This document shows, in pieces, positions 1 through 64,000 of a stretch of 64,000 nt of DNA. Origin of the DNA: Streptomyces sp. NBC_01460. GTDB lineage: Bacteria > Actinomycetota > Actinomycetes > Streptomycetales > Streptomycetaceae. The translations under genes and the position numbers were made by a program. Within the stretch, counting starts at the first letter, position 1; each line of letters opens with the position of its first letter. The stretch is from contig NZ_CP109473.1 of the NCBI RefSeq assembly GCF_036227405.1, positions 7,006,001 to 7,070,000 on the forward strand, written 5' to 3'. The notes under the pieces were generated by a model. The model saw only the letters and a program-made list of their open reading frames with translations, did no database searches and was not told the origin of the DNA.

Positions 1-776
1 TGACGGCCGCCCCGGCGCCCCTCGCCGTCCGCGACGTGACCGTGCGCTTCGCCGGGCTCACCGCCCTCGACGCGGTGTCCTTCACCGTCGAACCGGGCAG
101 CGTGCACGCGGTCATCGGACCCAACGGAGCAGGCAAGTCCACCACCTTCAACGTGCTCTCCGGCGTCTACCGCGCCACCTCGGGAAGCGTGCACCTCGGT
201 GACACCGAACTCACCGGTCTCGCCCCGCACCGGATCGCCGACCTCGGCGTGGCCCGCACCTTCCAGAACCTGGCCCTGCCGCCGCACGCCACCGTCGCCG
301 AGAGCCTCATGCTCGGCCGCCACCGGCTCACCCGCGCCGGGTTCGTGGCCTCCGGGCTGCGGCTGCCGTCCGCCACCCGTGAGGCGCGGCTGCACCACGA
401 ACGCGTGCGGGAGATCGCCGGGTTCATCGGTCTGGAGAAGGAACTCGACTTCCCCGCGGGCGCGCTCCCGTACGGGAAGCAGAAGCTCGTCGAGCTCGGC
501 CGCGCCCTGTGCATGGAGCCGGAGGTCCTGCTCCTGGACGAGCCCATCGCGGGGATGACGGCCGACGAGCGCCGCCGCACCGCGGCCGTCGTCGCCGGCG
601 TACGCGACAGTCTCGGCATCTCGATCGTCATGGTCGAACACGACATGGGGGTGGTGATGCGGCTCGCGGACGCCGTGACCGTACTCGACTTCGGACGCAG
701 GATCGCGGGGGGCACGCCCGCCGAGGTGCAGAACGACCCGGCCGTCGTGCAGGCCTACCTGGGGGCACAGGAATGA
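1..776 (+). CDS. livG: Branched-chain amino acid/amide ABC transporter ATPase (LivG-type), 5' end cut by one base
   Basis: ATPase subunit of a high-affinity branched-chain amino acid/amide importer, acting on the inner face of the membrane. The reading frame is open from base 3 and the window begins with TG, so the start codon (NTG) probably lies one base outside; the next in-frame GTG, at 36, falls inside the first conserved beta strand and is too late. Walker A (GPNGAGKST), a signature loop in which the usual LSYG reads LPYG, and Walker B (LLLDEP) are visible. The C-terminal extension after the switch histidine (VMVEHDM) is LivG-like. Its TGA overlaps the ATG of the following permease. A LivF partner is expected upstream, outside the window. 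Substrate is inferred only from family. Confidence 0.9.
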   Translation, partial: TAAPAPLAVRDVTVRFAGLTALDAVSFTVEPGSVHAVIGPNGAGKSTTFNVLSGVYRATSGSVHLGDTELTGLAPHRIADLGVARTFQNLALPPHATVAESLMLGRHRLTRAGFVASGLRLPSATREARLHHERVREIAGFIGLEKELDFPAGALPYGKQKLVELGRALCMEPEVLLLDEPIAGMTADERRRTAAVVAGVRDSLGISIVMVEHDMGVVMRLADAVTVLDFGRRIAGGTPAEVQNDPAVVQAYLGAQE

Positions 777-1663
777 CCACCTTCATCGAACTCCTCCTCG
801 GCGGACTGTCCATCGGCTCGGTCTACGCGCTGATCGCCCTGGGCTTCGTCGTCATCTTCAAGGCGACCGAGGTCGTCAACTTCGCCCACGCCTCCCTGCT
901 GCTCGCCGGCGGTTACGTCACCGCGGTGCTCCACGACGACATCGGCTTCTGGCCTGCTCTCGCCGTCGGGATCGCCGGAGCGGCGGTCGTCGGGTCGGCG
1001 GTCGAGTTCTTCGTGATGCGCCGTTACCGGGGGAGCGACCAGAGCGTCCTGGCCATCGTCACCATCGGTGTCGACATCCTCCTCACCACCGAACTCACCC
1101 GGCGCATGGGGACGGACGTCATGGCCCTGGGCGACCCGTGGGGCGACGACGTCGTCACGATCGGCGGCGTCACCCTCGCCGAGACGCGCATCGCGGCGTT
1201 CCTCGTCGCGGGGCTGCTGATCACCGTGTTCCTGCTCGCCTTCCGCTTCACCTCGTGGGGCGTGTCGATGCGGGCCGCAGCCGAGAACCCGCAGACCGCC
1301 GCCCTGATGGGCATCCGGCTCGGCAGGGTCTCGCTCTCCGCCTGGGCGGTCGCAGGAGCCCTCGCCGCGGTCGCCGCGCTCTTCCTCACCGTGTTCCCGA
1401 CCCCCGGCCTCGAACGCGCCACCTCACTCGCCGCGCTCAAGGCGTTCCCCGCCGCGATCCTCGGCGGCCTCGACTCGACGACCGGGGCGCTCGTCGGCGG
1501 GCTCCTCGTCGGTGTCACCGAATCACTCGCCACGGGCTACCAGAGCGACCTCTCCTTCCTCGGACGCGGCATCGGTGATCTCGCTCCGTACCTGGTGATG
1601 GTGGTCGTCCTGCTCGTCCGGCCGGCGGGACTCTTCGGTACGAAGGAGCTGTCCCGTGTCTGA
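773..1663 (+). CDS. livH: Branched-chain amino acid/amide ABC transporter permease LivH-type
   Basis: Integral membrane permease of 296 residues, about eight hydrophobic segments, with the LivH-type opening GGLSIGSVYALIALG and the conserved ENPQTAALMG cytoplasmic loop that contacts the ATPases. The ATG at 773 overlaps the livG stop (ATGA), indicating translational coupling; starting further upstream would run deep inside livG. It forms the pore together with LivM. Length matches the family. Specificity for leucine/isoleucine/valine rather than urea or short amides cannot be decided from sequence. Confidence 0.92.
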   Translation: MTTFIELLLGGLSIGSVYALIALGFVVIFKATEVVNFAHASLLLAGGYVTAVLHDDIGFWPALAVGIAGAAVVGSAVEFFVMRRYRGSDQSVLAIVTIGVDILLTTELTRRMGTDVMALGDPWGDDVVTIGGVTLAETRIAAFLVAGLLITVFLLAFRFTSWGVSMRAAAENPQTAALMGIRLGRVSLSAWAVAGALAAVAALFLTVFPTPGLERATSLAALKAFPAAILGGLDSTTGALVGGLLVGVTESLATGYQSDLSFLGRGIGDLAPYLVMVVVLLVRPAGLFGTKELSRV

Positions 1664-2783
1664 AGCCACCAAGGACGCCACCGCGCCCGCCCCCGCGGCG
1701 GCCCCGCCCGCCACCGGGACGCCGCTCGCCGGCCGGCTGCGCCGCCCCGCTCCCTACCTCTGGCTGGCCGGGTCGGTCCTGCTCCTCCTGTTCCCGTTCT
1801 ACCTGGACCGGTTCTGGCTCCAGGCAGGACTGTTCGCGATGGCGGCGGCGATCGGTGCCATCGGGCTCAACCTGCTCACCGGCTCCACCGGCCAGCTCTC
1901 CATGGGGCACGCCTTCTTCCTGGCGGTGGGCGCGTACGGCTACTGCATCCTGGCGGGCGGGAGCAGCACGGAGAACGGCCACGCCCTCACCGGCCTCGGC
2001 CTGCCCACCTGGCTCGCGGCGATCCTCGCCGTGCTCCTGGCGGGAGCCGCCGGCGGGCTCTTCAGCCCCATCGCGGGGCGGCTCAGCGGCGCCTACCTCG
2101 GGATCGCCACGCTCGCGCTGATCTTCATCGGCCAGCACGTGCTCTTCAACGCGGGCTCGCTCACCGGCGGCTTCAACGGCCGTCCCGTTCCCCCGCTCTC
2201 GCTCTTCGGGTTCACCTTCGACGACGCCGAGGTGGTCGTCGCCGCGGTGCCCTTCCAGTCGTCCGAGAAGCTCTGGTACCTGGCGCTGGCGGCCCTTCTC
2301 GCCAGCGGGCTCTTCGCCCGCGGGGTGCTGCGCGGCCGGCCCGGACGCGCGATGAACGCCATCCGGGACCACCGGATCGCGGCGGGCGTGATGGGCGTGC
2401 CGGTGGCCCGGTACCGGGCCGGTGTCTTCGTCCTGTCCTCCATGTACGCGGGCCTCGCGGGCGTCCTGCTCGCGCTGGTCTTCCAGCGGACCGTGCCGGA
2501 GTACTTCGGCATGATCCTGTCCCTCGAATACCTCGCCATGATCGTCATCGGCGGGCTGGGCAGCGTCGCGGGAGCCGTCATCGGCGCCGCGTTCGTGTCG
2601 CTGCTCCCTCAGGTGCTCACCCACTACAGCGACTCCCTCCCCCTGGTGTCCGCCCCTGGTACGGGCGGCATCGCACCGGGGGAGGCGTCCCGCTACCTGT
2701 ACGGCGCCGCGGTCGTCGCGGTCGTCCTGTTCCTGCCCGGCGGCATCGCGCGTCTGAAGAATCCAGGGGAGAAGAAGAAATGA
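1656..2783 (+). CDS. livM: Branched-chain amino acid/amide ABC transporter permease LivM-type
   Basis: Second permease subunit, 375 residues. A proline/alanine-rich N-terminal tail of about 30 residues precedes the hydrophobic segments. The LivM-type motifs GLNLLTGSTGQLSMGH and NAIRDHRIAAGVMG are present, the latter being the ATPase-coupling loop. A GTG start at 1656 overlaps the end of livH by eight bases. An extended loop with FNGRPVPPLSLFGF lies between membrane segments, as is usual for LivM. It ends in KNPGEKKK and overlaps the start of the binding-protein gene by four bases, so all four genes read as one operon. Confidence 0.92.
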   Translation: MSEATKDATAPAPAAAPPATGTPLAGRLRRPAPYLWLAGSVLLLLFPFYLDRFWLQAGLFAMAAAIGAIGLNLLTGSTGQLSMGHAFFLAVGAYGYCILAGGSSTENGHALTGLGLPTWLAAILAVLLAGAAGGLFSPIAGRLSGAYLGIATLALIFIGQHVLFNAGSLTGGFNGRPVPPLSLFGFTFDDAEVVVAAVPFQSSEKLWYLALAALLASGLFARGVLRGRPGRAMNAIRDHRIAAGVMGVPVARYRAGVFVLSSMYAGLAGVLLALVFQRTVPEYFGMILSLEYLAMIVIGGLGSVAGAVIGAAFVSLLPQVLTHYSDSLPLVSAPGTGGIAPGEASRYLYGAAVVAVVLFLPGGIARLKNPGEKKK

Positions 2784-4033
2784 AGCTACGTGTTGTCGGA
2801 GCCGTCGTCGCGGCTCTCACCCTCACCCTCGCGGGATGCAGCGAGAAGGCGAAGTCGTCGGACGACGGCGCCGCCGACAAGAACGGTGTGAAGGCCGGTG
2901 AAGGGGTCACCGACTCGAAGATCACCCTCGGGGCCCTCACCGACATGACCGGGGTGTACGCCTCGCTCGGCAAGAGCGTCACCCAGGCCCAGCAGCTCTG
3001 GGTGAAGGAGACCAACAAGGCCGGCGGCATCTGCGACCGGCAGATCGAACTGACCGTCCGCGACCACGCGTACGACCCGCAGAAGGCGATCGGCGCCTAC
3101 ACCGAGCTGGAACCGAACGTGCTGGGCTTCACCCAGTTCATCGGCTCCCCGTTCGTCGCCGCGGTCGAGTCGCGCATCGACGGACAGGACAAGGGCATCG
3201 TCCTGCCCCAGGCCTGGTCGGCGAATCTCGTCGGGTCGAAGTACGTCCGGGTCATCGGCGCCACCTACGACGTCGAGACGATCAACCTGATCGACTTCCT
3301 CCTGGACGAGAAGCGCATCGCCAAGGGCGACAAGATCGGTCACGTCTACTTCGAGGGCGACTACGGCGAGAACGCCCTGGCCGGCTCGAAGCACGCGGCG
3401 AAGGAAGCGGGCCTGACCGTCGTCGAGCAGAAGATCAAGCCGACCGACAACGACATGACCGCCCAGGTCTCCGCGCTCAAGCAGGCCGGTGTGAAGGCGA
3501 TCGTCCTCAGCGCGGGACCGCGCCAGGCCGCCTCGCTGGTCGGTGTGGCCGCGGCCACGGGCTTCGACGTCCCGGTGGTGGGCAACAACTCGGCATACGC
3601 CCCGCAGCTCCTGGCCACGCCCGCGGGCCCGGCACTGCAGAAGGACTACTACATCGGTTCCTCCACGCTGCCCATCGGTGACGCGGCCGCCGGTCCGTCG
3701 AAGCTCGCCAAGGCGTACGCGGCCCAGTACCCGAAGGACGGCCTCGACAACGGCGTCGTCGCCGGATACAACGCGGCGTCCGTCTTCGGCGAGGCGCTGA
3801 AGAAGGCCTGCGAGTCGAAGGACCTCACCCGGGAGGGTGTCGACAAGGCCCTGCTCACCATCAAGGGCTTCGGCAGCGACTTCGGGATCTCGCACGACTT
3901 CACCGACCCGGCGGCACCCTCCACCAAGGAGACCGTCATCATGAAGCCGGACGCCAAGAGCCCCGGCGGCCTTAAGGTGGTCCGCCCGGCCGAGGTGGCC
4001 CCGGCCGCCGAGTCCTTCACGCTCACGCCCTGA
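2780..4033 (+). CDS. Branched-chain amino acid/amide ABC transporter substrate-binding lipoprotein
   Basis: Extracellular solute-binding lipoprotein of 417 residues, type 1 periplasmic-binding fold (Peripla_BP_6, LivK/AmiC family). The signal peptide has a charged start, a hydrophobic core and lipobox LAGC with the lipidated Cys at residue 20, followed by a Ser/Lys/Asp-rich linker. KITLGALTDMTGVYASLG is the expected first strand and ligand loop. The ATG overlaps the livM stop, making it the last gene of the operon; a 13-bp-stem hairpin follows directly. Placing the binding protein last is common in actinobacterial Liv operons. The ligand is not determinable from sequence. Confidence 0.92.
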   Translation: MKLRVVGAVVAALTLTLAGCSEKAKSSDDGAADKNGVKAGEGVTDSKITLGALTDMTGVYASLGKSVTQAQQLWVKETNKAGGICDRQIELTVRDHAYDPQKAIGAYTELEPNVLGFTQFIGSPFVAAVESRIDGQDKGIVLPQAWSANLVGSKYVRVIGATYDVETINLIDFLLDEKRIAKGDKIGHVYFEGDYGENALAGSKHAAKEAGLTVVEQKIKPTDNDMTAQVSALKQAGVKAIVLSAGPRQAASLVGVAAATGFDVPVVGNNSAYAPQLLATPAGPALQKDYYIGSSTLPIGDAAAGPSKLAKAYAAQYPKDGLDNGVVAGYNAASVFGEALKKACESKDLTREGVDKALLTIKGFGSDFGISHDFTDPAAPSTKETVIMKPDAKSPGGLKVVRPAEVAPAAESFTLTP

Positions 4034-4048
4034 TCTCCCCCGCACGGT

Positions 4049-4079
4049 GACGGGCCCGGCCGCGCAGGCCGGGCCCGTC
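4049..4079. terminator. Bidirectional terminator between the liv operon and the GH87-like gene
   Basis: Perfect 13-bp inverted repeat (left arm GACGGGCCCGGCC) with a five-base GCGCA loop, lying 16 bases after the liv operon stop and 14 bases before the convergent gene's stop. It lacks a T-run, as is usual in Streptomyces, and can serve both strands. Confidence 0.85.
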
Positions 4080-4092
4080 GTCATGTGCGCGA

Positions 4093-6459
4093 TCAGCTGG
4101 TGTAGGCCTCCAGCTCGGACAACTGGCCCGCGGGCCAGCCGGTGTTCGCGGTGAACGTCAGCCGCAGGTAGCGGACCGGCGTCCCCGTCAGCGTCACCGT
4201 CGCCGTGTTGCCGCTCGACGGGTTGAACGTGTACCCCGCCGCCGCCTTCAGCGAGCTGTACGCGGAGTTGTCGGTGCTGCCCGTGACGCCGATCGTCTGC
4301 GTCCGGGTCGCCCAGGCGGCGGCGGGAGGCAGCTTCAGCACCAGCCGCTTGACCGCCTTCGCGGCACCGAGGTCCACGGTGACGGACTGCGGGAAGGCGT
4401 TGTTGCGGCTCTCCCAGTAGCTGTTGGCGTTGCCGTCCACCGCGTTGCCGGCGCCGTACACGTCGGCGTGGCTCGTCTCGGTGACCGGGCGCCCCTGGGC
4501 GAGGTTGCCCGTCTCCTCGGGCGGATCGGTCGGGTCGGGCGGGTCCGTCGGGTCCGTCGGGTCGGTGGGTCCGCCGCCCCCGGGGACCCCGCCGTTGGTC
4601 CACACCGGGGCCGGCCAGACACCGGTGCAGGCGGGCGGATTCGCGTACCAGCCCGAGTTCCCGGTTCCCTGGGTGATCTGGAAGCCGCTTCCGACACAGT
4701 TGTGGATCGGGTTGGACTGGGCGATGTGCGTGGCGACGACCTTGTTGAACGAGGCCGTGCCGGGAGCCTGGATCTGCAGGGCGTACGTGCCCGCGCCGTC
4801 GATCTTGATGTTGTCGAAGTGCAGCCCGTTGCTCGCGCCCTCGATCAGGTGGATCGCAGCGTAGGAGCTGTCCAGGATCTCGCTGTCGGTGATGTTGATC
4901 GTGGCGTTGTTGATCGGCTCGTTGAGTCCGCTGAACCAGATCGCCCCGACGCCGAACTGCCAGTTGAAGTCGTTGTTCCCGGTCCGGATCAGGGTGTTGC
5001 GGGCAGCGGTGTGCGTACCCGAGACGGCCGTCCCCTGACCCGAGTTGACGCCCGGGTAGCGGTTGGCGATGTGCAGCCCGCCGCCGTTGGTGATGGTGTC
5101 CGACATGACGTTGTCGGAGATGGTGATGTCCTTGCCGCCGTACGTGACGATGTTGTTGGCGAGGATCGGCAGGATCACCGTGTTGAACGTGAACTTGTTC
5201 TTCACGTTCGGGACGTTCTCCGCCCACATGGCCAGTCCGTCGTCACCGGTGTTGCGGACGAAGGTGTTGGTCACCGTGGAGTTCGTGACGCCGTAGTGGA
5301 AGTTCACGCCGTCGGCGGTCTGGTCCAGGATGCGGCTGTTCCTGATGGTGAAGTTGTCCATCGGACCGTCCATCCAGGCGCCGCACTTGGTGTGCTGCAT
5401 CCAGACGTTGTCGACGACCGAGTTGGACATGGCCCCGCCGATGGCGTTGACCTGGTCGTTGTCCACCCGCTCACGGATGTCGCCGATGATGGCGAAGTCC
5501 TTGAGCGTGACGTTGCTGCTGCCGCCCTGCGTCGCGTACTTCCCGTAGACCCCGACCGCCTTGCTTCGGTCCGTGGGGTGACGTCCGGTCAGCACGCTGT
5601 ACCAGGGGCCGGCGCCGCGCAGGGTGACCTTGTCGACGACGATGTGGTCCTGCACCTTGAACGTGCCCTGCGGGATGTACACCTCCTTGCCCTGGGTGCG
5701 GCCCGCGTCCACCGCGGCCTGGATCTTCGCCGTGGAGTCGGCGGCCCCCGTCGGGTCGGCGCCGAAGTCGCTCACGACGTCCAGGGCGCCCGACGGCCTG
5801 CCGACCGGCGCGCCGACCTGCTCGAAGTCGGCCAGGTCGATCGTGAACGACGGCGAGGCCGCGGTGGAGGTCACCTGGAGCCGGATCTTCGTACCGGCGG
5901 CCAGGGTGGACCCGAACATGGTCCGGGTCTCGTCGTAGAAGTGGTGCGGGTTGGTGTCACCCGGGCTGTTGTTGAAGGGGTAACCCCCGTAGTACCAGCC
6001 GTACTTCGACGTCACCGGCACGCTCTTGAGCGAGCTGCCGTTGACCCGCAGGTCGAGCGAGCCGTCCCGGCCCGTCCCGGCCGCGTTGTCCGGCAGCGAG
6101 TAGCGGAAGGTCATCGCGTTCGCGGGGGCGGTGAGCGTGAACTCGACGTACTCACCGGTGGCGTCGAGGGTGACAGCCTGTCGGCCCGACGCCTCGGAGG
6201 GCAGGGAGCCGTACAGGCGGTTCGGACCGATCAGCGAGCCGTTGGTGGCGGCGTACTCGGCCTCCTGTTCCTTGAACGGGACGGTGGCGCCCCGCCCGGA
6301 TATCCCGACGGGTGACGGCGCGGGGACCGCGGCGGCCTGGGCGGGGGGAGCGCCGGCCAGCACGACCGCGGCGGCGGTGCCCGCCGCGGCGAGTGCGAGG
6401 GAGAGGGACGCGGAGAGGGAGCGTCTGAGGAGACGTGGTCGAGACAGTGGTGGGGTCAC
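4093..6459 (-). CDS. Secreted GH87-like alpha-1,3-glucanase/mycodextranase with C-terminal discoidin (F5/8C) module
   Basis: Secreted protein of 788 residues. A GTG start at 6459 is preferred because AAGGACGA lies just upstream; an ATG further out lacks one. A long signal peptide ends near APPAQAAA. Next come an N-terminal beta-sandwich region (about 60-200), a right-handed parallel beta-helix catalytic region (about 205-610; entry motif VSDFGADPTGAADSTAKIQ, active-site-like TGDDGLAMW), a Thr-Asp-Pro repeat linker, and an F5/8 type C carbohydrate-binding module to the end. The order and the DGVNFH...NTGDDGLAMW segment resemble GH87 enzymes, which hydrolyse alpha-1,3-glucan, for example in fungal walls. 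A GH28/GH55-type beta-helix enzyme is the alternative. It is divergent from the GH5 gene. Confidence 0.72.
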   Translation of the reverse strand: MTPPLSRPRLLRRSLSASLSLALAAAGTAAAVVLAGAPPAQAAAVPAPSPVGISGRGATVPFKEQEAEYAATNGSLIGPNRLYGSLPSEASGRQAVTLDATGEYVEFTLTAPANAMTFRYSLPDNAAGTGRDGSLDLRVNGSSLKSVPVTSKYGWYYGGYPFNNSPGDTNPHHFYDETRTMFGSTLAAGTKIRLQVTSTAASPSFTIDLADFEQVGAPVGRPSGALDVVSDFGADPTGAADSTAKIQAAVDAGRTQGKEVYIPQGTFKVQDHIVVDKVTLRGAGPWYSVLTGRHPTDRSKAVGVYGKYATQGGSSNVTLKDFAIIGDIRERVDNDQVNAIGGAMSNSVVDNVWMQHTKCGAWMDGPMDNFTIRNSRILDQTADGVNFHYGVTNSTVTNTFVRNTGDDGLAMWAENVPNVKNKFTFNTVILPILANNIVTYGGKDITISDNVMSDTITNGGGLHIANRYPGVNSGQGTAVSGTHTAARNTLIRTGNNDFNWQFGVGAIWFSGLNEPINNATINITDSEILDSSYAAIHLIEGASNGLHFDNIKIDGAGTYALQIQAPGTASFNKVVATHIAQSNPIHNCVGSGFQITQGTGNSGWYANPPACTGVWPAPVWTNGGVPGGGGPTDPTDPTDPPDPTDPPEETGNLAQGRPVTETSHADVYGAGNAVDGNANSYWESRNNAFPQSVTVDLGAAKAVKRLVLKLPPAAAWATRTQTIGVTGSTDNSAYSSLKAAAGYTFNPSSGNTATVTLTGTPVRYLRLTFTANTGWPAGQLSELEAYTS

Positions 6460-6688
6460 GTGTGAGTCGTCCTTGCGGCTCGAGGGGCACTTCGGACGCC
6501 CCACAGGCTAGGAGCACGCCAGTAAAGAAGTCCACGGTGCTGCGCAAGATTTCGTCTTCATCGCTCAAATAAATGACTCAAGTGCGGGAATAGCGAGCGG
6601 TCGAGGAGGGCATACGTGTTCAAGAGGTGAACATTGTCATGTCCATTGACAGCTGTTCCGGGGTCCTGGCTTCATGTGAGCAACGGAA

Positions 6689-6702
6689 TGGGAGCGCTCC
6701 CA
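6689..6702. promoter_or_regulatory. CebR operator
   Basis: Perfect 14-bp palindrome TGGGAGCGCTCCCA, identical to the operator bound by CebR, the cello-oligosaccharide-responsive LacI-family repressor of Streptomyces. It lies 41 bases before the GH5 cellulase start. A TTGACA hexamer occurs at 6646-6651, so the operator probably overlaps the transcript start or early leader; no clear -10 element was seen. Confidence 0.88.
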
Positions 6703-6742
6703 TCCTTCGTGCCCGCCTCACTCCCCTGAAAGGCGACAACGG

Positions 6743-8113
6743 ATGAAGCCACGGACGAGAAAACGACTGGGCAGGGCGCTCGCCGCCGCCGTCACCGCGA
6801 CCGCTCTGCTGATGACGCTGTCCGGCCCCGTCGCCGCGCAGGCGGCACCGGCCGCTCCGGCGGGCCGGCAGCCGGCCGCGACGCCCGCCGCCGCCGGGAC
6901 CGACTGGCTGCACACCGAGGGCAACCGGATCGTCGACGCGCAGGGCAACCGCGTCTGGCTCACCGGCGTCAACTGGTTCGGCTTCAACGCCTCCGAGCGG
7001 GTCTTCCACGGGCTCTGGTCCGCCAACCTGGACACGGTCACCCGGCAGATGGCGGAGCGCGGCATCAACATCGTCCGTGTGCCGATCTCCACCCAGCTCC
7101 TGCTGGAGTGGAAGAACGGGCAGGCCGCGCCGTCCAGCGCGGTCAACACCTGGGCCAACCCCGAGCTCGCGGGCAGGACGACCCTGGGGGTCTTCGACGC
7201 CTTCCTCGGAGTGGCGGAGAAGTACGGCATCAAGGTCATGCTGGACGTGCACAGCGCGGAGGCCGACAACTCCGGCCATGTGTACCCGGTCTGGTGGAAG
7301 GGCTCGATCACCCCCGAGCAGTTCTACACCGCCTGGGAGTGGGTGACCGCGCGCTACAAGGCCAACGACACGCTCGTGGCGATGGACGTCAAGAACGAGC
7401 CGCACGGCAAGCAGTCCGAAAGCCCTCGCGCCAAGTGGGACGGCTCCACGGACCAGGACAACTTCAAGTACACCTGCCAGACCGCGGGCAGGCGGATCCT
7501 CGCCGTCAACCCGCAGGTCCTCGTCCTGTGCGAAGGCATCGAGATCTACCCCAGGGACGGCGCGAACTGGTCCTCCACCAACGCGACCGACTACCACGGC
7601 ATGTGGTGGGGCGGGAACCTGCGCGGGGCGAAGGACCACCCGGTCGACCTCGGCGCGCAGCAGGACCAGCTGGTCTACTCCCCGCACGACTACGGCCCGC
7701 TGGTCTACCAGCAGCCCTGGTTCCAGGGCGAGTGGAACCGTACGACGCTGGAGCGCGACGTCTGGGGCCCCAACTGGCTCTACCTGCACAAGGACGGTAC
7801 CGCACCGCTGTTCATCGGCGAGTGGGGAGGCCACCTCGACAACGGCCCGAACCAGAAGTGGATGACCGCCCTGCGGGGTCTGATCGTGGAGAACGGCATC
7901 CACCAGACCTTCTGGTGCCTCAACCCCAACTCCGGTGACACCGGCGGCCTTTTGGGCTACGACTGGGCGACCTGGGACGAGGCCAAGTACGCGATGCTCA
8001 AGCCCGCGCTGTGGCAGTCGGGCGGGAAGTTCGTGAGCCTCGACCACGAGGTGAGGCTGGGCGGCGCCGCCGGTACGACAGGGATCAGCCTGGCCGACCT
8101 CTACGGCGGCTGA
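6743..8113 (+). CDS. Secreted GH5 endoglucanase (cellulase)
   Basis: Endo-beta-1,4-glucanase of 456 residues, secreted. A twin-basic-rich N-terminus, hydrophobic core and AQAAPAA cleavage region form the signal peptide. The catalytic domain begins at WLHTEGNRIVDAQGNRVWLTG (split here only by name: residues about 54-74) and resembles the Acidothermus E1-type GH5 subfamily. The acid/base Glu lies in VKNEPHG near residue 219 and the nucleophile Glu in FIGEWGG near residue 360. There is no carbohydrate-binding module or linker, unlike many Streptomyces cellulases. GAAAGG precedes the ATG. The upstream CebR box implies induction by cellobiose or cellotriose. Confidence 0.9.
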   Translation: MKPRTRKRLGRALAAAVTATALLMTLSGPVAAQAAPAAPAGRQPAATPAAAGTDWLHTEGNRIVDAQGNRVWLTGVNWFGFNASERVFHGLWSANLDTVTRQMAERGINIVRVPISTQLLLEWKNGQAAPSSAVNTWANPELAGRTTLGVFDAFLGVAEKYGIKVMLDVHSAEADNSGHVYPVWWKGSITPEQFYTAWEWVTARYKANDTLVAMDVKNEPHGKQSESPRAKWDGSTDQDNFKYTCQTAGRRILAVNPQVLVLCEGIEIYPRDGANWSSTNATDYHGMWWGGNLRGAKDHPVDLGAQQDQLVYSPHDYGPLVYQQPWFQGEWNRTTLERDVWGPNWLYLHKDGTAPLFIGEWGGHLDNGPNQKWMTALRGLIVENGIHQTFWCLNPNSGDTGGLLGYDWATWDEAKYAMLKPALWQSGGKFVSLDHEVRLGGAAGTTGISLADLYGG

Positions 8114-8145
8114 CGCCCGCGCGCCCGCCGCATCACCCCCGAACG

Positions 8146-8188
8146 CCCTGGGGTGCCGATGAAACCCCACCGCCTCGGCACCTCAGGG
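8146..8188. terminator. Bidirectional terminator downstream of the GH5 gene
   Basis: Fourteen-base arms at 8146-8159 and 8175-8188, complementary apart from one G-U pair, with a 15-base loop. It lies between the convergent GH5 and PP2C genes. Confidence 0.75.
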
Positions 8189-8234
8189 TCTCCAGCTCAC
8201 CGGCTCCCCGCACGCGGAGGGGAGCCGTACGCCG

Positions 8235-10370
8235 TCAGCCGTCCGGCCGCAGGGCGTTGATGAGGAGCAGGGCGATGTCGTCGGTACCGGGCGTGGCCCG
8301 CTTCGCGTACCGCACGAGCGTGTCGGCGACGGACTCCATGTCCTGGTCGAGGGCGAGGGCGAAGTGCGCGGCCAGCTCGGCGGCCGCGTCGTCGAAGGCC
8401 ACCCCCGGTGCCTCCACCAGCCCGTCGGTGAACAGGGCGAGCGCCCCACCGGGAGGGAGCGGCACATCGGTCGTCGGGTACCGCGACGCGGGATCGATGC
8501 CGAGCAGGAGGCCGGGCGGCAGATCGAGGACCTCGGTCTGCCCGTCGGGCTGCCGCAGCAGCGGCGGGGGGTGGCCGGCGGTGGCCATGCGCGCGCTGTG
8601 CCCGGCGAGGTCGAGGTGGATGTAGAGGCAGCTGGTGAACAGCCCCGGGTCGAGATCGGTGAGCAGGCGGTTGGTGCGTGCCAGGACCTCGTCAGGCGGC
8701 GCGCCCGCGGAGGCGTGCACGGCGGTGCGGACCTGGCCCATGAGCGCGGCGGCGTTCTCGTTGTGGCCCTGCACGTCGCCGATGGCCGCGGCGGCCGTGG
8801 TCCCGTCCAGCCGGATGAGGTCGTAGAAGTCCCCGCCGATGCCCATGCCCCGGGTCGAGGGAAGGTAGCGGGCCGCCACGTCCAGACCGTCGATGCGGGG
8901 CAGGGTCTGGGGCAGCAGATGGGCCTGAAGGCTGTGGGCGAGCCGGTCCTTGGTGTCGTAGAGCCGGGCGCGGTCCAGCGCCTGGGCGAGCAGCCCCGCG
9001 ATCGAGGTCAGCAGCGCGCGTTCCTCGGGCTCGAAGGGGTGCGGACGGTCGTAGGCGAGGACCAGCGAGCCCACCGGATGCCCGGAGACGATCAGCGGGA
9101 GGAAGGCGCAGGCGGCGACGGCATCGCGCAGACCCGCCGAGGGATAGGCGCGCTCCAGCTCGGTGAAGGTGGGGTAGAACTCGGGAATGCCCGTCGTCAG
9201 CACGTGCGCGGCGGGGGTCCCCGACGTCAGCGGGGCGCCGTCGAAGCGGTCCATGAGCGCGGGATGGGTGCCGCGGCGGCCCTCGACCCTCAGCCGCCCC
9301 TCCGCGGAGGTCATGACGACGAGCGACTGGATGCGGAAGGCCGGCATCAGCTGGTCGCCCGCCAGGCCGATCACGTCCTGGGTGCCGACGGCCTCGGTGA
9401 GCGTCGCCGCCAGATGCATCAGGTGGTAGAGGGCGGTGGCCCGGCTGGGCACGTCCGAGGCCGGTGGGAGCTTCGGCGGCGGTGCTCCCGAGGGGCCGGG
9501 CCGCGGGATGGGCAGGATCCGGACGCTGATCCCGGTGGCGCTCGGGAACAGGTGGAAGGCCAGCCACCCGTCCGGTGGCCGCAACACGGTGAACGACGTC
9601 TGCTGGCGGCCGATGACGGCGGCCCGGTAGTAGTCCTCGACGACGGGGTTGTTCAGCCAGGGGAGCGACTCCCAGGGCAGGGTGCCCAGTACCTCCTCGG
9701 CACCGGCCCCCAGGAGGGCCGCGGCGTCGTCGTTGAGGTAGGTGACCCTCCCGTCGAGGGCCAGGGCGCAGCTCCCGCCCGGCAGCCGGTGGACGAATTC
9801 CGCGGCGGCGGCGGCCTCGGACGGTTCCGGGCGGGGCGGCTCGGGCGGGAGCAGCACGCGCGGCTGGCTCCCCGGCCGGACCGGGTAGCCGCTGCTCTCG
9901 GCCTGCTGCAGGAGCATGCCGATGCCGTGGCACCCGCCGACCATGGCGGCACGCTCCGCGGTGGACAGCTCCGAGGAGTGGGAGCCCGGCCACATCAGCA
10001 CGAGGCCGCCCCGGTCGGTGGTGCCCGTCCGGATGGGCGCGGCACCCATCGCGAACTGGTACGGCAGGACGAGCGCGGGGCGCGGGTACCGGCGGGCCAG
10101 TTCCTCCTGGCTCCCGAGCCAGATCAGGCACCGCAGGCGTACGGCGTCGGCCACCGGGATCGGAGCCGACAGCGGCACCCGGGTCCAGGGGGCGGCCAGC
10201 TGGCCCGGCACCCCGACGAGCACGGTCAGGTGCAGCGTGCCGTCGCGTTCCGACTGGAGGTACAGCATCGCCACGGACGCGCCGGTCTCCCGCACGACGT
10301 GGGCCACGGCGCTGTCCAGCAGCTCCGTGCCCGATCCCGTGGCGGCGACGGACTCCGTGTGGTCCTGCAC
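8235..10370 (-). CDS. PAS/GAF multi-sensor PP2C-type (SpoIIE/RsbU-like) protein serine phosphatase
   Basis: Cytoplasmic protein of about 711 residues. It has an N-terminal GAF-like sensor region, a PAS domain (VTYLNDDAAALLGAGAEEVLG), a second GAF domain, and a C-terminal SpoIIE-type PP2C phosphatase. The phosphatase shows RGMGIGGDFYD (metal-binding Asp), IGDVQGHNENAAALM and LALFTDGLVEA. Such phosphatases usually dephosphorylate anti-anti-sigma factors, controlling alternative sigma factors; no partner switch gene is adjacent, so the target is unknown. The GTG at 10370 is preferred because a 17-bp terminator for the preceding genes ends at 10493, ruling out the longer open frame, and GGAG lies just before it. 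The exact start is uncertain. Confidence 0.85.
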   Translation of the reverse strand: MQDHTESVAATGSGTELLDSAVAHVVRETGASVAMLYLQSERDGTLHLTVLVGVPGQLAAPWTRVPLSAPIPVADAVRLRCLIWLGSQEELARRYPRPALVLPYQFAMGAAPIRTGTTDRGGLVLMWPGSHSSELSTAERAAMVGGCHGIGMLLQQAESSGYPVRPGSQPRVLLPPEPPRPEPSEAAAAAEFVHRLPGGSCALALDGRVTYLNDDAAALLGAGAEEVLGTLPWESLPWLNNPVVEDYYRAAVIGRQQTSFTVLRPPDGWLAFHLFPSATGISVRILPIPRPGPSGAPPPKLPPASDVPSRATALYHLMHLAATLTEAVGTQDVIGLAGDQLMPAFRIQSLVVMTSAEGRLRVEGRRGTHPALMDRFDGAPLTSGTPAAHVLTTGIPEFYPTFTELERAYPSAGLRDAVAACAFLPLIVSGHPVGSLVLAYDRPHPFEPEERALLTSIAGLLAQALDRARLYDTKDRLAHSLQAHLLPQTLPRIDGLDVAARYLPSTRGMGIGGDFYDLIRLDGTTAAAAIGDVQGHNENAAALMGQVRTAVHASAGAPPDEVLARTNRLLTDLDPGLFTSCLYIHLDLAGHSARMATAGHPPPLLRQPDGQTEVLDLPPGLLLGIDPASRYPTTDVPLPPGGALALFTDGLVEAPGVAFDDAAAELAAHFALALDQDMESVADTLVRYAKRATPGTDDIALLLINALRPDG

Positions 10371-10492
10371 GCTCTCCAGCGTCCCCCGTGACGAGCGGGC
10401 GCGCACCCGCTGCGGGCCGTGGAGCGGGGCAGGGGGCCGCGGCGGACCGGTGGGGCCACCAGGCGCGCCCAGGCGGCCCGCCGTCGCACGCA

Positions 10493-10530
10493 CGAGGGCC
10501 CGGACGCTGGGGAGCGTCCGGGCCCTCGTC
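10493..10530 (-). terminator. Terminator of the psd-pssA operon
   Basis: Perfect 17-bp stem (arms 10493-10509 and 10514-10530) with a GGGG loop, 20 bases past the pssA stop. It is one of the strongest hairpins in the window and separates pssA from the phosphatase gene. Confidence 0.9.
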
Positions 10531-10549
10531 GCAGTCTGTTCACGCGTGG

Positions 10550-11404
10550 TTACGGGAGCTGGGCCGCCCGTGCCTCGCGCCGGTTGTCGCGGAAGGTGTT
10601 CACCCGCCGTGCCGTGGCGAAGAGCGGGATCACCGCCCCCAGGACGACCTGCAGGGCGCAGCCGGTCTGCAGGAGCAGCTGGCCGCCGGGGGCGTCGAAC
10701 GCCCACGCGGCGAGGAGCCCCATCGCGGCCACGATCCAGCTGAGCATCGCCACCGCGAGGACACCCCGCGGCTTCGGGTACTCGACCCGGCTGACCATCA
10801 GCCACGCCACTCCGATGATCGCGAGCAGCGTCGGCACGAAGGGGAGCTCAAGGAGCACGATCGAGACGACCGTCAGCGCTCCGAAGGGGCTCGGCATGCC
10901 CTGGAACATGCCGTCCTTCAAGGTCACGCACGAGAACCGCGCAAGCCTGAGCACCACCGCCAGCAGCACCACGATCGCCGCGAGCGCCGACACCCTCTGG
11001 TGCGCGTCGTCCGCGACCATCCCGTACACCAGGACGAAGTACGCCGGGGCGAGGCCGAAGCTGATGAGGTCGGAGAGGTTGTCCAGCTCCGCACCCATCG
11101 GCGACGACCGCAGCTTGCGCGCCACGAGGCCGTCGAAGAGGTCGAACACGGCGGCCATGAGCATGAGGATCACCGCGGTCGCCGCGGAGTGCCTGGCCAT
11201 GCCCGACTCGTCGCTGCCCGTGAGGTGGGGGATGAGGATCCCCGTGGTGGTGAAGTACACCGCCATGAAACCGCACGTGGCGTTACCGAGGGTGAGGGTG
11301 TCCGCTATCGACAGCCGCATCGAGAGCGGCATGTCCTCGGCGTCGTCCTGCTCCTCCGCCTCGGGCACCCAGCTCGCCTGGGTATCAGGATCAATCACGG
11401 TCAA
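10550..11404 (-). CDS. pssA: CDP-diacylglycerol--serine O-phosphatidyltransferase
   Basis: Makes phosphatidylserine from CDP-diacylglycerol and L-serine, the first committed step to phosphatidylethanolamine, in the cytoplasmic membrane. Protein of 284 residues with about seven hydrophobic segments. The CDP-alcohol phosphatidyltransferase signature is present as DGLVARKLRSSPMGAELDNLSD-like residues (DG, AR, G and two Asp in register; quoted by key residues at about 90-112). The likely start is TTG at 11404, with GGTGA seven bases upstream; a GTG two codons later is possible. It overlaps psd by 14 bases, so the two are translated together. Confidence 0.93.
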   Translation of the reverse strand: MTVIDPDTQASWVPEAEEQDDAEDMPLSMRLSIADTLTLGNATCGFMAVYFTTTGILIPHLTGSDESGMARHSAATAVILMLMAAVFDLFDGLVARKLRSSPMGAELDNLSDLISFGLAPAYFVLVYGMVADDAHQRVSALAAIVVLLAVVLRLARFSCVTLKDGMFQGMPSPFGALTVVSIVLLELPFVPTLLAIIGVAWLMVSRVEYPKPRGVLAVAMLSWIVAAMGLLAAWAFDAPGGQLLLQTGCALQVVLGAVIPLFATARRVNTFRDNRREARAAQLP

Positions 11405-12038
11405 TTCGAGTCACCCCCGCGGTCGTGGCCTGGCCGACCTCGACCGCGACATCGACACCTTCCGGAAGGTAGATGTCCACGCGCGAGCCGAAGCGGATCA
11501 GACCGATGCGTTCGCCCTGCTCCACCTTCGTGCCCTGCGGGATGTAGGGGACGATACGACGGGCGACCGCTCCCGCGATCTGCACCATCTCGATGTCGCC
11601 GAGCTCGGTGTCGAAGTGCCAGACAACGCGTTCGTTGTCCTCGCTCTCCTTGTTGAACGCCGGGACGAACCCACCCGGGATGTGCTCGACCGAGGTCACC
11701 GTGCCGGACAGGGGAGCCCGGTTGACGTGCACATTCAGCGGGCTCATGAAGATCGCGACGCGGGTGCGCCCGTCCTTCCACGGCATGATGCTCTGCACCA
11801 CACCGTCGGCCGGCGAGATGACGCGACCCTGGGTGATCTCGCGCTCGGGGTCGCGGAAGAACCACAGCATGCCCGCCGCGAGCGCGGTGGTGGGCACGGC
11901 CACGGCGGCCCAGCGTCCGGACTTGCGGGCCCGGGCGAGGCTGAGTGCCGCGGTGGCGACGGTCGGGAGGAGCCACGGCGATGCTCCGCGAGCGAGGCGG
12001 ACCCCTCCGCGCGATGCAGGGATTTGGCTGTCGGGCAT
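11391..12038 (-). CDS. psd: Phosphatidylserine decarboxylase (short type)
   Basis: Converts phosphatidylserine to phosphatidylethanolamine at the membrane. Protein of 215 residues, matching the short (PSD-A) form. Two N-terminal hydrophobic segments are followed by WFFRDPER and ISPADGVVQ. The proenzyme self-cleavage site that generates the pyruvoyl group is Gly184-Ser185 in RFGSRVD. The start at 12038 is chosen because GAAGG precedes it by six bases; upstream in-frame ATG codons lack this. The order psd-pssA after the ethylmalonyl-CoA genes matches, from memory, the arrangement in Streptomyces coelicolor. Confidence 0.94.
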   Translation of the reverse strand: MPDSQIPASRGGVRLARGASPWLLPTVATAALSLARARKSGRWAAVAVPTTALAAGMLWFFRDPEREITQGRVISPADGVVQSIMPWKDGRTRVAIFMSPLNVHVNRAPLSGTVTSVEHIPGGFVPAFNKESEDNERVVWHFDTELGDIEMVQIAGAVARRIVPYIPQGTKVEQGERIGLIRFGSRVDIYLPEGVDVAVEVGQATTAGVTRIDRD

Positions 12039-12220
12039 GGATGACCTTCGTAGCGGATGATGCCGCGCTGGCAACGGGGGGACGGCGGCTTTCCGTCGAT
12101 GCTATCGGGTGCGAGCGGCAACTGGGCAAGCCAGCAGCCGAGTCGGACAGCTGAAAGGCTCCGGACAGGGGTGACCCGGTGTGATGTTCTTCGCCACCAA
12201 ATCACCCCGTAAGGAACATT

Positions 12221-13426
12221 TCAGCCCTGGAGCCGGTACTCCTCGAGCAACCGGCGACCGATGATCATTTTCTGGATCTCGGCGGTACCTTCACCGATCA
12301 GCAGCATCGGGGCCTCACGGTAGAGGCGCTCGATCTCGTACTCCTTGGAGAAGCCGTAGCCGCCGTGGATGCGGAAGGCGTCCTCGACGACTTCCTTGCA
12401 GTACTCGGAGGCGAGGTACTTCGCCATCCCTGCCTCCAGGTCGTTCCGCTCCCCGGAGTCCTTTTTGCGAGCTGCGTTGACCATCATCGCATGCGCGGCT
12501 TCGACCTTGGTGGCCATTTCGGCCAGTTTGAACTGGATCGCCTGGTGCTGCGCGATCGGCTTTCCGAAGGTCTGGCGCTGCTGGGCGTAGGAAACGCCGA
12601 GCTCGAACGCACGCTGGGCGACACCGCAGCCACGCGCGGCGACATTCACCCGCCCTACCTCGACACCGTCCATCATTTGGTAAAAACCTCGGCCCGTGGT
12701 GCCGCCCAGCACACGATTGGCCGGAATGCGCAGTCCGTCCATGATGAGCTCGGTCGTGTCGACGCCCTTGTAGCCCATCTTGTCGATCTTCCCCGGGATC
12801 GTGAGACCGGGACGGACCTCCCCGAAGCCCGCCTCCTTCTCGACCAGGAACGTCGTCATCGACTTGTGCGGGGCCGTCCCCTCGGGGTGGCCTTCGTCAC
12901 TCTTGCAGAGGACGGCGACGAGCGTCGACGTGCCACCGTTCGTCAGCCACATCTTCTGGCCGTCGAGAACGTACTCGTCACCGTCCTTCACGCCCTTGGA
13001 CGTGATCGCCGAGACATCCGAACCCAGGGCCGGCTCGGACATCGAGAACGCGCCCCGCACCTCGCCCAGGGCCATCCGCGGCAGGAACGTGTCCTTCTGC
13101 TCCTGCGTGCCGTGCTGCTTGAGCATGTAGGCCACGATGAAGTGCGTGTTGATGATGCCCGACACGCTCATCCAGCCCCGGGCGATCTCCTCGACGCAGA
13201 GCGCGTACGTGAGGAGCGACTCGCCCAGACCGCCGTACTCCTCCGGAATCATCAGCCCGAACAGGCCGAGCTCCTTGAGCCCTTCGACGATCTCCGTCGG
13301 ATATTCGTCGCGGTGCTCCAGCTGGGTCGCGACAGGGATGATCTCCTTGTCGACGAAATCACGGACCGTGGAGAGGATTTCCTGCTGGACGTCCGTCAGA
13401 CCGGCGGTCTGCGCGAGTCGGCTCAT
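12221..13426 (-). CDS. mcd: Acyl-CoA dehydrogenase, probable methylsuccinyl-CoA dehydrogenase
   Basis: FAD-dependent acyl-CoA dehydrogenase of 401 residues. Family motifs FSMSEPALGSDVS (flavin/substrate binding) and LLIGEGTAEIQK (with the catalytic base Glu) are present. Placement as the last gene of the ccr-meaA-mcl-mch series points to oxidation of (2S)-methylsuccinyl-CoA to mesaconyl-CoA. The well-studied proteobacterial Mcd carries an extra N-terminal domain and is longer; here the length is that of ordinary acyl-CoA dehydrogenases, so the assignment rests on context. It follows the MaoC gene after two bases. A dehydrogenase of branched-chain catabolism is the alternative. Confidence 0.8.
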   Translation of the reverse strand: MSRLAQTAGLTDVQQEILSTVRDFVDKEIIPVATQLEHRDEYPTEIVEGLKELGLFGLMIPEEYGGLGESLLTYALCVEEIARGWMSVSGIINTHFIVAYMLKQHGTQEQKDTFLPRMALGEVRGAFSMSEPALGSDVSAITSKGVKDGDEYVLDGQKMWLTNGGTSTLVAVLCKSDEGHPEGTAPHKSMTTFLVEKEAGFGEVRPGLTIPGKIDKMGYKGVDTTELIMDGLRIPANRVLGGTTGRGFYQMMDGVEVGRVNVAARGCGVAQRAFELGVSYAQQRQTFGKPIAQHQAIQFKLAEMATKVEAAHAMMVNAARKKDSGERNDLEAGMAKYLASEYCKEVVEDAFRIHGGYGFSKEYEIERLYREAPMLLIGEGTAEIQKMIIGRRLLEEYRLQG

Positions 13427-13428
13427 GG

Positions 13429-13956
13429 CTACTTCTCCACGTTCTTGCTCGGCGGGGACACGATCTCCGGGCGGCCGGGCTGCTCCCCGCCGCGCTCCTT
13501 GATGTACGTCTCGGTGGGCACCATCACCTTGCGGCGGAACACGCAGACCAGCGTGCCGTCCTGCTTGTAGCCCTTCGTCTCCACGTGGACGATGCCGCGG
13601 TCGCTCTTGGACCTCGACGGCGTCTTGTCGAGCACGGTCGTCTCGCCGTAGATCGTGTCGCCGTGGAAGGTCGGCGCGACGTGCTTCAGCGACTCCACCT
13701 CCAGATTGGCGATCGCCTTCCCGGAGACGTCCGGCACCGACATCCCGAGCAGGAGCGAGTAGACGTAATTGCCCACGACGACGTTCTTCTTGAAATCCGT
13801 CGTCTTCTCGGCGTAGTTGCTGTCCATGTGCAGCGGGTGGTGATTCATGGTCAGCAGACAGAAGAGGTGGTCGTCGTACTCCGTGACCGTCTTTCCGGGC
13901 CAGTGCTTGTAGACAGCACCGACCTCGAACTCCTCATAGGTGCGTCCGAACTGCAT
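13429..13956 (-). CDS. MaoC-like hydratase, probable mesaconyl-CoA hydratase (single hot-dog domain)
   Basis: Hot-dog-fold enoyl-CoA hydratase of 175 residues. The hydratase motif with catalytic Asp/His lies near NHHPLHMDSNYA, followed by VVVGNYVYSLLLGMSV. In the ethylmalonyl-CoA pathway this step hydrates mesaconyl-CoA to beta-methylmalyl-CoA, the substrate of the neighbouring lyase. The characterised Rhodobacter enzyme is about twice this length with two hot-dog domains, so this version would have to act as a dimer of single domains. One base separates it from mcl and two from mcd, showing tight operon packing. Role inferred from position. Confidence 0.82.
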   Translation of the reverse strand: MQFGRTYEEFEVGAVYKHWPGKTVTEYDDHLFCLLTMNHHPLHMDSNYAEKTTDFKKNVVVGNYVYSLLLGMSVPDVSGKAIANLEVESLKHVAPTFHGDTIYGETTVLDKTPSRSKSDRGIVHVETKGYKQDGTLVCVFRRKVMVPTETYIKERGGEQPGRPEIVSPPSKNVEK

Positions 13957-13957
13957 G

Positions 13958-14932
13958 TCAGGCCTCCGGGGCTTCGAACTTGGAGGTGCGCTGCATACCG
14001 GCGGCGCGTCCCTTGCCCGCGACGACCAGGGCCATCTTGCGGCTGGCCTCGTCGATCATCTCGTCGCCGAGCATCGCCGAACCCTTCTTGCCGCCCTCCT
14101 CGGAGGTGCACCAGTCGTACGCGTCGAGGATGAGCTCGGCGTGGTCGTAGTCCTCCTGCGAGGGCGAGAAGACCTCGTTCGCCGCGTCGACCTGGCCGGG
14201 GTGCAGCACCCACTTGCCGTCGAAGCCCAGCGCCGCCGCGCGCCCCGCGACCTCGCGGTAGGCGTCCACGTCGCGGATCTGGAGGAACGGGCCGTCGATC
14301 GCCTGGAGGTCGTGCGTACGGGCCGCCATCAGGATGCGCATCAGGATGTAGTGGTACGCGTCCGCCGGGTAGCCGGGCGGCTGCTGGCCGACGACCAGGG
14401 TCTTCATGTTGATCGAGGCCATGAAGTCGGCCGGGCCGAAGATCAGGGTCTCCAGGCGGGGCGAGGCACCGGCGATGTCGTCGATGTTCACCAGGCCCTT
14501 GGCGTTCTCGATCTGCGCCTCGATGCCGATCTTCCCGACCTCGAAGCCCATCGTCTTCTCGATCTGGGTCAGCAGCAGATCCAGCGCGACGACCTGCTGC
14601 GCGTCCTGGACCTTGGGGAGCATGATGCAGTCGAGGTTCGGGCCCGCGCCCTCGACGACCGTGATGACGTCGCGGTACGTCCAGTGCGTCGTCCAGTCGT
14701 TCACCCGGACGACCCTGGTCTTGCCCGTCCAGTCGCCGTTGTTGAGCGCGTCGACGATGTGGTGACGGGCTCCCTCCTTGGCGAGCGGCGCGCAGGCGTC
14801 CTCCAGGTCCAGGAAGACCTGGTCGGCCGGGAGGCCCTGGGCCTTCTCCAGGAACCGCGGGTTCGAGCCCGGTACGGCCAGACACGAACGGCGCGGACGC
14901 AGCCGGTTCACAGGGGACGAGGGCGTGGTCAT
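13958..14932 (-). CDS. mcl: L-malyl-CoA/beta-methylmalyl-CoA lyase (HpcH/HpaI family)
   Basis: Class II aldolase-like CoA lyase of 324 residues. It cleaves beta-methylmalyl-CoA into glyoxylate and propionyl-CoA in acetyl-CoA assimilation, probably with Mg2+. The start CLAVPGSNPRFLEKAQGL is typical, as are LDLEDACAPLAKEGAR (metal-binding Glu/Asp), IEAQIENAKGLVNI and the HPGQVDAANEVFSPSQ C-terminal segment. It overlaps the mutase stop by four bases (ATGA). Length and motifs match actinobacterial Mcl1; a citrate lyase beta-subunit annotation is the common but less precise alternative. Confidence 0.9.
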   Translation of the reverse strand: MTTPSSPVNRLRPRRSCLAVPGSNPRFLEKAQGLPADQVFLDLEDACAPLAKEGARHHIVDALNNGDWTGKTRVVRVNDWTTHWTYRDVITVVEGAGPNLDCIMLPKVQDAQQVVALDLLLTQIEKTMGFEVGKIGIEAQIENAKGLVNIDDIAGASPRLETLIFGPADFMASINMKTLVVGQQPPGYPADAYHYILMRILMAARTHDLQAIDGPFLQIRDVDAYREVAGRAAALGFDGKWVLHPGQVDAANEVFSPSQEDYDHAELILDAYDWCTSEEGGKKGSAMLGDEMIDEASRKMALVVAGKGRAAGMQRTSKFEAPEA

Positions 14933-16941
14933 GCGGGGACCTCCAGAGGGTCGAGCTTGTTCGCTTTCCGGATCTCGTCGACGATACGGCCGATGATCTC
15001 CGTGATGCCGAAGTCCTTCGGGGTGAAGACGGCGGCGACGCCGGCTTCGATGAGGGCGCGGGCGTCGGCCTGCGGGATGATGCCGCCGGCGATCACCGGG
15101 ATGTCCGGCGCACCGGCCTCACGCAGCCGGTTCAGCACGTCCGGCACCAGCTCGGCGTGCGAGCCGGACAGGATGGACAGGCCGACGCAGTGGACGTCCT
15201 CGGCGAGCGCGGCGTCCGTGATCTGCTCGGGCGTCAGCCTGATGCCCTGGTAGACCACCTCGAAGCCGGAGTCCCTGGCGCGTACGGCGATCTGTTCGGC
15301 GCCGTTGGAGTGCCCGTCGAGGCCGGGCTTGCCGACCAGCAGCCGCAGCCGTCCCACGCCCAGGTCCGCTGCGGTGCGGGCCACCTTCTCGCGGACCACG
15401 GCGAGCGGGGTGCCGGGCTCGGCGGTGACCGCCACCGGTGCGGACGAGACGCCCGTCGGTGCCCGGAACTCACCGAAGACGTCGCGCAGGGCCCAGGCCC
15501 ACTCACCGGTGGTGACGCCCGCCCTGGCGCACTCGACGGTCGCCTCCATCATGTTCGCGGTGCCCGCCGCGGCCTTCTTCAGGGCCGTCAGCGCCTCGGT
15601 GGCGCGGGCCTCGTCGCGGTTGTCGCGCCATTCATGCAGCGCGGCGACGACCCGGGCCTCGTTCTCGGGGTCCACCGTCATGATCGCCGCGTCCAGATCG
15701 GCGGTCAGCGGGTTGGGCTCCGTCGTCTCGTAGATGTTGACGCCGACGATCTTCTCCTCGCCGGCCTCGATCCGGGCCCGCCGTGCGGCGTGCGAGGAGA
15801 CGAGCTCCGACTTGAGGTAGCCCGACTCGACGGCGGCCATCGCGCCGCCCATCTGCTGGATGCGGTCGATCTCCGCCAGGGACTCGGTGACGAGCTCCTC
15901 GACCTTGGCCTCGATGACGTGCGAACCGGCGAAGATGTCCTCGTACTCCAGCAGGTCGCTCTCGTGCGCGAGCACCTGCTGGATGCGGAGCGACCACTGC
16001 TGGTCCCACGGGCGGGGCAGCCCCAGCGCCTCGTTCCAGGCGGGCAGCTGCACGGCACGGGCGCGCGCGTCCTTGGAGAGGGTGACGGCCAGCATCTCCA
16101 GCACGATGCGCTGGACGTTGTTCTCCGGCTGCGCCTCCGTCAGCCCCAGCGAGTTGACCTGTACGCCGTAGCGGAAGCGGCGCTGCTTCGGGTTCGCGAT
16201 GCCGTAGCGCTCACGCGTGACCTGGTCCCAGATGCGGCCGAAGGCGCGCATCTTGCACATCTCCTCGACGAAGCGGACCCCCGCGTTCACGAAGAAGGAG
16301 ATGCGGGCGACGACGTCACCGAAACGCTCCTGGGGCACCTGACCCGAGTCGCGCACGGCGTCGAGCACGGCGACGGCCGTCGACATGGCGTACGCGATCT
16401 CCTGGACCGGAGTGGCCCCCGCCTCCTGCAGGTGGTAGCTGCAGATGTTGATGGGGTTCCACTTCGGGATGCGGTTGACCGTGTACGTGATCATGTCGGT
16501 CGTCAGCCGCAGCGAGGGTCCCGGCGGGAAGACGTGCGTCCCCCGCGACAGGTACTCCTTCACGATGTCGTTCTGCGTCGTGCCCTGGAGCTTGTCGGGA
16601 TCGGCCCCCTGCTCCTCCGCGACCACCTGGTAGAGCGCCAGCAGCCACATCGCGGTGGCGTTGATCGTCATCGAGGTGTTCATCTGCTCCAGGGGGATGT
16701 CCTGGAACAGCCGCCGCATGTCACCGAGGTGCGAGACGGGCACGCCGACCCGGCCCACCTCGCCGCGGGCGAGGACGTGGTCGGGGTCGTACCCGGTCTG
16801 CGTGGGCAGATCGAAGGCGACCGACAGACCCGTCTGGCCCTTGGCGAGGTTGCGCCGGTACAGCTCGTTGGACGCCTCGGCCGTCGAGTGACCGGCGTAC
16901 GTCCGCATGAGCCACGGACGGTCCTTCTGACGTTCGGTCAT
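14929..16941 (-). CDS. meaA: Ethylmalonyl-CoA mutase, coenzyme B12-dependent
   Basis: Adenosylcobalamin-dependent mutase of 670 residues converting (2R)-ethylmalonyl-CoA to (2S)-methylsuccinyl-CoA. Residues about 1-530 form the TIM-barrel substrate domain (LSVAFDLPTQTGYDPD, SMTINATA-like segment). The C-terminal cobalamin domain begins near 540 and carries the DxHxxG box as LDGHSNG plus GLSILSGSH. It is a single chain fusing both domains, like MeaA. The ATG at 16941 has GAGG upstream; a longer open frame enters ccr and is rejected. Together with ccr just upstream, ethylmalonyl-CoA is a much likelier substrate than methylmalonyl-CoA. Confidence 0.92.
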   Translation of the reverse strand: MTERQKDRPWLMRTYAGHSTAEASNELYRRNLAKGQTGLSVAFDLPTQTGYDPDHVLARGEVGRVGVPVSHLGDMRRLFQDIPLEQMNTSMTINATAMWLLALYQVVAEEQGADPDKLQGTTQNDIVKEYLSRGTHVFPPGPSLRLTTDMITYTVNRIPKWNPINICSYHLQEAGATPVQEIAYAMSTAVAVLDAVRDSGQVPQERFGDVVARISFFVNAGVRFVEEMCKMRAFGRIWDQVTRERYGIANPKQRRFRYGVQVNSLGLTEAQPENNVQRIVLEMLAVTLSKDARARAVQLPAWNEALGLPRPWDQQWSLRIQQVLAHESDLLEYEDIFAGSHVIEAKVEELVTESLAEIDRIQQMGGAMAAVESGYLKSELVSSHAARRARIEAGEEKIVGVNIYETTEPNPLTADLDAAIMTVDPENEARVVAALHEWRDNRDEARATEALTALKKAAAGTANMMEATVECARAGVTTGEWAWALRDVFGEFRAPTGVSSAPVAVTAEPGTPLAVVREKVARTAADLGVGRLRLLVGKPGLDGHSNGAEQIAVRARDSGFEVVYQGIRLTPEQITDAALAEDVHCVGLSILSGSHAELVPDVLNRLREAGAPDIPVIAGGIIPQADARALIEAGVAAVFTPKDFGITEIIGRIVDEIRKANKLDPLEVPA

Positions 16942-16949
16942 GGTGGACC

Positions 16950-18287
16950 TCAGACGTTGCGGAAGCGGTTGATGGCGTCGATGTGCTGCTCGCGGAGCTC
17001 CGTGTCGCGCACGCCCAGGCCCTCGCGGGGCGCCAGCGCGAGCACGCCGACCTTGCCCTGGTGGAGGTTGCGGTGCACGTCGTACGCGGCCTGGCCGGTG
17101 TCCTCCAGGGAGTAGACCTTGGAGAGCGTCGGGTGGATCTTGCCCTTGGCGATCAGGCGGTTGGCCTCCCACGCCTCGCGGTAGTTGGCGAAGTGGGAGC
17201 CGATGATCCGCTTGAGGGACATCCACAGGTAGCGGTTGTCGTACTCGTGGTTGTAGCCCGAGGTCGAGGCGCAGGTGACGATGGTGCCGCCCTTGCGCGT
17301 CACGTACACGCTCGCGCCGAACGTCTCGCGGCCGGGGTGCTCGAAGACGATGTCCACGTCCTCGCCGCCGGTCAGCTCACGGATGCGCTTGCCGAAGCGC
17401 TTCCACTCGCGGGGGTCCTGGTTGTGCTCGTCCTTCCAGAACTTGAAGCCCTCGGCGTTGCGGTCGATGATCGCGGTCGCGCCCATCTTCCGGCAGATCT
17501 CCGCCTTCTGGTCGCTGGAGACGACGCAGATCGGGTTGGCACCGCCGGCCAGCGCGAACTGCGTCGCGTAGGAGCCGAGTCCGCCGCTCGCGCCCCAGAT
17601 CAGGACGTTGTCGCCCTGCTTCATGCCCGCGCCGTTGCGCGAGACGAGCTGGCGGTACGCGGTGGAGTTGACCAGGCCGGGGGACGCGGCCTCCTCCCAG
17701 CTGAGGTGCTTCGGCTTCGGCATCAGCTGGTTGGACTTGACGAGCGCGATCTCGGCCAGGCCGCCGAAGTTGGTCTCGAAACCCCAGATGCGCTGCTCCG
17801 GGTCGAGCATCGTGTCGTTGTGGCCGTCGGAGGACTCCAGCTCCACCGAGAGGCAGTGCGCGACGACCTCGTCGCCCGGGTTCCAGGCGTTGACGCCCGG
17901 ACCGGTGCGCAGGACGACGCCCGCCAGGTCCGATCCGATGACGTGGTACGGCAGGTCGTGGCGCTTGCTGAGGTCGCTGAGCTTCCCGTAGCGCTCCAGG
18001 AAGCCGAAGGTCGAGACCGGCTCGAAGATCGACGTCCAGACGGAGTTGTAGTTCACCGAGCTGGCCATGACCGCGACCAGGGCCTCGCCCGGTCCGAGCT
18101 CGGGGACCGGCACGTCCTCCACGTGGAGGGACTTGCGCGGGTCCTTGTCGCGGCTGGCGACCCCGGCGAACATCTCCGCCTCGTCCTTGTGCACGGTCAC
18201 CGCGCGATACGACTCGGGGATGGACAGGGCCGCGAAGTCGGCGGCGGTGCTGTCCTGCGACTGGATCGCGTCCAGGATTTCCTTCAC
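16950..18287 (-). CDS. ccrA: Crotonyl-CoA carboxylase/reductase
   Basis: NADPH-dependent reductive carboxylase of 445 residues, turning crotonyl-CoA and CO2 into ethylmalonyl-CoA. This is the defining enzyme of the ethylmalonyl-CoA pathway and a source of extender units for polyketides. Medium-chain dehydrogenase fold: substrate-domain motif MASSVNYNSVWTSIFEP and nucleotide-binding GASGGLGSYATQFALAGG; no structural-zinc cysteine cluster. The GTG at 18287 is chosen because GGAGG lies six bases upstream and the length matches known Streptomyces Ccr; a longer frame extends into the leader. First gene of the five-gene operon. Confidence 0.94.
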   Translation of the reverse strand: MKEILDAIQSQDSTAADFAALSIPESYRAVTVHKDEAEMFAGVASRDKDPRKSLHVEDVPVPELGPGEALVAVMASSVNYNSVWTSIFEPVSTFGFLERYGKLSDLSKRHDLPYHVIGSDLAGVVLRTGPGVNAWNPGDEVVAHCLSVELESSDGHNDTMLDPEQRIWGFETNFGGLAEIALVKSNQLMPKPKHLSWEEAASPGLVNSTAYRQLVSRNGAGMKQGDNVLIWGASGGLGSYATQFALAGGANPICVVSSDQKAEICRKMGATAIIDRNAEGFKFWKDEHNQDPREWKRFGKRIRELTGGEDVDIVFEHPGRETFGASVYVTRKGGTIVTCASTSGYNHEYDNRYLWMSLKRIIGSHFANYREAWEANRLIAKGKIHPTLSKVYSLEDTGQAAYDVHRNLHQGKVGVLALAPREGLGVRDTELREQHIDAINRFRNV

Positions 18288-18526
18288 GGTGATGCCTCCG
18301 GCAGATCGGGTCTCCGGCGTCGAGGGAAACGCTCGGAGGACCCCTGTGGTCAGGGGAGCGGTGCGGTGTGGAGGTGTGCCGTCGGTTCGGCGGGCGGTGC
18401 TGTGTGCCTGCTCGGTGGAGCAGAAGGGTTTGCCTGTGACGCAGGCGCCCGGGCGCGCTGACACGTGGTCTGCGGGGACAGCCGGCGTACGAGAGATCTC
18501 TGCACGCCGGCCGCCCGGACGCCTTC

Positions 18527-18555
18527 AACGTATGGCACTCCGTGACAGGTGGCAA
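18527..18555 (-). promoter_or_regulatory. Probable sigma-70-type promoter of the ccrA operon
   Basis: Read on the minus strand: -35 TTGCCA (18550-18555), a 17-base spacer, -10 TACGTT (18527-18532), fitting TTGnnA and TAnnnT. Transcription would start near 18520, giving an unusually long untranslated leader of about 230 bases before the ccrA GTG. Confidence 0.5.
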
Positions 18556-18605
18556 GGCACCCAGTGCCAACAATTTCTCTCAGTTGTCATCTCGTAGGCA
18601 CGCAT

Positions 18606-18638
18606 GAGCAACATCATGGGTCGTATGTCGTGTTGCTC
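18606..18638. repeat. Inverted repeat between ccrA promoter and acetyltransferase gene
   Basis: Eight-base perfect arms GAGCAACA (18606-18613) and TGTTGCTC (18631-18638) separated by 17 bases that contain further partial symmetry (ACAT/ATGT). It lies 16 bases past the acetyltransferase stop and about 50 bases upstream of the ccrA -35. It may be that gene's terminator or a regulator site for ccrA. Confidence 0.45.
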
Positions 18639-18653
18639 CCTCTTTTCTGGTGG

Positions 18654-19439
18654 CTACGGCGCGGTGCGGTACACGTACGGCGTCGTCGTGCACAGGGCCG
18701 TGAAGCCGAGCCGCCGCAGGATCGGGGCGGACCGATCCGTCGCGTCGACCTGGAGGAAGCGGTAGCCGCGCTCGGCGGCGATCCGGGCGCGGTGGGCGAT
18801 CAGGGCCCGGTAGATGCCCCTGCGCTGCCACTCGGGCGCCGTACCGCCGCCCCACAGGCTTGCGAAGCCGGTACCGGGGTGGAGCTCCATCCGGGCCGCG
18901 CTCACGGGCTCGCCCTCCGCGAGGACCACGGCCGCGAGGAAGGTGTCGTCGCTCAGGCGGGCCAGGGCCTGATGGCGCAGCCGTGAGCCGTCGGTGCCGA
19001 AGGCCAGCTCGTGCGCCCGGACCATCAGCTCCACCCCCGCCGCGTCGGACACCGCCCGGAGCTCCGTGCCGGCCGGGAGGTCCACAGGGGTCGCCAGGCC
19101 GGCGGCCGGGGCGACGAACAGGGTCTCCGGCGGCTCCGCCGCGAAACCCGCGGCCAGCAGCCTCCCGCCCAGGTCGGCGGGCCGGTCGTGGGCGTACAGC
19201 TTCCACTCGAACTCGTCGTGCCCGAGGGCGGTGTAGTGCTCCACCTGCTCCGCGATCACCGCTTCCGCCCGTACGGCATCGAGGTCCGGGGCCGTCCAGA
19301 CGACCCCGTTCCAGTCGTCGGCGGCGCCCACCTGGCGGACGACGTCGGGGCCGCGCTCGACCCGTACGCCGGGACCTTCGGGGCGTGCGTGTTCGCGCAT
19401 CTCGTGGTCGAAGAGGGCCAGCATCTCGTCGGATTCCAT
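18654..19439 (-). CDS. GNAT-family N-acetyltransferase
   Basis: Predicted acetyl-CoA-dependent acetyltransferase of 261 residues, substrate unknown. The C-terminal half carries the GNAT core: SAARMELHPG, the acetyl-CoA loop-like WQRRGIYRALIAHRARIAAERG, and a final YRFLQVDATDRSAPILRRLGF strand-helix. The N-terminal half probably forms an additional, degenerate GNAT-like domain. The ATG at 19439 (MESDEM) is chosen as the first methionine before the conserved region; no strong ribosome-binding site is visible, so the start is tentative. Divergent from the Mrr-like gene and not obviously connected with the ccrA operon. Confidence 0.8.
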   Translation of the reverse strand: MESDEMLALFDHEMREHARPEGPGVRVERGPDVVRQVGAADDWNGVVWTAPDLDAVRAEAVIAEQVEHYTALGHDEFEWKLYAHDRPADLGGRLLAAGFAAEPPETLFVAPAAGLATPVDLPAGTELRAVSDAAGVELMVRAHELAFGTDGSRLRHQALARLSDDTFLAAVVLAEGEPVSAARMELHPGTGFASLWGGGTAPEWQRRGIYRALIAHRARIAAERGYRFLQVDATDRSAPILRRLGFTALCTTTPYVYRTAP

Positions 19440-19566
19440 GCGCGCATCCGAGCACGCCGGCCACCGCCCCGACCACAGGGTTTCCACCCGCCGGTGCGTC
19501 GACCGGGCCGTACGGGGCACACGGAAGTGATCTTGATGTGGTCACAGGGACAGGGGTGGGTACGCG

Positions 19567-20379
19567 ATGGGCATACAGGCGCGCAGAGGTGCCGGGGAGG
19601 GCCGCCGGCCCGCGTTCGACGTGCGGCGGACGGCGTTCGGTTTCGCGCTCGTCGCCGTCCTGGTCTGCGGTGTGGGGCTCGCGGTGCGCACGGCGCTGGA
19701 GACCGCCGGGCGGCATCCGGTGGTCGCCGGTGTCTCGGCTGCGGGGCTGGTGGCGGCCGTCGTGGTGCTCCTGCGGGCGCGCCGCAGCCGCAGGACGGCG
19801 GTCCGGGCGGCCGAGGCGGCCGTCGAGGCGGCGTACGAGGTCGTGGACGCCGCCCTGGAGGAGCTGCCGGACTCCGCCTTGCACCCCGAGCCGCAGCTGC
19901 CGGACTCCGTTCTCGACCCCGGGCCGCAGCTGCCGGACTCCGCCTCGGACCCCGAGCCGCCAGGGCCCGTCGACTGGGCGGCCATGGACCCGTACGACTT
20001 CGAGGAGGCCGTGGCCTGGCTCTGCCGGCGCGACGGCTGTGCGGACGCCGAGGTCGTCGGGGGCGCCGGCGACCTCGGCGCGGACGTGCTGGCCACCACC
20101 CCGGACGGGCGCCGCCTGGTCGTGCAGTGCAAGAGGTACACGAGCGACAACAAGGTCGGCTCCCAGGACCTCCAGCGCTTCGGCGGCACCTGCTACGCGG
20201 TCCACGAGGCCGAGGTGGCCGTCGTCGTCACCACCGGCGAATTCACCGAACCGGCCCTCGAGTACGCCGGGCAGTGCGACATCGTCTGCGTCGGGCTCGA
20301 CGAACTCACCGCGTGGAGCGAGGGCGCCGCGGCGCCGCCCTGGTACGCCGGAGCGGACGTGCAGCCCGCCACGGGCTGA
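19567..20379 (+). CDS. Membrane-anchored Mrr-like restriction endonuclease
   Basis: Protein of 270 residues: two predicted membrane segments (about 23-43 and 51-70), an amphipathic alanine-rich helix, a proline-rich linker with three near repeats of LPDSxxxPxPQ (about 100-131), then a restriction-endonuclease-like Mrr_cat domain (about 137-250). The PD-(D/E)xK core is visible as Asp173 (GDLGADVLA) and Gln187-x-Lys189 (VQCKRY), with the helix residue Glu147. Mrr-type nucleases cut modified foreign DNA, but membrane-linked versions are of unclear role. No methylase or helicase is adjacent. Start supported by GGGGTGGG upstream. Confidence 0.8.
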   Translation: MGIQARRGAGEGRRPAFDVRRTAFGFALVAVLVCGVGLAVRTALETAGRHPVVAGVSAAGLVAAVVVLLRARRSRRTAVRAAEAAVEAAYEVVDAALEELPDSALHPEPQLPDSVLDPGPQLPDSASDPEPPGPVDWAAMDPYDFEEAVAWLCRRDGCADAEVVGGAGDLGADVLATTPDGRRLVVQCKRYTSDNKVGSQDLQRFGGTCYAVHEAEVAVVVTTGEFTEPALEYAGQCDIVCVGLDELTAWSEGAAAPPWYAGADVQPATG

Positions 20380-20394
20380 AAGCCCTCTCCGGGC

Positions 20395-21210
20395 TCAGGT
20401 CTCCTTCAGGGCCCGCTGGATCGTGCGCATGACCTCGTCGAGCGGTGCGTCCGTACGCGCCACGGCGACCAGCACCTCGCCCTCCTTGGACACCGACGCC
20501 GCGGGCGCCCTCCCGGTGTCGCCACCCACGGTCCTCCCCGCGCCGATCCCCGTGCCGAAGGTCTCCCGCACGATCGCGAAGGCATGGTCGAGCTGTGTCT
20601 CCACGTCGCCCTGGCCGTCCGCGCGGAGCCAGCGCCGCAGCACATGGTTGTGCGCGGTCACCACGGCGGACGCGGCCACCTCGGCCAGCAGCGGGTCGTC
20701 GTTGCCGACGTGGTGGTCGCGCTCGTCGAAGTGGCCCAGCAGATAGCGCGTGAACAGCCGCTCGTAGCGGGCCACCGAGGCGATCTCCGCCTCGCGGAGC
20801 GTGGGAACCTCACGGGTCAGCTTGTAGCGCGCCACGGAGACCGCGGGCTTCGCCGCGTACATCTTCATGACCTCCTTGATGCCGCGGCACACGGTGTCGA
20901 GCGGGTGCTCGTGCGCGGGAGCGGCGTTGAGGACGGCCTCGGCCCTGACGAGGGTGTCGTCGTGGTCCGGGAAGATGGCCTCCTCCTTGGAGCGGAAGTG
21001 GCGGAAGAAGGTGCGCCGGGCCACCCCGGCGGCCCCCGCGATCTCGTCGACCGTCGTCGCCTCGTACCCCTTCGTGGCGAAGAGTTCCATCGCCGCCGCG
21101 GCCAGCTCGCGGCGCATTTTGAGCCGTTGGGCGGCGGCCCGGGTGCTCGCGGCACTCTCCGGGGCGTCCGTCGCGGCGGAGGAACGGGGGGACTTGGCGG
21201 GTTGGGACAT
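20395..21210 (-). CDS. TetR-family transcriptional regulator
   Basis: Repressor-type regulator of 271 residues. An N-terminal Ser/Ala-rich tail of about 25 residues precedes the TetR helix-turn-helix (AMELFATKGYEATTVDEIA, then AAGVARRTFFRHFRSKEEA), followed by an all-helical ligand domain. It lies beside the 3-hydroxyacyl-CoA dehydrogenase gene transcribed in the same direction, which makes an acyl-CoA-responsive regulator plausible but unproven. The ATG at 21210 fits a leaderless transcript: TACGTT (minus strand, 21217-21222) ends seven bases before the ATG, and no Shine-Dalgarno sequence is present. Confidence 0.85.
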   Translation of the reverse strand: MSQPAKSPRSSAATDAPESAASTRAAAQRLKMRRELAAAAMELFATKGYEATTVDEIAGAAGVARRTFFRHFRSKEEAIFPDHDDTLVRAEAVLNAAPAHEHPLDTVCRGIKEVMKMYAAKPAVSVARYKLTREVPTLREAEIASVARYERLFTRYLLGHFDERDHHVGNDDPLLAEVAASAVVTAHNHVLRRWLRADGQGDVETQLDHAFAIVRETFGTGIGAGRTVGGDTGRAPAASVSKEGEVLVAVARTDAPLDEVMRTIQRALKET

Positions 21211-21349
21211 GAGGTGAACGTAACCCATCGGTGCAGGGGAGTGCGCCTGTGGGGGCGGGTCGTCCGAGGGTCCGAGCAGCCCGCCCCACCGGGCCCCCCG
21301 CCCGGGGGGCCCGGCGGCGGGCGACGTGGCGTCGCCCGCCGCCGGCACC

Positions 21350-23131
21350 TCAGCGGCGGGCATATTCGCGGAAGCCGCGCCCCGTCTTACGGCCGAGGCA
21401 GCCCGCGGCCACCAGATGCTCGAGCAGCGGCGCCGGGGCGAGGCCCGGGTCGCGGAACTCGCTGTGCAGGACCTTCTCGATCGCGAGCGAGACGTCCAGG
21501 CCGACGACGTCCAGGAGCTCGAACGGTCCCATGGGGTAGCCGCCGCCCAGCTTCATCGCCGCGTCGATGTCGTCGAGCGTCGCGTAGTGCTCCTCGACCA
21601 TCTTGATCGCGTTGTTGAGGTAGGGGAACAGCAGCGCGTTCACGATGAATCCCGCCCGGTCGCCGCAGTCCACCGGGTGCTTGCGCACCTTGAGGCAGAC
21701 CTCGCGGACCGTGGCGTGCACGTCGTCGGCGGTCAGCACCGTGCGGACCACCTCGACCAGCTTCATCGCGGGCGCCGGGTTGAAGAAGTGCATCCCGACG
21801 ACGTCCTCGGGACGCGAGGTCACCCGTGCCACCGCCACGACCGGCAGTGACGAGGTGGTCGTGGCGAGCACCGCGCCCGGCTTGCAGACCTTGTCCAGGG
21901 TCGCGAAGAGCTCCCGCTTGATCTCCAGGTCCTCGGCGACCGCCTCGACCGCGAGATCGACCTCGGCGAAGGAGTCCAGGGAGCCCGCCGGGGTGATCCG
22001 GGCGAGGGTCTCGTCCCGCGCCTCCTCCGTCAGCCTTCCCTTGGAGACGGAGCGCCCCAGGGACTTGGCGATCCGGGCCTTGGCCGTCTCCGCCTTCTCC
22101 TGGCTCCGCGCGGCGAGGACCACGGAGTAGCCGGCCTTCGCGAAGACCTCGGCGATGCCCGACGCCATCGTCCCCGAGCCGGCCACACCGACCGAGGAGA
22201 CCTCGCGTCCGGCCACCGCGCCCGCGCTCCCGGAGGGCGTCAGGGCGTCCGGCACCACGGTCTGGCCGCCCGGGGCGTCGTACGTGTAGAAGCCGCGGCC
22301 CGCCTTGCGGCCGGTCAGCCCCGCCTCGCTGAGCTGCCCGAGCACCGGGGCCGGGGCGTGCAGCCGGTCGTGGGACGCCGTGTACATGGCCTCCAGGACC
22401 GTGCGGGCCGTGTCGATCCCGATCAGGTCGAGCAGCGCCAGGGGACCCATCGGCAGGCCGCAGCCCAGCTTCATGGCGGCGTCGATGTCCTCGCGGGAGG
22501 CGTAGTTCGCCTCGTACATCGCCGCGGCCTGGTTGAGGTAGCCGAACAGCAGGCCGTCCGCGACGAACCCCGGACGGTCGCCGACCGCGACCGGCTCCTT
22601 GCCCAGCTCGCGGGCGAGCCGGGTCACGCTCTCCACGGCCGGCGGTGCGGTCAGCACCGAGGAGACCACCTCGACGAGCTTCATCGCGGGCGCCGGATTG
22701 AAGAAGTGCAGACCGAGGACCCGCTCGGGGTGCCGCGACTCCGCGGCCAGCCGGGTCACGGACAGCGCGTTCGTGCCCGTCGCCAGGATCGCGGTGGGGG
22801 AGACCACCGCGTCCAGCTCGCGGAAGACCTGCTGCTTGATCTCGTACGTCTCCGGCACGACCTCGATGACCAGCTCCGCGTCCGCGGCGGCCTGGAGATC
22901 GGTGAAGGTGCGGAAGCGGGCGAGGATGTCGTGCCGCTCCTGCTCCGTGATGCGCTCGCGGCGCACGGAGCGCGCGGTGGCGGCCTCCAGGGAGGCGACG
23001 GCCTGACGGGCGGCTGCTTCACTGACGTCGATGCCGACGACCTCGCGGCCGGCACGGGCCAGGACCTCGGCGATGCCGGTTCCCATGGTGCCGAGACCGA
23101 CGACGGCAATGGTGGTGAGCGGGATGTCCAT
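21350..23131 (-). CDS. Duplicated 3-hydroxyacyl-CoA (3-hydroxybutyryl-CoA) dehydrogenase
   Basis: NAD(P)-dependent 3-hydroxyacyl-CoA dehydrogenase of 593 residues made of two full copies of the 3HCDH_N + 3HCDH unit. Each begins with a Rossmann motif (IAVVGLGTMGTGIAEVLARAG near residue 8; VGVAGSGTMASGIAEVFAKAG near 303, given as key residues) and contains the catalytic-His segment GLHFFNPAPAMKLVEVV or GMHFFNPAPAMKLVEVV. Likely role: acetoacetyl-CoA to 3-hydroxybutyryl-CoA, feeding crotonyl-CoA to the nearby Ccr, or beta-oxidation. Start at 23131 supported by GGAG upstream. Both copies look catalytically complete. Confidence 0.88.
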   Translation of the reverse strand: MDIPLTTIAVVGLGTMGTGIAEVLARAGREVVGIDVSEAAARQAVASLEAATARSVRRERITEQERHDILARFRTFTDLQAAADAELVIEVVPETYEIKQQVFRELDAVVSPTAILATGTNALSVTRLAAESRHPERVLGLHFFNPAPAMKLVEVVSSVLTAPPAVESVTRLARELGKEPVAVGDRPGFVADGLLFGYLNQAAAMYEANYASREDIDAAMKLGCGLPMGPLALLDLIGIDTARTVLEAMYTASHDRLHAPAPVLGQLSEAGLTGRKAGRGFYTYDAPGGQTVVPDALTPSGSAGAVAGREVSSVGVAGSGTMASGIAEVFAKAGYSVVLAARSQEKAETAKARIAKSLGRSVSKGRLTEEARDETLARITPAGSLDSFAEVDLAVEAVAEDLEIKRELFATLDKVCKPGAVLATTTSSLPVVAVARVTSRPEDVVGMHFFNPAPAMKLVEVVRTVLTADDVHATVREVCLKVRKHPVDCGDRAGFIVNALLFPYLNNAIKMVEEHYATLDDIDAAMKLGGGYPMGPFELLDVVGLDVSLAIEKVLHSEFRDPGLAPAPLLEHLVAAGCLGRKTGRGFREYARR

Positions 23132-23479
23132 CACGGGACTCCAGGGTGAGTGACGACTGAGGAGGAGCACGGCGGCGCGCGTGGCCGAAAGCCCAACCGG
23201 CGCTCGGTGCAAGGGAAACTGCGTGTCGTGGTGCACGGTCCCGGGTGCGCACGGCACACCGGGGAAAAAGGTGACGGGCTCTGCCCCGAGCCACGTCTGC
23301 AACTGCCGAACCGACAAGCACTCCGGGTGGCTGCGTCACCAGGCCACCGGAGCCGGCGGGGAGTGTGTCCCGCTCACTTGAGATTAACCGGCGAGTAACG
23401 AGCGCGCCAGCCCTGGCCGTCTGTGCGCTGGCACACAGTTCGGTGAACACGGTGCGTGCGCGAGGATAAACTCACCGTC
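23132..23479. other. Divergent promoter region (no gene)
   Basis: A 348-base gap between the divergent dehydrogenase and small HEAT-like genes. On the plus strand GTGAAC (23443-23448) and TAAACT (23467-23472) are an 18-base-spaced promoter whose start would fall at the ATG at 23480. On the minus strand TAATCT (23381-23386) is a -10 candidate for the dehydrogenase, without a clear -35. No credible gene was found inside. Confidence 0.5.
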
Positions 23480-24052
23480 ATGGATGAGGAGTTCCGCTCG
23501 CTGACGGACCGGCTCGGGGCCGAGGCGGGTGAGCCGGAGGTCTTCCGCCGGCTCGTCGCCACCGAGGACGACGAAGAACTGGCCGAGGTGCTCGTCGCAC
23601 GCGAACGCCCTTTGTGGGCCCGCGAGATCGCGGCGTTCCGGCTCGGCTGCCGGGGGGACCGCCGGGCCTTCGAGGCGCTGGTGCTCCTCCTCAACCACCG
23701 CGACCCCGAGCGCTGCGTCTCGGCCGCCCACGCCCTGCGGCTCCTCGGCGACCCCCGGACGCCCAAGGCGGCGGCCGCGCTCGCCACGAACAGCCTGCGC
23801 ACGGCCTACGCCCTGCACCCGGTGCGGCTGCTCACGGCCCTGCGCGCCCCGGAGTCCGTACCCGCCCTCGTCAGCACGCTCCACAGGCTGCTGATCCCCG
23901 GCGAGCCGCACTGGCACGTCGCGCTCGCCTGCGTCGAGGGGCTGGGCACCCTGGGGGACGGGCGGGCCCGTCCCGTCCTGCAAGCCGCACTGCCGCACCC
24001 ACGCCTCGGCACGGCGGCGGCGGAGGCCCTCAGGCGGCTGCCGGAGGGGTGA
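23480..24052 (+). CDS. Small HEAT-like repeat protein
   Basis: Cytoplasmic, mostly helical protein of 190 residues with HEAT/PBS-lyase-like repeats (AAHALRLLGDPRTPKAAAAL; VACVEGLGTLGDGRARPVLQAAL-like segments near the C-terminus). Such repeats usually mediate protein contacts; no enzymatic motif is visible. The ATG at 23480 is chosen over the GTG at 23456 because the TAAACT -10 element ends seven bases before it, implying a leaderless transcript, and because the upstream codons are not conserved-looking. Divergent from the dehydrogenase. Function unknown. Confidence 0.78.
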   Translation: MDEEFRSLTDRLGAEAGEPEVFRRLVATEDDEELAEVLVARERPLWAREIAAFRLGCRGDRRAFEALVLLLNHRDPERCVSAAHALRLLGDPRTPKAAAALATNSLRTAYALHPVRLLTALRAPESVPALVSTLHRLLIPGEPHWHVALACVEGLGTLGDGRARPVLQAALPHPRLGTAAAEALRRLPEG

Positions 24053-24118
24053 GCGGGTGCCCGGTCTCGTGGGCCGAGCGGCTCACGGCACCATCCGTCG
24101 CGCCGCAAGGAGGCCGCG

Positions 24119-24256
24119 GTGATCCAAGAACCGAAACTCGGTTCGATCCGGACGGACGTCGGAGAGGACGCCGCTCTGAACTTCATGACGCTGGCCGCCG
24201 GTGACGGAGAGGGTTACCAGTACCTCTCGGCGTCGCAACAGGTATGCGGGGCCGGT
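24119..24256 (+). pseudogene. Possible 5' remnant of a small gene
   Basis: A GTG at 24119 has a near-perfect ribosome-binding site (AAGGAGG, seven bases upstream) and opens a frame starting MIQEPKLGSIRTDVGEDAA. The first 45 or so codons read like a protein; after about 24256 the composition changes and the open frame runs antisense to the broken gene at 24293-24610. It may be a genuine start cut by a deletion or rearrangement. Family not recognised. Confidence 0.3.
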
Positions 24257-24292
24257 GGGCCAGGGCTGTTTCAGAAGTGGCCTTCTGCGCAG

Positions 24293-24610
24293 CTACTGAG
24301 CGTGGCGCTCTGCGGCGGCATGCCACCAACCAGGTGGAGATGCGTCGCTGACCTCAGCGGTGGGTTGGTCGGGGTGGAGCCCATGCCGTCGAAGCGCGCT
24401 CGCATGGACGCAGACATCGAACCAGCCGTGCCAGCGGCCGTCAGGACCGATGCCGCAGGCCAGATTCGACCGGATCTCGTCCGGGGCGAAGGGCATCCAG
24501 TCGATGCCGCGGTCTCGCAGTCAAGCGCGGGCAGCCGCCATCGGGTGCAGGTGGCCCGGCAGGTTCTCATAGGCCGCAACGCTGATCCAGTCGGTGCTCG
24601 GCGAGGTCAT
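24293..24610 (-). pseudogene. Small hypothetical gene interrupted by one in-frame TGA
   Basis: Reading from an ATG at 24610, the frame encodes TDWISVAAYENLPGHLHP, meets TGA at 24521-24523, and continues in the same frame as LRDRGIDWMPFAPDEIRS and WHGWFDVCVHASALRRHGL to a TAG at 24293. Total length would be about 105 codons. A CGA-to-TGA change would explain the break. Both halves look coding, so this is most likely a recent nonsense mutation. No selenocysteine element was identified. Family not recognised. Confidence 0.5.
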
Positions 24611-24619
24611 GACACCCAT

Positions 24620-24852
24620 GATGCCGGGCGGCCGCGCAGGTGTCACAGCCATTCGTCGAGTACGGCGATGAGAACAGTCGCCTCGTAGCGGACGGCCCGT
24701 CGTCGTGGCGAGTGGCCACCGCGGGGCCGCTTGGGTCGATTGATCCCGCACCCCACAGCGTGCCGAGCTCTGTGGTCCCCGCGGTCGAAGCCTCCGAGAA
24801 GATCACGTTCTGTGATGACAGCGACCTCGTCCCGCCTGCCCTGGCCGGTGCG
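24620..24852. other. Degenerate non-coding stretch
   Basis: No intact gene. On the minus strand an open frame without a start runs from about 24855 to a stop at 24643-24645, containing DEVAVITERDLLGGF and ending RYEATVLIAVLDEWL; this could be the tail of a decayed gene. On the plus strand nothing convincing is seen. Confidence 0.3.
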
Positions 24853-26829
24853 TCAGTCGCACGCCGCGAGCAGGTCGCGGACTGCGGTTCTCGCGGAGTC
24901 ATCCTGGACGAAGCCCCGCCACCCGCCGCTGCTGCGAATCCGCTGATCATGGTCGGGTACACCACGCACGAGTTCGGCGGCAGGCCGGGCGGCACGGCCG
25001 ATCCGAGTCAGGTAGCGCACTGCGGGGAGCATGACCGGTAGCCATGTTCCCTCGGCCAACCCCCGTACCGCAGACGTCAGCGCCGGTACGGAGCTTTCGG
25101 TGTCACGGGTCACTGCCCACAGGGCGTGTGCTGCTTCGACACGGGTCCAGGGGTCTGGATCGGAGGTCATGGCCCGGAGCCGGTCCGCGTGGTGGGCGGC
25201 GTGTGTGCCCAGGTCGGCGATCATCCGCAGGGCAGGGCGCGGGAAGCCCGTCTCGGCGACGGTTCGTCCGAGTGCTTCCAGGGCGGCGTCGGGATCGCCG
25301 CCGACCTTCCAGGAGGCCCAGGCCGCGATTTCCGTGCGTGCCCCGCCTGCGGCCGACCGGGCCAACAGAAGTTCAAGGGCCTCGTTCCCAGCCCTTCCGA
25401 TCCCTGCTAGCGCCTTCGCTGCCGATGTCCAGGTCCGGTCGTTCTCCAGCAGGCCGAGCAGTTGCGGGACCCCACCAGCGGCAGCGGGGCCCCAGTCCGC
25501 GAGCACCTGGCAGTACGAGTCGAGCACGTGGTCGTCCGTAGCGGTGTCGAGCCGGCCGCAGACCATGGGAAGGAGCAGACCGGCATGGTCGGGAAGGTGG
25601 CCGACGACCTCGTGGAGCGCAGGGAGGACCGCGTAATGCCAGTCGGCGGATGATGGATAGTGAGCAGAATGCGAAGCGAAGCCGGATTCGGGGTGAGCCG
25701 CCGCGTCGATCAGGCCTGGCACACAGCGAGGGTCGTTCATCCGGGCCAGCGCCCATGTCGCGGCCTCGGCGGCTGTCTCCCGTCTACGTGTGGTCCAGGC
25801 GCCGGTGTCGCCGATCAGCGCGGCGATCTCATCGGCGTGAGCCGAGGCCGCCGAACCCAGGCAGGCCAGGAGCTCGGCCGCCCGGAAACGGACCTCGGCG
25901 GCGGGATCCTCCAGTCGCGCGACGATTCGTGGAAGGAGCGCGGTGGTCGGCGAGCGCCACTGGGCCAGCAGTCCGCCTGCACGCGCCAGGCCGCTGATCC
26001 GCTGTTCGACGTCGGGATGGTCTTCCAGCAGGCCGTGTGCGAAAGAGGGCGACGGGCCGGTGAGCAGCGCAGCTGTCCAGTGGTGAACACCCTGCACACC
26101 AGTCTCCACCGTGCTGGTGTGCTGCCACAATTCGACGCTCGGATCCCGTACCGCTTCCAGCAGCAGGCCCAGCTGAAGCGCCGGAAGGGCCGGGTCGGCC
26201 GGGGCGATCGCGTGCACCGCTGCCAGGCGTATCTGCGCCTCCGGAGCATCGAGCAGTCCGCGGAGCAAGGTGCGGACCCTGGGACCATGCTCGCCGGTCG
26301 GCTCCTGGAGCACCGTATGGCCGAGTGCCAGGACCAGGTCGAGACGCGTCGCCGGATCGTCCTCCGCCTCCCAGCGCCGTAGCAACGCAGGCAGAGTGAG
26401 CTCACCGGGACTCCGGCAGGAGCCGATCACGTCGGTCGCGGCTCGCCGTATCTCCGGCTCAGGAGCGTCGAGCAGGACAAGAACCTCCGGAAAGGCGCGC
26501 TCCCACGCCGATGGCCAGCCGGGGTCCACCCACTTCTCGGCGACCAGCACGGCCTCGGACACCAGCCTCGATACGAGTTCCAGCAGCGTGCGACGGCTCG
26601 GCACGTCCGGCGTCGCGGCCAGGCGCAGCAGAAACGGAAGCGTGGCCGGGGCGGCGGAGCATATCCAGCCACCCTGATGGAAGAGGTGATTGATGAGGTC
26701 GTCCGCAGCGCGCTCCGCATCTTCCGGATTCGGCCCCGCGCACCGGCGCAACAGTCCGGGCACGTCCTCGGCGGACCCGTAGTTGTGCCTCAGTGCTGCC
26801 CAGTCGATCGAATCCACTTCCGCCCACAT
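24853..26829 (-). CDS. Large HEAT-repeat protein
   Basis: Protein of 658 residues with no signal peptide or membrane segment, made almost entirely of helical HEAT-type repeats (ATRLDLVLALGHT, AQIRLAAVHAIAPADP, AEVRFRAAELLACLGSAA, DPWTRVEAAHALWAVT). It begins MWAEVDSIDWAALRHNYGSA, a start shared with other actinobacterial HEAT proteins of unknown role, and ends RGFVQDDSARTAVRDLLAAC. HEAT arrays act as scaffolds; no catalytic motif is seen. The ATG at 26829 marks the first plausible methionine; the frame extends further upstream into transposase-derived sequence. It is the only long intact gene between two groups of broken genes. Confidence 0.72.
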   Translation of the reverse strand: MWAEVDSIDWAALRHNYGSAEDVPGLLRRCAGPNPEDAERAADDLINHLFHQGGWICSAAPATLPFLLRLAATPDVPSRRTLLELVSRLVSEAVLVAEKWVDPGWPSAWERAFPEVLVLLDAPEPEIRRAATDVIGSCRSPGELTLPALLRRWEAEDDPATRLDLVLALGHTVLQEPTGEHGPRVRTLLRGLLDAPEAQIRLAAVHAIAPADPALPALQLGLLLEAVRDPSVELWQHTSTVETGVQGVHHWTAALLTGPSPSFAHGLLEDHPDVEQRISGLARAGGLLAQWRSPTTALLPRIVARLEDPAAEVRFRAAELLACLGSAASAHADEIAALIGDTGAWTTRRRETAAEAATWALARMNDPRCVPGLIDAAAHPESGFASHSAHYPSSADWHYAVLPALHEVVGHLPDHAGLLLPMVCGRLDTATDDHVLDSYCQVLADWGPAAAGGVPQLLGLLENDRTWTSAAKALAGIGRAGNEALELLLARSAAGGARTEIAAWASWKVGGDPDAALEALGRTVAETGFPRPALRMIADLGTHAAHHADRLRAMTSDPDPWTRVEAAHALWAVTRDTESSVPALTSAVRGLAEGTWLPVMLPAVRYLTRIGRAARPAAELVRGVPDHDQRIRSSGGWRGFVQDDSARTAVRDLLAACD

Positions 26830-26965
26830 GCGCGTGACCCTACGTCGGAGGGGCAGCCTTCGATGCCTCCACGGACCCGGACCCACGCGCTCGCCACGTT
26901 GCAACGGGGTGGGGGCGGGTTGAGTTGCCACAGTGGGACGAGCGGTATGGGGTGTCGGCAGGAGA

Positions 26966-27046
26966 TCAGACGTACGCGGCTCTGGCCAGGTGAAGCTTCG
27001 TCGTGAGGCCACCGTGTGGTCGGCCGAGCGCCCGCATTCCCACCTC
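26966..27046 (-). mobile_element. IS5-type transposase fragment
   Basis: A short minus-strand frame reads MRALGRPHGGLTTKLHLA before stopping. This matches the segment ALGRSRGGLTTKxHLA found around the first catalytic region of IS5-family (DDE) transposases of actinobacteria. Only about 26 codons remain, with no terminal repeats recognised, so it is a relic. It lies directly upstream of the large HEAT gene. Confidence 0.55.
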
Positions 27047-27095
27047 TGATCAGGCAGGAGTAGGAGCCATCCCGGAAGCGTGACAGTCCCGCAGG

Positions 27096-27457
27096 CTAGG
27101 CCTCCGCGGGCAGCGCGGGGAACACGACCACCGAGCCGTCCTTGTCGCGGGCGATCTCGATCGCCACGTCTGTCGCGCGGCTGTTGACCGTGATGCCATC
27201 GCCCAGCCGGTGAATCCGATGGGTCGCGCGCAACAGACGATCCACTTCACCCGGCGTGAAGACGGCCGCAAACCGTTCGGACGGGCCAACTCCAGCGCCG
27301 ACAGGCGCACCAGGGCACCGGCGATGCCCGACTCCAGTTCGTCGAGGCGCTGTTGGTCGCGCCTGATTACGCGCGTGAAGCTCGCGAACAGGTTGCCAGG
27401 GTCGTTCTGGGCGTGCTCGACGGCTTGCAGGACGATGACCCGCCGCGAGGCCGCCAA
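27096..27457 (-). pseudogene. Frame-disrupted hypothetical gene
   Basis: Two adjoining minus-strand frames each read like protein: LQAVEHAQNDPGNLFASF and RRDQQRLDELESGIAGALV in one frame (a TTG at 27457 has GGAG eight bases upstream), then, after a shift near 27285, SERFAAVFTPGEVDRLLRAT, HRIHRLGDGITVNSRATDVA and DGSVVVFPALPAEA ending at a TAG at 27096. A single-base indel in ALELARPNG/PSERFAAV would join them. A third frame upstream (to 27588) may be a further 5' part. Not recognised; probably a small regulatory or toxin-antitoxin-like hypothetical. Confidence 0.45.
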
Positions 27458-27584
27458 TCTACGTGCTCCGCGAACGTGCAACCGCCCTGCCCACAGAGCG
27501 GTCGGCCCCGGAATCGGTAACGGAGATTCGGGGCAGTGCGAGCCGGCAGTCGAACGGGCACCTGATTGAGCTCCTGTGGCTCCT

Positions 27585-28034
27585 TCACAACTCGGCCCAG
27601 ACCGTCTTGCCGGGTGCGCAGGCGCGTGGCATGACACCCCAGCGGGTGGCCAGGTGCGCTAAAAGCAGGAGCCCGCGGCCGGTCTCGGAGTCCAGGGGCG
27701 GGGTGGTGGGCCGACCGGCGACGGCGGGGCGGCGTTCGGTGCGGGTGTCGGTCACCTCGATGCGGAATACCCCCGCTGTCGCGGTCAGACGAACGTGGAA
27801 GTCGCGTCCCGGGACGTGCCCGTGCTGCACGGCGTTGGCGCAGAGCTCGCCGGCGATGAGCGAGAGCGTGTCGTGGGCGAGTGAACGGTAGGGGACGCCC
27901 CAGGCATCCAGCCGCTCACCGACCAGGAGCCGGGCGAGGCGGGCGCCGCGCGGGGTGGACGTGAAGCGCATGACGAATTCCTGGTCGTCGGGCGGTGGCG
28001 CGTTCATGTGAGAGGCGGTCGGGGAGGAAGTCAT
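27585..28034 (-). CDS. ATP-binding protein, RsbW/anti-sigma-like HATPase
   Basis: Histidine-kinase-like ATPase domain protein of about 149 residues, lacking any kinase dimerisation region. The N box (AGELCANAVQHGH) and G box (SETGRGLLLLAHLATRWGV) are present. This type resembles anti-sigma factor kinases such as RsbW/SpoIIAB and is frequent in Streptomyces next to XRE-DUF5753 and DUF397 genes, as here (divergent partner at 28267). It may start at 28034 (MTSSPTAS) or 28007 (MNAPPPDD); neither has a clear ribosome-binding site. Role in signalling inferred from family. Confidence 0.82.
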   Translation of the reverse strand: MTSSPTASHMNAPPPDDQEFVMRFTSTPRGARLARLLVGERLDAWGVPYRSLAHDTLSLIAGELCANAVQHGHVPGRDFHVRLTATAGVFRIEVTDTRTERRPAVAGRPTTPPLDSETGRGLLLLAHLATRWGVMPRACAPGKTVWAEL

Positions 28035-28266
28035 GGCAGTGAGGCTGGCGGGAGCGACACCCCGTCCACCAGCAGCAACGCTTGTACGGGATCCGGTTGT
28101 ACGCGCCGCTGGGACTTTCGTACGCCGCTGACAGACGTCTCTGCCGACGGGGCGGGAGACAGGGCGCTCGTTCGGGGGAGCGGGTCGGATTCGGGTACGC
28201 AGAGTGAGCGCTGTGCGTAGTTTCGTGACGGACGGAGTGTGCGCGGTGTACGTGGCGGGGTGAGCG

Positions 28267-29088
28267 GTGGCGGAGACAGAACGGGACGACGGAGTCGTGG
28301 GGTTCCTGCGGTGCTTCGGTATGCAGCTGAGGCTGCTACGGGAGCGGGAAGGCCTCACGCGGGCCGAGTTGGGGGCGCGGCTGGGATACGGGGAGGACCA
28401 GATCGCCTCGGTGGAGCTGGGGCGGCGCATCCCGAAGCCGGAGATGATCGACCGGGCGGACGAGGTGCTGAGGGCGGGTGGGCTGCTGGTCGCGATAAAG
28501 GCGGAGGTGGCTCGGGCGCGGTATCCGTCGTTCTTTCAGCAGGCGGCCAAGCTGGAATCGGAGGCGGTCGAGCTGCACGTCTACGACACCTTGGCGGTCA
28601 ACGGCCTCCTGCAGACGGAGGATTATGCACGGGCAGTGTTCAGACAGTGGCGCCCCTTCTTGGACGAAGAAGTGGTCGACCAGAGATGCGCATCGCGCAT
28701 GGCGCGGCAGGAGATCTTCAACCGACGGCCTGCGCCGAACCTGAGCTTCGTGATCGAGGAGGCCGTACTCCACAAACGGATCGGCGGAGACCAGGTCTGG
28801 CGGGGACAGCTGGAACACGTCCTGCTGATCGGGCAGAGGCGGAATGTCGATGTTCAGGTGATGCCACTGGGGCGAGGCCAACATGCTGGGCTCGCTGGGC
28901 CCTTCACCTTGATGGAGACTGGGGACGGGCGCAGAGTTGCTTACACGGAGGTGCAGAGTGATGGTCGTCTGCACACCGAACGTGGCAAAGTGCGTGAGTT
29001 GGAGGCCACATACGGGGCGATGCGCGGGCAGGCTCCTGCGCCTCAGGAGTCCATGGCCTTGATCGAGAAGTTGTTGGGAGAAGCATGA
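28267..29088 (+). CDS. XRE-family transcriptional regulator with DUF5753 domain
   Basis: DNA-binding regulator of 273 residues. An N-terminal helix-turn-helix (QLRLLREREGLTRAELGARL, then YGEDQIASVELGRRIP) is followed by the DUF5753 domain (about 95-270: YDTLAVNGLLQTEDYARAV, VIEEAVLHKRIGG, NVDVQVMPLGRGQHAGLAG). Proteins of this layout are highly multiplied in Streptomyces and pair with DUF397 proteins to control development and antibiotic production (AbaA-like, WhiJ-like). The GTG at 28267 follows a GAGCGG sequence. Its ATGA overlap with the DUF397 gene shows coupling. Confidence 0.92.
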   Translation: MAETERDDGVVGFLRCFGMQLRLLREREGLTRAELGARLGYGEDQIASVELGRRIPKPEMIDRADEVLRAGGLLVAIKAEVARARYPSFFQQAAKLESEAVELHVYDTLAVNGLLQTEDYARAVFRQWRPFLDEEVVDQRCASRMARQEIFNRRPAPNLSFVIEEAVLHKRIGGDQVWRGQLEHVLLIGQRRNVDVQVMPLGRGQHAGLAGPFTLMETGDGRRVAYTEVQSDGRLHTERGKVRELEATYGAMRGQAPAPQESMALIEKLLGEA

Positions 29089-29291
29089 GAGTGGACGAAT
29101 CCGAGTGCGGGACCGACCCCCGTGCCTGGTTCAGGAGCAGCTACAGCGCCGGTGATGGCGGCCAGTGCGTTGAAGTAGCAAGCTGTCCCGACACTGTCCA
29201 AGTTCGTGACTCGACGGACATCACGCGACCCGGCTTGGCCCTTGCTCCGACGGCTTGGACCGCGTTCATCACGTTCGCCCGCGAGGTGTGA
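29085..29291 (+). CDS. DUF397 domain protein
   Basis: Small protein of 68 residues with the DUF397 signature: WFRSSYSAGDGGQCVEVAS followed by VQVRDSTDITRPGLALAPTAW. It is the standard partner of XRE-DUF5753 regulators and is thought to antagonise them by direct contact, as shown for the WhiJ-type systems. The ATG overlaps the regulator stop by four bases, so stoichiometric expression is expected. Complete and typical in length. Confidence 0.92.
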   Translation: MRVDESECGTDPRAWFRSSYSAGDGGQCVEVASCPDTVQVRDSTDITRPGLALAPTAWTAFITFAREV

Positions 29292-29325
29292 GCGGGCTGG
29301 GCGGCGCCTCGGCCCGCCGGGCCCC

Positions 29326-30000
29326 TCAGCCCCACGTAGTCAGCTCAGCCACGAAGTCGTCGTACGAGCGGTTCTTTCCCTGAGGCTTGGCGAGCAGTCC
29401 TCGCTCGTACACGGCCTTCGCGATCAGTGCGCCGTCGCTCTCGCGGAAGGTGGGCGAGCCGAGCTTGCTCTTCAGCGTCTCCTTGGGGTCCTTGAGCATC
29501 CCCGTGTCGTTCCGCGTAGCTGGGCCGGCACCTTCCAGCGCGGGCGGACGTGCGCGAATGCGGCAGGGAAGAGGAGTAACCACGCCTCCGACTCCCAGGC
29601 CGCCAGAGCGAGCGCCGCATCGCAGGGGCTCTGGCGGGAGAGCTCCTCTGACAGTGTCTTGCGTACGGTGCGGTAGCGGTTGTCCGTGAAGCCGTCCAGG
29701 TCTTCGTGGACGGCCAGACCGACCAGCGGGCCGCGCTGTTGGAGCGCCTTACCCCTAACCTTGCCGACCAGTGTGCCCACCGCTGTGGCGAGTTCGCATC
29801 CGGTCTTCTTCTTCAGGCGCACCGGATCGTTGATGCGTACGATCCTCGCTGAGCCCAGGTTCGGGTGGTGCTGGCGGATGATCGCGTGGCGTCTTGTGGC
29901 GCATCAGCAGGTCCGAGGCGCGAAGCTCGGCCGCGGCGGAGTGGCCCGTCTGCACCGCCTGGCCTTCGATGCAAGCCAATGTGCACACCCCCTCTGGCAT
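29326..30000 (-). pseudogene. Three-frame decayed gene, possibly DUF4276/TOPRIM-like
   Basis: Three consecutive minus-strand frames join into one plausible protein: MPEGVCTLACIEGQAVQTGH and AAAELRASDLLMR (from 30000); then IIRQHHPNLGSARIVRINDP, LVGLAVHEDLDGFTDNRYR and AAWESEAWLLLFPAAFAHV; then MLKDPKETLKSKLG and GKNRSYDDFVAELTTWG to the stop at 29326. At least two frameshifts separate them, near 29885 and near 29530. The HEDLDGF plus ESEAWLL...DPKETL pattern resembles DUF4276-type TOPRIM-like proteins often found near defence genes. Family assignment is tentative. Confidence 0.5.
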
Positions 30001-30097
30001 GTGCCCCTATGGGGCGAGTCAGCTGCAGAGATCCCCGTTACGCATGGTTCGCTGTGAGCGACACGCTGTCAGCGGGGCGTCACGGATAGATGCCAGG

Positions 30098-30667
30098 CTA
30101 CGTCGCCGGCGGGGTGAGAGCGCGTACGTACCGGACCTCGGGCACCATGGCTCCACCCGCTTCGAAGGCCTCCTCCGCGCCGTCCGGCCGGAAGCCCGCC
30201 CGCTCGTAGAAGCGCCGGGCGCGTACGTTCTCCCTCAGCACCCAGAGCGCCAACTCGCCGAATCCGTCCACCGAGGCCCGTGAGATCACCTCCGCGAGCA
30301 GGGAGTGCCCCGTGCCCGTGCCGATCCGCGCCGGATGTACGTAGAGCGCGTACAGCTCCCCGCTCCCGGGGCGTGCGCCCTCGTCGCGGCAGGGCCCGTA
30401 GCAGGCCCAGCCGGTCACCGTGGCGTCGGAGGTCTCGGCCACCAGGTTCAGCGGCCCGCCGTCCGTCGTGAGGTACGCGCGCCGGCGCTCGGTGTCCTCG
30501 GCGGCGTCCATCGCGTCCAGATACCCCTGGGGGATCATCCCGGCGTACGCCGCCTGCCAGCCGCGCACCCGGATGTCCGCCACGGCGGCGCAGTCGCCGA
30601 GTGTCATGGCGCGTATGCGCGGGCCGGGGGCGTATGCGGGGGTGGGGCGTGTCGTCACGCGGTCCAT
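30098..30667 (-). CDS. GNAT-family N-acetyltransferase
   Basis: Acetyltransferase of about 189 residues. The core is intact: IRAMTLGDCAAVADIRVRGW at the start, a GELYALYVHPARIGTGTGHS acetyl-CoA loop (usual RGxGxG reads IGTGTG), and ENVRARRFYERAGFRPDG near the end. It is close to the RimI-like/ribosomal-type acetyltransferases, but the substrate is unknown. A start at 30667 (MDRVTTR) is used; MTLGDC or an upstream ATG are possible. It is the first clearly intact gene after the decayed stretch. Confidence 0.82.
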   Translation of the reverse strand: MDRVTTRPTPAYAPGPRIRAMTLGDCAAVADIRVRGWQAAYAGMIPQGYLDAMDAAEDTERRRAYLTTDGGPLNLVAETSDATVTGWACYGPCRDEGARPGSGELYALYVHPARIGTGTGHSLLAEVISRASVDGFGELALWVLRENVRARRFYERAGFRPDGAEEAFEAGGAMVPEVRYVRALTPPAT

Positions 30668-30714
30668 CCTCGCGTACGCCCCCGGCGTGGGGCCCGGCAT
30701 TTCTCAGCCGTGCA

Positions 30715-32304
30715 TCAGCCGCGGAAGCCCAGCAGGCCGTGCAGGGTGCTGCCCTTCGTGTTCGCGGTCGCCTTCGCGGACGGAGTCGCCTTCGGCTCCG
30801 CCAGGGCTGCGCAGACCGCGTCCGCCCCGCTGCCGGCGGCGGCCGGGAGCGTGCCGTCCGTCAGGTAGCGCACCAGGTGCTTGTCCAGGCAGTTGTTGCC
30901 GCTCAGCGTGATGCCGTGGTTCCCGCCGCCCTGCTCGACGACGAGGGCCGAGCCCTTGAGCTCGCGGCTCATGGTGACGCCGCCCTCGTACGGGGTCGCC
31001 GCGTCGTCGGTCGCCTGGAGGACCAGCGCGGGTCCGATCCTGTCGTTGGTGACCCGCACCGGCTCCAGGGGCTCCACCGGCCAGGTGGCGCAGGGTGCGT
31101 TGTACCAGGTGTTGTTCCACGACATGAAGGGCGCCTTCGCGTGGGCCTGCCAGGTGTCGTTGCGCCAGGTGCTCCAGGTCCGGGGCCAGCCCGCGTCACG
31201 GCACTGTACGGCCGCGTAGACGGAGTACCCGTTCTCCCCGCTCCTGTCGACGGCGGCGAAGTCCTCGTACGCGGTCGCGAGCGCGTCCTCGTCGTCGTCG
31301 TTCACGTACGCCGCGAACGTCTCGGCGAGGCGCGGCCAGTAGCCGTCGTAGTAGCCGCCCGGCATGAAGGTGTCCTCGAGCTCGCCCGGCCCGACCTTGC
31401 CGGCCGCGGGGTGCTTCTTCACCGCCTCGCGCATTCCGTACCACGCGGCTTCCACCTGCGCCGGGTCGGTGCCCAGCTTGTACGTGGCGTCGTTCTTGGC
31501 GACCCACGCGGCGAAGGCCTTGTGGCGGGCGTCGAACGCGTGGTCCTGGCCGAGGTTGTCCTCGTACCAGACGCCGTCGGGGTCGACGACCGAGTCGAGC
31601 ACCAGACGGCGCACGTGCTCCGGGAACAGCTTGGCGTAGACCGCGCCGAGGTAGGTGCCGTAGGAGTATCCGAAGTAGTTGATGCGCTTCGCGCCGAGCG
31701 CCCGGCGGATGACGTCGAGGTCCTTCGCGGCGCTGACGGTGTCCATGTACGGCAGCAGGTCGCCGTGCTTCTCGCCGCACGCGGCGGCGAAGGCGGCGGC
31801 CCGGTTGCGCGCGGTCTTCTCCGCCTCGTAGGAGTCCGGCACGGTGTCGGGGCGCACGGGCTCGAAGTACTTCGGCAGGCAGTTCAGCGCGGGCCGGCTC
31901 TTCCCGACCCCGCGCGGGTCGAACCCGATCACGTCGTACTGGGCGGCGAGCTTCTTCGGCAGCGAGGCGGCCACGAAGCCGGCCATGGAGAGCCCGCTGC
32001 CGCCGGGTCCGCCCGGATTGACCAGCAGGGGGCCCTGCGAGGTCTTCGCCGTGTGCGGGATGCGGGAGAGGGCGAGGGTGACCGGTCGGCCCGACGGGTT
32101 GTCATGGTCGAGCGGCGCGGTGACCGTTGCGCACTGCAGCGTCGGGTAGGACTTCGTCCCGCAGCCGGTCCACTTGAGCGGCGCGGCGGCGGGCCCCGTC
32201 CTGGCGGGGGTGGTGGACGGTGCGGACGCGGTGGAGGGCGCGGCGGTCACCAGACCCGCGACCGTGGCGCCGACCGCGACCAGAATTCCTGCACGTTTCG
32301 TCAT
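30715..32304 (-). CDS. Secreted tripeptidyl aminopeptidase-like alpha/beta-hydrolase
   Basis: Secreted serine hydrolase of 529 residues related to Streptomyces tripeptidyl aminopeptidase (Tap) and SlpD/SlpE. The signal peptide runs to about residue 30 (ITVAVGATVAGLVTAAPSTA-like core). The oxyanion-type segment LLVNPGGPGGSG, nucleophile elbow GYSYGTYLG, the acid Asp in ATDDAATPYEGG, and the His in GGGNHGITLSGNNC complete the triad, with the family's C-terminal TAP-like domain. It removes short peptides from the N-terminus of proteins outside the cell. ATG at 32304 chosen to place the signal peptide; a 14-bp palindrome lies 58 bases upstream. Confidence 0.88.
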   Translation of the reverse strand: MTKRAGILVAVGATVAGLVTAAPSTASAPSTTPARTGPAAAPLKWTGCGTKSYPTLQCATVTAPLDHDNPSGRPVTLALSRIPHTAKTSQGPLLVNPGGPGGSGLSMAGFVAASLPKKLAAQYDVIGFDPRGVGKSRPALNCLPKYFEPVRPDTVPDSYEAEKTARNRAAAFAAACGEKHGDLLPYMDTVSAAKDLDVIRRALGAKRINYFGYSYGTYLGAVYAKLFPEHVRRLVLDSVVDPDGVWYEDNLGQDHAFDARHKAFAAWVAKNDATYKLGTDPAQVEAAWYGMREAVKKHPAAGKVGPGELEDTFMPGGYYDGYWPRLAETFAAYVNDDDEDALATAYEDFAAVDRSGENGYSVYAAVQCRDAGWPRTWSTWRNDTWQAHAKAPFMSWNNTWYNAPCATWPVEPLEPVRVTNDRIGPALVLQATDDAATPYEGGVTMSRELKGSALVVEQGGGNHGITLSGNNCLDKHLVRYLTDGTLPAAAGSGADAVCAALAEPKATPSAKATANTKGSTLHGLLGFRG

Positions 32305-32361
32305 GGGGCCTCCCGTGGTGGGGCAACGCGGCTGTGGGTGGCACAGCTCCCGCCGCATGCT

Positions 32362-32375
32362 TCCCGGATCCGGGA
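32362..32375. promoter_or_regulatory. Perfect 14-bp palindrome upstream of the aminopeptidase gene
   Basis: TCCCGGATCCGGGA, without a spacer, so unlikely to be a good terminator. It sits 57-71 bases before the aminopeptidase start and 57 bases after the radical SAM gene's stop. Likely a dimeric regulator's operator, regulator unknown. Confidence 0.4.
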
Positions 32376-32431
32376 GCGGAAGGACACGTGAGGCCGAGAG
32401 TTGACCCGTTCGGGCCGGGAGACGGATGCGG

Positions 32432-33463
32432 TCAGAGCAGGCTCAGCTGGGTGGCGCCGGCGGCGGGAGCCGTGGGCGTCCCGCGTACGGTGCGCCGGGC
32501 GCCGCCCCGGTCGGCCGGGCCGATGCCGAACTCCGCCGCCAGTTCGTGCACCCGGCGGGTGATGCCCCGCTGGTACCAGGTCGGCGCGTACGCCCCGCCC
32601 GCGTACATCTCCTCGTACCGGTGCACCAGGTGCGGGTGGTGGTGCCCGAGCCACTGCATGAACCACTCGCGGGCGCCGGGGCGCAGATGGAGGACGAGCG
32701 GGGTCACCGAGGTCGCTCCGGCGTCGGCGATGGCGCGGACCGTGGCGCGCAGCTGGTCGGGGTGGTCGCCGAGGAAGGGGATGACCGGGGCCATCAGCAC
32801 CCCGCAGCCGATCCCGTTGTCCGCCATGGCCCGTACGACGTCGAGGCGGCGCTCGGGGGAGGGGGTGCCCGGCTCGACCGTGCGCCAGAGCTCGGGGTCG
32901 GTGAAGCCGACGGAGACGGAGACGCCGACCTCCGTGACCTCCGCGGCCTGCCGCAGCAGGTCGAGGTCGCGGAGGATCAGGGTGCCCTTCGTGAGGATGG
33001 AGAAGGGGTTCGCGTGGTCGCGCAGGGCGGCGATGATGCCGGGCATCAGCCGGTAGCGGCCCTCGGCGCGCTGGTAGCAGTCGACGTTCGTGCCCATCGC
33101 GATGTGCTGGCCCTGCCACTGGCGGGAGGCCAGATGGCGGCCCAGCAGCTCGGCGGCGTTGACCTTGACGACGATCTGGGAGTCGAACCCGAGACCGGTG
33201 TCCAGGTCCAGGTAGCTGTGGGTCTTCCGGGCGAAGCAGTACACGCAGGCATGGGTGCAGCCCCGGTACGGGTTCACGGTCCACTCGAACGGCATACGGG
33301 AGGCGCCGGGCACCCGGTTCACGATCGAGCGGGCACGGATCTCGTGGAAGGTGATCCCCCTGAATTCCGGGGTGTCGAAGGTGCGCGTCGTCACCGCGTC
33401 CGCGGCGAAGAGCGCTCCGTTCCCTGCTTTTGTGGTGTTCTCTGCAAGATTGTCCCAGCGCAT
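32432..33463 (-). CDS. Radical SAM protein, Rv2578c family
   Basis: Radical S-adenosylmethionine enzyme of 343 residues with the 4Fe-4S cysteines Cys69, Cys73 and Cys76 (CTHACVYC). Further family motifs are NPYRGCTHAC, TKGTLILRDLDLL and SVSVGFTDPELWRTVEPGTP. The family includes mycobacterial Rv2578c and SplB-like DNA-repair-associated proteins; the substrate is not known. The ATG at 33463 is chosen because GAGGAGG lies six bases upstream. A LexA (SOS) box overlaps the promoter, so DNA damage should induce the gene. Ends in TQLSLL, reminiscent of a clamp-binding motif (QLxLF-like). Confidence 0.88.
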   Translation of the reverse strand: MRWDNLAENTTKAGNGALFAADAVTTRTFDTPEFRGITFHEIRARSIVNRVPGASRMPFEWTVNPYRGCTHACVYCFARKTHSYLDLDTGLGFDSQIVVKVNAAELLGRHLASRQWQGQHIAMGTNVDCYQRAEGRYRLMPGIIAALRDHANPFSILTKGTLILRDLDLLRQAAEVTEVGVSVSVGFTDPELWRTVEPGTPSPERRLDVVRAMADNGIGCGVLMAPVIPFLGDHPDQLRATVRAIADAGATSVTPLVLHLRPGAREWFMQWLGHHHPHLVHRYEEMYAGGAYAPTWYQRGITRRVHELAAEFGIGPADRGGARRTVRGTPTAPAAGATQLSLL

Positions 33464-33490
33464 GAACGCCTCCTCGGTAGTACTCCGCAG

Positions 33491-33508
33491 AGAATAGAAC
33501 ATATGTTC
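33491..33508 (-). promoter_or_regulatory. LexA/SOS box and -10 element of the radical SAM gene
   Basis: GAACATATGTTC (33497-33508) is a perfect match to the actinobacterial LexA operator GAACnnnnGTTC. On the minus strand TATTCT (33491-33496), a good -10 (TAnnnT), follows directly, so the operator occupies the promoter spacer and bound LexA would block transcription. Start of transcription expected near 33484. The SRPBCC gene in the other direction starts 104 bases away and could also be affected. Confidence 0.8.
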
Positions 33509-33611
33509 CCTTGATCGTGCGCGGTGGGACTCCGGGCCCGATTTTGAGGGGCCGTGCCCGAGGTGGTTGGCTCAGCAGCACCCCGAACAACCGAGTGCTG
33601 GAGGAGCAGGC

Positions 33612-34055
33612 ATGGCGCAGGTCGAGGCCACGACAGAGCGGATCATCGCGGCGGACGCAGAGACGGTGTTCGATGCGCTGGCCGACTACAAGGAGGTCCG
33701 GGGCAAGGTGCTGACCGGGCACTTCAGCGAGTACGAGGTGCGCGAGGGCGGGGACGGCGAGGGCACCCTCGTCCACTGGAAGCTCCAGGCCACGAGCAAG
33801 CGGGTCCGCGACTGCCTGCTCGACGTCACCGAGCCCACCGACGGGCAGCTGGTCGAGAAGGACCGCAACTCCACGATGGTCACCACCTGGACCGTCACCC
33901 CGGCCGGCGAGGGCAGGTCGAAGGTCGTCGTCACCACCGTCTGGAAGGGCGCGGGCGGCATCGGCGGGTTCTTCGAGAAGACCTTCGCGCCCAAGGGCCT
34001 CGGCCGGATCTACGACGAGCTGCTGCAGAACCTCGCCACCGAGGTCGAGAAGTAA
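33612..34055 (+). CDS. SRPBCC-family (polyketide cyclase/CoxG-like) protein
   Basis: Small START-like ligand-binding protein of 147 residues. The fold pattern is clear: an initial strand ATTERIIAADAETVFDALAD, a curved sheet and a long C-terminal helix (FFEKTFAPKGLGRIYDELLQ). Members bind hydrophobic ligands or act as cyclases; no specific residues allow a choice. The ATG at 33612 has GGAGGAG seven bases upstream. Divergent from the SOS-box radical SAM gene. No biosynthetic genes are adjacent, so a general lipid- or isoprenoid-binding role is as likely as aromatase activity. Confidence 0.85.
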   Translation: MAQVEATTERIIAADAETVFDALADYKEVRGKVLTGHFSEYEVREGGDGEGTLVHWKLQATSKRVRDCLLDVTEPTDGQLVEKDRNSTMVTTWTVTPAGEGRSKVVVTTVWKGAGGIGGFFEKTFAPKGLGRIYDELLQNLATEVEK

Positions 34056-34254
34056 CCCTGCTCCTCCCGCTGTTGGCGTCACGGCCGGCTCACCGGAACG
34101 AGTGGTTTTCCGGGGTGGCCGGTTGTGCGCCGCAGTGCCTCCCACCGGCGCATAAGCCCTCGGAATGCGCCGTGCGCGCGCCCGGTCGCGTTTGCCCTGC
34201 CTTGCCGCCTGATGCGAGAAATGGGCGGCGCAGCTGCGACGAGGGGAGCGTCAC

Positions 34255-36723
34255 GTGGTGGGTGGGATCACTCTGGTGAAGGACGGGCCGGGAGGCGCGG
34301 AGTACGGGCCGCCCGGGACCCGGGTGGAGCCCGGCACCGCCCTGGAGCCCGGTCCGCCGGCGCCGCCGTCCGCCGCCGGAGCACCCCCACCGTCCGACGG
34401 GATCAGCCCCCGCAGGGTCCGGCTGATCTTCCTCGGGCTGATGCTCACGCTGCTGCTCGCGGCGCTCGACCAGATGATCGTGGCCACCGCGCTGCCGAAG
34501 ATCGTCGGTGAGCTGCACGGCCTGGACAAGATGTCGTGGGCGGTCACCGCCTACCTCCTCGCCTCCACGATCGGTCTGCCGATCTACGGGAAGCTCGGCG
34601 ACCTCTTCGGCCGCAAGGGCGTCTTCCAGTTCGCGATCATCGTCTTCGTCGTCGGCTCGGCCCTCGCCGGCTGGTCGCGCACCATGGACGAACTGATCGC
34701 CTTCCGGGCCGTCCAGGGCATCGGTGGCGGTGGACTCATGATCGGCGTGCAGGCGATCATCGCCGACATCGTCCCGTCCAGGGAACGCGGCCGCTACATG
34801 GGGCTCATCGGGGCGGTCTTCGGCCTCGCCTCCGTCGCGGGACCGCTCCTCGGCGGCTTCTTCACCGACCACGCCTCCTGGCGCTGGTGCTTCTACATCA
34901 ACGTGCCGTTCGGCATCGTCACCCTCGCCGTCATCGCGCTCGTACTGAAACTGCCCAAGCCGGCCGTCCGCCCCCGCCTCGACGTGCTGGGCGCGCTGCT
35001 GCTCGCCGCCGCGTCGACCTGCCTGGTGCTGCTCACCAGCTGGGGCGGCACGGAGTACGAGTGGGGCTCGCGGACCATCGTCGGACTCGCCGCGGGTGCC
35101 GCCGGAACGACCCTGCTCTTCCTCGTCGTCGAGCACCGGGCCGCCGAACCGATCATCCCCCTGCGGCTGTTCCGCGACTCGGTCTTCAACGTCACCTCGC
35201 TGGTGGGCGCCGTCGTCGGGGTCGCGCTCTTCGGGGCCGCCAGCTACCTGCCGACCTATCTCCAGATGGTCGAGGGCGTGTCCGCCACCGAGTCCGGGCT
35301 GCTGATGCTGCCCATGATGGGCGGCATCGTCATCGCCTCCGTCGTCTCCGGGCAACTGGTCTCGCGCACCGGCCGCTACCGCGTCTACCCGATCGTCGGG
35401 GCGGCGGTCTCCGTCGTCGGCATGTGGCTCCTCTCGCTCCTGGACACCGGCACGTCGGCGCTGGAGTACGGCCTCTGGCAGGCCGTCCTGGGCGTCGGTA
35501 TCGGTCTCGTCATGTCCATCCTGGTGCTGGCCGTGCAGAACTCCGTACGCCCCGCCGACCTCGGCACCGCCACCAGCGCCCACAACTACTTCCGGCAGAT
35601 CGGCGGCAGCGTCGGCGCCGCGATCTTCGGCACGCTGTTCGCGGGACGGCTCGCCGACGCGCTCGGTGTGCGGCTCCCCTCCGGAGCGGGCCTGCCCGAC
35701 GCGGAGTCGATCACCCCGCAGCTGGTCCACACCCTGGAGCCGGCGCTGCGCGACGCCTACATCCAGGCGTACGCCGACGCGATGCCGCGGATCTTCCTCT
35801 ACCTCGTGCCGGTGCTCCTGCTCGGCCTGTTCCTCGCCTTCTTCCTCAAGGAGAAACCGCTGGTGTCCCACCCCACCTCCCCCACGGCTGCCGACCCGTC
35901 CGCGACGCGGTCCACGATCCCGGTGGCCCGCACCGACCCAGGCCCGCCCCAGCCGGGCCCCCTCTCCGGAGTACCTGTACGGGGATGTGTCCAGCACCCC
36001 GACGGCACGACGGTGGGGAGGGCCGCCCTCACGCTCATCGACGGCCAGGGGCGGCAGGTCGGACGGGGCGCGAGCGGGGACGACGGGCGCTACGCGCTGA
36101 GCGCGCCCGCCGCCGGAGCCTATGTGCTGATCGCCGCCGCCGGCGGGCATCAGCCGCAGGCCGTCAGCGTCACCGTCGGCGAGCGGCCGGTGGAGCTCGA
36201 TGTGGTCCTGGGCGGGGCGGGGCGGCTCGCCGGGGCGGTCCTCACACCCGACGGAGCCCCCGTCCGTGATGCGGCGGTCACGCTCACCGACGTACGGGGC
36301 GAGGTCGTCGCCACCACCCGCACCGGGCGCGAAGGCGCCTATGTGATCAGCGAGTTGGTGGCCGGGGAGTACACCCTGGCGGCCAGCGCCCAGGCATTCC
36401 GCCCCGCGGCGCTCCCGGTGAGCGTGCAGGCGGCCCGGGAGACCAGGCAGGACATCGAGCTGGCCGGTGGCGCCGTGCTGCGCGGCATCGTCCGCGCCCC
36501 CGGCGGGCGGGCCGTCGAGGACGCCAGGGTCACGCTCCTGGACGCGGCGGGCAACGTGGTCCACACCCTCACCACGGGCTCGGACGGGGCGTTCCGGTTC
36601 GTGGACCTGTCCACCGGCGAGTACACCGTCATCGCCGCCGGCTACCCGCCCGTCGCCACCGTGCTCCAGCTCCCCGGAGGGGGACGGACCGAGCGTGACC
36701 TCCAGCTGGGGCACGAGGACTGA
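34255..36723 (+). CDS. DHA2-type MFS exporter with three C-terminal carboxypeptidase-regulatory-like domains
   Basis: Membrane exporter of 822 residues. A proline-rich cytoplasmic N-terminus (about 1-55) leads into 14 membrane segments (about 57-545) of the DHA2/EmrB drug:H+ antiporter type, with motif A near [11 protein letters not shown] and motif C-like GPLLGGFF. After a Pro-rich linker come three tandem beta-sandwich CarboxypepD_reg-like domains at about 572-652, 653-737 and 738-820, each with PDGxxVxxAxVTLxD and a GxYxLxAxA strand. The GTG start has GGGGAGC upstream. Role: efflux of a toxic compound; the appended domains may bind cell envelope or substrate. No regulator adjacent. Confidence 0.88.
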
Positions 36724-36734
36724 GGACGGCCGGA

Positions 36735-36772
36735 CCGGTGGGGTGCGCGGAAACGCCCGCACACCCCACCGG
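36735..36772. terminator. Bidirectional terminator between the MFS gene and the Mat-type operon
   Basis: Sixteen-base arms starting CCGGTGGGGTG, with one mismatch, around an AAACGC-type loop, 11 bases after the MFS stop and just before the convergent acyltransferase stop. Confidence 0.8.
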
Positions 36773-36775
36773 ACT

Positions 36776-37849
36776 TCACGGCAGCAGACGGGGCCTCCGC
36801 CGCGCCGCGACGTCCTCGACCCAGCCGACGGACACCACGGTGACCGCGATCAGCACCCACGCCACACCGAACTGCCACCACAGGCTCCCCAGCGGGAGGT
36901 GCCGCTCCAGCACCGGCACCTCCCACATCAGGTCGATGAGCGGCACCGCGGCCATGAGGGCCACCTCGTGCCAGAGGTAGACCGTGACCGCGCGGGCGTT
37001 GAACACCGTGACGAGCCGGTCCGCCACCGGATGGCGTACGAGCCCGTCGAAGCGCGGCCGGAAGCGCAGCAGGAGCAGCACGGACCCCGCCGACCACAGC
37101 GCCTGGGCGAGCGGGATGTCGTCCAGGTCGAAGGAGCCGTCCACCGGGTGACCGGACGCCCACCAGGCACCGGCCGCCATCAGCGGCACCGCGACGGCCG
37201 TCGCTCCCGGGCCGCGCAGCCGGTCGAGCACCCCGTCGCGGTGCGCGAAGCCCAGCAGCCAGCAGAACAGGAACACCGAGGCGTCGCCGACGGCGCTCCC
37301 CAGCCGCCCGTCCGGCACCCCGGAGACCGTCTCCAGGACGACGACGGGGACGAGCGACAGGGCGAGCACGGGGAGGGGCGCGAGCCGGAAGGCACGCAGC
37401 AGCAGGGGCGAGAGCAGGACGAACCACAGGTAGGCGCGCAGGTACCAGAGCACCGCCCAGGCCTGCTCCCCCCACGCGGCGCCCGGCGGGTCCCCGACCG
37501 GCAGCACCCAGAGCACGGCGTCCGGCCCGGGCTCCCAGCCGTGCAGCAGCATCGCCACCCCGAGCACGAGGCCGAACAGCCACACGGGGATCAGGAGCCT
37601 CCGCAGCCTGCCGCGGAGCACCCCGGCGGCCGGCCGCTCCAGCGAGCGGGCCATGAGCGAGCCGGCGAGCGCGAACATCACGCCCATGGAAGGGAAGACG
37701 TAGCCCAGCCAGGGCCACTCGAAGGTGTGGTAGGTCACCACCCGGACGAGCGCCACGGCCCGCAGCACGTCGAAGGACCGGTCCCGGCCGGTGCCGGCGG
37801 CCACCGCGGGGGACGGCGCGAGCGCCGTCCTGCGGTGCGCTCCCGCCAC
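36776..37849 (-). CDS. Acyltransferase family 3 membrane protein
   Basis: Integral membrane O-acyltransferase of 357 residues with about ten hydrophobic segments. It starts RDRSFDVLRAVALVRVVTYH, in which the His is the usual catalytic residue of Acyl_transf_3 proteins, and keeps ARAVTVYLWHEVALMAAVPL near the C-terminus. The GTG at 37849 overlaps the stop of the polysaccharide synthase gene (TAGTG), so it is translationally coupled as the last gene of the operon. It probably adds acetyl or succinyl groups to the exopolysaccharide made by its neighbour. Confidence 0.85.
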   Translation of the reverse strand: MAGAHRRTALAPSPAVAAGTGRDRSFDVLRAVALVRVVTYHTFEWPWLGYVFPSMGVMFALAGSLMARSLERPAAGVLRGRLRRLLIPVWLFGLVLGVAMLLHGWEPGPDAVLWVLPVGDPPGAAWGEQAWAVLWYLRAYLWFVLLSPLLLRAFRLAPLPVLALSLVPVVVLETVSGVPDGRLGSAVGDASVFLFCWLLGFAHRDGVLDRLRGPGATAVAVPLMAAGAWWASGHPVDGSFDLDDIPLAQALWSAGSVLLLLRFRPRFDGLVRHPVADRLVTVFNARAVTVYLWHEVALMAAVPLIDLMWEVPVLERHLPLGSLWWQFGVAWVLIAVTVVSVGWVEDVAARRRPRLLP

Positions 37850-40134
37850 TACGACGCCCCCACGTGGGGCGCGCCCACCTCGCCGGTGCGCTTCAGCTTC
37901 TGCCAGCGCAGCCGGCCGCCGGTCGCCGCCGTGACGCAGGAATGGATCAGCACGAGGTACATCAACTGCCGGTAGGCGAGCTGCTGGAGGGGCAGCATGA
38001 GCAGATACCTGTACTTCTCCCCGTCGAGCCGGAAGGCGTACGCCGCGCAGAACAGCTGCACGGCCAGGACCGCCAGCCAGGCGAGCAGCGAGGCACGGAA
38101 GTCCACGAAGACCATCGCGTAGACGGTGAAGACGTCGATGAGCGGCGCGAAGACCGGGGTGACGATCTGGAAGAGGACGACCAGCGGCATGCCGACCCGG
38201 CCGAACCGCCCGGAGGGCCCCCGGTCGGTGACGGACCGGCGGTGCTTCCACAGCGCCTGCATCGTGCCGTAGCTCCAGCGGTAGCGCTGACGCCACAGCT
38301 GCCCGAGCGAGGCCGGTGCCTCGGTCCAGGCGCGGGCGTGTTCGGCGTACACGACCCGCCACCCGGCGCGGTGGAGCGCGATGGTGATGTCGGTGTCCTC
38401 GGCCAGGGTGTCCTCGCTCATCCCGCCGACCTCCAGGACCGCCCGGCGGCGGAAGGCACCGATGGCGCCGGGGATGGTGGGCATGCACCGCAGCAGGTCG
38501 TACATCCGGCGGTCCAGGTTGAAACCCATCACGTACTCGATGTGCTGCCAGGCGCCGATCATCGTGGACCGGTTGCCGACCTTGGCGTTCCCGGCGACGG
38601 CTCCGATGCCGGGGTCGGCGAACGGCTGGACGAGCCGGTGCACCGCGTCCGGCTCGAAGACGGTGTCGCCGTCCATCATCACGACGATGTCGTGACGCGC
38701 CTGCCGCACCCCGTTGTTGAGCGCCGCCGACTTGCCGGCGTTCTCCTGCCGGATCACCCGTACGTCGGGCAGGCCGAGCGACTCGGCGATCTCCGCGGTG
38801 CCGTCCGTCGAGCCGTCGTCGACGACCACGATCTCGATCGGATGGGTGCTCGCGGCAAGGGAGTTGAGCGTGGCGGCGATGCACTCCTTCTCGTTGTACG
38901 CGGGGACGATCACGCTGACCGGGCCGGTCACCTCCGGGCCCCAGGTGAATCCGCGCCGGTTGCGCTGCCGGTGGTGGCGTCGGGCGAGCAGGAGCATCAT
39001 GCCGAAGCGGACCAGGACCGCGACCCCCACGACGGCCAGGGCGGCGGCCAGCCCGGGCACGCTCCACTCCGCCACGGCGACCGCGGCGAGCAGGGCGCGG
39101 CCCTCCCAGACGCTGGCGGTGTCCGCCCGTCGGTGGGCCGCCTGCTCGGCGTCGCCCCGGGGCGCGCCGGCCTGTGCGGGGCCCGGCTGCGCGGCGGTGT
39201 CCGCCTCGGTGCCGTTCGCTGCGGTTCCGCCTGCTGCCGTGCCGTCCGTCAGGGAGCCGTCCTGGGCGCCGGCCTGCTGCTGCGCGCCGCTCACCGTGGT
39301 GAAGGTGTAGCCCTTCGCCTTCATCTTCTTGATGTACTTCGGCAGCGCGGCCAGCGTCTCGGAGCGGTCACCGCCCGCGTCGTGGAAGAGCACCGAGGCA
39401 CCGTCACCGTCCTTCGGCGTCGCCCACTCGACGATCTTCGAGACCCCCGGCTGCTGCCAGTCCTCGCTGTCGGTGTCGATGAACACGCTGGTGTAGCCCA
39501 TCGCCCCCAGGCGCTCGTACACCGGCCAGCTGTAGTCGTCGATCGCGTCGGTCCTGGAGGAGTACGGCGCGCGGAACAGCGTCGTCGTGATGCCGGCGGC
39601 GCCCGCGAGGGCGAGCTGCGTCTGCGCGATCTCCCGTTTGACGCGGGCCTCGCTCTGGTAGGAGAGGTCGACGTGGGTGAAGGTGTGGACGCCGACCTCG
39701 TTCCCTTCGTCGACCATTCTGCGGACGACGTCCGGATAGCGGGAGATCATCGAGCCGACGAGGAAGAAGGTGCCCGGCACGTCGTTCTCGTCCAGGATGT
39801 CCATGACCTTCCCGCTCCACTCGGGATCGGGGCCGTCGTCGAAGGTCAGCACGATGGTCTTGTCCGGCACGGACTGCGTACGGGCGGTGCCGCCGGCGAA
39901 GCTCAGGATGGGCCCGCCCTCCAGCACGTCGTCGGGCACCGTGTCCGCCGAGGCGTCGGAGCGCACCCGCTGGTCGTCGCCGACCTCGGCGCGCAGATAG
40001 CCGTCCAGCAGCATCGTGCAGACGAGCCCCAGCAACAGCACCAAGGCCATGATCACGCGGGGCCGGGGGACGGCCTGGCGGCCCATGCGGCCGATCCTGC
40101 CGGGCGTGGCGTGCCTGCGGCGTGAGGCGGCCAT
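37849..40134 (-). CDS. matB: MatB-like bifunctional polysaccharide deacetylase/family 2 glycosyltransferase
   Basis: Membrane protein of 761 residues joining an extracellular NodB deacetylase to a cytoplasmic GT2 synthase. A membrane anchor (about 27-44) precedes the NodB domain (VLTFDDGPDP, metal-binding HTFTH, RAPYSSRTD; about 95-310). A low-complexity Ala/Gly/Thr linker leads to further membrane helices and the GT2 domain (VSVIVPAYNEKE, VDDGSTDGT, MMDGDT, EDTDITI, QRYRWSYG; about 400-640), then more helices. This architecture matches MatB, which makes poly-beta-1,6-N-acetylglucosamine for pellet formation in Streptomyces. ATG at 40134 overlaps the upstream gene. Confidence 0.85.
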   Translation of the reverse strand: MAASRRRHATPGRIGRMGRQAVPRPRVIMALVLLLGLVCTMLLDGYLRAEVGDDQRVRSDASADTVPDDVLEGGPILSFAGGTARTQSVPDKTIVLTFDDGPDPEWSGKVMDILDENDVPGTFFLVGSMISRYPDVVRRMVDEGNEVGVHTFTHVDLSYQSEARVKREIAQTQLALAGAAGITTTLFRAPYSSRTDAIDDYSWPVYERLGAMGYTSVFIDTDSEDWQQPGVSKIVEWATPKDGDGASVLFHDAGGDRSETLAALPKYIKKMKAKGYTFTTVSGAQQQAGAQDGSLTDGTAAGGTAANGTEADTAAQPGPAQAGAPRGDAEQAAHRRADTASVWEGRALLAAVAVAEWSVPGLAAALAVVGVAVLVRFGMMLLLARRHHRQRNRRGFTWGPEVTGPVSVIVPAYNEKECIAATLNSLAASTHPIEIVVVDDGSTDGTAEIAESLGLPDVRVIRQENAGKSAALNNGVRQARHDIVVMMDGDTVFEPDAVHRLVQPFADPGIGAVAGNAKVGNRSTMIGAWQHIEYVMGFNLDRRMYDLLRCMPTIPGAIGAFRRRAVLEVGGMSEDTLAEDTDITIALHRAGWRVVYAEHARAWTEAPASLGQLWRQRYRWSYGTMQALWKHRRSVTDRGPSGRFGRVGMPLVVLFQIVTPVFAPLIDVFTVYAMVFVDFRASLLAWLAVLAVQLFCAAYAFRLDGEKYRYLLMLPLQQLAYRQLMYLVLIHSCVTAATGGRLRWQKLKRTGEVGAPHVGAS

Positions 40135-40592
40135 CAGTTCGTCCCGCCCGAAGCCGAAGCCGAAGCCGAAGCCGAAGCGGATGCGGATGCGGATGCCTGG
40201 CCGGACGGTGCTTCCTGCCCCGGCGCGGGAGCGCCGCTCGGGGGCGCGGTGCCGCCCGGCGGCAGGCCGTAGCCGGGCCGCGTCGTCCCGCCGCCGGGGC
40301 GGGCCTCCGCAGCCGGGCCGCCGTCGAAGGGGAGGAGCTGGGAGGGAGTCAGGGAGATGCCGCCCATGAAGGCGAGCGCCAGCACGGCCGCGTAGCCGAC
40401 GCAGACGGTGCCCAGCAGGATGCCCGCGCGGCGCAGGAGCCTGGCCCGGCGCCCGGAGCTGTCGACGAAGACGGGCCCTTCCTGCGGCTGTCCTGCCGCG
40501 CGGCGCCGTCCGGCCGGGCGGGCCGGGCCGGCGTGTGCCCGGCGTCGGCCGCGCTGCGCCGGGTCTTTCTCGATGACGGGGTCGGATTGCAT
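40134..40592 (-). CDS. Small MatA-like membrane protein with variable Ala-Ser repeat tail
   Basis: Protein of 152 residues, first gene of the exopolysaccharide operon and overlapping the synthase ATG. A basic, Arg-rich cytoplasmic N-terminus of about 55 residues is followed by one membrane segment (ILLGTVCVGYAAVLALAFMG) and a Gly/Pro-rich extracellular part ending in eight Ala-Ser dipeptides encoded by hexanucleotide repeats. Position and size agree with MatA, the small partner of MatB, from memory. The start at 40592 (MQSDPVIE) precedes the region with codon usage typical of the genome; upstream in-frame codons are not credible. Confidence 0.65.
   Translation of the reverse strand: MQSDPVIEKDPAQRGRRRAHAGPARPAGRRRAAGQPQEGPVFVDSSGRRARLLRRAGILLGTVCVGYAAVLALAFMGGISLTPSQLLPFDGGPAAEARPGGGTTRPGYGLPPGGTAPPSGAPAPGQEAPSGQASASASASASASASASGGTN
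40150..40196. repeat. Hexanucleotide tandem repeat encoding (Ala-Ser)n
   Basis: On the plus strand, GAAGCC repeated four times plus GAAGC (40150-40178), then GGATGC three times (40179-40196). It lies within the 3' end of the small membrane protein gene and encodes Ser-Ala/Ala-Ser dipeptides. Changes in copy number would keep the frame and alter only tail length. Confidence 0.85.
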
Positions 40593-40885
40593 GTGCGCAT
40601 GGTGGCGAAGGTTGATGTGCGAAGTCTGGAGCTTTCCTGGCCGCGCGCTGTGAAACGGGCTCCAACCTGTCGGAGTGCTGAGAGTGCGACGGGTGAGCCG
40701 TTCCTGCTCGACCTCCCTCCAACCCATGTCCACAAGGGAGTTGGTCATCGGCTCCGAGTGGCGGAGGGGCGTTCCCATGAGGTGTCTGTGTCTTGGGCAG
40801 GCCCCCCGATGTGAGAGGTTCGTGGTGTCCAGGCAGCACCGGCTGCCGTTCCGGACGGCCTTACGGGAGCAGGTGCACATTCGTC

Positions 40886-41887
40886 ATGCAAAGGCGCACA
40901 CGGGTTTCCTCAGCCGTCGCCGGGCTGATCGCGCTCGGCCTCGCGTGCTCGGCCTGTGCGACGGGCGGCGTCGCCGACCAGGCGAAGGGATCGGTGCCGC
41001 CTCCACCGGCCGCGGAGACCGCGTACACCCCGTACGTGAGCGCCACGACGGCGGCGGACACGGACTCCGCGGGCTCCCCGGACACGTACAACCTGGCGTT
41101 CGTCACCTCCGCCGCATCGGAGTGCACGCCCCTCTGGGGCGGCACCGCGGCGGCCGGCGGTGACGCGGTCGCGGCCCGGGCCGAGGCGCTCACCGCGACC
41201 GGGGCGGACCTCCGGGTCTCCTTCGGCGGAGCCGCGGGAACGGAGGCCGCACTGGCCTGCGACAGCGCGGAGGAGCTGGCCGACCTCTACGCCGGGGCCC
41301 TGGACGCGGTCGGGGCCACGAAGGCCGACTTCGACATCGAGGGCGACGCGCTCACCGACACCGCCTCCGTCACCCGCCGCAACGAGGCCCTCGCCCTGCT
41401 CCAGGAGAAGCGCGACCTGGACGTCACGTACACGCTGCCCGTCATGCCGGGCGGGCTCGAGGACACCGGGCTCGCCGTCCTCCAGGACGCCGAGGACCAG
41501 GGGGTCGACGTCTCGGCGGTCGACATCATGGCGATGAACTACAGCACGTCCCACGACGGCGACATGGGGGAGTACGCGGAGCAGGCGGCCGCCGCGGCCC
41601 ACGACCAGCTCGTGGACGTGCTCGGCCTGTCGCAGGACGCGGCGTGGAAGGCGCTGCACATCACCGTGATGATCGGGGTCAACGATGTCGCGGGGGAGAC
41701 GTTCACCCTCGACGACGCCGCGTCCCTCCGCTCGTTCGCCACCCGCCGGGGCGTCGGCGCGCTCTCCCTGTGGGCGTCCTTCCGGGACCGGGAGTGCGGA
41801 GCGGACGAGGACACCACGACGGCCTCCGACACCTGCAGTGGGGTCGAGCAGGACGCCGGCGCGTTCGCGGAGGCGCTGAGCGGGTGA
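40886..41887 (+). CDS. GH18-family chitinase-like lipoprotein
   Basis: Exported protein of 333 residues with a GH18 TIM-barrel. The signal peptide (residues about 1-25) ends in a Cys-containing stretch ACSACATGG, compatible with lipidation though the lipobox is imperfect. The catalytic DxDxE is present as KADFDIEGDAL; VDIMAMNYS and ALSLWASFRDREC are the later barrel strands. GH18 enzymes cleave chitin or other N-acetylglucosamine polymers. Divergence from the MatAB-type operon, whose product is a poly-N-acetylglucosamine, suggests polymer trimming. The ATG at 40886 is chosen to start the signal peptide; a longer frame begins at 40793. Confidence 0.8.
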   Translation: MQRRTRVSSAVAGLIALGLACSACATGGVADQAKGSVPPPPAAETAYTPYVSATTAADTDSAGSPDTYNLAFVTSAASECTPLWGGTAAAGGDAVAARAEALTATGADLRVSFGGAAGTEAALACDSAEELADLYAGALDAVGATKADFDIEGDALTDTASVTRRNEALALLQEKRDLDVTYTLPVMPGGLEDTGLAVLQDAEDQGVDVSAVDIMAMNYSTSHDGDMGEYAEQAAAAAHDQLVDVLGLSQDAAWKALHITVMIGVNDVAGETFTLDDAASLRSFATRRGVGALSLWASFRDRECGADEDTTTASDTCSGVEQDAGAFAEALSG

Positions 41888-41911
41888 ACGCGGCGGCGCG
41901 GCCGGCCCCGC

Positions 41912-42805
41912 TCAGCGCAGCGGAGCCTCCCGGACCAGCGTCATCAGGGCCTTCGCCCCCGGGCTCATGGCCCGGGCGGGAGGGAGCACGACGACGCTCT
42001 CGTACACGGGCCCCTCCGTACCGCCGAGCTCCACGGCGACCAGACCGCGCGCCTCCGGCTTACGGGCGAAGTGGTGCGGCACCACCGCGATGCCGAGACC
42101 CTCGTGCACCAGCTCCAGCAGGCTGTGCACGTCGTTGACCTCCAGGGCCACCGTGCGACGGGTCCCCGCCGCGGCGAACGCCTCGTCCGCGGCGCGCCTC
42201 GGGCCCCAGTCCGGATGGAAGTCGATGAACGACTCGCCCCGCAGACCGCTCCACGCCACCGGTGCGCCCTCCCCGGCGAGCCGATGACCAGGGGCGCACA
42301 GGACGACCATCGGCTCCCGCGCGAGCGGCACGAGATCGCCCCGCCACTCCGGAGGGCTGACGGTCGCGGCGAACGCGAGGTCGAGCCGGCCGCCGGCCAC
42401 CCCCTCCAGCAGGCTGGACGTGCCCTCCTGCCGGAGCCTGATCTCCATGTGCGGATGCTCCCGGTGGAAGGCCGCGAGCAGCCGGGCCGTGCTGACCCCG
42501 GCCACACACTGCTCGACCCCCAGCGTCAGCGTGCCGCGCAGCAGCCCCCGTACGGCGTCCACGGCGTCCCGCGCCGCCCTGGCACCCGCCAGCGTGCGCT
42601 CGGCCTCCACCAGAAGGGCCGCGCCCGCCTCGGTGAGCCTGACCGTGCGCGTCGTACGGCTGAACAGCGGCGTCCTCAGCTCGTGCTCCAGTGCCCGGAC
42701 GGACGCGGACAGCCCGGACTGCGAGACGGCCAGACGTTCGGCCGCCCGGGTGAAGTGCTGTTCCTCGGCGACGGCGACGAAGTGTTCCAGCTGACGCAAT
42801 TCCAT
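41912..42805 (-). CDS. LysR-family transcriptional regulator
   Basis: Regulator of 297 residues with the LysR winged helix at its N-terminus (ELRQLEHFVAVAEEQHFTRA, then AERLAVSQSGLSASVRALE) and a two-lobed effector domain. It starts at the ATG at 42805, convergent with the GH18 gene and divergent from the aldo/keto reductase gene, with 124 bases between. By the usual LysR pattern it likely regulates the divergent reductase and itself. The effector is unknown. Confidence 0.9.
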   Translation of the reverse strand: MELRQLEHFVAVAEEQHFTRAAERLAVSQSGLSASVRALEHELRTPLFSRTTRTVRLTEAGAALLVEAERTLAGARAARDAVDAVRGLLRGTLTLGVEQCVAGVSTARLLAAFHREHPHMEIRLRQEGTSSLLEGVAGGRLDLAFAATVSPPEWRGDLVPLAREPMVVLCAPGHRLAGEGAPVAWSGLRGESFIDFHPDWGPRRAADEAFAAAGTRRTVALEVNDVHSLLELVHEGLGIAVVPHHFARKPEARGLVAVELGGTEGPVYESVVVLPPARAMSPGAKALMTLVREAPLR

Positions 42806-42929
42806 GATTGAGCAATCTAACCGATGAATCCAAGCGGAATCTCCTGTTGGACCGCTGGATCCATCTCCGTCAGTCTTGAGGGCGCGCACCAGACCTGGCG
42901 CGCTACGCCGTGTCCCGTGGAGTGCCCGT

Positions 42930-43931
<1,002 letters not shown>

Positions 43932-43939
43932 CCTCCGGG

Positions 43940-43981
43940 CCGTCCGCCGTGCGGCCCCGCGCGGCGGACGGGCTTCACCGG
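43940..43981 (+). terminator. Terminator of the aldo/keto reductase gene
   Basis: Perfect 10-bp arms CCGTCCGCCG (43940-43949) and CGGCGGACGG (43972-43981), nine bases after the stop, isolating the reductase from the peptidase operon. Confidence 0.75.
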
Positions 43982-44109
43982 ACTGGACCAGTGACAGATC
44001 ACCGAGGCCCTGGCCCGGTGCTGTCCCGGCGCGTACCGTGATCCGGCACGAAGATCCTCTTCCCGGGAACGGGCGGGGGAGCGACCGACCAGGGACAGGA
44101 CCGCGCACC

Positions 44110-44943
44110 GTGAAGATCCTCGTCAGCGCCGACATGGAGGGCGCGACCGGAGTGACCTGGCCGGCCGATGTGCTGCCGGGGACCCCGCAGTGGGAGCGGT
44201 GCCGCTCCCTCTTCACCTCCGACGTGAACGCCGCCGCTCTCGGTTTCTTCGACGGGGGCGCGGACGAGGTGCTCGTCAACGAGGCCCACTGGACCATGCG
44301 CAATCTGCTGCTGGAGCGGCTCGACGAGCGCGTCCAGATGCTCACGGGCCGGCACAAGTCCCTCTCCATGGTCGAGGGCATCCAGCACGGTGACGTCGAC
44401 GGTGTGGCGTTCGTCGGCTATCACACGGGCGCCGGCACGGAGGGCGTGCTCGCCCACACCTACCTCGCCAACTCCATCACCGGGGTCTGGCTCGACGGTG
44501 TCCGTGCCAGTGAGGGCCTTCTCAACGCCCATGTGGCGGCGGAGTACGGCGTACCGGTCGTCCTGGTCACCGGTGACGACCTGACGTGCGTGGACGCCGC
44601 CGGCTACGCCCCCGAGGCGCGCACGGTGGCGGTCAAGGACTACGTCTCGCGGTACGCGGCGGTGTGCCGCACCCCGGCCCGCACGGCAGCCGACATCAGG
44701 GCCGCCGCGGCCGGAGCGACCGCGCTCGCCGTACGCCACACGCCCGTGACGGGCGGCACCCGCACGGTGGAGCTGGAGTTCGACGCCGAGCATCTGGCAT
44801 CGGCAGCGACCGTGGTCCCCGGCGTGGCGCCCAGCGGCGAGCGGCGCGTCGCCTATACCAGCGGGACGATGTACGAAGGTATTCGCACGTTCAAGGCGGT
44901 GACGACGATCGTGTCGGCCGCCGTGGAGGAGCAGTATGGCTGA
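44110..44943 (+). CDS. dppA: D-aminopeptidase, M55 family (DppA-like)
   Basis: Zinc-dependent D-aminopeptidase of 277 residues, hydrolysing peptides with N-terminal D-Ala or Gly. The N-terminus VKILVSADMEGATG carries the family's metal ligands Asp8 and Glu10; further ligands lie in VNEAHWTMRNLL and FVGYHTGAGT. The GTG at 44110 is preferred because the frame upstream is not conserved. It is the first gene of a four-gene peptidase operon; its stop lies inside the start of the M20 gene. DppA forms ring-shaped decamers and releases D-Ala in murein peptide use. Cytoplasmic, no signal peptide. Confidence 0.88.
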   Translation: MKILVSADMEGATGVTWPADVLPGTPQWERCRSLFTSDVNAAALGFFDGGADEVLVNEAHWTMRNLLLERLDERVQMLTGRHKSLSMVEGIQHGDVDGVAFVGYHTGAGTEGVLAHTYLANSITGVWLDGVRASEGLLNAHVAAEYGVPVVLVTGDDLTCVDAAGYAPEARTVAVKDYVSRYAAVCRTPARTAADIRAAAAGATALAVRHTPVTGGTRTVELEFDAEHLASAATVVPGVAPSGERRVAYTSGTMYEGIRTFKAVTTIVSAAVEEQYG

Positions 44944-46279
44944 GGCGGGCAACCCCACCGGACCCGTGGACGAGCGGGCGCTCGAGGAGTCGGTGACCTT
45001 CACCTCCGAGCTGATCCGCATCGACACGACCAACCGCGGCGACGGCAGCTGCCGGGAACGCCCGGCCGCCGAGTACGTCGCCGAGCGCCTGGCCGACGCC
45101 GGCCTGGAGCCGGCCCTCCTGGAACGCACGCCGGGACGGACGAACGTCGTCGCCCGGATCGAGGGCACCGACCCCTCCGCCGACGCCCTCCTCGTCCACG
45201 GTCACCTGGACGTGGTGCCCGCCATGGCTGCCGACTGGAGTGTGCACCCGTTCTCCGGAGAGGTGCGCGACGGCGTCGTGTGGGGGCGCGGGGCCATCGA
45301 CATGAAGAACATGGACGCGATGGTCCTCGCCGTCGTCCGGGCCTGGGCGCGCGCGGGCGTCCGCCCGCGCCGTGACATCGTCATCGCCTACACGGCCGAC
45401 GAGGAGGCCAGCGCGAACGACGGCGCCGGCTTCCTCGCCGACCGGCACCCCGAGCTTTTCGAGGGCTGTACGGAGGGCATCAGCGAGTCCGGGGCCTTCA
45501 CCTTCCACGCGGGGCCCGGGATGTCCCTGTACCCCGTCGCGGCGGGGGAGCGCGGGACGGGCTGGCTGAAGCTCACCGCGGAGGGCAAGGCCGGTCACGG
45601 GTCCAAGGTCAACCGCGCCAACGCCGTCAGCAGGCTCGCCGCCGCGGTCGCCCGGATCGGCGAGTACGAGTGGCCGGTGCGGCTGACCCCGACGGTCCGG
45701 GCCGCCCTCACCGAGATCGCGGCGCTCCACCACATCCGCGTCGACCCCGACGCGCCCGGATTCGACGTCGACGAGCTCCTCGGCAAGCTGGGCCCCGCCG
45801 CAGCGCTCATCGAACCCATCGTGCGCAACAGCACCAACCCGACGATGCTGGAAGCCGGTTACAAGGTCAACGTCATCCCGGGCCACGCCACCGCCCACAT
45901 CGACGGACGCATGGTGCCCGGCGGCGAGGACGAGTTCCGCGAGACGATGGACCGGCTGACCGGCCCCGGGGTCCACTGGGAGTTCGACCACCGCGAGGTC
46001 GCGCTGGAAGCCCCGGTCGACTCGCCCACGTACCGGAAGATGCGTACGGCCGTCGAGCTGTTCGACCCCGGCGCGCACGTCGTCCCCTACTGCATGTCGG
46101 GCGGCACGGACGCCAAGCAGTTCTCGCGGCTCGGCATCACCGGTTACGGTTTCTCCCCACTCAAGCTGCCCGTCGGCTTCGACTACCAGGCTCTGTTCCA
46201 CGGAGTCGACGAGCGGGTCCCGGTCGACGCCCTGCACTTCGGCGTCCGGGTCCTGGACCACTTCCTGCGCACCGCCTGA
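44936..46279 (+). CDS. M20/M25/M40 family zinc metallopeptidase
   Basis: Dipeptidase/ArgE-DapE-like hydrolase of 447 residues. The di-zinc site is complete: HGHLDVVP, the bridging Asp in GRGAIDMKNMDAMV, the catalytic/ligand Glu pair in TADEEAS, and a later His/Asp region CMSGGTDAKQF. A lid/dimerisation domain (about 190-320) contains GKAGHGSKVNRANAV. It overlaps dppA by eight bases. Such enzymes remove acyl groups or split dipeptides; in this operon a role on D-amino-acid-containing peptides or acyl amino acids is inferred. Cytoplasmic. Confidence 0.9.
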   Translation: MAEAGNPTGPVDERALEESVTFTSELIRIDTTNRGDGSCRERPAAEYVAERLADAGLEPALLERTPGRTNVVARIEGTDPSADALLVHGHLDVVPAMAADWSVHPFSGEVRDGVVWGRGAIDMKNMDAMVLAVVRAWARAGVRPRRDIVIAYTADEEASANDGAGFLADRHPELFEGCTEGISESGAFTFHAGPGMSLYPVAAGERGTGWLKLTAEGKAGHGSKVNRANAVSRLAAAVARIGEYEWPVRLTPTVRAALTEIAALHHIRVDPDAPGFDVDELLGKLGPAAALIEPIVRNSTNPTMLEAGYKVNVIPGHATAHIDGRMVPGGEDEFRETMDRLTGPGVHWEFDHREVALEAPVDSPTYRKMRTAVELFDPGAHVVPYCMSGGTDAKQFSRLGITGYGFSPLKLPVGFDYQALFHGVDERVPVDALHFGVRVLDHFLRTA

Positions 46280-46368
46280 CGGACCGCACCACCCGGCGGA
46301 CCGAACGGCCCGACGGACCGAACGGCCCGCGAACAGAACCGCCCGACCGGAAAGAGGGGGAACCGACC

Positions 46369-48369
46369 ATGGTGTCCACAGCGGCGTACGGCACGTGGCC
46401 GTCACCGATCGACGCGGCGCTCTCCGCCTCGCACGACGGCCGGCCGGAGTTCGTCGGGACCGTCGGCGACGAGGTGTGGTGGACGGAGCCGCGCCCCGCC
46501 GAGGGGGGCAGGCGCGCACTCGTGCGCCGCAGGGCGGACGGCAGCACCCTTTCGGTGCTCCCCGAGCCGTGGAACCCGCGCAGCCGCGTCATCGAGTACG
46601 GCGGAGCGCCCTGGGCCGGCGGGGTCCGGGAGGAGGGCGGGCCGCTGGTCGTCTTCGTCCACTTCCCCGACCAGCGGCTGTACGCCTACGCGCCGGACGG
46701 GCCCGACGAGCCGTGGCCGCTGACCCCGCTCTCGGACGTCGGCGGCGGACTGCGCTGGGTGGACCCGCAGTTGCATCTCGCCCGCGGTGAAGTGTGGTGC
46801 GTGCTGGAGGAGTTCACCGGCTCGGCCCCCACCGACGTGCGACGGGTGATCGCCGCGGTGCCCCTGGACGGATCGGCAGCCGACGACCGGGGCGCCGTAC
46901 GCGAACTCACCGACGGCCGGCACCGGTTCGTCACCGGACCCAAGCTGTCGCACGACGGCCGCCGGGCCGCCTGGATCGCGTGGGACCACCCGCGGATGCC
47001 GTGGGACGGCACGTTCGCCATGGTGGCCGACGTCGGTGACGACGGCGCCTTCACCGGTGTCCGGCCGCTGGTCGGAGCCGTCGACGAGTCGGTCGTCCAG
47101 GTCGAGTGGGACCGGGACGGCTCGCTGCTCTTCGTGTCGGACGTCGGGGGCTGGTGGGAACTCCAGCGGCTCGGGCCCGACGCGGTCGCCGGTGCGGCCG
47201 TTCCCGCCGGCCGTCTCTGCACCGGCCGCGGCGAGGAGTTCGGCGGACCGCTGTGGAAGATCGGCCTGCGCTGGTTCCAGCTCCTGGACAACGGGCTGAT
47301 CGCCGTCATCCACGGCCGGGGCACCACCGCGCTCGGCGTGCTCGACCCGGAGACCGGCGAGCTCGTCGACGCCGTCGGCCCCTGGACCGCCTGGGCGGAG
47401 ACGCTCGCCGTGCAGGACACGAGGGTCATCGGTATCGCCGCGAGCCCGCACACGTCGTACGAGGTGGTGGAGCTGGACACCGCCACCGGCCACACCCGGA
47501 CCATCGGCGTGCCCCACCAGGACGCGGTCGACCCCGCCTACTGTCCCGAGCCGCAGATCCGCACCTTCACCGGGCCCGCCGGCCGCGAGATCCACGCCCA
47601 CGTGTATCCGCCGCGCCACCCCGACCGCACCGGGCCCGAGGGTGAGCTGCCGCCGTACGTCATCTGGGCGCACGGCGGCCCCACCGGCCGCGACCCGCTC
47701 GTGCTCGACCTGGAGATCGCCTACTTCACCTCCCGGGGGATCGGCGTCGCCGAGGTCGACTACGGCGGCTCGACCGGCTACGGCCGCGCCTACCGCGAAC
47801 GGCTCCGGGAGCAGTGGGGCGTCGTCGACGTGGAGGACTGCGCGGCCGTCGCCCTGGGGCTGGCCGAGGAGGGCTCGGCGGACCGCGACCGGCTGGCGAT
47901 CCGGGGAGGCAGCGCCGGCGGGTGGACCACCGCCGCCTCCCTCACGCAGACGGACGTGTACGCCTGCGGGGCGATCAGCTACCCGATCCTCGACCTGGCG
48001 GGCTGGGCGACCGGGGAGACCCACGACTTCGAGTCGCAGTACCTGGAATCGCTCGTGGGTCCCTACGCCGAGGTGCCCGAGCGCTACCGGGAACGCTCGC
48101 CGATCAACCGCACGGACACGCTGACGGCGCCGTTCGTGCTGCTCCAGGGGCTCGACGACCCGATCTGCCCGCCCGTCCAGTGCGAGCGCTTCCTCGCCGC
48201 GATCGAGGGCCGCGGGATCCCGCACGCCTACCTCGCCTTCGAGGGGGAGAGCCACGGCTTCCGCCGCGCCGACACCGTCAGGCGCGCTCTGGAGGCGGAA
48301 CTCTCCCTCTACGCGCAGACCTTCGGGCTCGACCGGACCGACGTACCCCGGCTGGAGCTGAAGAAGTGA
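46369..48369 (+). CDS. S9 family prolyl oligopeptidase-type serine peptidase
   Basis: Two-domain peptidase of 666 residues: an N-terminal seven-bladed beta-propeller (about 1-400) and a C-terminal alpha/beta-hydrolase (about 410-660). The nucleophile is the Ser in IRGGSAGGWTTA, the acid Asp in LQGLDDPICPP, and the His in FEGESHGFRR; HGGPTGRDP is the oxyanion segment. Acyl-aminoacyl-peptidase/DPP-like activity on short peptides is likely, in the cytoplasm. AAAGAGGGGGAA precedes the ATG. It follows M20 after a 90-base gap with a short duplicated sequence, and shares a GTGA overlap with the next gene. Confidence 0.9.
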   Translation: MVSTAAYGTWPSPIDAALSASHDGRPEFVGTVGDEVWWTEPRPAEGGRRALVRRRADGSTLSVLPEPWNPRSRVIEYGGAPWAGGVREEGGPLVVFVHFPDQRLYAYAPDGPDEPWPLTPLSDVGGGLRWVDPQLHLARGEVWCVLEEFTGSAPTDVRRVIAAVPLDGSAADDRGAVRELTDGRHRFVTGPKLSHDGRRAAWIAWDHPRMPWDGTFAMVADVGDDGAFTGVRPLVGAVDESVVQVEWDRDGSLLFVSDVGGWWELQRLGPDAVAGAAVPAGRLCTGRGEEFGGPLWKIGLRWFQLLDNGLIAVIHGRGTTALGVLDPETGELVDAVGPWTAWAETLAVQDTRVIGIAASPHTSYEVVELDTATGHTRTIGVPHQDAVDPAYCPEPQIRTFTGPAGREIHAHVYPPRHPDRTGPEGELPPYVIWAHGGPTGRDPLVLDLEIAYFTSRGIGVAEVDYGGSTGYGRAYRERLREQWGVVDVEDCAAVALGLAEEGSADRDRLAIRGGSAGGWTTAASLTQTDVYACGAISYPILDLAGWATGETHDFESQYLESLVGPYAEVPERYRERSPINRTDTLTAPFVLLQGLDDPICPPVQCERFLAAIEGRGIPHAYLAFEGESHGFRRADTVRRALEAELSLYAQTFGLDRTDVPRLELKK

Positions 48370-49310
48370 CCCTGGAGCCCCTCGCCCGCCCGGCCCGGCT
48401 GCGGCCCGGGGCCAGGGTCGCGGTCGTCTCGCCCAGCGGTCCCGTGCCCGCCGACCGGATGGAGCGCGGTCTCGACCTGCTGCGCGGGTGGGACCTCGAC
48501 CCCGTCGTGGCCCCCCATGCCCTCGACACGCACCCTGAGCTCGGTCATCTTGCCGGGAGGGACGAGCACCGCGCCCAGGACCTCCAGGAGGCCTGGTGCG
48601 ACCCGTCCGTGGACGCCGTGCTGTGCGCCCGCGGGGGGTACGGCGCCCACCGCATGGTCGACCTCCTGGACTGGGCCGCGATCCGCGCGGCCGGGCCCAA
48701 GGCGTTCGTCGGGTACAGCGACATCACCGTGCTGCACGAGGCGTTCGCGCTGCGGGCCGGGTTCTCTACCCTGCACGGTCCGATGATCGGGACCGAGGTC
48801 TTCCTCAAGGACGAGGCCACGCAGCAGGCCCTGCGTTCCACCCTGTTCGAGCCCGAGTCGGTGCGGACGCTCGGTCTGGACGCGGCGGCCGCGCTGGTCC
48901 CCGGCACCGCCCGGGGGATCACCTACGGCGGCTGTGTGAGCCTCCTCGCGGCCGACGCCGGCACCCCGTGGGCCCGGACCTCCGCCCGGGGCGGGCTGCT
49001 GGTGATCGAGGACACCGGGGAGGAGCCGTACCGGCTGGACGGGATCCTCACCCGGCTGCTGCGCATCGGCGCCCTCGACGGGATAGCCGGGGTGGTGTGC
49101 GGCTCGTGGGAGGCCTGCGGGCCCTACGAGGGGGTGCGGGGCGTGCTCGCCGACCGCCTCGGCGGTCTCGGGATCCCGGTGGTCGAGGAGCTGGGCTTCG
49201 GCCACGGCCCCACGGCGCTGACCGTCCCGCTCGGCGTGCCCGCGGTGCTGGACGCGCCTGCCGACGGCGGCCGGTGCACCCTCACCGTCCGCGTGCCCGC
49301 GCTTGTCTGA
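48366..49310 (+). CDS. S66 family LD-carboxypeptidase
   Basis: Serine peptidase of 314 residues of the LdcA/MccF family, which cleaves L,D-peptide bonds such as the terminal D-Ala of murein tetrapeptides. The start region RVAVVSPSGPVPADRMERG, DAVLCARGGYGAHR and the nucleophile segment FVGYSDIT are typical, with the Glu/His relay in the later LLVIEDTGEEPYR and LGFGHGPTA segments. Its GTG overlaps the S9 stop, so it is translationally coupled. No signal peptide, indicating cytoplasmic turnover of imported muropeptides; microcin-type amide detoxification (MccF) is the alternative. Confidence 0.9.
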   Translation: MTLEPLARPARLRPGARVAVVSPSGPVPADRMERGLDLLRGWDLDPVVAPHALDTHPELGHLAGRDEHRAQDLQEAWCDPSVDAVLCARGGYGAHRMVDLLDWAAIRAAGPKAFVGYSDITVLHEAFALRAGFSTLHGPMIGTEVFLKDEATQQALRSTLFEPESVRTLGLDAAAALVPGTARGITYGGCVSLLAADAGTPWARTSARGGLLVIEDTGEEPYRLDGILTRLLRIGALDGIAGVVCGSWEACGPYEGVRGVLADRLGGLGIPVVEELGFGHGPTALTVPLGVPAVLDAPADGGRCTLTVRVPALV

Positions 49311-49365
49311 AGGCCGGCCCGGCAGGCGCCGGACGGATCAACTCGGAAAACTCGGATCCCGTGCG

Positions 49366-49426
49366 TTGACAGCGGTGTGACCGGTGTCACAGCATGGGCC
49401 CGGCCAGTTACTTACCGGTCGGTAAG
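49366..49426 (+). promoter_or_regulatory. Promoter with TetR-type operator upstream of the CocE-like hydrolase
   Basis: A perfect -35 TTGACA (49366-49371) and, 18 bases on, CAGCAT (49390-49395) as -10. Just downstream, CTTACCGGTCGGTAAG (49411-49426) is a 7-bp inverted repeat with a two-base centre, of the TACCGnnCGGTA type bound by many TetR-family repressors. Binding here would block initiation. No TetR gene is adjacent. Confidence 0.6.
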
Positions 49427-49449
49427 GTGTCCTCGGTGTGGAGGTCCAT

Positions 49450-51225
49450 GTGTCGCGTGCTGTGCCCAGATTCCGCCGTCCACTCACCTCGCTCGCCGGG
49501 GCGGCGTTACTCGCCCCACTCGTCCTGACGGTCGCCCCGCAGGCATCGGCGGCGGACCGGTACACCGTCACACCCCTGGAGTTCACCGTGCGCGCGGGCG
49601 GCCGGTCCTGCACCGTCGACGCCGACCTCTACCGCCCCGCCGGTGTCGACGCGCAGCACCCGGCCCCGGCCGTCCTCGCCACCAACGGGTTCGGCGGCAG
49701 CAAGGACGACGGCTCGACCGACGTCATCGGCAAGGCCTTCGCCGAACGCGGCTACGTCTCCCTCGTCTACTCCGGCCTGGGCTTCGGCAAGTCCGGCTGC
49801 CTCATCACGCTCGACGACCCGGAGATCGACGGCAAGGCCGCCTCGGGGCTCGTCGACTTCCTCGCCGGCACCCGAGCCGCCGACGACGGCACCGAGGCCG
49901 ACTACGTCACCTCGGACGGGCCGGGCGATCCGGTGGTCGGCATGATCGGCGGTTCGTACGGCGGGGCCGTCCAACTGGCGACCGCGTCCGCCGACCGCCG
50001 CGTGGACGCGCTGGTCCCGCTGATCACCTGGAACGACCTGGCGTACTCGCTCGCCCCCAACAGCACCGGCGCGGCCCGGGGCGTCTCCTCCGGGACGCCC
50101 GGCGTCTTCAAGTGGCAGTGGACCAACGGCTTCTACCTGATGGGGGAGGGGCAGCCCCTGCTGGTCCCGAGCCTCGACCCCTCCCGTTTCGGCGGTCTCA
50201 CCTGCCTGCACTTCTCCGCGCGGGCCTGCGACACCATCCGACTCCTGAACTCCGGCCGCTACCCGGCCGACGAGACCCGGGAGATGCTCACGTACGCGCG
50301 GAGCGTCTCGCCGGTCTCGTACCTGTCCGGTGTCACCGCGCCCACGCTGCTCGTCCAGGGCCAGGCCGACAGCCTGTTCAACCTCAACGAGGCCACGGCC
50401 ACCTACCGGGCGCTCGAGGCCCAGGGCACCACGACGAAGATGATCTGGCAGGCCTGGGGCCACAGCGGCGGCCAGGCGGCTGGTGAACTCGACCTCTCCA
50501 CGGGCGATCTGGAGGCCAACTACGTCGGTCGGCGCATCCTCGCCTGGTTCGACCGCTACCTGCGCCACGAGGAAACGACCGACACAGGGCCCGAGTTCGC
50601 CTACTACCGTGACTGGGAGAGCGGCTACGGCACCGCGGCGGCCGTCCCCGCCGCGTCCCGCACGATGTACCTGTCCGGCGACGGCGCCCTGGTGGACAGC
50701 CGTTCGAAGGTCACCCGCGGAAGCCGCCAGTACACCAACTGGCTCCTGCCCACCAGCCACTCCGAGAGCTCCCTCGCCGGCATCATCGGGTTCCCCGACC
50801 GGGCGCCCCACGACACCAAGGGCACGTACCTCGGCTGGACCAGCGCGCCGCTGACCTCCCCGGTCGACGTCGTCGGCGCGCCGAAGGCCACCCTGAAGGT
50901 CGTCTCGCCGAAGACGGAGCGGGTGCAGAACAGCGGCGACGCCGCGGACAAGCTCGTCCTGTTCGCCAAGGTGTACGACGTGGCACCCGACGGGACCCAG
51001 AAGCTGGTGAACCGCCTGGTCGCCCCCGTGCGCGTCCCCGACGTCACCCGCCCCTTCACCGTCGAGCTGCCAGGGATCGTGCACCGGTACGAGGCCGGGC
51101 ACCGGCTGCGGTTCGTGATCGCCGGGAGTGACACGGCGTACTTCGGCAACCGGGGCGTCAAGCCGGTCACCGTGGTCAGCGCCCCGCAGGACACCGGCGT
51201 CCTGGAACTCCCCGTGGTCCGCTGA
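49450..51225 (+). CDS. Secreted CocE/NonD (X-Pro dipeptidyl-peptidase S15-like) hydrolase
   Basis: Secreted serine hydrolase of 591 residues. A GTG at 49450 is preferred, with GGAGG five bases upstream, over a GTG four codons earlier. The signal peptide ends near PQASAADRY. The alpha/beta-hydrolase domain has nucleophile Ser169 in GMIGGSYGGAV, the acid Asp in LLVQGQADSLFN and the His in QAWGHSGGQ. The C-terminal jelly-roll domain (about 430-590; VVGAPKATLKVVS, YEAGHRLRFVIAGSD) is typical of the family. It could cleave Xaa-Pro dipeptides or esters/amides outside the cell. Confidence 0.86.
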   Translation: MSRAVPRFRRPLTSLAGAALLAPLVLTVAPQASAADRYTVTPLEFTVRAGGRSCTVDADLYRPAGVDAQHPAPAVLATNGFGGSKDDGSTDVIGKAFAERGYVSLVYSGLGFGKSGCLITLDDPEIDGKAASGLVDFLAGTRAADDGTEADYVTSDGPGDPVVGMIGGSYGGAVQLATASADRRVDALVPLITWNDLAYSLAPNSTGAARGVSSGTPGVFKWQWTNGFYLMGEGQPLLVPSLDPSRFGGLTCLHFSARACDTIRLLNSGRYPADETREMLTYARSVSPVSYLSGVTAPTLLVQGQADSLFNLNEATATYRALEAQGTTTKMIWQAWGHSGGQAAGELDLSTGDLEANYVGRRILAWFDRYLRHEETTDTGPEFAYYRDWESGYGTAAAVPAASRTMYLSGDGALVDSRSKVTRGSRQYTNWLLPTSHSESSLAGIIGFPDRAPHDTKGTYLGWTSAPLTSPVDVVGAPKATLKVVSPKTERVQNSGDAADKLVLFAKVYDVAPDGTQKLVNRLVAPVRVPDVTRPFTVELPGIVHRYEAGHRLRFVIAGSDTAYFGNRGVKPVTVVSAPQDTGVLELPVVR

Positions 51226-51254
51226 CCGTCACCCGTACGGCCCTGCTCCACAGC

Positions 51255-51293
51255 TCCCCGGACCCGGGACGGAGTCATCCTGGGGTCCGGGGA
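51255..51293 (+). terminator. Terminator downstream of the CocE-like gene
   Basis: Perfect 11-bp arms TCCCCGGACCC (51255-51265) and GGGTCCGGGGA (51283-51293) with a 17-base loop, 30 bases after the stop. Confidence 0.75.
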
Positions 51294-51337
51294 CCGCCGT
51301 TCCCGGCCCCGGCACCAGGACTCAGGGAGGGCGGCTC

Positions 51338-51571
51338 ATGAGCCCCAAGGACGTATCCAGCGACACCGCGAGCGCCTTCACCCCCGCCCGGATCGCCGTC
51401 ACCGTGCTGGCCGTGCTGACGATCGTCTTCATCTGCGTGAACACCGCCGACGTGACCATCCGCGTCATCATCCCCAAGGTCACGATGCCGCTCTGGGCCG
51501 CGCTGCTGGGCGTCTTCGTCGCCGGCGGGCTCTGCGGCGCCTACCTGTTCCGCAGGCGCGCCGACCGGTAG
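51338..51571 (+). CDS. LapA-like (DUF1049) small membrane protein
   Basis: Membrane protein of 77 residues with two hydrophobic segments (about 20-38 and 49-68) joined by the loop ADVTIRVIIPKVTMPLW, the pattern of LapA/DUF1049 lipopolysaccharide-assembly-type proteins, though actinobacteria lack LPS. GGGAGGGC precedes the ATG. It lies between two terminator-like regions, probably as a single gene. Function in Streptomyces is unknown. Confidence 0.82.
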   Translation: MSPKDVSSDTASAFTPARIAVTVLAVLTIVFICVNTADVTIRVIIPKVTMPLWAALLGVFVAGGLCGAYLFRRRADR

Positions 51572-51719
51572 CGCCCCCTCCGTCCTCGTCCTGGACGCCG
51601 CCTCGCGGAAGCTGATCCGCACCCGGCCCCCGGCATCGGCCTGAACGGTCGAGCCCTGGGTACGCGCAGGTCATCACCCGCCACGGGGCGTACCGGGCGG
51701 CGGCGGAGAGGACACGGAC

Positions 51720-52808
51720 GTGCGGACTGTCGGAGTCGAGGAAGAGCTCCTGCTCGTCGACGCGGAGAGCGGTGACCCCCGGACACTGTCGACGGCGGTG
51801 CTGGCCCTGGCGGAACGCCGCGCCGAGGGCGACTCCGTCTTCGAGTCCGAACTGCACGACCAGCAAGTGGAGTTCGGCACCGAACCGCGCGAGGCGATGG
51901 CGGACCTGGCGGAGGAGATACGCCGCTGGCGGGCCGAGGCGGCCCGCAGCGCGTCGGAGATGGGCGCCACCGTGGCCGCACTCGCCACCTCCCCGATGCC
52001 GGTGAGTCCCTCCATCGGGGAGGACGAGCGGTACCGATGGCTGGCGGAGCGGTTCGGCCTGACCGCGCAGGAGCAGCTGACCTGCGGCTGCCACGTGCAC
52101 GTGTCGGTGGAATCGGACGAGGAGGGCGTCGCCGTACTGGACCGGGTGCGGCCCTGGCTTCCGGTCCTGCTGGCCCTGAGCGCGAACTCCCCCTTCTGGC
52201 AGGGGCAGGACACCGCCTACGACGGCTACCGCAGCAGGGTCTGGGGCCGCTGGCCCTCGGCCGGCCCGGTGGAGGTGTTCGGCTCCGCGGACCGCTACCA
52301 CGAGCAGGTCCGGACGATGGTCGACACGGGAGTCCTGCGCGACAAGGGGATGATCTACTTCGACGCGCGCCTCTCGCACCGCTACCCCACCGTGGAGGTC
52401 AGGGTGGCGGACGTGTGCCTGGAGCCGGCCGACACCGTGCTGCTCGCCACGCTCGTACGCGGTCTGGTCGAGACGGCGGCCCGCGCCTGGCGGGCCGGCG
52501 ACCCACCGCACCCCGCGTCGGTGAGCGTCCTGCGGATGGCTTCCTGGCAGGCCGCGCGCTCGGGTCTGGAGGGGCGGCTGATCCACCCGCTCACCACGCG
52601 GCCCGAGCCCGCGGCGGACGTCGCGCACGCGCTGCTCACCCATGTGGGTGACGCCCTGGAGGACAGCGGTGACCTCGTGGAGGCCGAGAAGGCGCTGCGG
52701 ACCTTGCTGAAGCGGGGGACGGGCGCCCGGGCGCAGCGTGAGGTCCTCGCGGGCTCGGACAGTCTCCGGACCGTCGTGACCGAGTGCGCCGCGAGGACGC
52801 TCGGCTGA
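51720..52808 (+). CDS. Carboxylate-amine ligase, glutamate--cysteine ligase family 2 (YbdK-type)
   Basis: ATP-dependent ligase-fold protein of 362 residues, GCS2 family. It begins TVGVEEELLLVDAESG, containing the metal/ATP-site Glu residues, and shows FESELHDQQVEFGT, CGCHVHVSVE and RLSHRYPTVEVRVADVCLEP. Members join amino-acid carboxylates to amines; E. coli YbdK has weak gamma-glutamylcysteine ligase activity. Streptomyces makes mycothiol rather than glutathione, so a different product is probable. GTG start at 51720. The next gene, an arginase-fold protein, follows after 162 bases containing a duplicated sequence. Confidence 0.87.
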   Translation: MRTVGVEEELLLVDAESGDPRTLSTAVLALAERRAEGDSVFESELHDQQVEFGTEPREAMADLAEEIRRWRAEAARSASEMGATVAALATSPMPVSPSIGEDERYRWLAERFGLTAQEQLTCGCHVHVSVESDEEGVAVLDRVRPWLPVLLALSANSPFWQGQDTAYDGYRSRVWGRWPSAGPVEVFGSADRYHEQVRTMVDTGVLRDKGMIYFDARLSHRYPTVEVRVADVCLEPADTVLLATLVRGLVETAARAWRAGDPPHPASVSVLRMASWQAARSGLEGRLIHPLTTRPEPAADVAHALLTHVGDALEDSGDLVEAEKALRTLLKRGTGARAQREVLAGSDSLRTVVTECAARTLG

Positions 52809-52868
52809 CCCCACGCGCCCTGGGGCGGGCGGGGCGACCCGCGCCGCCCCGAGGACGCGCGGGCCTTC

Positions 52869-52930
52869 GGGGCCCGGACCGGGAACTTCTCGGGGAAAGC
52901 CGGGGCCTGGACCGAGAACTCCTCGGGAAA
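52869..52930. repeat. Tandem imperfect direct repeat upstream of the arginase-fold gene
   Basis: Copies at 52869-52898 (GGGGCCCGGACCGGGAACTT then CTCGGGGAAA) and 52902-52930 (GGGGCCTGGACCGAGAACTC then CTCGGGAAA), differing at a few positions, start-to-start spacing 33 bases (about three helical turns). They end 40 bases before the ATG and could bind a regulator on one face of the DNA. Confidence 0.55.
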
Positions 52931-52970
52931 TGGGGAGACATCCTCCGGCAGGCGCGGTGAGGATGGCCGT

Positions 52971-53888
52971 ATGCGTACACGTGTCGTCCTGGACGCCCCC
53001 TCGAACCTGGGGCTGAGGCCCCCCGCCCCCGGCGTCGTCCCCGGGTGCTACAAACTCGCCGGCGCGCTCCGTGAGCAGCGCATCGTGCAGCGGCTCCGGG
53101 CGCTGGAGGGCGGTGTCGTCGTACCGCCGCGCTACGACCGGGGTGACTGGGAGGAGGGCGACGGCGTCTTCCACGCCGAGGCCATCGCCCGCTACACGCG
53201 CACGCTCGCCGACCGGATCGAAGGACACGTCAGGGCGGGCGAGTTCCCGGTCGTCCTCGGGGGCGACTGCTCCATCCAGCTCGGCGCCGCCCTCGCGCTG
53301 CGCCGCATCGGCCGGTACGGGCTCGCCGCGATCGACGGTTCCGCCGACTTCCGGCACCCGGGCAACAGCGACCGGATCGGCGCGGCGGGCGGCGAGGAGC
53401 TGGCGCTCTCCACCGGGCGCGGGCAGGCGGACCTCACCGATCTCGAAGGGCTGGGTCCCTATGTCAGGGACGAGGACATCCGTCTCTTCGGGATGCGCGA
53501 CGAGGACGAGGACCGCGCCGAGATGACCGCGCTGAAGATCTCCAACGCCACGGTGGGGGAGATCAGGGAGTGGGGGCCGGCCGACATCGCCCGCGCCGTG
53601 GTGCAGACCCTGGAGGTCCCCGTCCTCGACGGCTTCTGGGTCCACCTCGACGCCGATGTCCTCGACCCGAGCGTGATGCCCGCCGTCGACAGCCCGGACG
53701 ACGGCGGCCTGTTCCCCGGCGAGCTCGCGGTGCTGCTGCGCACCCTCGTGCGGTCACCCCGCTGTGCGGGGCTCAACGTCACGATCTACGACCCCGACCT
53801 CGACCCGGACGGCACGGCCGGCGCCCTGTTCACCGACCTGATCGTCGGTGCTTTCTCCGAGGCGGGACCGGAGGCGCCGGAGCGTTGA
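52971..53888 (+). CDS. Arginase/agmatinase-fold protein with both histidine metal ligands replaced
   Basis: Ureohydrolase-fold protein of 305 residues. The three family motifs are recognisable, but GGDHS reads GGDCS (Cys100) and DAHxD reads DGSAD (Asp122, Ser124, Asp126), while the third, HLDADVLDP (Asp227, Asp229), is intact. Thus four Asp ligands are kept and both His ligands are lost. This predicts a weaker or different metal site and possibly another reaction. It begins TRVVLDAPSNLGLRPPAPGV, usual for a Streptomyces subgroup annotated as arginase. The ATG at 52971 is supported by the preceding GTGAGGA. Neighbouring GCS2 ligase may be functionally linked. Confidence 0.82.
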   Translation: MRTRVVLDAPSNLGLRPPAPGVVPGCYKLAGALREQRIVQRLRALEGGVVVPPRYDRGDWEEGDGVFHAEAIARYTRTLADRIEGHVRAGEFPVVLGGDCSIQLGAALALRRIGRYGLAAIDGSADFRHPGNSDRIGAAGGEELALSTGRGQADLTDLEGLGPYVRDEDIRLFGMRDEDEDRAEMTALKISNATVGEIREWGPADIARAVVQTLEVPVLDGFWVHLDADVLDPSVMPAVDSPDDGGLFPGELAVLLRTLVRSPRCAGLNVTIYDPDLDPDGTAGALFTDLIVGAFSEAGPEAPER

Positions 53889-53926
53889 TCACTACGTCGT
53901 GGCGGGGGACCCGGGCTCACCAGCGG

Positions 53927-54628
53927 TCACAGCGAAGCACCGTCGGCCGGCGGTGGCACGGCGTGCGGGCGGAGGACCATGAGTGAGTCCTCCGGGGTCG
54001 CCACCATGGCGAAGGGGAACCGGTCGAGCTCCAGGCAGAGCGCGATGTCATCGGGGTGCACCCCTTGACGCACCCCGTGCTCCAGCTCGTAGGCGGCGCG
54101 TGACCGGCCGGCGCGGTCGAGGAAGCCGGTCGCGTCCGTCACTGCTCCGCCCGCCCTGAGGGCGATGTACTGGGCGCACGCCAGGTCCTCATCGGCCTGC
54201 CCGTCCTCGCCGGTGACCACGAACGTGACGCCGTCACGCGCCCGGGTCCGCAGGAGCCGGGCGGTCGCCTCCGCCACCACGAAGCCGGCACACAGCACCA
54301 GCGACGCCTCCTTCACCGCGAGGGCGCCGACCGTCCCCGCCGTGGTCTTCTGCACCACGGTCCGTCCTTCGAGGTCGACCGACCGCAGCAGTCCCGGCGA
54401 GTTGACGGCGTCGAACCCCGGCGCGGGCGGACCGTCCTTGAGCGCCAGCCAGCGCGGGTGGCGGGCCTTGAGCGCCAGGGCCTCGTCGGGCGACCCGGCG
54501 AGAACGATCTTCTCCGCACCCTGGGCGAAGGCCCAGGCGGCCACCGTGAAAGCACGCATGACGTCGACCACGACCGCCACGGACGGGGCTTCGGCCAGCT
54601 CGGGAATACCGAGGAAACGAGCGTCCAT
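53927..54628 (-). CDS. 2-phosphosulfolactate phosphatase (ComB)-family protein
   Basis: Mg2+-dependent phosphatase-family protein of 233 residues. The ComB signature [20 protein letters not shown] near residue 18 and [24 protein letters not shown] segment are present, then [20 protein letters not shown]. In methanogens ComB dephosphorylates 2-phosphosulfolactate for coenzyme M; Streptomyces has no such pathway, so the substrate here is unknown. Convergent with the arginase-fold gene, 38 bases apart, and divergent from the phosphotransferase gene. Confidence 0.85.
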
Positions 54629-54763
54629 CCGGTCATGATCGCGCAGTCCCGACCTCGCGTGATCTGGCTGTGGCGCGCATCACACCGGCGTCCCGGAGTA
54701 TGGACGGCGTGCTCGGACGGAAAGCCCGTACACCGCGCCCCGGAGGCCCCTACGCTGGCCACC

Positions 54764-55822
54764 ATGCCGACCCGGGTGCCGATCAGCGACGCGTTGCGCT
54801 CCGCGGTGGGCGACCCGGCGGAAGCCGTGCTCCTGGACAGCAGCCCGCGCTCCCGGGTGTGGCGGGTCGAACTGCGCGGTGGTGGCCGGGTGGTCGTCAA
54901 ACAGATCACCGACGGAGGCGGAGCCGGATCCGACGGGGACACGCGCTACGCGCGGGAGGTCGCCGCGTTGCGGCTCGCCGGGAGGGCGACCGCACCGGCC
55001 GTCTCGCCCGCCCTGCTCGGCACGGACCCGGCGGCCCGCGTGATGGTCCTGGAGCACCTGGACGATCTCGGCGCGAGCGACGACTGGATGCCGGGCTACG
55101 CCGAGGCCCTCGCCCGGCTGCACGCGCTCACCGGGCCGGCCGACACGGGCACGCTTCCCGCCTGGTCGGGACCGACGGCCGCCGACGCCGAGTCCTTCCT
55201 CGCCCTCGCCAGGGCGCTGGACGTTCCCGTCCCGCCCGCGGTGCCGAACGAACTCGCCGGGCTGCTCGACCGGCTCGACCCCACGCCCCACCACGCCCTC
55301 CTGCACGGCGACCCCTGCCCCGGCAACGACCTGCGCACCGCCACCGGCGTCCGCTTCGTCGACTTCGAGCAGGCCGCGTCGGGCAACGGCCTGGTCGAAC
55401 TCGCCTACCTCCGCATCGGGTTCCCCACGTGCTGGTGCGCGATGTCGGTCCCGGCCGCGCCCCTCGCGGAAGCCGAGGAGGTCTACCGCGCCACCTGGCG
55501 GAGTCTCACCGGCACGGAAGTTTCCGGCGATCTGGCCGACACCTGCGCCGGCTGGCTGATCCGGGGCGACGCACTCGTCGAACGCGCCCACCGCGAGTCG
55601 GCCGACCACCTCGCACGGGTGCCGGCGGAGGACTTCGAGTGGGGCCACGTCTCCGCCCGGGAGCGCCTCGTCCACCGGCTCGGTGCGGTCGCCGACCTGA
55701 CCCGCGGCCACGACCACCTGCACGCGCTCGGCCGTCTGGGCAACGCCCTGGCCGCGCGCCTGCTGGAACGATGGCCCGCACTGCGCCCCCTGCCCTCCCA
55801 CGACGCCCGGCCCTGGGACTGA
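54764..55822 (+). CDS. Aminoglycoside phosphotransferase (APH)-fold kinase
   Basis: Kinase-like protein of 352 residues. The N-lobe holds VVVKQITD (ATP-binding Lys) and the C-lobe the catalytic loop ALLHGDPCPGND (HxDxxxxN) and metal-binding VDFEQAASGN in place of DFD/DWE. Family members phosphorylate small molecules such as aminoglycosides, macrolides, choline or homoserine; the substrate cannot be told from sequence. The ATG at 54764 (MPTRVPISDALRS) starts the conserved region; upstream in-frame codons are antisense to the comB-like gene. Confidence 0.83.
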   Translation: MPTRVPISDALRSAVGDPAEAVLLDSSPRSRVWRVELRGGGRVVVKQITDGGGAGSDGDTRYAREVAALRLAGRATAPAVSPALLGTDPAARVMVLEHLDDLGASDDWMPGYAEALARLHALTGPADTGTLPAWSGPTAADAESFLALARALDVPVPPAVPNELAGLLDRLDPTPHHALLHGDPCPGNDLRTATGVRFVDFEQAASGNGLVELAYLRIGFPTCWCAMSVPAAPLAEAEEVYRATWRSLTGTEVSGDLADTCAGWLIRGDALVERAHRESADHLARVPAEDFEWGHVSARERLVHRLGAVADLTRGHDHLHALGRLGNALAARLLERWPALRPLPSHDARPWD

Positions 55823-55864
55823 CAGCCGGCGGATCAGGTCACGGTGCCTTCCGGACGACCGCCG

Positions 55865-56218
55865 TCAGGCGGACACGTTCCGGTCGACGTACTCGAAGAC
55901 CGAGCCGTCCGGGTGCAGGGCGATCAGGTTGCGCCCCACCGGGGTGGGCACGGGGCCCGCGATGACCTTCGCTCCCACCCTGGTGAGTGCCGCGTTGGCC
56001 TCGTCGACGTCCTTGACCGCGATCGTCGCCGACACCTTCCGCAGCACCTCCAGCTCCGACTCCGGGCCGCTCATCAGCAGGAAGCAGCCGATCGCGGCCA
56101 CCGCGACCCCGCCGCGCTCGAAGCGCAGCGCCGGAGTGCCCGTCAGGCCCTCGTAGAAGGCCACCGAGGCCTCCAGGTCGTCGACACAGATACGCAGCGT
56201 GGTTCCCAGGATTTCCAT
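55865..56218 (-). CDS. VOC (glyoxalase/bleomycin resistance) family protein
   Basis: Small protein of 117 residues with two beta-alpha-beta-beta-beta units. TTLRICVDDLEASVAFYEGL opens the first and SATIAVKDVDEANAALTRVG the second; LIALHPDGSVFEYVDR ends with the usual Glu metal ligand. The first-unit metal His is not evident, so metal binding is uncertain. Functions range from dioxygenase to drug binding. Start at 56218. Lies in a minus-strand pair with the methyltransferase gene. Confidence 0.85.
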   Translation of the reverse strand: MEILGTTLRICVDDLEASVAFYEGLTGTPALRFERGGVAVAAIGCFLLMSGPESELEVLRKVSATIAVKDVDEANAALTRVGAKVIAGPVPTPVGRNLIALHPDGSVFEYVDRNVSA

Positions 56219-56277
56219 GCCCACGAGGGTAGTTGCCGACCCGGTGCGAGGGGATCGGTTCGCTCCCCGCCGCCGGG

Positions 56278-57087
56278 TCACACCCGGCAGAGCACCTCGC
56301 CGTGCGGCACCATGAACCACGCGTCGGGCTCTGCGCCCCAGGCGCGCCAGGCATCCGAGACGGCCGTCAGCTGTTCGGCGCTCGCGTGCCCGCCGTCCAC
56401 GGCGAGCTCCGCGTACACGGACGCGGTCGTGCGGTCGGCCCAGAGCCCGCTCCACCAGGCACGGTTCTCCGGCGTGGCGAAGCACCAGGCGGCCGCCGTC
56501 GGGGTGATGTCGGTGAAGCCGGCCTGCCGGGCCCAGGACAGCAGCCGGCGTCCGGCGTCGGGCTCGCCGCCGTTGGCGCGGGCCACCCGGCCGTACAGGT
56601 CCTGCCACTCCCGCATCCCGGGCACCTCCGGGTACCAGGTCATCGCCGCGTAGTCGCTGTCGCGCGCCGCGACGACGCCTCCGGGCCGGCAGACGCGCCG
56701 CATCTCGCGCAGTGCCTGCACCGGGTCGCCCACGTGCTGGAGCACCTGATGGGCGTGGACGACGTCGAAGGAGTCGTCGGGGAAGTCCAGGGAATGGACG
56801 TCCGCGACGGTGAACTCCACGTTGTCCAGCCCGCGTCCGGCGGCGGCCGCCGCCGCGCGGTCCAGGATGTCGCGGCCGGTGTCGACCGCCGTCACCGGGC
56901 CGGGCGCCACCAGCGCGGCGATGTCCGCGGTGATGGTGCCCGGCCCGCAGCCGACGTCCAGGACCGCCTGACCGGGGCGGAGTTCACCGAGGAGGTACGC
57001 CGCCGAGTTGGCGGCGGTCCGCCACTGGTGCGAGCGCAGGACCGACTCGTGGTGGCCGTGTGTGTAGACGGCGGTTTCCTTCGGCAT
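56278..57087 (-). CDS. SAM-dependent class I methyltransferase
   Basis: Methyltransferase of 269 residues. Motif I is LDVGCGPGTITADIA near residue 45; the acidic loop TAVDTGRDILDRA, FDVVHAHQVLQHVGDP (motif II/III) and REMRRVCRPGGVV (post-motif) are all intact. It is UbiE/Coq5-like, methylating an unknown small molecule. The ATG at 57087 (MPKETAVYTHGHHE) follows GGAGAGGACG; an upstream in-frame ATG lacks such a site. Sixty bases separate it from the VOC gene. Confidence 0.9.
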   Translation of the reverse strand: MPKETAVYTHGHHESVLRSHQWRTAANSAAYLLGELRPGQAVLDVGCGPGTITADIAALVAPGPVTAVDTGRDILDRAAAAAAGRGLDNVEFTVADVHSLDFPDDSFDVVHAHQVLQHVGDPVQALREMRRVCRPGGVVAARDSDYAAMTWYPEVPGMREWQDLYGRVARANGGEPDAGRRLLSWARQAGFTDITPTAAAWCFATPENRAWWSGLWADRTTASVYAELAVDGGHASAEQLTAVSDAWRAWGAEPDAWFMVPHGEVLCRV

Positions 57088-57185
57088 GGCCGTACGTCCT
57101 CTCCCGGAGCATCGTCGCCGGCGATGGGGCAAAGGTACGCTGCGGTGTCGCATCCTGAGATAGGTGTCTCATCATTCGGTCATCG

Positions 57186-58682
57186 CTACGCAGGCATCGG
57201 GCAGTACACGGTCAGCGCCTCGGGCAGCTTGTCGATCAGCAACTCCTCTCCGGAGTGCGCCACTTCGCCGTCGTAGGCGTACGGGGTGCCCGGCGTGAGG
57301 CCGGCGAGCCGCACCGCGCGGCGCCGTACGGCCGCGTGGACGGGGGAGCGGGACAGCGGGCCGGCGATCGCCGCGGCGAGCAGCCGGAGTCCGGGGGTGC
57401 GGCCGCCGTGGACCACCCGTACGTCGAGCAGTCCGTCCGCCAGGTTGTGCCGGCGCCCCGGAGCGGGGCCCACCCGCCGGAACAGCCCGTTGCCCACGAA
57501 GAGCAGCCACAACGGCCTCCGCCTGCCCTGGAGTTCGGCCGTCAGGGGGCGGGAGCCCCGCAGCGCCTCGAAGGCCGCGAGCACGCCCGCGGGCCACCCG
57601 CCGATCCTGGGCGCCCAGTGCTCCCGGGTGCGCACCAGCTCCGGATAGACGCCCAGGCTGAAGGCGTTGAGGAAGTACCCGTGCGCCCCGCCCGGCCCCT
57701 GCGGCCCCGGCCGGAAGCGGCCCAGGTCGACCCGGACCGCGTCACCGGCGGTGAGCGCCGTCACCGTGTCGTGCACGGTCTCGATGCCGAGGTCGTACGC
57801 GAAGTGGTTGAGGGTCCCGCCGGGGAACACCGCGAGCGGCACGCCGTGGGTGGCCGCGACGGCCGCCGCCATGTTGACCGTGCCGTCGCCCCCGCACACG
57901 CCCAGGGCCTTGCCCTCCCGTGCGGCCTCCTCCAGGCACCCCGACAGGTCGGCCGGTGCGCACTCCACCGTCTCCGCGAGGGGCAGCGCGTCGCGGATCA
58001 CGGCCGCCGCCGCGGTCGCGGAACCGGACTCCCGGTTGACGACCACCACCAGGTCCTTGCCCGCGGGCAGGGCCGGCGCCTCGGCCGGCGGTCTGCCGGG
58101 GGCGGGCAGCTGTCCACGGGTCGGTACGACGCCCCGCAGTGCGAACGCCGCCCCGACGCCGAGCGCCGCACCCGCCATCACATCGCTCGGATAGTGGACG
58201 CCGGTGTAGACGCGTGACGCCGCCACGGCCACGGCGACCGGGGCCACGACCGCGCCCCAGCCCTTCGACTCCAGGGCGACGCCCGTCGCGAACGCCGCCG
58301 CGGACGCCGCGTGCCCCGACGGGAAGGACGTGGTGAAGGGCTGACGCTTCAGCTGCCGTATGACCGGAACCAGATCCACTATCGGCCGGTCCCTGCGTAC
58401 GGCCCTCTTCCCCACGGTGTTGATCGCGGCCGAGGCCACGGCCAGCGAGGCGACTCCGCGCAGCGCCGCCCTGCGGGACCGCGCGCTGGAGCCCAGCGCC
58501 GCCATGCCCGCGGCGGCCCCGAACCAGAGCAGGCCGTGGTTGGCGCTGCGGCTCAGCCGTGGCAGGACGTGCTCGGCGCCGGGCCAGTGTCTTTCTGCCA
58601 CGCGCTGGAACGCGGCCATGTCGCGCTGGTGGAACCAGGCCTGCCAGCGGCCGGGGGAGGAGAGACTGCTCGATGTGGACAT
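57186..58682 (-). CDS. PAP2 phosphatase-diacylglycerol kinase fusion protein
   Basis: Membrane protein of 498 residues joining two lipid enzymes. The N-terminal PAP2 domain (about 60-190) has all three phosphatase motifs: KRAVRRDRP, FPSGHAAS and SRVYTGVHYPSDV. After a Pro/Ala linker, the C-terminal half (about 215-498) is a diacylglycerol/sphingosine kinase-like domain with VNRESGSA, CGGDGTVN and FPGGTLNHFAYDLG. One half would dephosphorylate and the other phosphorylate a lipid, perhaps phosphatidic acid/diacylglycerol or polyprenyl phosphates. The ATG at 58682 starts the family-like N-terminus. Divergent from the IclR gene. Confidence 0.88.
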   Translation of the reverse strand: MSTSSSLSSPGRWQAWFHQRDMAAFQRVAERHWPGAEHVLPRLSRSANHGLLWFGAAAGMAALGSSARSRRAALRGVASLAVASAAINTVGKRAVRRDRPIVDLVPVIRQLKRQPFTTSFPSGHAASAAAFATGVALESKGWGAVVAPVAVAVAASRVYTGVHYPSDVMAGAALGVGAAFALRGVVPTRGQLPAPGRPPAEAPALPAGKDLVVVVNRESGSATAAAAVIRDALPLAETVECAPADLSGCLEEAAREGKALGVCGGDGTVNMAAAVAATHGVPLAVFPGGTLNHFAYDLGIETVHDTVTALTAGDAVRVDLGRFRPGPQGPGGAHGYFLNAFSLGVYPELVRTREHWAPRIGGWPAGVLAAFEALRGSRPLTAELQGRRRPLWLLFVGNGLFRRVGPAPGRRHNLADGLLDVRVVHGGRTPGLRLLAAAIAGPLSRSPVHAAVRRRAVRLAGLTPGTPYAYDGEVAHSGEELLIDKLPEALTVYCPMPA

Positions 58683-58835
58683 GGGACAGCGAATACCCTG
58701 CGACCGGGCGGTGAACCAGGAGGCGCGCGCAAGGTCCTCCGTCGAATTCCGGCCGGATCCCGGTGTGAGGCCCGATCGGAATGCGGAGGATGTGACGAAA
58801 AGCACCCTCCGGCCCACCGCGTCGTGCCGCGGACA

Positions 58836-58893
58836 TTGCCCGGACAAGTTCCCTGACGTTAGCCTGCGTTCGTGATTCCGGTCATTGACCGGA
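58836..58893 (+). promoter_or_regulatory. Promoter and palindromic operator of the IclR/SMP-30 operon
   Basis: TTGCCC (58836-58841), an 18-base spacer and TAGCCT (58860-58865) form a plausible promoter starting near 58872. Directly after lies TCCGGTCATTGACCGGA (58877-58893), a perfect palindrome with 8-bp arms and one central base, 27 bases before the IclR ATG. Position and symmetry suit autorepression by the IclR protein. Confidence 0.6.
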
Positions 58894-58919
58894 GTGTCGA
58901 ACGAGATTGGCGGGCGATC

Positions 58920-59693
58920 ATGGGGCGACTCGTCCCTGCGGTGACCAGGGCGCTGGATGTTCTCGAACTCTTCCTCCAGGGTGAGGGAACTCTCTCCGCT
59001 CCCGAGGTCACGCGCAAGCTCCAACTGCCGCGGACGACCGTCCACGAGCTGCTCACCACGCTCGCCGCACGGTCCTACCTGGTCACGGTCCCGGAGCAGC
59101 CGGGCCGCTACCGGCTGGGTGTGCGCACCTACCAGCTGGGCAGCCGCTACGCCGAGCAGCTCGACCTCGCGGCCGAGGGGCAGCAGGTCGCCCGTGAGGT
59201 CGCCGAGACCTGCGGCGAGACGGTCCACGTGGCGATCCTGGAGGACACCGAGGTCATCTACATCGCGAAGGTGGACTCCACCCACGCCGTCCGCATGGTC
59301 TCGGCCGCCGGAAGGAAGCTGCCCGCGCACTGCACCTCCGTCGGCAAACTGCTGCTCGCCGCGCTCCCGGAGCCGGAGCTCGACGCCCGACTCGACGGGC
59401 GTGAGCTCATCGCCATGACCGACAACAGCCTCACCGATCCCGTGGAGCTGCGGGCCGCGCTCGCCGTCGTCCGCAAGCGGGGCATAGCGGTCGAGCACAG
59501 GGAGTCGAACCCCGACGTGAGCTGTGTGGCCGCGCCCGTCCGGGACCGGTCCGGCCGTGTCGTCGCCGCGCTCTCCATCTCCGTGCCGATGATCCGCTGG
59601 AGCGAGGAGCGCGAGGAGGAGCTCGCGCAGCTCGCCGCGGGCGGCGCCGACGCGCTGTCCGGCCGGCTCGGCCACCACCGGAGCCAGGTGTGA
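58920..59693 (+). CDS. IclR-family transcriptional regulator
   Basis: Regulator of 257 residues. The N-terminal winged helix (RALDVLELFLQGEGTLSAPE, then LPRTTVHELLTTLAARSYL) is followed by the IclR effector domain (about 80-250; ETVHVAILEDTEVIYIAKVD, AHCTSVGKLLLAALPE, CVAAPVRDRSGRVVAALSIS). The ATG at 58920 is used; an earlier ATG at 58872 would coincide with the transcript start. Its stop overlaps the GTG of the SMP-30 gene, so regulator and lactonase form an operon, which suggests sensing of a sugar acid or its lactone. Confidence 0.9.
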   Translation: MGRLVPAVTRALDVLELFLQGEGTLSAPEVTRKLQLPRTTVHELLTTLAARSYLVTVPEQPGRYRLGVRTYQLGSRYAEQLDLAAEGQQVAREVAETCGETVHVAILEDTEVIYIAKVDSTHAVRMVSAAGRKLPAHCTSVGKLLLAALPEPELDARLDGRELIAMTDNSLTDPVELRAALAVVRKRGIAVEHRESNPDVSCVAAPVRDRSGRVVAALSISVPMIRWSEEREEELAQLAAGGADALSGRLGHHRSQV

Positions 59694-60535
59694 GGACGTC
59701 CCCCGAGGTGGCGGTCCGGGCCGAGGCCGAGCTGGGTGAGGGCCCCACCTGGGACCCGGCCGCGGGGCGGCTGATCTGGGTCGACATCCTCTCCTCCCGC
59801 GTCCACACCTACGAGCCGTCGACGGGCCGCCGTACGGTCATGGCCACCGGACAGCACGTCGGGGCGGCGAAACCGCGGGCCGGCGGCGGCCTCGTGGTCG
59901 TCCTGCGGGACGGCACGGGACTGTACGACGCCGACGGCTCCTTCTCCTGGCTGGTCCACGACCCCGTCCCCGGGCGGCGGGGCAACGACGCGGCCGTGGC
60001 ACCGGACGGCGCGCTCTGGGCGGGCACCATGCGCTACGACGAGGCGGAGGCGGGCGGGACCCTGTCCCGGATCGCCCCGGACGGCACGGTGAGCCCCGTC
60101 CTGGACTCGGTGACGGTCAGCAACGGCACCGGCTGGAGCCCGGACGGCCGGCTGATGTACTACGTCGACACCCCCACCCGCCGCGTCGACGTGTTCGACG
60201 TGGACGGGGAGCACGTCCTGAACCGGCGCCCCTTCGTCGCCACCGAGCGGCCCGGATGGCCCGACGGGCTGACGGTGGACGCCGAGGGCTGCGTGTGGGT
60301 CGCCTTCTGGGACGGCGCGTCGGTCAGGCGCTACACCCCCGACGGCCGGCTGGACCGGGTCGTGGAGCTGCCGGTCCGGCGGCCCACCGCGTGCGCCTTC
60401 GGCGGTCCCGGCCTCCGCGACCTGTACGTCTCCACCGCCCGGACGGGCCTCGACGCCCCCCACCCGCTGTCGGGCTCCCTGCTCGTGCTGCCGGACGCCG
60501 GACAGGGGCTGCCCGGGACACCGTTCGCCGGCTGA
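59690..60535 (+). CDS. SMP-30/gluconolactonase-family lactonase
   Basis: Six-bladed beta-propeller lactonase of 281 residues. Divalent-metal ligands expected for the family are visible: Glu in AELGEGPTWDP, Asn in RRGNDAAVAPDGALWAGTM, Asn in VSNGTGWSPDG and Asp in WPDGLTVDAEG. It hydrolyses aldonolactones such as gluconolactone, galactonolactone or xylonolactone in oxidative sugar use. The GTG overlaps the IclR stop by four bases. Usual partners (dehydratase, sugar dehydrogenase) are not in the neighbourhood. Confidence 0.9.
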   Translation: MRTSPEVAVRAEAELGEGPTWDPAAGRLIWVDILSSRVHTYEPSTGRRTVMATGQHVGAAKPRAGGGLVVVLRDGTGLYDADGSFSWLVHDPVPGRRGNDAAVAPDGALWAGTMRYDEAEAGGTLSRIAPDGTVSPVLDSVTVSNGTGWSPDGRLMYYVDTPTRRVDVFDVDGEHVLNRRPFVATERPGWPDGLTVDAEGCVWVAFWDGASVRRYTPDGRLDRVVELPVRRPTACAFGGPGLRDLYVSTARTGLDAPHPLSGSLLVLPDAGQGLPGTPFAG

Positions 60536-60653
60536 GCGGGCCGGGGCCCGGATGCGTATTTCCGCCGCCTTCCGGAGCCGGTGCGGGGGCGGACCCCGGG
60601 GAACCTCCGTATAAAGGGCTCTGAGGTCGACGCAGGCGGAGGGAGACCCCGGG

Positions 60654-61892
60654 ATGCACGGGAGCGAGCGGACGCGGCCCCACCCCCTCGGGGAGGGGCA
60701 CGGCCCGGTCCGCTACGGGCCGCCCGCCCCCGACCCCGGTCTCCCCGTGCTGCCCGAGCTCGCCGCCGTGCTGGCCGCGTCCGCCGCGCGGACCCGGCCC
60801 GAACCACCCGGTGGCGGAACGATCCTGCGGGAGGCGGCCTGCGGCTACTGGGGGCGGCGTGGCCTGCACGGCGGCCCCGACGGCATCGCGGCGGCCCCGG
60901 GCGCCCAGCCCCTCCTCCTCGCGCTGATCGCCGCCCACGGCGGCGATGTGCTCATGCCCCGGCCCTGCCCCGCCACGTGGACGCCCCAGGCACGCCTGCT
61001 GGGCCGGCCCGCCTACCACGTGCCGACGCCCGCCGAGTGCGGTGGCATCCCCGACCCGTACGCCCTGCTGGAGACCGTCCGCCGGGTGCGCGCCGAGGGC
61101 GGCAGACCCCGGCTGCTCCTGATCTCGGTGGCCGACGATCCCACCGCCACACTGGCCCCGCCGGAACTGGTGCGCGAGGCCTGCGAGGCCGCGGTCTCCG
61201 AAGGGCTGCACATCGTCAGCGACGAGACCTGGCGCGACACCCTGCACAAGCCCCACGACACCGTCCTGCTCAGCCCCGCCGAGATGTGCCCCGACGACGT
61301 CACCGTCCTGTCCGACCTGGCGGGAGCCCTCACCCCGTCCGCGTGGCCGGTCGCCGTCGCACGCTTCCCGGCCACGGCACGGGCCGCCGCGCGCCGGGCC
61401 CGGGTGCTCGACATCCTCACCGCGCTCGGCGCCCTCGTCGCGGAACCGGTCGCCCGGGCCGCCTCCCACGCGCTGGACGAACCCGAGGCCGTCACGACCC
61501 GGATCCGGCAGGCCGCCCGCCTCCAGTCCCACGTGGCGTCCGCCGCCCACCGCGCGGTGCTCACCGTCGGCGCCCTGGCCAGACCTCCGCAGGCCGGCCG
61601 CCATCTCTACGCCGACCTCGGACCGCTGCGCCCCCGGCTGGCCGCCCGGGGCGTCACGGACTCCATGGAGCTGGAGGAGTACCTGACGGAACGTCTCGGC
61701 GCGCCCGCTCCCGGGGGACACCGCTTCGGCGACGAACTGGGCGCGCTGCGGGTGCGGCTGAGCACCGGGCCGCTGCTCGGCGCAACCCCGGAGCAGCAGA
61801 CGGAGTCCCTCACTGCGGTGGAGCCCTTGGAATTGCCCCATGTCGCCCGAGCACTGAGCATTTTCGCAGCAGCCCTCGATGAACTCCGATGA
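60654..61892 (+). CDS. Aminotransferase class I/II-fold protein lacking the PLP lysine
   Basis: Protein of 412 residues with the overall layout of fold-type I aminotransferases. The segment RLLLISVADDPTATLAPPEL replaces the NPxNPTG region (Asn becomes Asp), HIVSDETWRDT corresponds to the DExY region with Asp190 retained, and VTVLSDLAGALTPSAW (216-231) aligns with the SLSKxxGLxGxRxG segment but has Gly at the Schiff-base Lys position and Pro at the phosphate-binding Arg. Lys199 is the only lysine in the whole protein. Hence aminotransferase chemistry is very unlikely; it may be a regulator or scaffold. Ends close to the metallo-hydrolase gene start, suggesting coupling. Confidence 0.8.
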   Translation: MHGSERTRPHPLGEGHGPVRYGPPAPDPGLPVLPELAAVLAASAARTRPEPPGGGTILREAACGYWGRRGLHGGPDGIAAAPGAQPLLLALIAAHGGDVLMPRPCPATWTPQARLLGRPAYHVPTPAECGGIPDPYALLETVRRVRAEGGRPRLLLISVADDPTATLAPPELVREACEAAVSEGLHIVSDETWRDTLHKPHDTVLLSPAEMCPDDVTVLSDLAGALTPSAWPVAVARFPATARAAARRARVLDILTALGALVAEPVARAASHALDEPEAVTTRIRQAARLQSHVASAAHRAVLTVGALARPPQAGRHLYADLGPLRPRLAARGVTDSMELEEYLTERLGAPAPGGHRFGDELGALRVRLSTGPLLGATPEQQTESLTAVEPLELPHVARALSIFAAALDELR

Positions 61893-61905
61893 CAGGAGCC
61901 TCTCG

Positions 61906-62931
61906 ATGACGGAACAGACCGAGCGTCCGCTCCCCGGAGCCGGACACGCGCCCCCGGGGCGTCCCGCCGCCCCTCCGCGACGTCTCGGCGAGCCCAGGAC
62001 CTGGCCCCGCTCCTTCGCCGACCGGCTCACCGCCCCGCTCCCGGGTGTCAGGGGCATGACGCGTCTGGCCAGGGAGCGCGCCCTCCGGCCCAACGCCGAG
62101 GGACTCCGCGGCATCCACCGGCTGCCCTACGCCCCCCGGCCGCTGCCCGTCGTGGACGTGGACACGACGGCCGTCACCTGGGCCGGACACGCCAGCTGGA
62201 TCGTCCGCATCGGCGGGCTCACCGTCCTCACCGACCCGGTGTGGTCACGGCGCATCCTCGGCACCCCCGCCAGGATCACCCCGGTCGGCGTCCCGTGGGA
62301 GGAACTGCCGCGCGTCGACGCCGTCCTCATCAGTCACAACCACTACGACCACCTGGACGCCCCCACGCTCCGCAGACTTCCCAGGAACACGCCCCTCCTC
62401 GTCCCCGCGGGCCTCGGCCGCTGGTGCAGACGCCGTCGTTTCACCTGCGTCACCGAGCTCGACTGGTGGGAATCGGTGGAGCTGGGCGGGGTCCGCTTCG
62501 ACTTCGTCCCCTCCCACCACTGGTCCAAGCGCACCCTCCTGGACACCTGCCGCTCCCTGTGGGGCGGCTGGGTGCTCGGCGACGCGCGGGGGCGGCGGCT
62601 CTACTTCGCGGGGGACACCGGCTACGGCCACTGGTTCGAGGAGATCGGCCGCCGCTATCCCGGCCTGGACCTGGCCATCCTGCCGATCGGGGCCTACGAA
62701 CCGCGCTGGTGGCTCTCGGACGTGCACACCGACCCGGAAGAGGCCGTACAGGCGTACGAGGACCTGGGGGCCCGGGCGATGGCCCCGATGCACTGGGCGA
62801 CGTTCGTCCTCTCCGCCGAACCGGTGCTCGAACCGCTCACCCGGCTCCGTACCGCCTGGCAGCGGGCCGGACACCCGCGCACCGACCTCTGGGACCTTCC
62901 GGTCGGCGGCTCACGGGTCCTGGAGGCCTGA
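61906..62931 (+). CDS. Metallo-beta-lactamase-fold hydrolase, NAPE-PLD/UlaG-like
   Basis: MBL-fold protein of 341 residues. The zinc motif HNHYDHLD (HxHxDH) near residue 145, SHHWSKRTLLD, the bridging Asp in FAGDTGYGHWFEE and a last His in APMHWATFVLSAEP are complete. LDLAILPIGAYEPRWW is typical of the NAPE-PLD-like/UlaG-related group, which contains phospholipases and lactonases. No signal peptide. AGGAG lies seven bases before the ATG at 61906; a longer frame begins at 61879 inside the upstream gene. It is co-transcribed with the lysine-less aminotransferase-fold gene. Confidence 0.88.
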   Translation: MTEQTERPLPGAGHAPPGRPAAPPRRLGEPRTWPRSFADRLTAPLPGVRGMTRLARERALRPNAEGLRGIHRLPYAPRPLPVVDVDTTAVTWAGHASWIVRIGGLTVLTDPVWSRRILGTPARITPVGVPWEELPRVDAVLISHNHYDHLDAPTLRRLPRNTPLLVPAGLGRWCRRRRFTCVTELDWWESVELGGVRFDFVPSHHWSKRTLLDTCRSLWGGWVLGDARGRRLYFAGDTGYGHWFEEIGRRYPGLDLAILPIGAYEPRWWLSDVHTDPEEAVQAYEDLGARAMAPMHWATFVLSAEPVLEPLTRLRTAWQRAGHPRTDLWDLPVGGSRVLEA

Positions 62932-62938
62932 CCGTGGC

Positions 62939-62956
62939 CGGCCGGCGCCCCGGCCG
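62939..62956. terminator. Short hairpin between convergent MBL and DedA genes
   Basis: Seven-base arms CGGCCGG and CCGGCCG with a CGCC loop, filling the 26-base gap between the convergent stops. Weak by itself. Confidence 0.4.
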
Positions 62957-62957
62957 C

Positions 62958-63578
62958 TCAGCCGGCCATGCGCGCCCGGAGCCGCCGCCAGAGCGCCGGG
63001 GTCCCGCTGATCAGCAGCGTCAGCAGGATCGCGACGAGCACGCCCTCCCACGGTTCGGGAAACAGCGAACCGCCCAGGATCCCGATCAGCTGATACGTCG
63101 CCGCCCAGGCCAGACACGCGGCCACATCACCACGGGCGAACTGCCGCAGTGGCATCGTGCCGAGCAGACAGGCCAGCATCACCGGGATGCGCCCGGCCGG
63201 CACCAGCCGCGACAGCACCAGCACCATCGTGTCGTGCTCGTCCAGCTTCCGCTGCGCCTGGGCGAGCCGCTCCGGAGCGGCCCTGCGGGTGAGGGCCTCC
63301 AGCCACTTCGAACCGTTCCTGGACCGCACCCCGCGCTGCCCCAGCCAGTACAGGCATATGTCCCCGAGGAACGCCGCGCCCGACGCCACGGCGAACACCA
63401 CGAGCAGGGCGAACGGTGACGACTGGTGCAACGTCACCACGGCCGCCGTGCTCACCAACGCCCCCGTCGGCACCACCGGCACCAGCGACCCCAGGGCCAC
63501 CAGCAGGAACAATGTCGGATAGCCCGCGGCCTGCTGCGTCGACTCCGTCGGCAACTGCCGCAGCACTTCGTCGATCAC
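62958..63578 (-). CDS. DedA-family (SNARE-associated) membrane protein
   Basis: Integral membrane protein of 206 residues with four to five hydrophobic segments. Family residues appear in GAAFLGDICLYWLGQRGVRS and LSRLVPAGRIPVMLACLLGT (the FxRxxPxxR-type motif reads LSRLVPAGR). DedA proteins act as flippases or support undecaprenyl-phosphate and phospholipid recycling and membrane potential. Its GTG overlaps the stop of the following metallo-hydrolase gene (GTGA), so the two are coupled. Complete, usual length. Confidence 0.88.
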   Translation of the reverse strand: MIDEVLRQLPTESTQQAAGYPTLFLLVALGSLVPVVPTGALVSTAAVVTLHQSSPFALLVVFAVASGAAFLGDICLYWLGQRGVRSRNGSKWLEALTRRAAPERLAQAQRKLDEHDTMVLVLSRLVPAGRIPVMLACLLGTMPLRQFARGDVAACLAWAATYQLIGILGGSLFPEPWEGVLVAILLTLLISGTPALWRRLRARMAG

Positions 63579-64000
63579 CTACGGGCCTCCGGTCTCACAT
63601 GCTCGCCGTGGCCCAGCCGGTGGACCGCCACGTCCGGTGCCACCCGCGCCGCCTGCCTCACGAACTCGTCGCCCGGCGCGTGGAACTCGTGCGGCCGGAT
63701 CCCGTCCATCCCGATCGGCCAGTACGTGCCGTAGTGCACCGGCACCGCGGACCGCGGCTCCAGAAGCGTCAGCACCTGCGCGGCACGCGTCGCGTCCAGA
63801 TGGTGGTGGCCCAGGTTGGGGCCCCAGCCGCCGACCGGCAACAGCGCCACGTCCACCGGACCCACGGCCTCGGCCATGTCGTCGAAGAGCCCGGTGTCCC
63901 CGGCGAAGTAGGTGCGGGCCTCGCCCTCCACGACGTATCCGAGAGCGGGCACCCGGTGCGGGCCGACCGGCAGGCGACGCCCGTCGTGCAGGGCCGGGAC
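63575..64000 (-). CDS. Metallo-beta-lactamase-fold hydrolase, 5' end beyond the window
   Basis: C-terminal part of an MBL-fold protein; the frame remains open to the last base, so the start lies outside. The visible part has the bridging Asp in YFAGDTGLFDDMAEAVGP, LLPVGGWGPNLGHHHLD, and the final ligand His in PVHYGTYWPIG, as in UlaG/YtnP-like L-ascorbate lactonase-type hydrolases. The HxHxDH motif should lie in the missing half. It is coupled to the DedA gene. Distinct from the MBL protein at 61906. Confidence 0.82.
   Translation of the reverse strand, partial: VPALHDGRRLPVGPHRVPALGYVVEGEARTYFAGDTGLFDDMAEAVGPVDVALLPVGGWGPNLGHHHLDATRAAQVLTLLEPRSAVPVHYGTYWPIGMDGIRPHEFHAPGDEFVRQAARVAPDVAVHRLGHGEHVRPEARR

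Follow-up and report, generated by a model that had tools for sequence, protein, structure and literature searches.

The locus described here raises two questions: what an aminotransferase-like protein does once it has lost its Schiff-base lysine, and whether it acts as a unit with the metallo-beta-lactamase (MBL)-fold hydrolase encoded directly behind it. A first-pass annotation of the window (the whole stretch of Streptomyces DNA that was analysed, 64,000 nucleotides) had proposed such a unit, in which a pseudoenzyme regulates or scaffolds the hydrolase.

The pseudo-aminotransferase gene and its surroundings

The gene of the pseudo-aminotransferase, here called pAT, is intact as first annotated, with a full open reading frame of 412 residues and no internal stop (Table 1). 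Aminotran_1_2 (PF00155) is its only Pfam match (32.6 bits against a cut-off of 19.7), its structure is predicted with a pLDDT of 92.4 and a pTM of 0.90, and PLP (pyridoxal-phosphate) aminotransferases rank top in a fold comparison that places it in fold type I, so that all three agree with the layout read earlier from the letters. LCB1-type entries are absent among the 50 matches listed in the fold comparison, an absence that excludes nothing.

Residue columns were set by phmmer alignment to 5wml, the K306A mutant of Arabidopsis prephenate aminotransferase, and the roles of the aligned positions we take to be those of aspartate aminotransferase. The alignment reproduces the three replacements on which suspicion had first fallen, with Gly at the Schiff-base Lys, Pro at the phosphate Arg and Asp at the ring Asn. 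The single Lys of the protein, residue 199, falls outside the Schiff-base column, as had been supposed, and is found in just one of 108 aligned sequences.

Table 1. Features of the pAT locus, with positions in the window
Feature	Position	Strand	Basis
GAACCTCCGTATAAAGG, putative promoter or operator, conserved in part of the genus	60601..60617	+	comparison of loci
pAT, putative PLP-less pseudo-aminotransferase, 412 aa, PF00155 fold	60654..61892	+	ORF, Pfam, predicted structure
Ala84 codon, phosphate-cup Ser column	60903..60905	+	ortholog/sister comparison
Asp162 codon, PLP-ring Asn column (N of NPTG)	61137..61139	+	alignment
Asp190 codon, pyridine-N Asp retained	61221..61223	+	99/99 pAT
Trp193 codon, Tyr column (SDEIY)	61230..61232	+	alignment
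Gly224 codon, Schiff-base Lys column (5wml residue 306)	61323..61325	+	alignment
Pro232 codon, PLP-phosphate Arg column (Arg of GWR, eight residues past Gly224)	61347..61349	+	alignment
Arg366 codon, substrate-carboxylate Arg retained	61749..61751	+	98/99 pAT; aligns with Arg of 5wml
AGGAG, probable ribosome-binding site of hydrolase gene	61894..61898	+	read from sequence
NAPE-PLD-like MBL-fold hydrolase, 341 aa from preferred start	61906..62931	+	sequence match to 4qn9

The 17-bp element GAACCTCCGTATAAAGG lies 53 bp before the pAT start. With zero to two mismatches it precedes pAT in 35 of 106 loci, whereas shuffled controls have at least six mismatches, and several additional loci contain its core CGTATAAAGG. 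The genome from which the window comes (Streptomyces-type, 8.8 Mb) holds one exact copy of the last 16 bases and two copies with two mismatches; no clear regulon emerges there, with 13 sites at up to three mismatches against two in the control. One of the two-mismatch copies stands 59 bp before an FdhD-like ORF, so named by eye. Two ORFs, also named by eye, flank the pair: one at 62958-63578 (-) is DedA-like, and one at 63575-64000 (-) is UPF0173-like and the second with an MBL fold, the latter kind being a common neighbour across the genus.

Conservation and ancestry of pAT

Among 197 genomes of the order that were searched, 34 of them a second time, a pAT match was found in 178 of the 181 Streptomyces genomes, a count that takes in fragments and broken copies. 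No match came from three: G035, in which a Lys-bearing relative is all there is; G109; and G124, whose hydrolase gene sits at the edge of a contig. Its absence from G035 and G109, and the broken or split look of some copies (for which assembly errors may account), mean that pAT is not strictly essential. Frame-split copies, by natural loss or assembly error, were seen in G183, G194 and G108 (L095, L101, L096) and in G047 (L091).

Of the 119 loci fetched, 117 carry pAT and two (L109, L114) Lys-bearing relatives. From 108 sequences of at least 330 aa, a set of 99 pAT orthologs was obtained by leaving out these two relatives and seven frame-disturbed, over-extended or partial sequences (L018, L026, L066, L091, L095, L096, L116), none of which has Lys at position 224. 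The first-pass annotation had made its case depend on whether orthologs share the loss, and they do: Lys occupies position 224 in 0/99 orthologs and in none of the 80 named-strain loci (the best 80 of 513), all 80 of which have Gly224, Asp162, Trp193, Pro232, Asp190 and Arg366. Nearest among these 80 is Streptomyces sp. SM10, with 97% protein identity. Across the 99 orthologs, the phosphate Arg column 232 holds Pro in 90 and Arg in one, Asp162 takes the place of the PLP O3' Asn in 97, and position 193 is Trp in 87, Tyr in one and Arg, Gly, His or Ser in 11. Lys is scarce overall, with none in 59 and one in 31 of the 108 sequences. A search of the open-licence literature, within the terms used, brought no recognisable description of a Lys-less Streptomyces aminotransferase.

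The relative L109, used as query, belongs to a large family in Streptomyces, Micromonospora, Amycolatopsis, Kitasatospora and other genera (best 120 among the matches listed). A sister sample of 45 sequences, made up of 40 of these best 120 matches, L109 itself, L114 and three from genus g2, has the Lys, Asn, Tyr and Arg in every case. A class-wide search (296 genomes, E up to 1e-20) found a relative of 35-43% identity in 38 non-Streptomyces genomes, and 37 of these together with three Streptomyces second copies gave 40 further relatives, all again with the four residues, and with Asn at position 190 in seven. Set against 45/45 sisters and 40/40 further relatives, the absence of Lys from all 99 pAT sequences is far beyond chance. 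The stretches round two of the closest Lys-bearing relatives (L240, L241) have a biosynthetic-cluster-like setting; by eye, a lysine 2,3-aminomutase-like ORF lies directly upstream of the relative in L240, and L241 has AMP-binding and AfsR/SARP-like ORFs.

pAT is monophyletic (ultrafast bootstrap 100 in a 59-sequence subset, FastTree 1.0), the sister core forms a clade (100 and 0.989), and the two are joined with values of 94 and 0.78. The Lys-bearing sister family and this tree thus point to an ancestor that most likely had Lys, with the loss falling on the stem that leads to pAT.

At 25 sites the Lys-bearing group has one residue in at least 95% of sequences and pAT has that residue in at most 5%; these switched sites include Tyr49, Ser84, Asn162, Tyr193, Lys224 and Arg232. 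Asp162, Pro228, Leu255, Glu178, Glu341 and Arg357, all rare in the sister family, have become fixed in pAT (97-99 of 99). Since the PLP contacts have been switched and new residues fixed, pAT is, as judged from sequence, remodelled rather than decaying. dN/dS values of 0.110-0.330 in 12 close pairs indicate purifying selection on pAT; those of the hydrolase are 0.145-0.371 (11 pairs).

Pairing with a NAPE-PLD-like hydrolase

Among solved structures, human NAPE-PLD (4qn9) is by far the closest to the hydrolase (E 1.7e-60, 208 bits; next 38 bits). The earlier view that the hydrolase is intact is borne out by its metal ligands: the His, His, Asp and His of HNHYDHLD (HxHxDH) are present in 91/91 orthologs, the Asp of AGDTGY in 90/91, and the His of MHW in 88/91, with three gaps. 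Kinship with NAPE-PLD and retention of these ligands make phosphodiester hydrolysis the likeliest activity, and the protein would therefore most likely be a phosphodiesterase acting on an N-acyl phospholipid or similar compound. The tight coupling of the two genes, also annotated at first, holds in the form of a 13-nt gap between the pAT stop and ATG 61906; the overlap implied by the listed ORF start at 61879 is unlikely, ATG 61906 being the likelier start because AGGAG stands 7 nt ahead of it and the closest relatives have the 13-nt gap as well.

Most orthologs are paired, as the first-pass annotation had anticipated. Of 110 testable loci, 94 have the hydrolase directly downstream on the same strand and 16 do not (a further seven are untestable), and it adjoins pAT in 53 of 78 testable named loci (two untestable; the named set being the best 80 of 513). 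Among the 25 named loci that lack it are those of S. griseus NCTC13033, S. globisporus, S. microflavus and S. anulatus, while another S. griseus strain, BIG105, carries it. Parsimony requires at least six changes, which we read as independent losses of the hydrolase with pAT kept. pAT is intact in the MBL-less genomes, and a search of 15 of them found no close hydrolase ortholog, the best match being a relative of 36-42% identity. The hydrolase, for its part, occurs without pAT in G035 and G109, and in seven genomes of four other genera (57-62% identity), where it lies behind other genes. In loci of other genera (L361, L363, L364 and the more divergent L365), a small conserved ORF (MRRSHRVRQ...NLSTPLGLLIAR) precedes the NAPE-PLD-like gene instead of pAT.

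An obligate pseudoenzyme/MBL unit is contradicted by these repeated losses beside a kept pAT and by the occurrence of the hydrolase alone in other genera, and an obligate complex is thus unsupported. What stands of the pair first proposed is a conserved, intact and apparently PLP-incompetent fold that is frequently, but not obligately, found with the hydrolase. Most simply, pAT would have joined an older hydrolase locus in Streptomyces, and either gene is dispensable.

It is possible, if clearly less probable than a broader regulatory role, that pAT serves the hydrolase as a dedicated subunit, either regulating or scaffolding it. The shared strand, the frequent adjacency and the 13-nt gap in the window's closest relatives are consistent with this, as is the finding of no MBL match in 20 stretches round Lys-bearing relatives. 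Partial pAT-MBL co-divergence is 0.776 with a first neighbouring control gene (51 loci) and 0.610 with a second (19 loci), and the sole pair tested from a second MBL-less lineage (L031-L034) has a pAT dN/dS of 0.389. However, besides the losses of the hydrolase and its occurrence without pAT, the main MBL-less clade shows no rise in pAT dN/dS (28 pairs from eight sequences have a median of 0.221, versus 0.250 for 157 pairs from 63 sequences with MBL), and convergent changes in MBL-less lineages number one site against a null mean of 2.2, showing no excess. A third control, a neighbour that looks by eye like a phosphodiesterase (38 loci), correlates with pAT more strongly than the MBL does (raw 0.877 against 0.856; partial 0.632, with 0.551 for pAT-MBL). 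The co-divergence of pAT and MBL is high and not clearly specific, and we claim no specific co-evolution.

A probable regulator and its counterparts among known proteins

The loss of Lys and of most cofactor contacts, good conservation, and the usual position beside an apparently intact hydrolase gene make it probable that pAT senses a ligand or has a regulatory role and is no longer an enzyme. We propose, with a probability of about 60%, that it is a genus-wide, ligand-binding regulator free of PLP, and that the hydrolase is often, though not obligately, its target or pathway neighbour. An active actinobacterial fold-type I aminotransferase would have entered Streptomyces or been duplicated there early, and its gene would have come to sit ahead of the older NAPE-PLD-like hydrolase gene. 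To judge from the alignments, the Lys then disappeared, as did the phosphate Arg, the Ser of the phosphate cup, both the Asn and the Tyr at the ring, and the Tyr contributed by the other subunit; with these cofactor residues gone pAT should no longer bind PLP or transaminate. The fold, Asp190 and the carboxylate Arg366 were kept, new residues such as Asp162, Pro228 and Leu255 became fixed, and the old active-site pocket may, as Arg366 and Asp190 suggest, bind a small carboxylate ligand without chemistry. Such binding in a remodelled pocket would suit a sensor, and pAT, probably dimeric, would act as a ligand-dependent regulator. The hydrolase, a likely phosphodiesterase on N-acyl phospholipids or similar compounds, would be its first candidate partner, but not the only one, because many lineages lack it.

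Other roles for pAT seem unlikely. One is that of a non-catalytic subunit in a heterodimer with an active cellular aminotransferase; serine palmitoyltransferase offers a precedent, in that SPT1/LCB1 lacks the PLP Lys and SPT2 has it (PMC6148460), and the 27 PF00155 matches in the window's own genome, pAT included, would provide candidate partners. However, no Lys-bearing aminotransferase was recognised by eye in the conserved neighbour clusters, although partners need not adjoin, and the Lys-bearing sister is present in just 4 of 28 Streptomyces genomes of the class-wide search and so is not a general partner.

We also think it improbable that pAT is still an enzyme, with PLP-independent chemistry in a pocket of Asp162, Asp190, Trp193, Arg366 and His198. 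These residues are well kept (Asp190 99/99, Asp162 97/99, Arg366 98/99, His198 104/108), but Asp190 and Arg366 are common to the active sister family and position 193 holds neither Trp nor Tyr in 11 of 99 orthologs; we know of no PLP-free catalyst with a fold-type I aminotransferase fold. Chance survival of pAT as a relic in decay, to which a few frame-disturbed copies might point, is contradicted by the selection data (dN/dS 0.11-0.39), the newly fixed residues and the matches in nearly all genomes, and is very improbable; equally so is residual PLP binding, non-covalent or through Lys199, for which Asp190 and the Trp or Tyr at position 109 (92/99) might speak, given the rarity of Lys199, the many sequences with no Lys whatever, and the joint disappearance of the phosphate Arg, Ser and Tyr.

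Because pAT is genus-wide, under selection and accompanied by a living active sister family, the loss of a PLP site and its repurposing can be traced residue by residue. Most named pAT records are annotated as pyridoxal-phosphate-dependent enzyme, and pathway models that count pAT as a transaminase are for this reason likely to be in error. Its link to a bacterial homologue of NAPE-PLD provides a testable hypothesis on a little-studied family of lipid hydrolases. Human NAPE-PLD (4qn9) aligns to hydrolase residues 89-339 with the metal-ligand motifs kept; the hydrolase differs in being bacterial and in its first 88 residues, which are unaligned. A Streptomyces-wide lipid-signalling module would be a long shot: the hydrolase would release N-acylethanolamine-type or related messengers, and pAT, as an amino-acid or amine sensor by virtue of its kept carboxylate Arg, would gate it; where the hydrolase is missing, as in S. 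griseus NCTC13033, pAT would gate another target.

Closest to pAT are the Lys-bearing actinobacterial class I/II aminotransferases (P0121 family), which resemble it in fold, in many motifs and in 38-44% identity, and share Asp190 (45/45 sampled) and Arg366, but have the Lys, the NPTG Asn, the SDEIY Tyr and the phosphate Arg and Ser, all of which pAT has lost. This family has no close curated name, its best NCBIfam match being GntC, at 112-134 bits where the cut-off is 415. The aspartate aminotransferase of T. thermophilus (1bjw) and the Arabidopsis prephenate aminotransferase (5wml) are about 20% identical to pAT and have cofactor residues that it lacks.

To our knowledge, PLP pseudoenzymes of fold type I are few; LCB1, which has this fold, is the textbook case, and the TSB-like pseudoenzyme of eudicots belongs to another fold class than pAT. 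LCB1/SPTLC1 of serine palmitoyltransferase, described as an AOS-family protein without the PLP Lys (PMC6148460), is like pAT in this respect, but it requires a Lys-bearing partner subunit, and pAT has no known partner of that kind. TSB-like is a dead PLP-enzyme paralogue that allosterically activates another enzyme (PMC12727527); it resembles pAT as a dead relative of PLP enzymes and differs in being a plant protein whose partner is known. LCB1 (PMC6148460) and TSB-like (PMC12727527) are precedents for dead relatives of PLP enzymes that serve as subunits or regulators.
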